Part shown: piece after piece, positions 1-5,698 of the stretch
Position numbering within the stretch: the first letter of the stretch is position 1
How the letters are laid out: every line of letters starts with the position of its first letter
DNA from: Clostridia bacterium
GTDB lineage: Bacteria; Bacillota_A; Clostridia; Oscillospirales; CAG-272
Assembly: GCA_017453335.1 (NCBI GenBank)
Contig: JAFTKI010000113.1
Location: forward strand, 1 to 5,698
Reading direction: 5' to 3'
DNA: 5,698 nt
Translations under genes and position numbers: made by a program
Notes under the pieces: generated by a model
Seen by the model: only the letters and a program-made list of their open reading frames with translations
What the model was told of the DNA's origin: nothing
Database searches by the model: none

Positions 1-16
1 GTAATCCGCTCCAGAA

Positions 17-48
17 AAAATGGGCACGCAACCAAACGTGCCCATTTT
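17..48 (+). terminator. Intrinsic terminator of an upstream gene outside the window
   Basis: A perfect 12-bp inverted repeat pairs 17-28 (AAAATGGGCACG) with 37-48 (CGTGCCCATTTT) across an 8-nt loop. The A-rich left arm and T-rich right arm give the U-tract expected on either strand, so it could act bidirectionally. The gene it closes lies left of the window. Confidence 0.8.
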
Positions 49-85
49 ATTTCGCCAATCGGAATATCAAAAGATATTCTGTTAA

Positions 86-91
86 TATAAT
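86..91 (+). promoter_or_regulatory. Possible -10 box of the tRNA-Cys promoter
   Basis: A perfect TATAAT lies at 86-91, about 45 nt upstream of the mature tRNA, a sensible distance for a tRNA promoter with a short 5' leader. No recognisable TTGACA-like -35 box sits 16-19 nt upstream. A 7-bp hairpin (GAATATC 62-68, GATATTC 73-79) occupies that spot instead. The call rests on the -10 box and its position only. Confidence 0.4.
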
Positions 92-101
92 AGCTGTAGC
101 C

Positions 102-117
102 CTGCTTTTAAAAGCAG
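102..117. repeat. 16-nt perfect palindrome in the tRNA-Cys leader
   Basis: CTGCTTTTAAAAGCAG reads identically on both strands and lies between the putative -10 box and the tRNA 5' end. Flanking GCTG (93-96) and CAGC (122-125) could extend a fold in the transcript. It could be an operator, a leader hairpin for 5' processing, or chance; nothing here decides. Confidence 0.5.
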
Positions 118-135
118 AGCCCAGCAGATTTGAAT

Positions 136-196
<61 letters not shown>

Positions 197-210
<14 letters not shown>

Positions 211-258
211 ACGCAAACGCACCCAATCGGGTGCGTTTTTGCGTTGGAGGTGCCACCC
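197..258 (+). terminator. Extended tRNA-Cys 3' hairpin / intrinsic terminator overlapping the tRNA
   Basis: The core stem pairs AAACGCACCC (215-224) with GGGTGCGTTT (229-238) around an AATC loop, and is followed by the rest of a T5 run, which suits Rho-independent termination after the tRNA. After a 2-nt bulge (239-240) pairing resumes: 197-214 is complementary to 241-258, with a single G-U wobble (204/251). The total is 28 base pairs. The left arm includes the 3' half of the T-stem, the acceptor 3' strand, the discriminator and CCA. The right half (245-258) is therefore an inverted copy of the tRNA 3' end. Core terminator activity is likely; a role for the outer stem is unproven. Confidence 0.8.
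219..246 (+). repeat. Direct repeat copy 1 (28 nt, terminator-like)
   Basis: The segment starts GCACCCAAT and ends GCGTTTTTGCGTTG. It matches copy 2 at 429-456 at 27 of 28 positions (C228 against G438), at an exact offset of 210 nt. This copy lies in the tRNA-Cys terminator hairpin. Confidence 0.9.
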
Positions 259-264
259 CTTTGC

Positions 265-295
265 GAACCGGTGTGCGCGGGAGCGCACCCGGTTC
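265..295. repeat. Stem-loop in the non-coding region after tRNA-Cys
   Basis: GAACCGG (265-271) pairs with CCGGTTC (289-295) and GTGCGC (273-278) with GCGCAC (283-288). There is one bulged T (272) and a GGGA tetraloop (279-282), giving 13 GC-rich base pairs. No T-run follows, so it is not an ordinary terminator. Confidence 0.75.
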
Positions 296-310
296 TAATC
301 TGAAAGCTAA

Positions 311-337
311 GTGAAAACGATTGAGTATCGTTTTCAC
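311..337. repeat. Perfect 11-bp stem-loop in the non-coding region
   Basis: GTGAAAACGAT (311-321) pairs perfectly with ATCGTTTTCAC (327-337) across the 5-nt loop TGAGT. No U-tract lies beyond the stem, though the stem contains TTTT. It may be a structural unit of the repeated region that runs to 456. The nearest gene end on the minus strand (469) is about 130 nt away, so it is not an obvious terminator for the regulator. Confidence 0.75.
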
Positions 338-428
338 GACGCCTTTCGCCACAAAGCAAGGAGTATGCCGAGCCGAGCAAACGCAGGCGACGGCAGACGA
401 CTATGCGACTGGTGCGAGTGGCGCGGAA

Positions 429-456
429 GCACCCAATGGGGTGCGTTTTTGCGTTG
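429..456 (+). repeat. Direct repeat copy 2 (28 nt, terminator-like)
   Basis: This segment matches 219-246 at 27 of 28 positions. GCACCC (429-434) pairs with GGGTGC (439-444) and a T5 run follows (446-450), so on the plus strand it still looks like an intrinsic terminator. Just upstream, GTGGCGC (418-424) matches 199-205 of the tRNA gene, which hints that this copy once carried more of a tRNA 3' end. It ends 10 nt before the stop codon of the minus-strand regulator gene. Confidence 0.85.
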
Positions 457-466
457 TGTTGCTTTT

Positions 467-1312
467 TTAACTTTCTATTCCGTGATGGCATTTTTGGAGA
501 TTGCTTTTATATGGCTGCTGAGAAATGGATCGCTTCTCCCGGAATTCATTGGGCGTCACGCCGACTACCTCCTTGAATTTACGGTTGAAATTCCGAACGG
601 AGCCAAAGCCGCACGCAAAGGCAATATCCGTAAGCTTTTTGTTTTCATTGCGGATCATGTGCATTGCCTCGTTGACTCTGTAATGATTCACATGATGCGT
701 ATAGGTAATTCCCGTGCATTGCTTGAAATATCGGGATAGGTACATCTCGTGATAGGACGTATGCCTGGAAAGAGCTGTAAGTGAACAATCCTTATCAAAA
801 TTAGATTCGACAAAGGAGAAAATTTGTCTCAACAGTGTTTCGCTATGATGTGCGGTCTGTTCGTATTTTGCCTTTTTTTCAAATTCTGCGCACAGGGAGT
901 AGAGCAGACCTTTTTCCTGTGTATGCGTAAGAGACGCGTTTTCTCCTAACGCGAACAATTGATCAACATAAAACCGATCCGGGAAAAACAAGGCAGAGGT
1001 CGGTAGCTTGCCACCTGTGGTGTTAAAAAATACCTTTACCATTCTTGCGGGAAAAATACAAAGAATATGATGGCTGTACGAATGGGTTTGCAAGGAATGC
1101 ACCTGGTTTGGAAAGATCAGCAGTGCGTTTTGGGGCGTAACGGTATAGATGCTTTTGTCTACGGAAACGGTTAATTCCCCGTCTACTACCGTGATAAATT
1201 CAAAGGAATCGTGAAAATGAAGGGGAAAATTAAAATTTTGTCTGATTTCTATCGTTGCGTGTTCGGCACTTGCGGAGTTTTTTTCTTCATAGAATATCAT
1301 ATATATTGCCAT
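467..1312 (-). CDS. AraC-family transcriptional regulator with N-terminal cupin domain
   Basis: The predicted DNA-binding regulator has 281 residues from the first ATG. The N-terminal part is a cupin-like ligand domain: LHFHDSFEFITVVDGELTV near residues 31-49, then the second strand group ending NALLIFPNQVH (62-72), a fold that binds small sugars in this family. The C-terminal part carries the two helix-turn-helix units of AraC/XylS proteins, at about 177-200 (LTALSRHTSYHEMYLSRYFK) and 227-256. The second unit contains the family signature IAFACGFGSVRNFNRKFKEVVG..P.EFR. There is no signal peptide or membrane segment, so it is cytoplasmic. It is divergent from the xylulokinase operon, which is therefore its most likely target, probably as an activator responding to xylose, arabinose or an oligomer; the ligand is inferred, not visible. 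The start is uncertain: Met5 (codon at 1298-1300) may be the true one. Confidence 0.93.
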   Translation of the reverse strand: MAIYMIFYEEKNSASAEHATIEIRQNFNFPLHFHDSFEFITVVDGELTVSVDKSIYTVTPQNALLIFPNQVHSLQTHSYSHHILCIFPARMVKVFFNTTGGKLPTSALFFPDRFYVDQLFALGENASLTHTQEKGLLYSLCAEFEKKAKYEQTAHHSETLLRQIFSFVESNFDKDCSLTALSRHTSYHEMYLSRYFKQCTGITYTHHVNHYRVNEAMHMIRNENKKLTDIAFACGFGSVRNFNRKFKEVVGVTPNEFREKRSISQQPYKSNLQKCHHGIES

Positions 1313-1320
1313 TCCTTCTT
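1313..1320 (-). promoter_or_regulatory. Ribosome binding site of the AraC-type gene, bearing on its start
   Basis: Read on the minus strand, AAGAAGGA abuts the first ATG (1310-1312) with no spacer, too close for normal initiation there. The next in-frame ATG (1298-1300) is 12 nt from it, somewhat long but more usual. Starting there gives a 277-residue protein beginning MIFYEEKNS and loses nothing from the cupin domain. Confidence 0.6.
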
Positions 1321-1382
1321 ATTTCAGTTTATGAAGAATGTGTATCTGATGCAGGAGATGAAAAGTTGGATATTGTCCATAT

Positions 1383-1411
1383 ATTATATAACTATTGGCG
1401 AGAAAAATCAA
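1383..1411 (-). promoter_or_regulatory. Promoter of the AraC-type regulator gene
   Basis: On the minus strand a -35 box TTGATT (1411 to 1406) is separated by exactly 17 nt from a perfect -10 box TATAAT (1388 to 1383). Transcription would start near 1376, giving a leader of about 65-75 nt. A small inverted repeat TGGA-N5-TCCA (1367-1379) overlaps the predicted start point and could be an autoregulatory site. Confidence 0.75.
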
Positions 1412-1427
1412 GAGAAACATGATAAAA

Positions 1428-1470
1428 TTATTTTGGATGAGTTGGTGACGGTATAAATTAGCGGTATTTT
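1428..1470 (+). promoter_or_regulatory. Weak promoter region for the xylulokinase operon
   Basis: Two poor sigma-70-type matches are visible. One is TATAAA (1452-1457) with no recognisable -35 box 17 nt upstream. The other is TTGGTG (1442-1447), 17 nt from TATTTT (1465-1470). The lack of a good -35 box fits a promoter that depends on an activator such as the divergent AraC protein. The start point cannot be chosen from sequence alone. Confidence 0.35.
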
Positions 1471-1530
1471 TTGCTGGAGAGCCGGGATTTGGGTTAAAAA
1501 ATTGCGCGAATGTAAACAGACTTGTCTGGA

Positions 1531-1536
1531 AGGGAG
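1531..1536 (+). promoter_or_regulatory. Ribosome binding site fixing the xylulokinase start
   Basis: AGGGAG lies 6 nt before the ATG at 1543. This supports the ATG and argues against an upstream in-frame TTG at 1522, which would place the ribosome site inside the coding sequence. Confidence 0.85.
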
Positions 1537-1542
1537 AACGAT

Positions 1543-3018
1543 ATGCGATATTATATTGGCATCGACCTCGGCACATCGTCCGTAAAGCTGATGCTTGTGG
1601 ACGGTGACGGTCAGATCCAAAATACCGTTACAAGGGAATATCCTGTCAGCTATCCTCACTCGGGCTGGAGTGAACAGAACGCAGACGATTGGTGGCGTGC
1701 AATTTGCGAGGCACTTCCCGAGCTGCTTTGCGGCTTTGACGGACAGGCGGTAAAGGGAATAGGCGTTGCGGGACAAATGCACGGGCTTGTGGTACTGGAT
1801 CAGGACGACATCTGTATTCGTCCGACTATTCTCTGGAATGATGGACGAACCTACAGGGAAACGGCGTATCTCAACGAGGTCATTGGAAAAGAAACGCTCT
1901 TTGACTGGACGGGCAACATCGCCTTTGCGGGCTTCACCGCGCCCAAGCTCTTGTGGTTTCGGGAAAATGAGCCGGAAAATTTTGCGAGAATCAGCAAGAT
2001 CATGCTCCCTAAGGACTACATAAATTATTTGCTTACGGGAACGCACAGCACCGACTACTCCGACGCAGCGGGTATGCTTTTGCTTGACGTAAAAAACAGG
2101 TGTTGGTCAAAGCAGATGCTGGATATCTGCGGCATACGGGAAGGTCAGATGCCGAAGCTGTACGAGAGCTTTGCGTGCGTCGGCAAGGTTAAAACGGAGA
2201 TTGCCGAGCAATTCGGATTCCATCCCGATACCGTCGTAGTCGCAGGCGCGGGAGATAACGCCGCCGCGGCGATCGGCACGGGGACCGTTGGCGAGGGCAG
2301 GTGTAACATTTCCCTTGGAACGTCGGGTACGGTTTTTGTCTCAAGTCATCATTTTTCGGGTGACGAAAGACAGGCAATACATGCTTTCTGCCACGCCGAC
2401 GGAGGCTATCATCTGATGGGCTGTATCCTCTCGGCGGCGTCCTGTAATAAATGGTTTTGCGATGGGATACTGCATACAAGGGACTATCAGGCGGAGGAGG
2501 CGGCAATCGCTGAGCTTGGAAAAAACGAGGTGTTCTTCCTGCCGTATCTTATGGGGGAAAGAAGCCCTATCAACGATACGAACGCTACGGGACTGTTTCT
2601 TGGGCTTCGTCCGAATACGTCAAGGGCGGATATGTATCAGGCGGTGCTTGAGGGTGTTGCTTTTGCGATAAAGGATAATCTTGAAATAATCAAGCAGTTT
2701 GGCATAGACGTAAAGTCAAGCTGTCTATGCGGCGGCGGAGCAAAATCGAGGGTATGGAGAGAGATCCTTGCGAACGTGCTGGACATTGAGCTACATATCC
2801 CCATGACCGAGCAGGGTCCCGGCTACGGCTCGGCGATGCTGGCTATGGTGGGTGCTGGGCAGTTTGAGAACGTAAAGCAGGCAACCGACAAATTCTTCGA
2901 AATAAAAGAAACGGTAAGCCCCGACAAGACGCTGGTGGCGCTTTACGCGGAACGGTACGAAAAATTCCGCACGATATATCCCGCGGTGAAAGAGCTGTAT
3001 AAAATGATAAAGAAGTAA
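1543..3018 (+). CDS. xylB: Xylulokinase (FGGY-family carbohydrate kinase)
   Basis: This enzyme phosphorylates D-xylulose with ATP to xylulose 5-phosphate in the cytoplasm, feeding the pentose phosphate pathway. It has 491 residues, the usual size for XylB. The N-terminal actin-like domain opens with the phosphate loop YIGIDLGTSSVK (4-15, with Asp8). HSGWSEQNADDWW (39-51) and GIGVAGQMHGLV (72-83, substrate-contacting MH) are typical of xylulokinases rather than glycerol or gluconate kinases. GAGDNAAAAIGTG (235-247) holds the predicted catalytic base Asp238. The C-terminal domain has SLGTSGTVF (257-265) and the nucleotide-binding CGGGAKSRVWREI (396-408). No truncation or missing key residue is seen. 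It is first in the operon; the GH43 gene follows after 17 nt. It is probably controlled by the divergent AraC-type regulator. Confidence 0.96.
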   Translation: MRYYIGIDLGTSSVKLMLVDGDGQIQNTVTREYPVSYPHSGWSEQNADDWWRAICEALPELLCGFDGQAVKGIGVAGQMHGLVVLDQDDICIRPTILWNDGRTYRETAYLNEVIGKETLFDWTGNIAFAGFTAPKLLWFRENEPENFARISKIMLPKDYINYLLTGTHSTDYSDAAGMLLLDVKNRCWSKQMLDICGIREGQMPKLYESFACVGKVKTEIAEQFGFHPDTVVVAGAGDNAAAAIGTGTVGEGRCNISLGTSGTVFVSSHHFSGDERQAIHAFCHADGGYHLMGCILSAASCNKWFCDGILHTRDYQAEEAAIAELGKNEVFFLPYLMGERSPINDTNATGLFLGLRPNTSRADMYQAVLEGVAFAIKDNLEIIKQFGIDVKSSCLCGGGAKSRVWREILANVLDIELHIPMTEQGPGYGSAMLAMVGAGQFENVKQATDKFFEIKETVSPDKTLVALYAERYEKFRTIYPAVKELYKMIKK

Positions 3019-3035
3019 AACAAAGGAGTAGAACA

Positions 3036-3896
3036 ATGAAGGCAAGTGAAATCAACATAAGAGATCCGTTTGTGGTATATGATAACGACACGTATTACCT
3101 TTACGGTACCAGAGCGAAGGACTTCGGATCGTACGTTGGAGGGATGGATGTTTACGTTTCCAACGATTTGGAAAACTGGAGTGAACCCATCGAATGCTTC
3201 AATTCTGAACAATATGGATTGAACCGTAAGGTAAATTGGGCGCCCGAGGTGCATCTATACCGTGATCGGTATTATATGTTTGCGACCTTCACCCGTGAAA
3301 ACGGCAAAAAAGGTACGTATTCTCTTGTTGCCGACAGTCTTTTGGGCCCCTTTGTGCCGAACAGTGCTTCCGCCCTTACCCCGGAGGATTGGCAATGTCT
3401 GGACGGCACCCTTTACGTGGAGGACGGCGTTCCGTATATGATCTTTTGCCACGAGTGGGCGCAGATACGGGACGGGGAGATCTGTTCGGTCCGACTTTCC
3501 GAGGATCTGCGTACAGCGGTGGGCGAGCCTACGGTATTGTTTAAGGCGTCGGACCTGCCGTGCGCGACAGACAACCGTCATAACGGCTTTGTGACGGATG
3601 GCCCTTTCCTTTACAGAACCGCATCAGACCGGCTTGTGATGATATGGTCAAGCTTTGACGATAAAGGGTACATCGAAGCGGTTTCCTTCTCCGAAAACGG
3701 CAGAATCAATGGAACATGGAAGCATTGTGAAAAGCCGCTTTCCAGCCAGAACGGCGGACACGGTATGCTGTTTCAGGATCGGTGTGGCGAGCTTTACTTT
3801 ACCATGCACAGCCCCAACGGACCGATCGGTGCCGAACGAGTAAGGTTGTTTAAAATGCGAGAGATCGAAAAGCAACCGTTTTTTGAATTCGTCTGA
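3036..3896 (+). CDS. Glycoside hydrolase family 43, cytoplasmic (beta-xylosidase/arabinofuranosidase-like)
   Basis: This is a single-domain five-bladed beta-propeller hydrolase of 286 residues. It likely removes xylose or arabinose from short imported oligosaccharides. Blade 1 has INIRDPFVVYDNDTYYLYGT (6-25), with Asp10 as the expected general base. WAPEVH (68-73) and CLDGTLYVEDG (121-131, Asp123 as the expected pKa-modulating Asp) follow. MIFCHEW (135-141) comes before FVTDGPFLYR (185-194), where an Asp (188) occupies the usual Glu-Gly-Pro position of the family's catalytic acid. GGHGML (240-245) supplies the conserved propeller His242. There is no signal peptide, so it acts inside the cell. 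The ribosome site AAAGGAG (3022-3028) is 7 nt from the ATG. Its place between xylB and the xylA remnant fits pentose release for the same pathway. The exact substrate and subfamily cannot be read from sequence alone. Confidence 0.9.
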   Translation: MKASEINIRDPFVVYDNDTYYLYGTRAKDFGSYVGGMDVYVSNDLENWSEPIECFNSEQYGLNRKVNWAPEVHLYRDRYYMFATFTRENGKKGTYSLVADSLLGPFVPNSASALTPEDWQCLDGTLYVEDGVPYMIFCHEWAQIRDGEICSVRLSEDLRTAVGEPTVLFKASDLPCATDNRHNGFVTDGPFLYRTASDRLVMIWSSFDDKGYIEAVSFSENGRINGTWKHCEKPLSSQNGGHGMLFQDRCGELYFTMHSPNGPIGAERVRLFKMREIEKQPFFEFV

Positions 3897-3921
3897 ACGA
3901 TAAAAAATAAGGACAAGGATC

Positions 3922-4139
3922 ATGAGCGAAATTTTTAAGAATATCCCCCAGATTAAGTACGAGGGAAGAAACACAAAAAATCCTCTTGCGTTCCGATACT
4001 ATGACGCGGGATACGGGCAGGCAAGACCACCCTTGCCGAGCTTGCGGACCGCGCCGCGGAAATGGGGACCTGTCCCATCCCTGACAGCGGCAGACAGGAA
4101 TATTTAGAAGGTTGCGTGAATCGGATTCTGTTCGGTTGA
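3922..4139 (+). pseudogene. xylA: Xylose isomerase remnant with large internal deletion and frameshift
   Basis: The 5' part encodes MSEIFKNIPQIKYEGRN... through FRYYDA (29 codons, 3922-4008), the characteristic N-terminus of clostridial xylose isomerases, with a good ribosome site (AAGGA 3909-3913). At about 4003-4013 the reading jumps frame. From 4011, in the frame of 4020, the DNA reads IRAGKTTLAELADRAAEMG, then PDSGRQEYLEGCVNRILFG and TGA at 4137-4139. This matches the family's C-terminus, which typically runs as a ...DG.TSLEEL...SGRQE.LE..VNNILF pattern. About 72 of roughly 440 codons survive. The barrel with its catalytic His, the metal-binding Glu/Asp residues and the substrate Lys is lost. 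The 5' frame ends at TAG 4105-4107 as a meaningless 61-residue product. It was the third gene of the operon, 25 nt after GH43. Recent loss is suggested by the intact ends and ribosome site. Confidence 0.9.
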
Positions 4140-4164
4140 TGCATCCTGGCTACACCGTAAACGA

Positions 4165-4190
4165 AAAAGCACCTCGCAAGAGGTGCTTTT
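4165..4190 (+). terminator. Intrinsic terminator of the xyl operon
   Basis: A perfect 11-bp stem AAAAGCACCTC (4165-4175)/GAGGTGCTTTT (4180-4190) closes on a stable GCAA tetraloop, with the T-run in the right arm. It lies 25 nt after the original stop of xylA, so the ancestral operon end is preserved despite the deletion. Confidence 0.9.
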
Positions 4191-4247
4191 GCTGTTGTAA
4201 TCTGAAAACCGATTGTGGGTTCGCGCGGAAATTAGGGGATACTATTC

Positions 4248-4276
4248 TTGACAAGCACAACAATATAGATTATAAT
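4248..4276 (+). promoter_or_regulatory. Consensus promoter of the Y-family polymerase gene
   Basis: A perfect TTGACA (4248-4253) and a perfect TATAAT (4271-4276) are separated by exactly 17 nt. The expected start is near 4283, leaving a leader of about 40 nt with a strong AAGGAGGAGGG ribosome site (4306-4316). I see no GAAC-N4-GTTC-type LexA box over or near it. By sequence it should be strong and constitutive unless an unknown repressor acts. Confidence 0.88.
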
Positions 4277-4323
4277 ATACATGGATGACGGAGTACCATA
4301 CATTCAAGGAGGAGGGATAGAAT

Positions 4324-5698
4324 ATGGCAAGCGAGAAAACCTATATCGCGATTGACTTGAAATCCTTTTATGCTTCTGTGGAATGTATCGAGCGCGGTCT
4401 TGATCCGATGACTACCAATCTGCTTGTGGCGGACGTCAGCCGTACCGAGAAAACGATCTGCCTTGCCGTTTCTCCCTCGCTCAAGAGCCACGGAATCGGC
4501 GGACGGGCAAGGCTCTTTGAAGCATTGCAGGTGCTGAAAAGCGCCAACGAAAAGCGGCGGCAGCTCGCCCCGAACAGGCGGTTTACGGGAAAGTCCTGTA
4601 ACGCGGTTGAGCTGAGAGAAAATCCCTCGCTGGAGATCGACTTTATCGCCGCGCCGCCACGTATGGCACATTATATGGAGTACAGCACCCGTATATACAA
4701 GGTGTACCTGAAGCACGTCGCGCCCGAGGACATACACGTGTATTCGATTGACGAGGTGTTCATCGACGCTACCGCCTATCTCAAGGCAAGAGGCATGACG
4801 GGATATGCGTTTGCGCGTATGCTGATCCAGGACGTGTTGACCACAACCGGGATCACCGCGACGGCGGGAATCGGCACAAACCTCTACCTTGCCAAGATCG
4901 CGATGGACATTAAGGCGAAGAAGATGCCCGCGGACGAGGACGGGGTAAGAATCGCCGAGCTTGACGAAATGAGCTATCGCAGAGAGCTGTGGGAGCACCG
5001 ACCTCTTACCGACTTTTGGAGAGTGGGAAAGGGCTACGCCAGATCGCTTGAAGCCAATGGCATGTTCACGATGGGCGACGTGGCGAGATGCTCCGTTGGC
5101 AGTATATATGAGCGGCAGAATGAAGCCCTGCTGTATAAGCTGTTCGGCGTGAATGCGGAATTGCTGATCGACCACGCCTGGGGCTATGAGCCGTGTACGA
5201 TTGCCCAGATAAAGGCATACAAGCCCGAAACCCAAAGCCTGAATTCGGGACAGGTGCTGCATTGTCCCTACGATGCGGAAAAAGCAAAGCTCGTGATACG
5301 GGAAATGGCAGACCTGCTCTCCCTCGACATTGTGGAAAAGGGGCTTGTAACGAATCAGATCGTGCTTACCGTTGGCTACGATATTGAAAATTTGACAAAC
5401 CCCAAAATCAGCAAGCTCTATAAGGGTGATGTGACAACCGACCATTACGGACGAAAGATACCCAAGCACGCGCAGGGAACGGAGAACTTCAAGTACACGT
5501 CCTCGACCAAACGCATCGTGCAAGCGGTGTCCGACCTCTATGATCGGATCGTCAATCCCGACCTCTTAATCCGCAGAATGAATATATCTGTCAATAACTT
5601 GATTGACGAAAGCAAAGTGGAGGACACGGCGGGAGCAACGGAACAGTTGAGCATTTTCGTTGACTACGAAAAACTTGAACAAGAGAGAGCGGAAGAAA
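4324..5698 (+). CDS. Y-family DNA polymerase (DinB/UmuC-like), 3' end beyond the window
   Basis: This is a translesion DNA polymerase; 458 residues are visible and the frame is still open at the right edge. The palm begins YIAIDLKSFYASVE (7-20), with Asp11 as the first metal ligand and Tyr16 at the steric-gate position. The second catalytic motif is VYSIDEVFID (139-148), with Asp143 and Glu144. TATAGIGTNLYLAKIAMDI (178-196) is the conserved palm helix of the family. FWRVGKGYARSLEANGMFTM (231-250) matches the helix-hairpin-helix thumb. The rest is the little finger. QLSIF (441-445) fits the sliding-clamp binding consensus QLxLF. An insertion-like stretch between residues 70 and 110 and the TNLLVADVSRTEKTICLAVSPSLK start are typical of the clostridial UmuC/UvrX-like group, often carried on plasmids and integrative elements. 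No such element genes are visible in this window. Start: ATG 7 nt after GGAGGG. Confidence 0.93.
   Translation, partial: MASEKTYIAIDLKSFYASVECIERGLDPMTTNLLVADVSRTEKTICLAVSPSLKSHGIGGRARLFEALQVLKSANEKRRQLAPNRRFTGKSCNAVELRENPSLEIDFIAAPPRMAHYMEYSTRIYKVYLKHVAPEDIHVYSIDEVFIDATAYLKARGMTGYAFARMLIQDVLTTTGITATAGIGTNLYLAKIAMDIKAKKMPADEDGVRIAELDEMSYRRELWEHRPLTDFWRVGKGYARSLEANGMFTMGDVARCSVGSIYERQNEALLYKLFGVNAELLIDHAWGYEPCTIAQIKAYKPETQSLNSGQVLHCPYDAEKAKLVIREMADLLSLDIVEKGLVTNQIVLTVGYDIENLTNPKISKLYKGDVTTDHYGRKIPKHAQGTENFKYTSSTKRIVQAVSDLYDRIVNPDLLIRRMNISVNNLIDESKVEDTAGATEQLSIFVDYEKLEQERAEE

Follow-up and report, generated by a model that had tools for sequence, protein, structure and literature searches.

A probable recent loss-of-function deletion in the xylose isomerase gene of a clostridial xylB operon

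The window, the whole stretch of 5,698 nt of clostridial DNA analysed here, carries a sugar operon with a xylulokinase gene (xylB), a GH43 glycosidase gene and what is left of a xylose isomerase gene (xylA), of which only the two ends are present, joined in different frames. The question raised by this locus is whether its xylA was broken recently in the cell, is being displaced by an unrelated isomerase, has given rise to a small new protein, or was fused artificially from the ends of an intact gene.

The xylA remnants and their operon

The features of the window are as follows; P0121 is an intact XylA from a public protein collection, described in the next section.

136 to 210: tRNA-Cys
467 to 1312, minus strand: AraC-family regulator, divergent from xylB (Pfam HTH_18 and AraC_binding)
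1543 to 3018, plus strand: xylB, xylulokinase, full length, 491 residues (TIGR01312, 569 bits, cut-off 380)
3036 to 3896, plus strand: GH43 glycosidase, full length, 286 residues, between xylB and xylA (PF04616, 125 bits, cut-off 32)
3911 to 3918, plus strand: ribosome-site-like GGACAAGG upstream of the xylA start, from reading the sequence
3922 to 4009, plus strand: 5' end of xylA, 29 complete codons and then the first base of codon 30, equal to P0121 residues 1-29
3922 to 4107, plus strand: open frame of 61 residues over the junction, 29 native and then 32 out of frame
4009 to 4010, plus strand: deletion junction, 1,099 nt absent relative to P0121, no shared base
4010 to 4139, plus strand: 3' end of xylA in a shifted frame, from the last base of codon 396 through codons 397-438 to the stop, equal to P0121 residues 397-438
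4165 to 4190, plus strand: hairpin 3' of the operon, a likely terminator (11-bp stem, -19.5 kcal/mol, z -4.57)
From 4324, running off the window end: DNA polymerase IV/UmuC-like gene, by family match

Both remnants are recognised by xylose isomerase profiles. In an hmmscan of the 61-residue frame, the N-terminal piece matches NF003998 at residues 2-29 (E 1.3e-6) and TIGR02630 at residues 5-29 (E 1e-5). The C-terminal piece (4011-4136) matches positions 396-434 of the 435 of TIGR02630 (E 3.8e-4) and 398-438 of the 439 of NF003998 (E 5e-4). The two pieces thus occupy the models in the correct order (2-29 and 398-438 in NF003998, 2-26 and 396-434 in TIGR02630), with TIGR02630 scores of 24.6 and 19.5 bits, both below the curated cut-off of 533. 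The reading of the 3' segment as the XylA C-terminus, made initially from the letters alone, is borne out by this family search, in which the last columns of both models are matched. Eight distinct sequences, all xylose isomerases, matched the N-terminal piece in a PDB search, where the C-terminal piece had no match at E 1; neither piece matched in a Pfam search at E 0.1.

The rest of the operon is whole. As the initial annotation had judged, xylB and the GH43 gene are complete and score well above their family cut-offs, and a terminator-like hairpin follows the xylA remnant, although it is absent from the output of a simple consensus terminator scan. There is no further operon gene downstream of the remnant. 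A matching divergent regulator lies beside xylB in the loci of seven relatives (L084, L085, L087, L093, L101, L103 and L120).

Several features of the flanks are recorded in their own right. Relatives of the UmuC-like gene (4324-5697) with 60-71% identity are found in eight phage-labelled records from human faeces (75 records matched), and one IMG/VR contig carries a relative with 68% identity; judged from these matches, the gene may be part of mobile DNA next to the operon. Upstream of it, a sigma-70-type promoter match (4248-4276) agrees at 12 of 12 positions with a spacer of 17; the scan gave 10 weaker or equal sites in all, against 7.0 expected from shuffles. At the other end, a 35-nt terminator-like element occurs in two copies (89% identical) after tRNA-Cys, at 212-246 and 422-456, and a 34-nt inverted repeat (82%) at 184-271 overlaps the 3' end of the tRNA. 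Plasmid matches to the window are confined to the tRNA (8 records). When the window xylB was searched in viral contigs, three stretches fitted the pattern and none was a relative.

An intact counterpart and the junction

The two xylA pieces, joined by X residues, were used as a probe against the public protein collection; of 1,544 candidates, 1,535 proteins matched with an E of at most 10, and 120 are listed. First among the matches listed is P0121, a complete XylA of 438 residues encoded on one contig of 6,740 bases, which passes TIGR02630 with 666 bits (cut-off 533). Both xylA ends of the window are identical to it residue for residue, which rules out a chance resemblance of the 3' piece to XylA. 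A search with the window GH43 returned an identical protein, P0001, found on four contigs, the longest of 6,740 bases. This figure is unique to P0121 among the 120 matches listed and unique to P0001 in the GH43 search, so the two proteins probably lie on one contig. The contig tallies of the two proteins differ (four for P0001, one for P0121), and the other contigs of P0001 may be the window itself, contigs of lesser length, copies whose xylA differs slightly, or additional copies of the deletion.

P0121 has the features of an ordinary XylA. Nine residues taken to be catalytic or metal-binding (His101, Asp104, Glu232, Lys234, Glu268, His271, Asp296, Asp307 and Asp309) are all present in P0121, and all fall within the part missing from the window; at a tenth position, presumably Asp339, P0121 reads Ala and has Asp at 338. 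There are 188 columns with at least 95% conservation among the 120 proteins, and P0121 departs from them twice (positions 289 and 306). Since 58 of the 120 listed XylA proteins, P0121 included, have at least two such departures, a gradual decay of xylA preceding the deletion is unsupported. Compared with the known family (TIGR02630; PDB 1a0e and 4xkm), the window remnants are the two ends of the enzyme and P0121 is its intact counterpart, whereas the window copy is without residues 30-396.

With this counterpart, the reduction of xylA proposed by the initial annotation, to 29 N-terminal codons followed by the last residues (now 42) in another frame, is confirmed, and the deletion it had put at about 1.1 kb and out of frame is exactly 1,099 nt long relative to P0121. 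The junction is refined to 4009/4010. As 1,099 leaves a remainder of 1 when divided by three, the frame shifts at the junction and meets an early stop at 4105-4107. The retained 88 nt (3922-4009) and 130 nt (4010-4139) make up the 218 nt present, and the maximal stretches permitted by the P0121 codons, 88 nt from the left and 130 nt from the right, also sum to exactly 218 nt. There is therefore zero base overlap at the junction, a calculation which presumes that the deleted gene had the residues of P0121 beside the break; the residues concerned, Asp30 and Lys396, are invariant across eight aligned proteins. A repeat scan of the window, which is blind to the missing part, found no direct repeat of which one copy falls at the junction.

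The window xylA is thus probably a loss-of-function allele that arose recently by deletion from a normal xylA. A single illegitimate (non-homologous) deletion, 1,099 nt long, would have fused codon 30 to codon 396 out of frame, taking out the catalytic part of XylA (residues 30-396) and sparing both ends of the gene, its start signals and the end of the operon. Ribosomes initiating at the xylA start would then make a 61-residue peptide with no expected use. The strain would be unable to convert xylose to xylulose through this operon, and xylB and the GH43 gene would be left in a pathway without its first enzyme. The suggestion that the deletion is recent is supported by the existence of an intact protein with identical ends. 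The deletion appears to be real and to have occurred recently in the cell, and its origin is most likely at the strain level, as an ordinary broken copy carried by some strains.

Whether the join arose outside the cell has to be weighed against this reading, as a chimeric read, a PCR or library molecule, or a scaffolding error may have fused the ends of an intact xylA. Such an origin would agree with the public P0121 being intact with identical ends, and with the blunt junction, which a chimeric molecule would also give; short shared sequence at the junction is the more usual finding in real deletions. Furthermore, the junction was not met a second time, although both tests of this are weak: there were no exact matches to it in viral contigs, and the protein collection held no candidate for the 61-residue fusion frame. 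The window's own 61-residue frame is also absent from that collection, which may thus simply omit such short frames. On the other hand, a random chimera would rarely link two sites of one gene that lie 1.1 kb from each other and keep their order and orientation. Collapse of the assembly graph at a repeat does not apply, as the two ends have no sequence in common where they meet. Of the assembly collapse considered in the initial annotation, the repeat-driven form is made unlikely by the zero overlap, and an artefact of any kind is unlikely. Given the intact gene alone, an assembler working by shared words should not create such a join, so the joined molecule was probably present in the reads, either as a chimera or as a true deletion.

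The join also makes a new open frame, and it may be asked whether its 61-residue product is a useful small protein born from the event. Its start codon and ribosome-like site are intact and its 61 codons are open, and deletion-born gene fusions are described in the part of PMC12803068 drawn on here, where, as in the window, a deletion links two distant coding fragments. In the window, however, the join falls within one gene and out of frame, so that 32 of the 61 residues are foreign to the xylA frame, and the fusion frame has no relative in the protein search, a weak test for so short a frame. A useful fusion is highly improbable.

Isomerases of the relatives

The setting of the window was compared with xylB loci of related genomes, where the nearest xylB genes in the searched genomes are 68% identical to that of the window, so that the species of the window is not among them. 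Relatives of the GH43 gene (best 80 of 120) were located on named genome contigs with a top identity of 53%, and a xylB match was found in three of the 80 GH43 loci kept (L013, L024 and L031). The relatives were reached through L024, from a Clostridia bacterium of water buffalo cecum; the genus of G065, with two genomes, one of them with xylB, held no nearer relative. Most relatives with neighbouring genes have a complete xylA directly after xylB, the exceptions in order being L102 and L108, with xylA before xylB, and L092, with a regulator in between. No GH43 match was found in the xylB-xylA loci of the compared relatives, and in the genus of G058 the 13 genomes with xylB have their GH43 relatives, at most 57% identical, on other contigs than xylB. 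By these comparisons, the GH43 gene looks like an addition in the lineage of the window.

Three further loci of the relatives are recorded here. G303 carries xylA in three frame-shifted stretches of normal total length (L143, G303:C25:6000-9500), owing to two offsetting frame shifts or to sequencing errors. In L123 (G310) and L124 (G307), a citrate-synthase-like gene follows xylB and a beta-helix-like protein is divergent, both named by eye from the translations; no xylA match was found in either stretch.

In the genus of G058 (22 genomes), 10 genomes have a full xylA, one (G303) has the frame-shifted xylA and 11 are without xylA; xylB is found in 13 of the 22 at E 1e-180. The fucose isomerase-family domain PF02952 is present in 21 of the 22 genomes, mostly in a protein of about 600 residues. 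There is also a second kind of PF02952 protein, whose open frame is 492-524 residues long; 10 of the 11 genomes that lack xylA have it, against none of the 11 that carry xylA (Fisher p 3e-5), and it is present in all seven genomes of this genus with xylB and no xylA. In G317, which has xylA, a PF02952 match of another kind (38 bits, 451 residues) was left out of the count of the 488-residue protein described below; this weak match to the fucose-isomerase C-terminal domain lies directly after an FGGY sugar kinase gene (L139, G317:C179).

The comparison also covered 300 genomes of the wider family. There, xylB is found in 101 genomes (E 1e-100), a TIGR02630 match in 59 (E 0.001), of which 51 were counted as xylA, and a 488-residue fucose-isomerase-family protein in 58 (E 1e-60). 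The xylA count drops eight weak matches (below 100 bits), among them G210, which is on the second-isomerase list, and keeps three genomes with strong fragments (G027, G030 and G269); the second-isomerase list keeps all 58, including G046 and G066, which have fragment matches only. By these counts, XylA and the 488-residue protein occur together in none of the 300 genomes (Fisher p 8e-6). Among the 101 xylB genomes, 47 have XylA only, 44 the other protein only, none both and 10 neither (Fisher p 3e-19, a value that ignores kinship). The completeness of the 300 genomes is not given, and some absences may be assembly gaps. Of the 44 genomes having both xylB and the second type, 16 have the two genes no more than 1 kb apart.

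The identity of the 488-residue protein was approached through its family. It matches PF02952 with 115.7 bits (cut-off 29.3), its only NCBIfam match is a weak one to sulfoquinovose isomerase (65.9 of 700 bits), and a PDB search gave no match. Its plasmid-borne relatives, where annotated, belong to the L-fucose/L-arabinose isomerase family or are named fucose isomerase. An alpha-L-fucosidase-like gene is found near it in L134, L135, L137 and L138 (family assignment checked for L134 and L137), an argument against a role in xylose use alone. According to the part of PMC2873477 drawn on here, XylA-II of Clostridium acetobutylicum (CAC2610) is a xylose isomerase of the fucose-isomerase family clustered with xylB, and many relatives of the window similarly carry a protein of that family instead of XylA, in some of them close to xylB. 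The 488-residue protein may be this XylA-II, for which it is a candidate by family, xylB neighbourhood and exclusion with xylA. The exclusion is not universal, as the same source has C. beijerinckii and C. phytofermentans with both isomerase types. In the 300 genomes here, in contrast, the two were not met together, and the 488-residue protein is not seen in the window.

These counts bear on the second isomerase elsewhere in the genome that had been put forward for the window. Since no xylA-bearing relative was found with the second type, a strain freshly without xylA most likely has no backup, and such an enzyme in the strain of the window is unlikely; for the same reason, the loss of xylA should cost function. 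Of the switch to a xylulose-yielding substrate, which had also been put forward, the window shows no sign.

They also bear on a more specific reading, in which the lineage is losing XylA because the fucose-isomerase-family protein has been acquired or soon will be. This would be a special case of the real deletion and overlaps the preferred explanation. The division of the 101 xylB genomes between the two types fits it, as does a xylB tree, built from the window and 41 relatives rather than all xylB genomes and not necessarily equal to the species tree. On this tree, the isomerase label needs eight changes (seven to eight in bootstraps), of which well-supported branches force at least three, and the clade adjoining the window is mixed, with five XylA and two of the other type. 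However, the label is more clustered than in shuffles, which need 13.6 changes on average, and the absence of the 488-residue protein from all 51 xylA-bearing genomes means that a standing backup is not expected. The protein is, moreover, a candidate xylose isomerase, by family and neighbourhood. It is distinctly unlikely that the window captures isomerase turnover in progress, with two unrelated types replacing each other repeatedly in this clostridial family without coexisting, and with XylA just lost and xylB kept, before or after the gain of the fucose-isomerase type.

Meaning of the allele

The recent loss-of-function deletion has a natural parallel. In Leuconostoc, as far as the consulted part of PMC5289962 goes, some lineages have a heavily truncated xylA and xylB and others have both genes whole, so that natural lineages of one group likewise differ in having full-length or heavily truncated xylose genes. 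There, both genes are truncated and the isolates are dairy-associated, whereas the window has a whole xylB and a single internal deletion, in an uncultured clostridium. No report of the window's xylA allele was recognised among the papers searched, judged by titles and abstracts.

By itself, the window would be one more strain-level knock-out of a sugar gene. The setting adds weight to it, as its xylB relatives have one or the other of two unrelated isomerase candidates, with both in none of the 101 genomes, and the type has changed several times on the xylB tree. A strain with xylB and a freshly deleted xylA offers a way to ask how such switches cross a xylose-negative stage; a recent knock-out allele is the simplest account of the window, and an intermediate in isomerase replacement is a possible one. 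For the reading of metagenomes, the locus is a caution that an operon with xylB and GH43 is no proof of xylose use.
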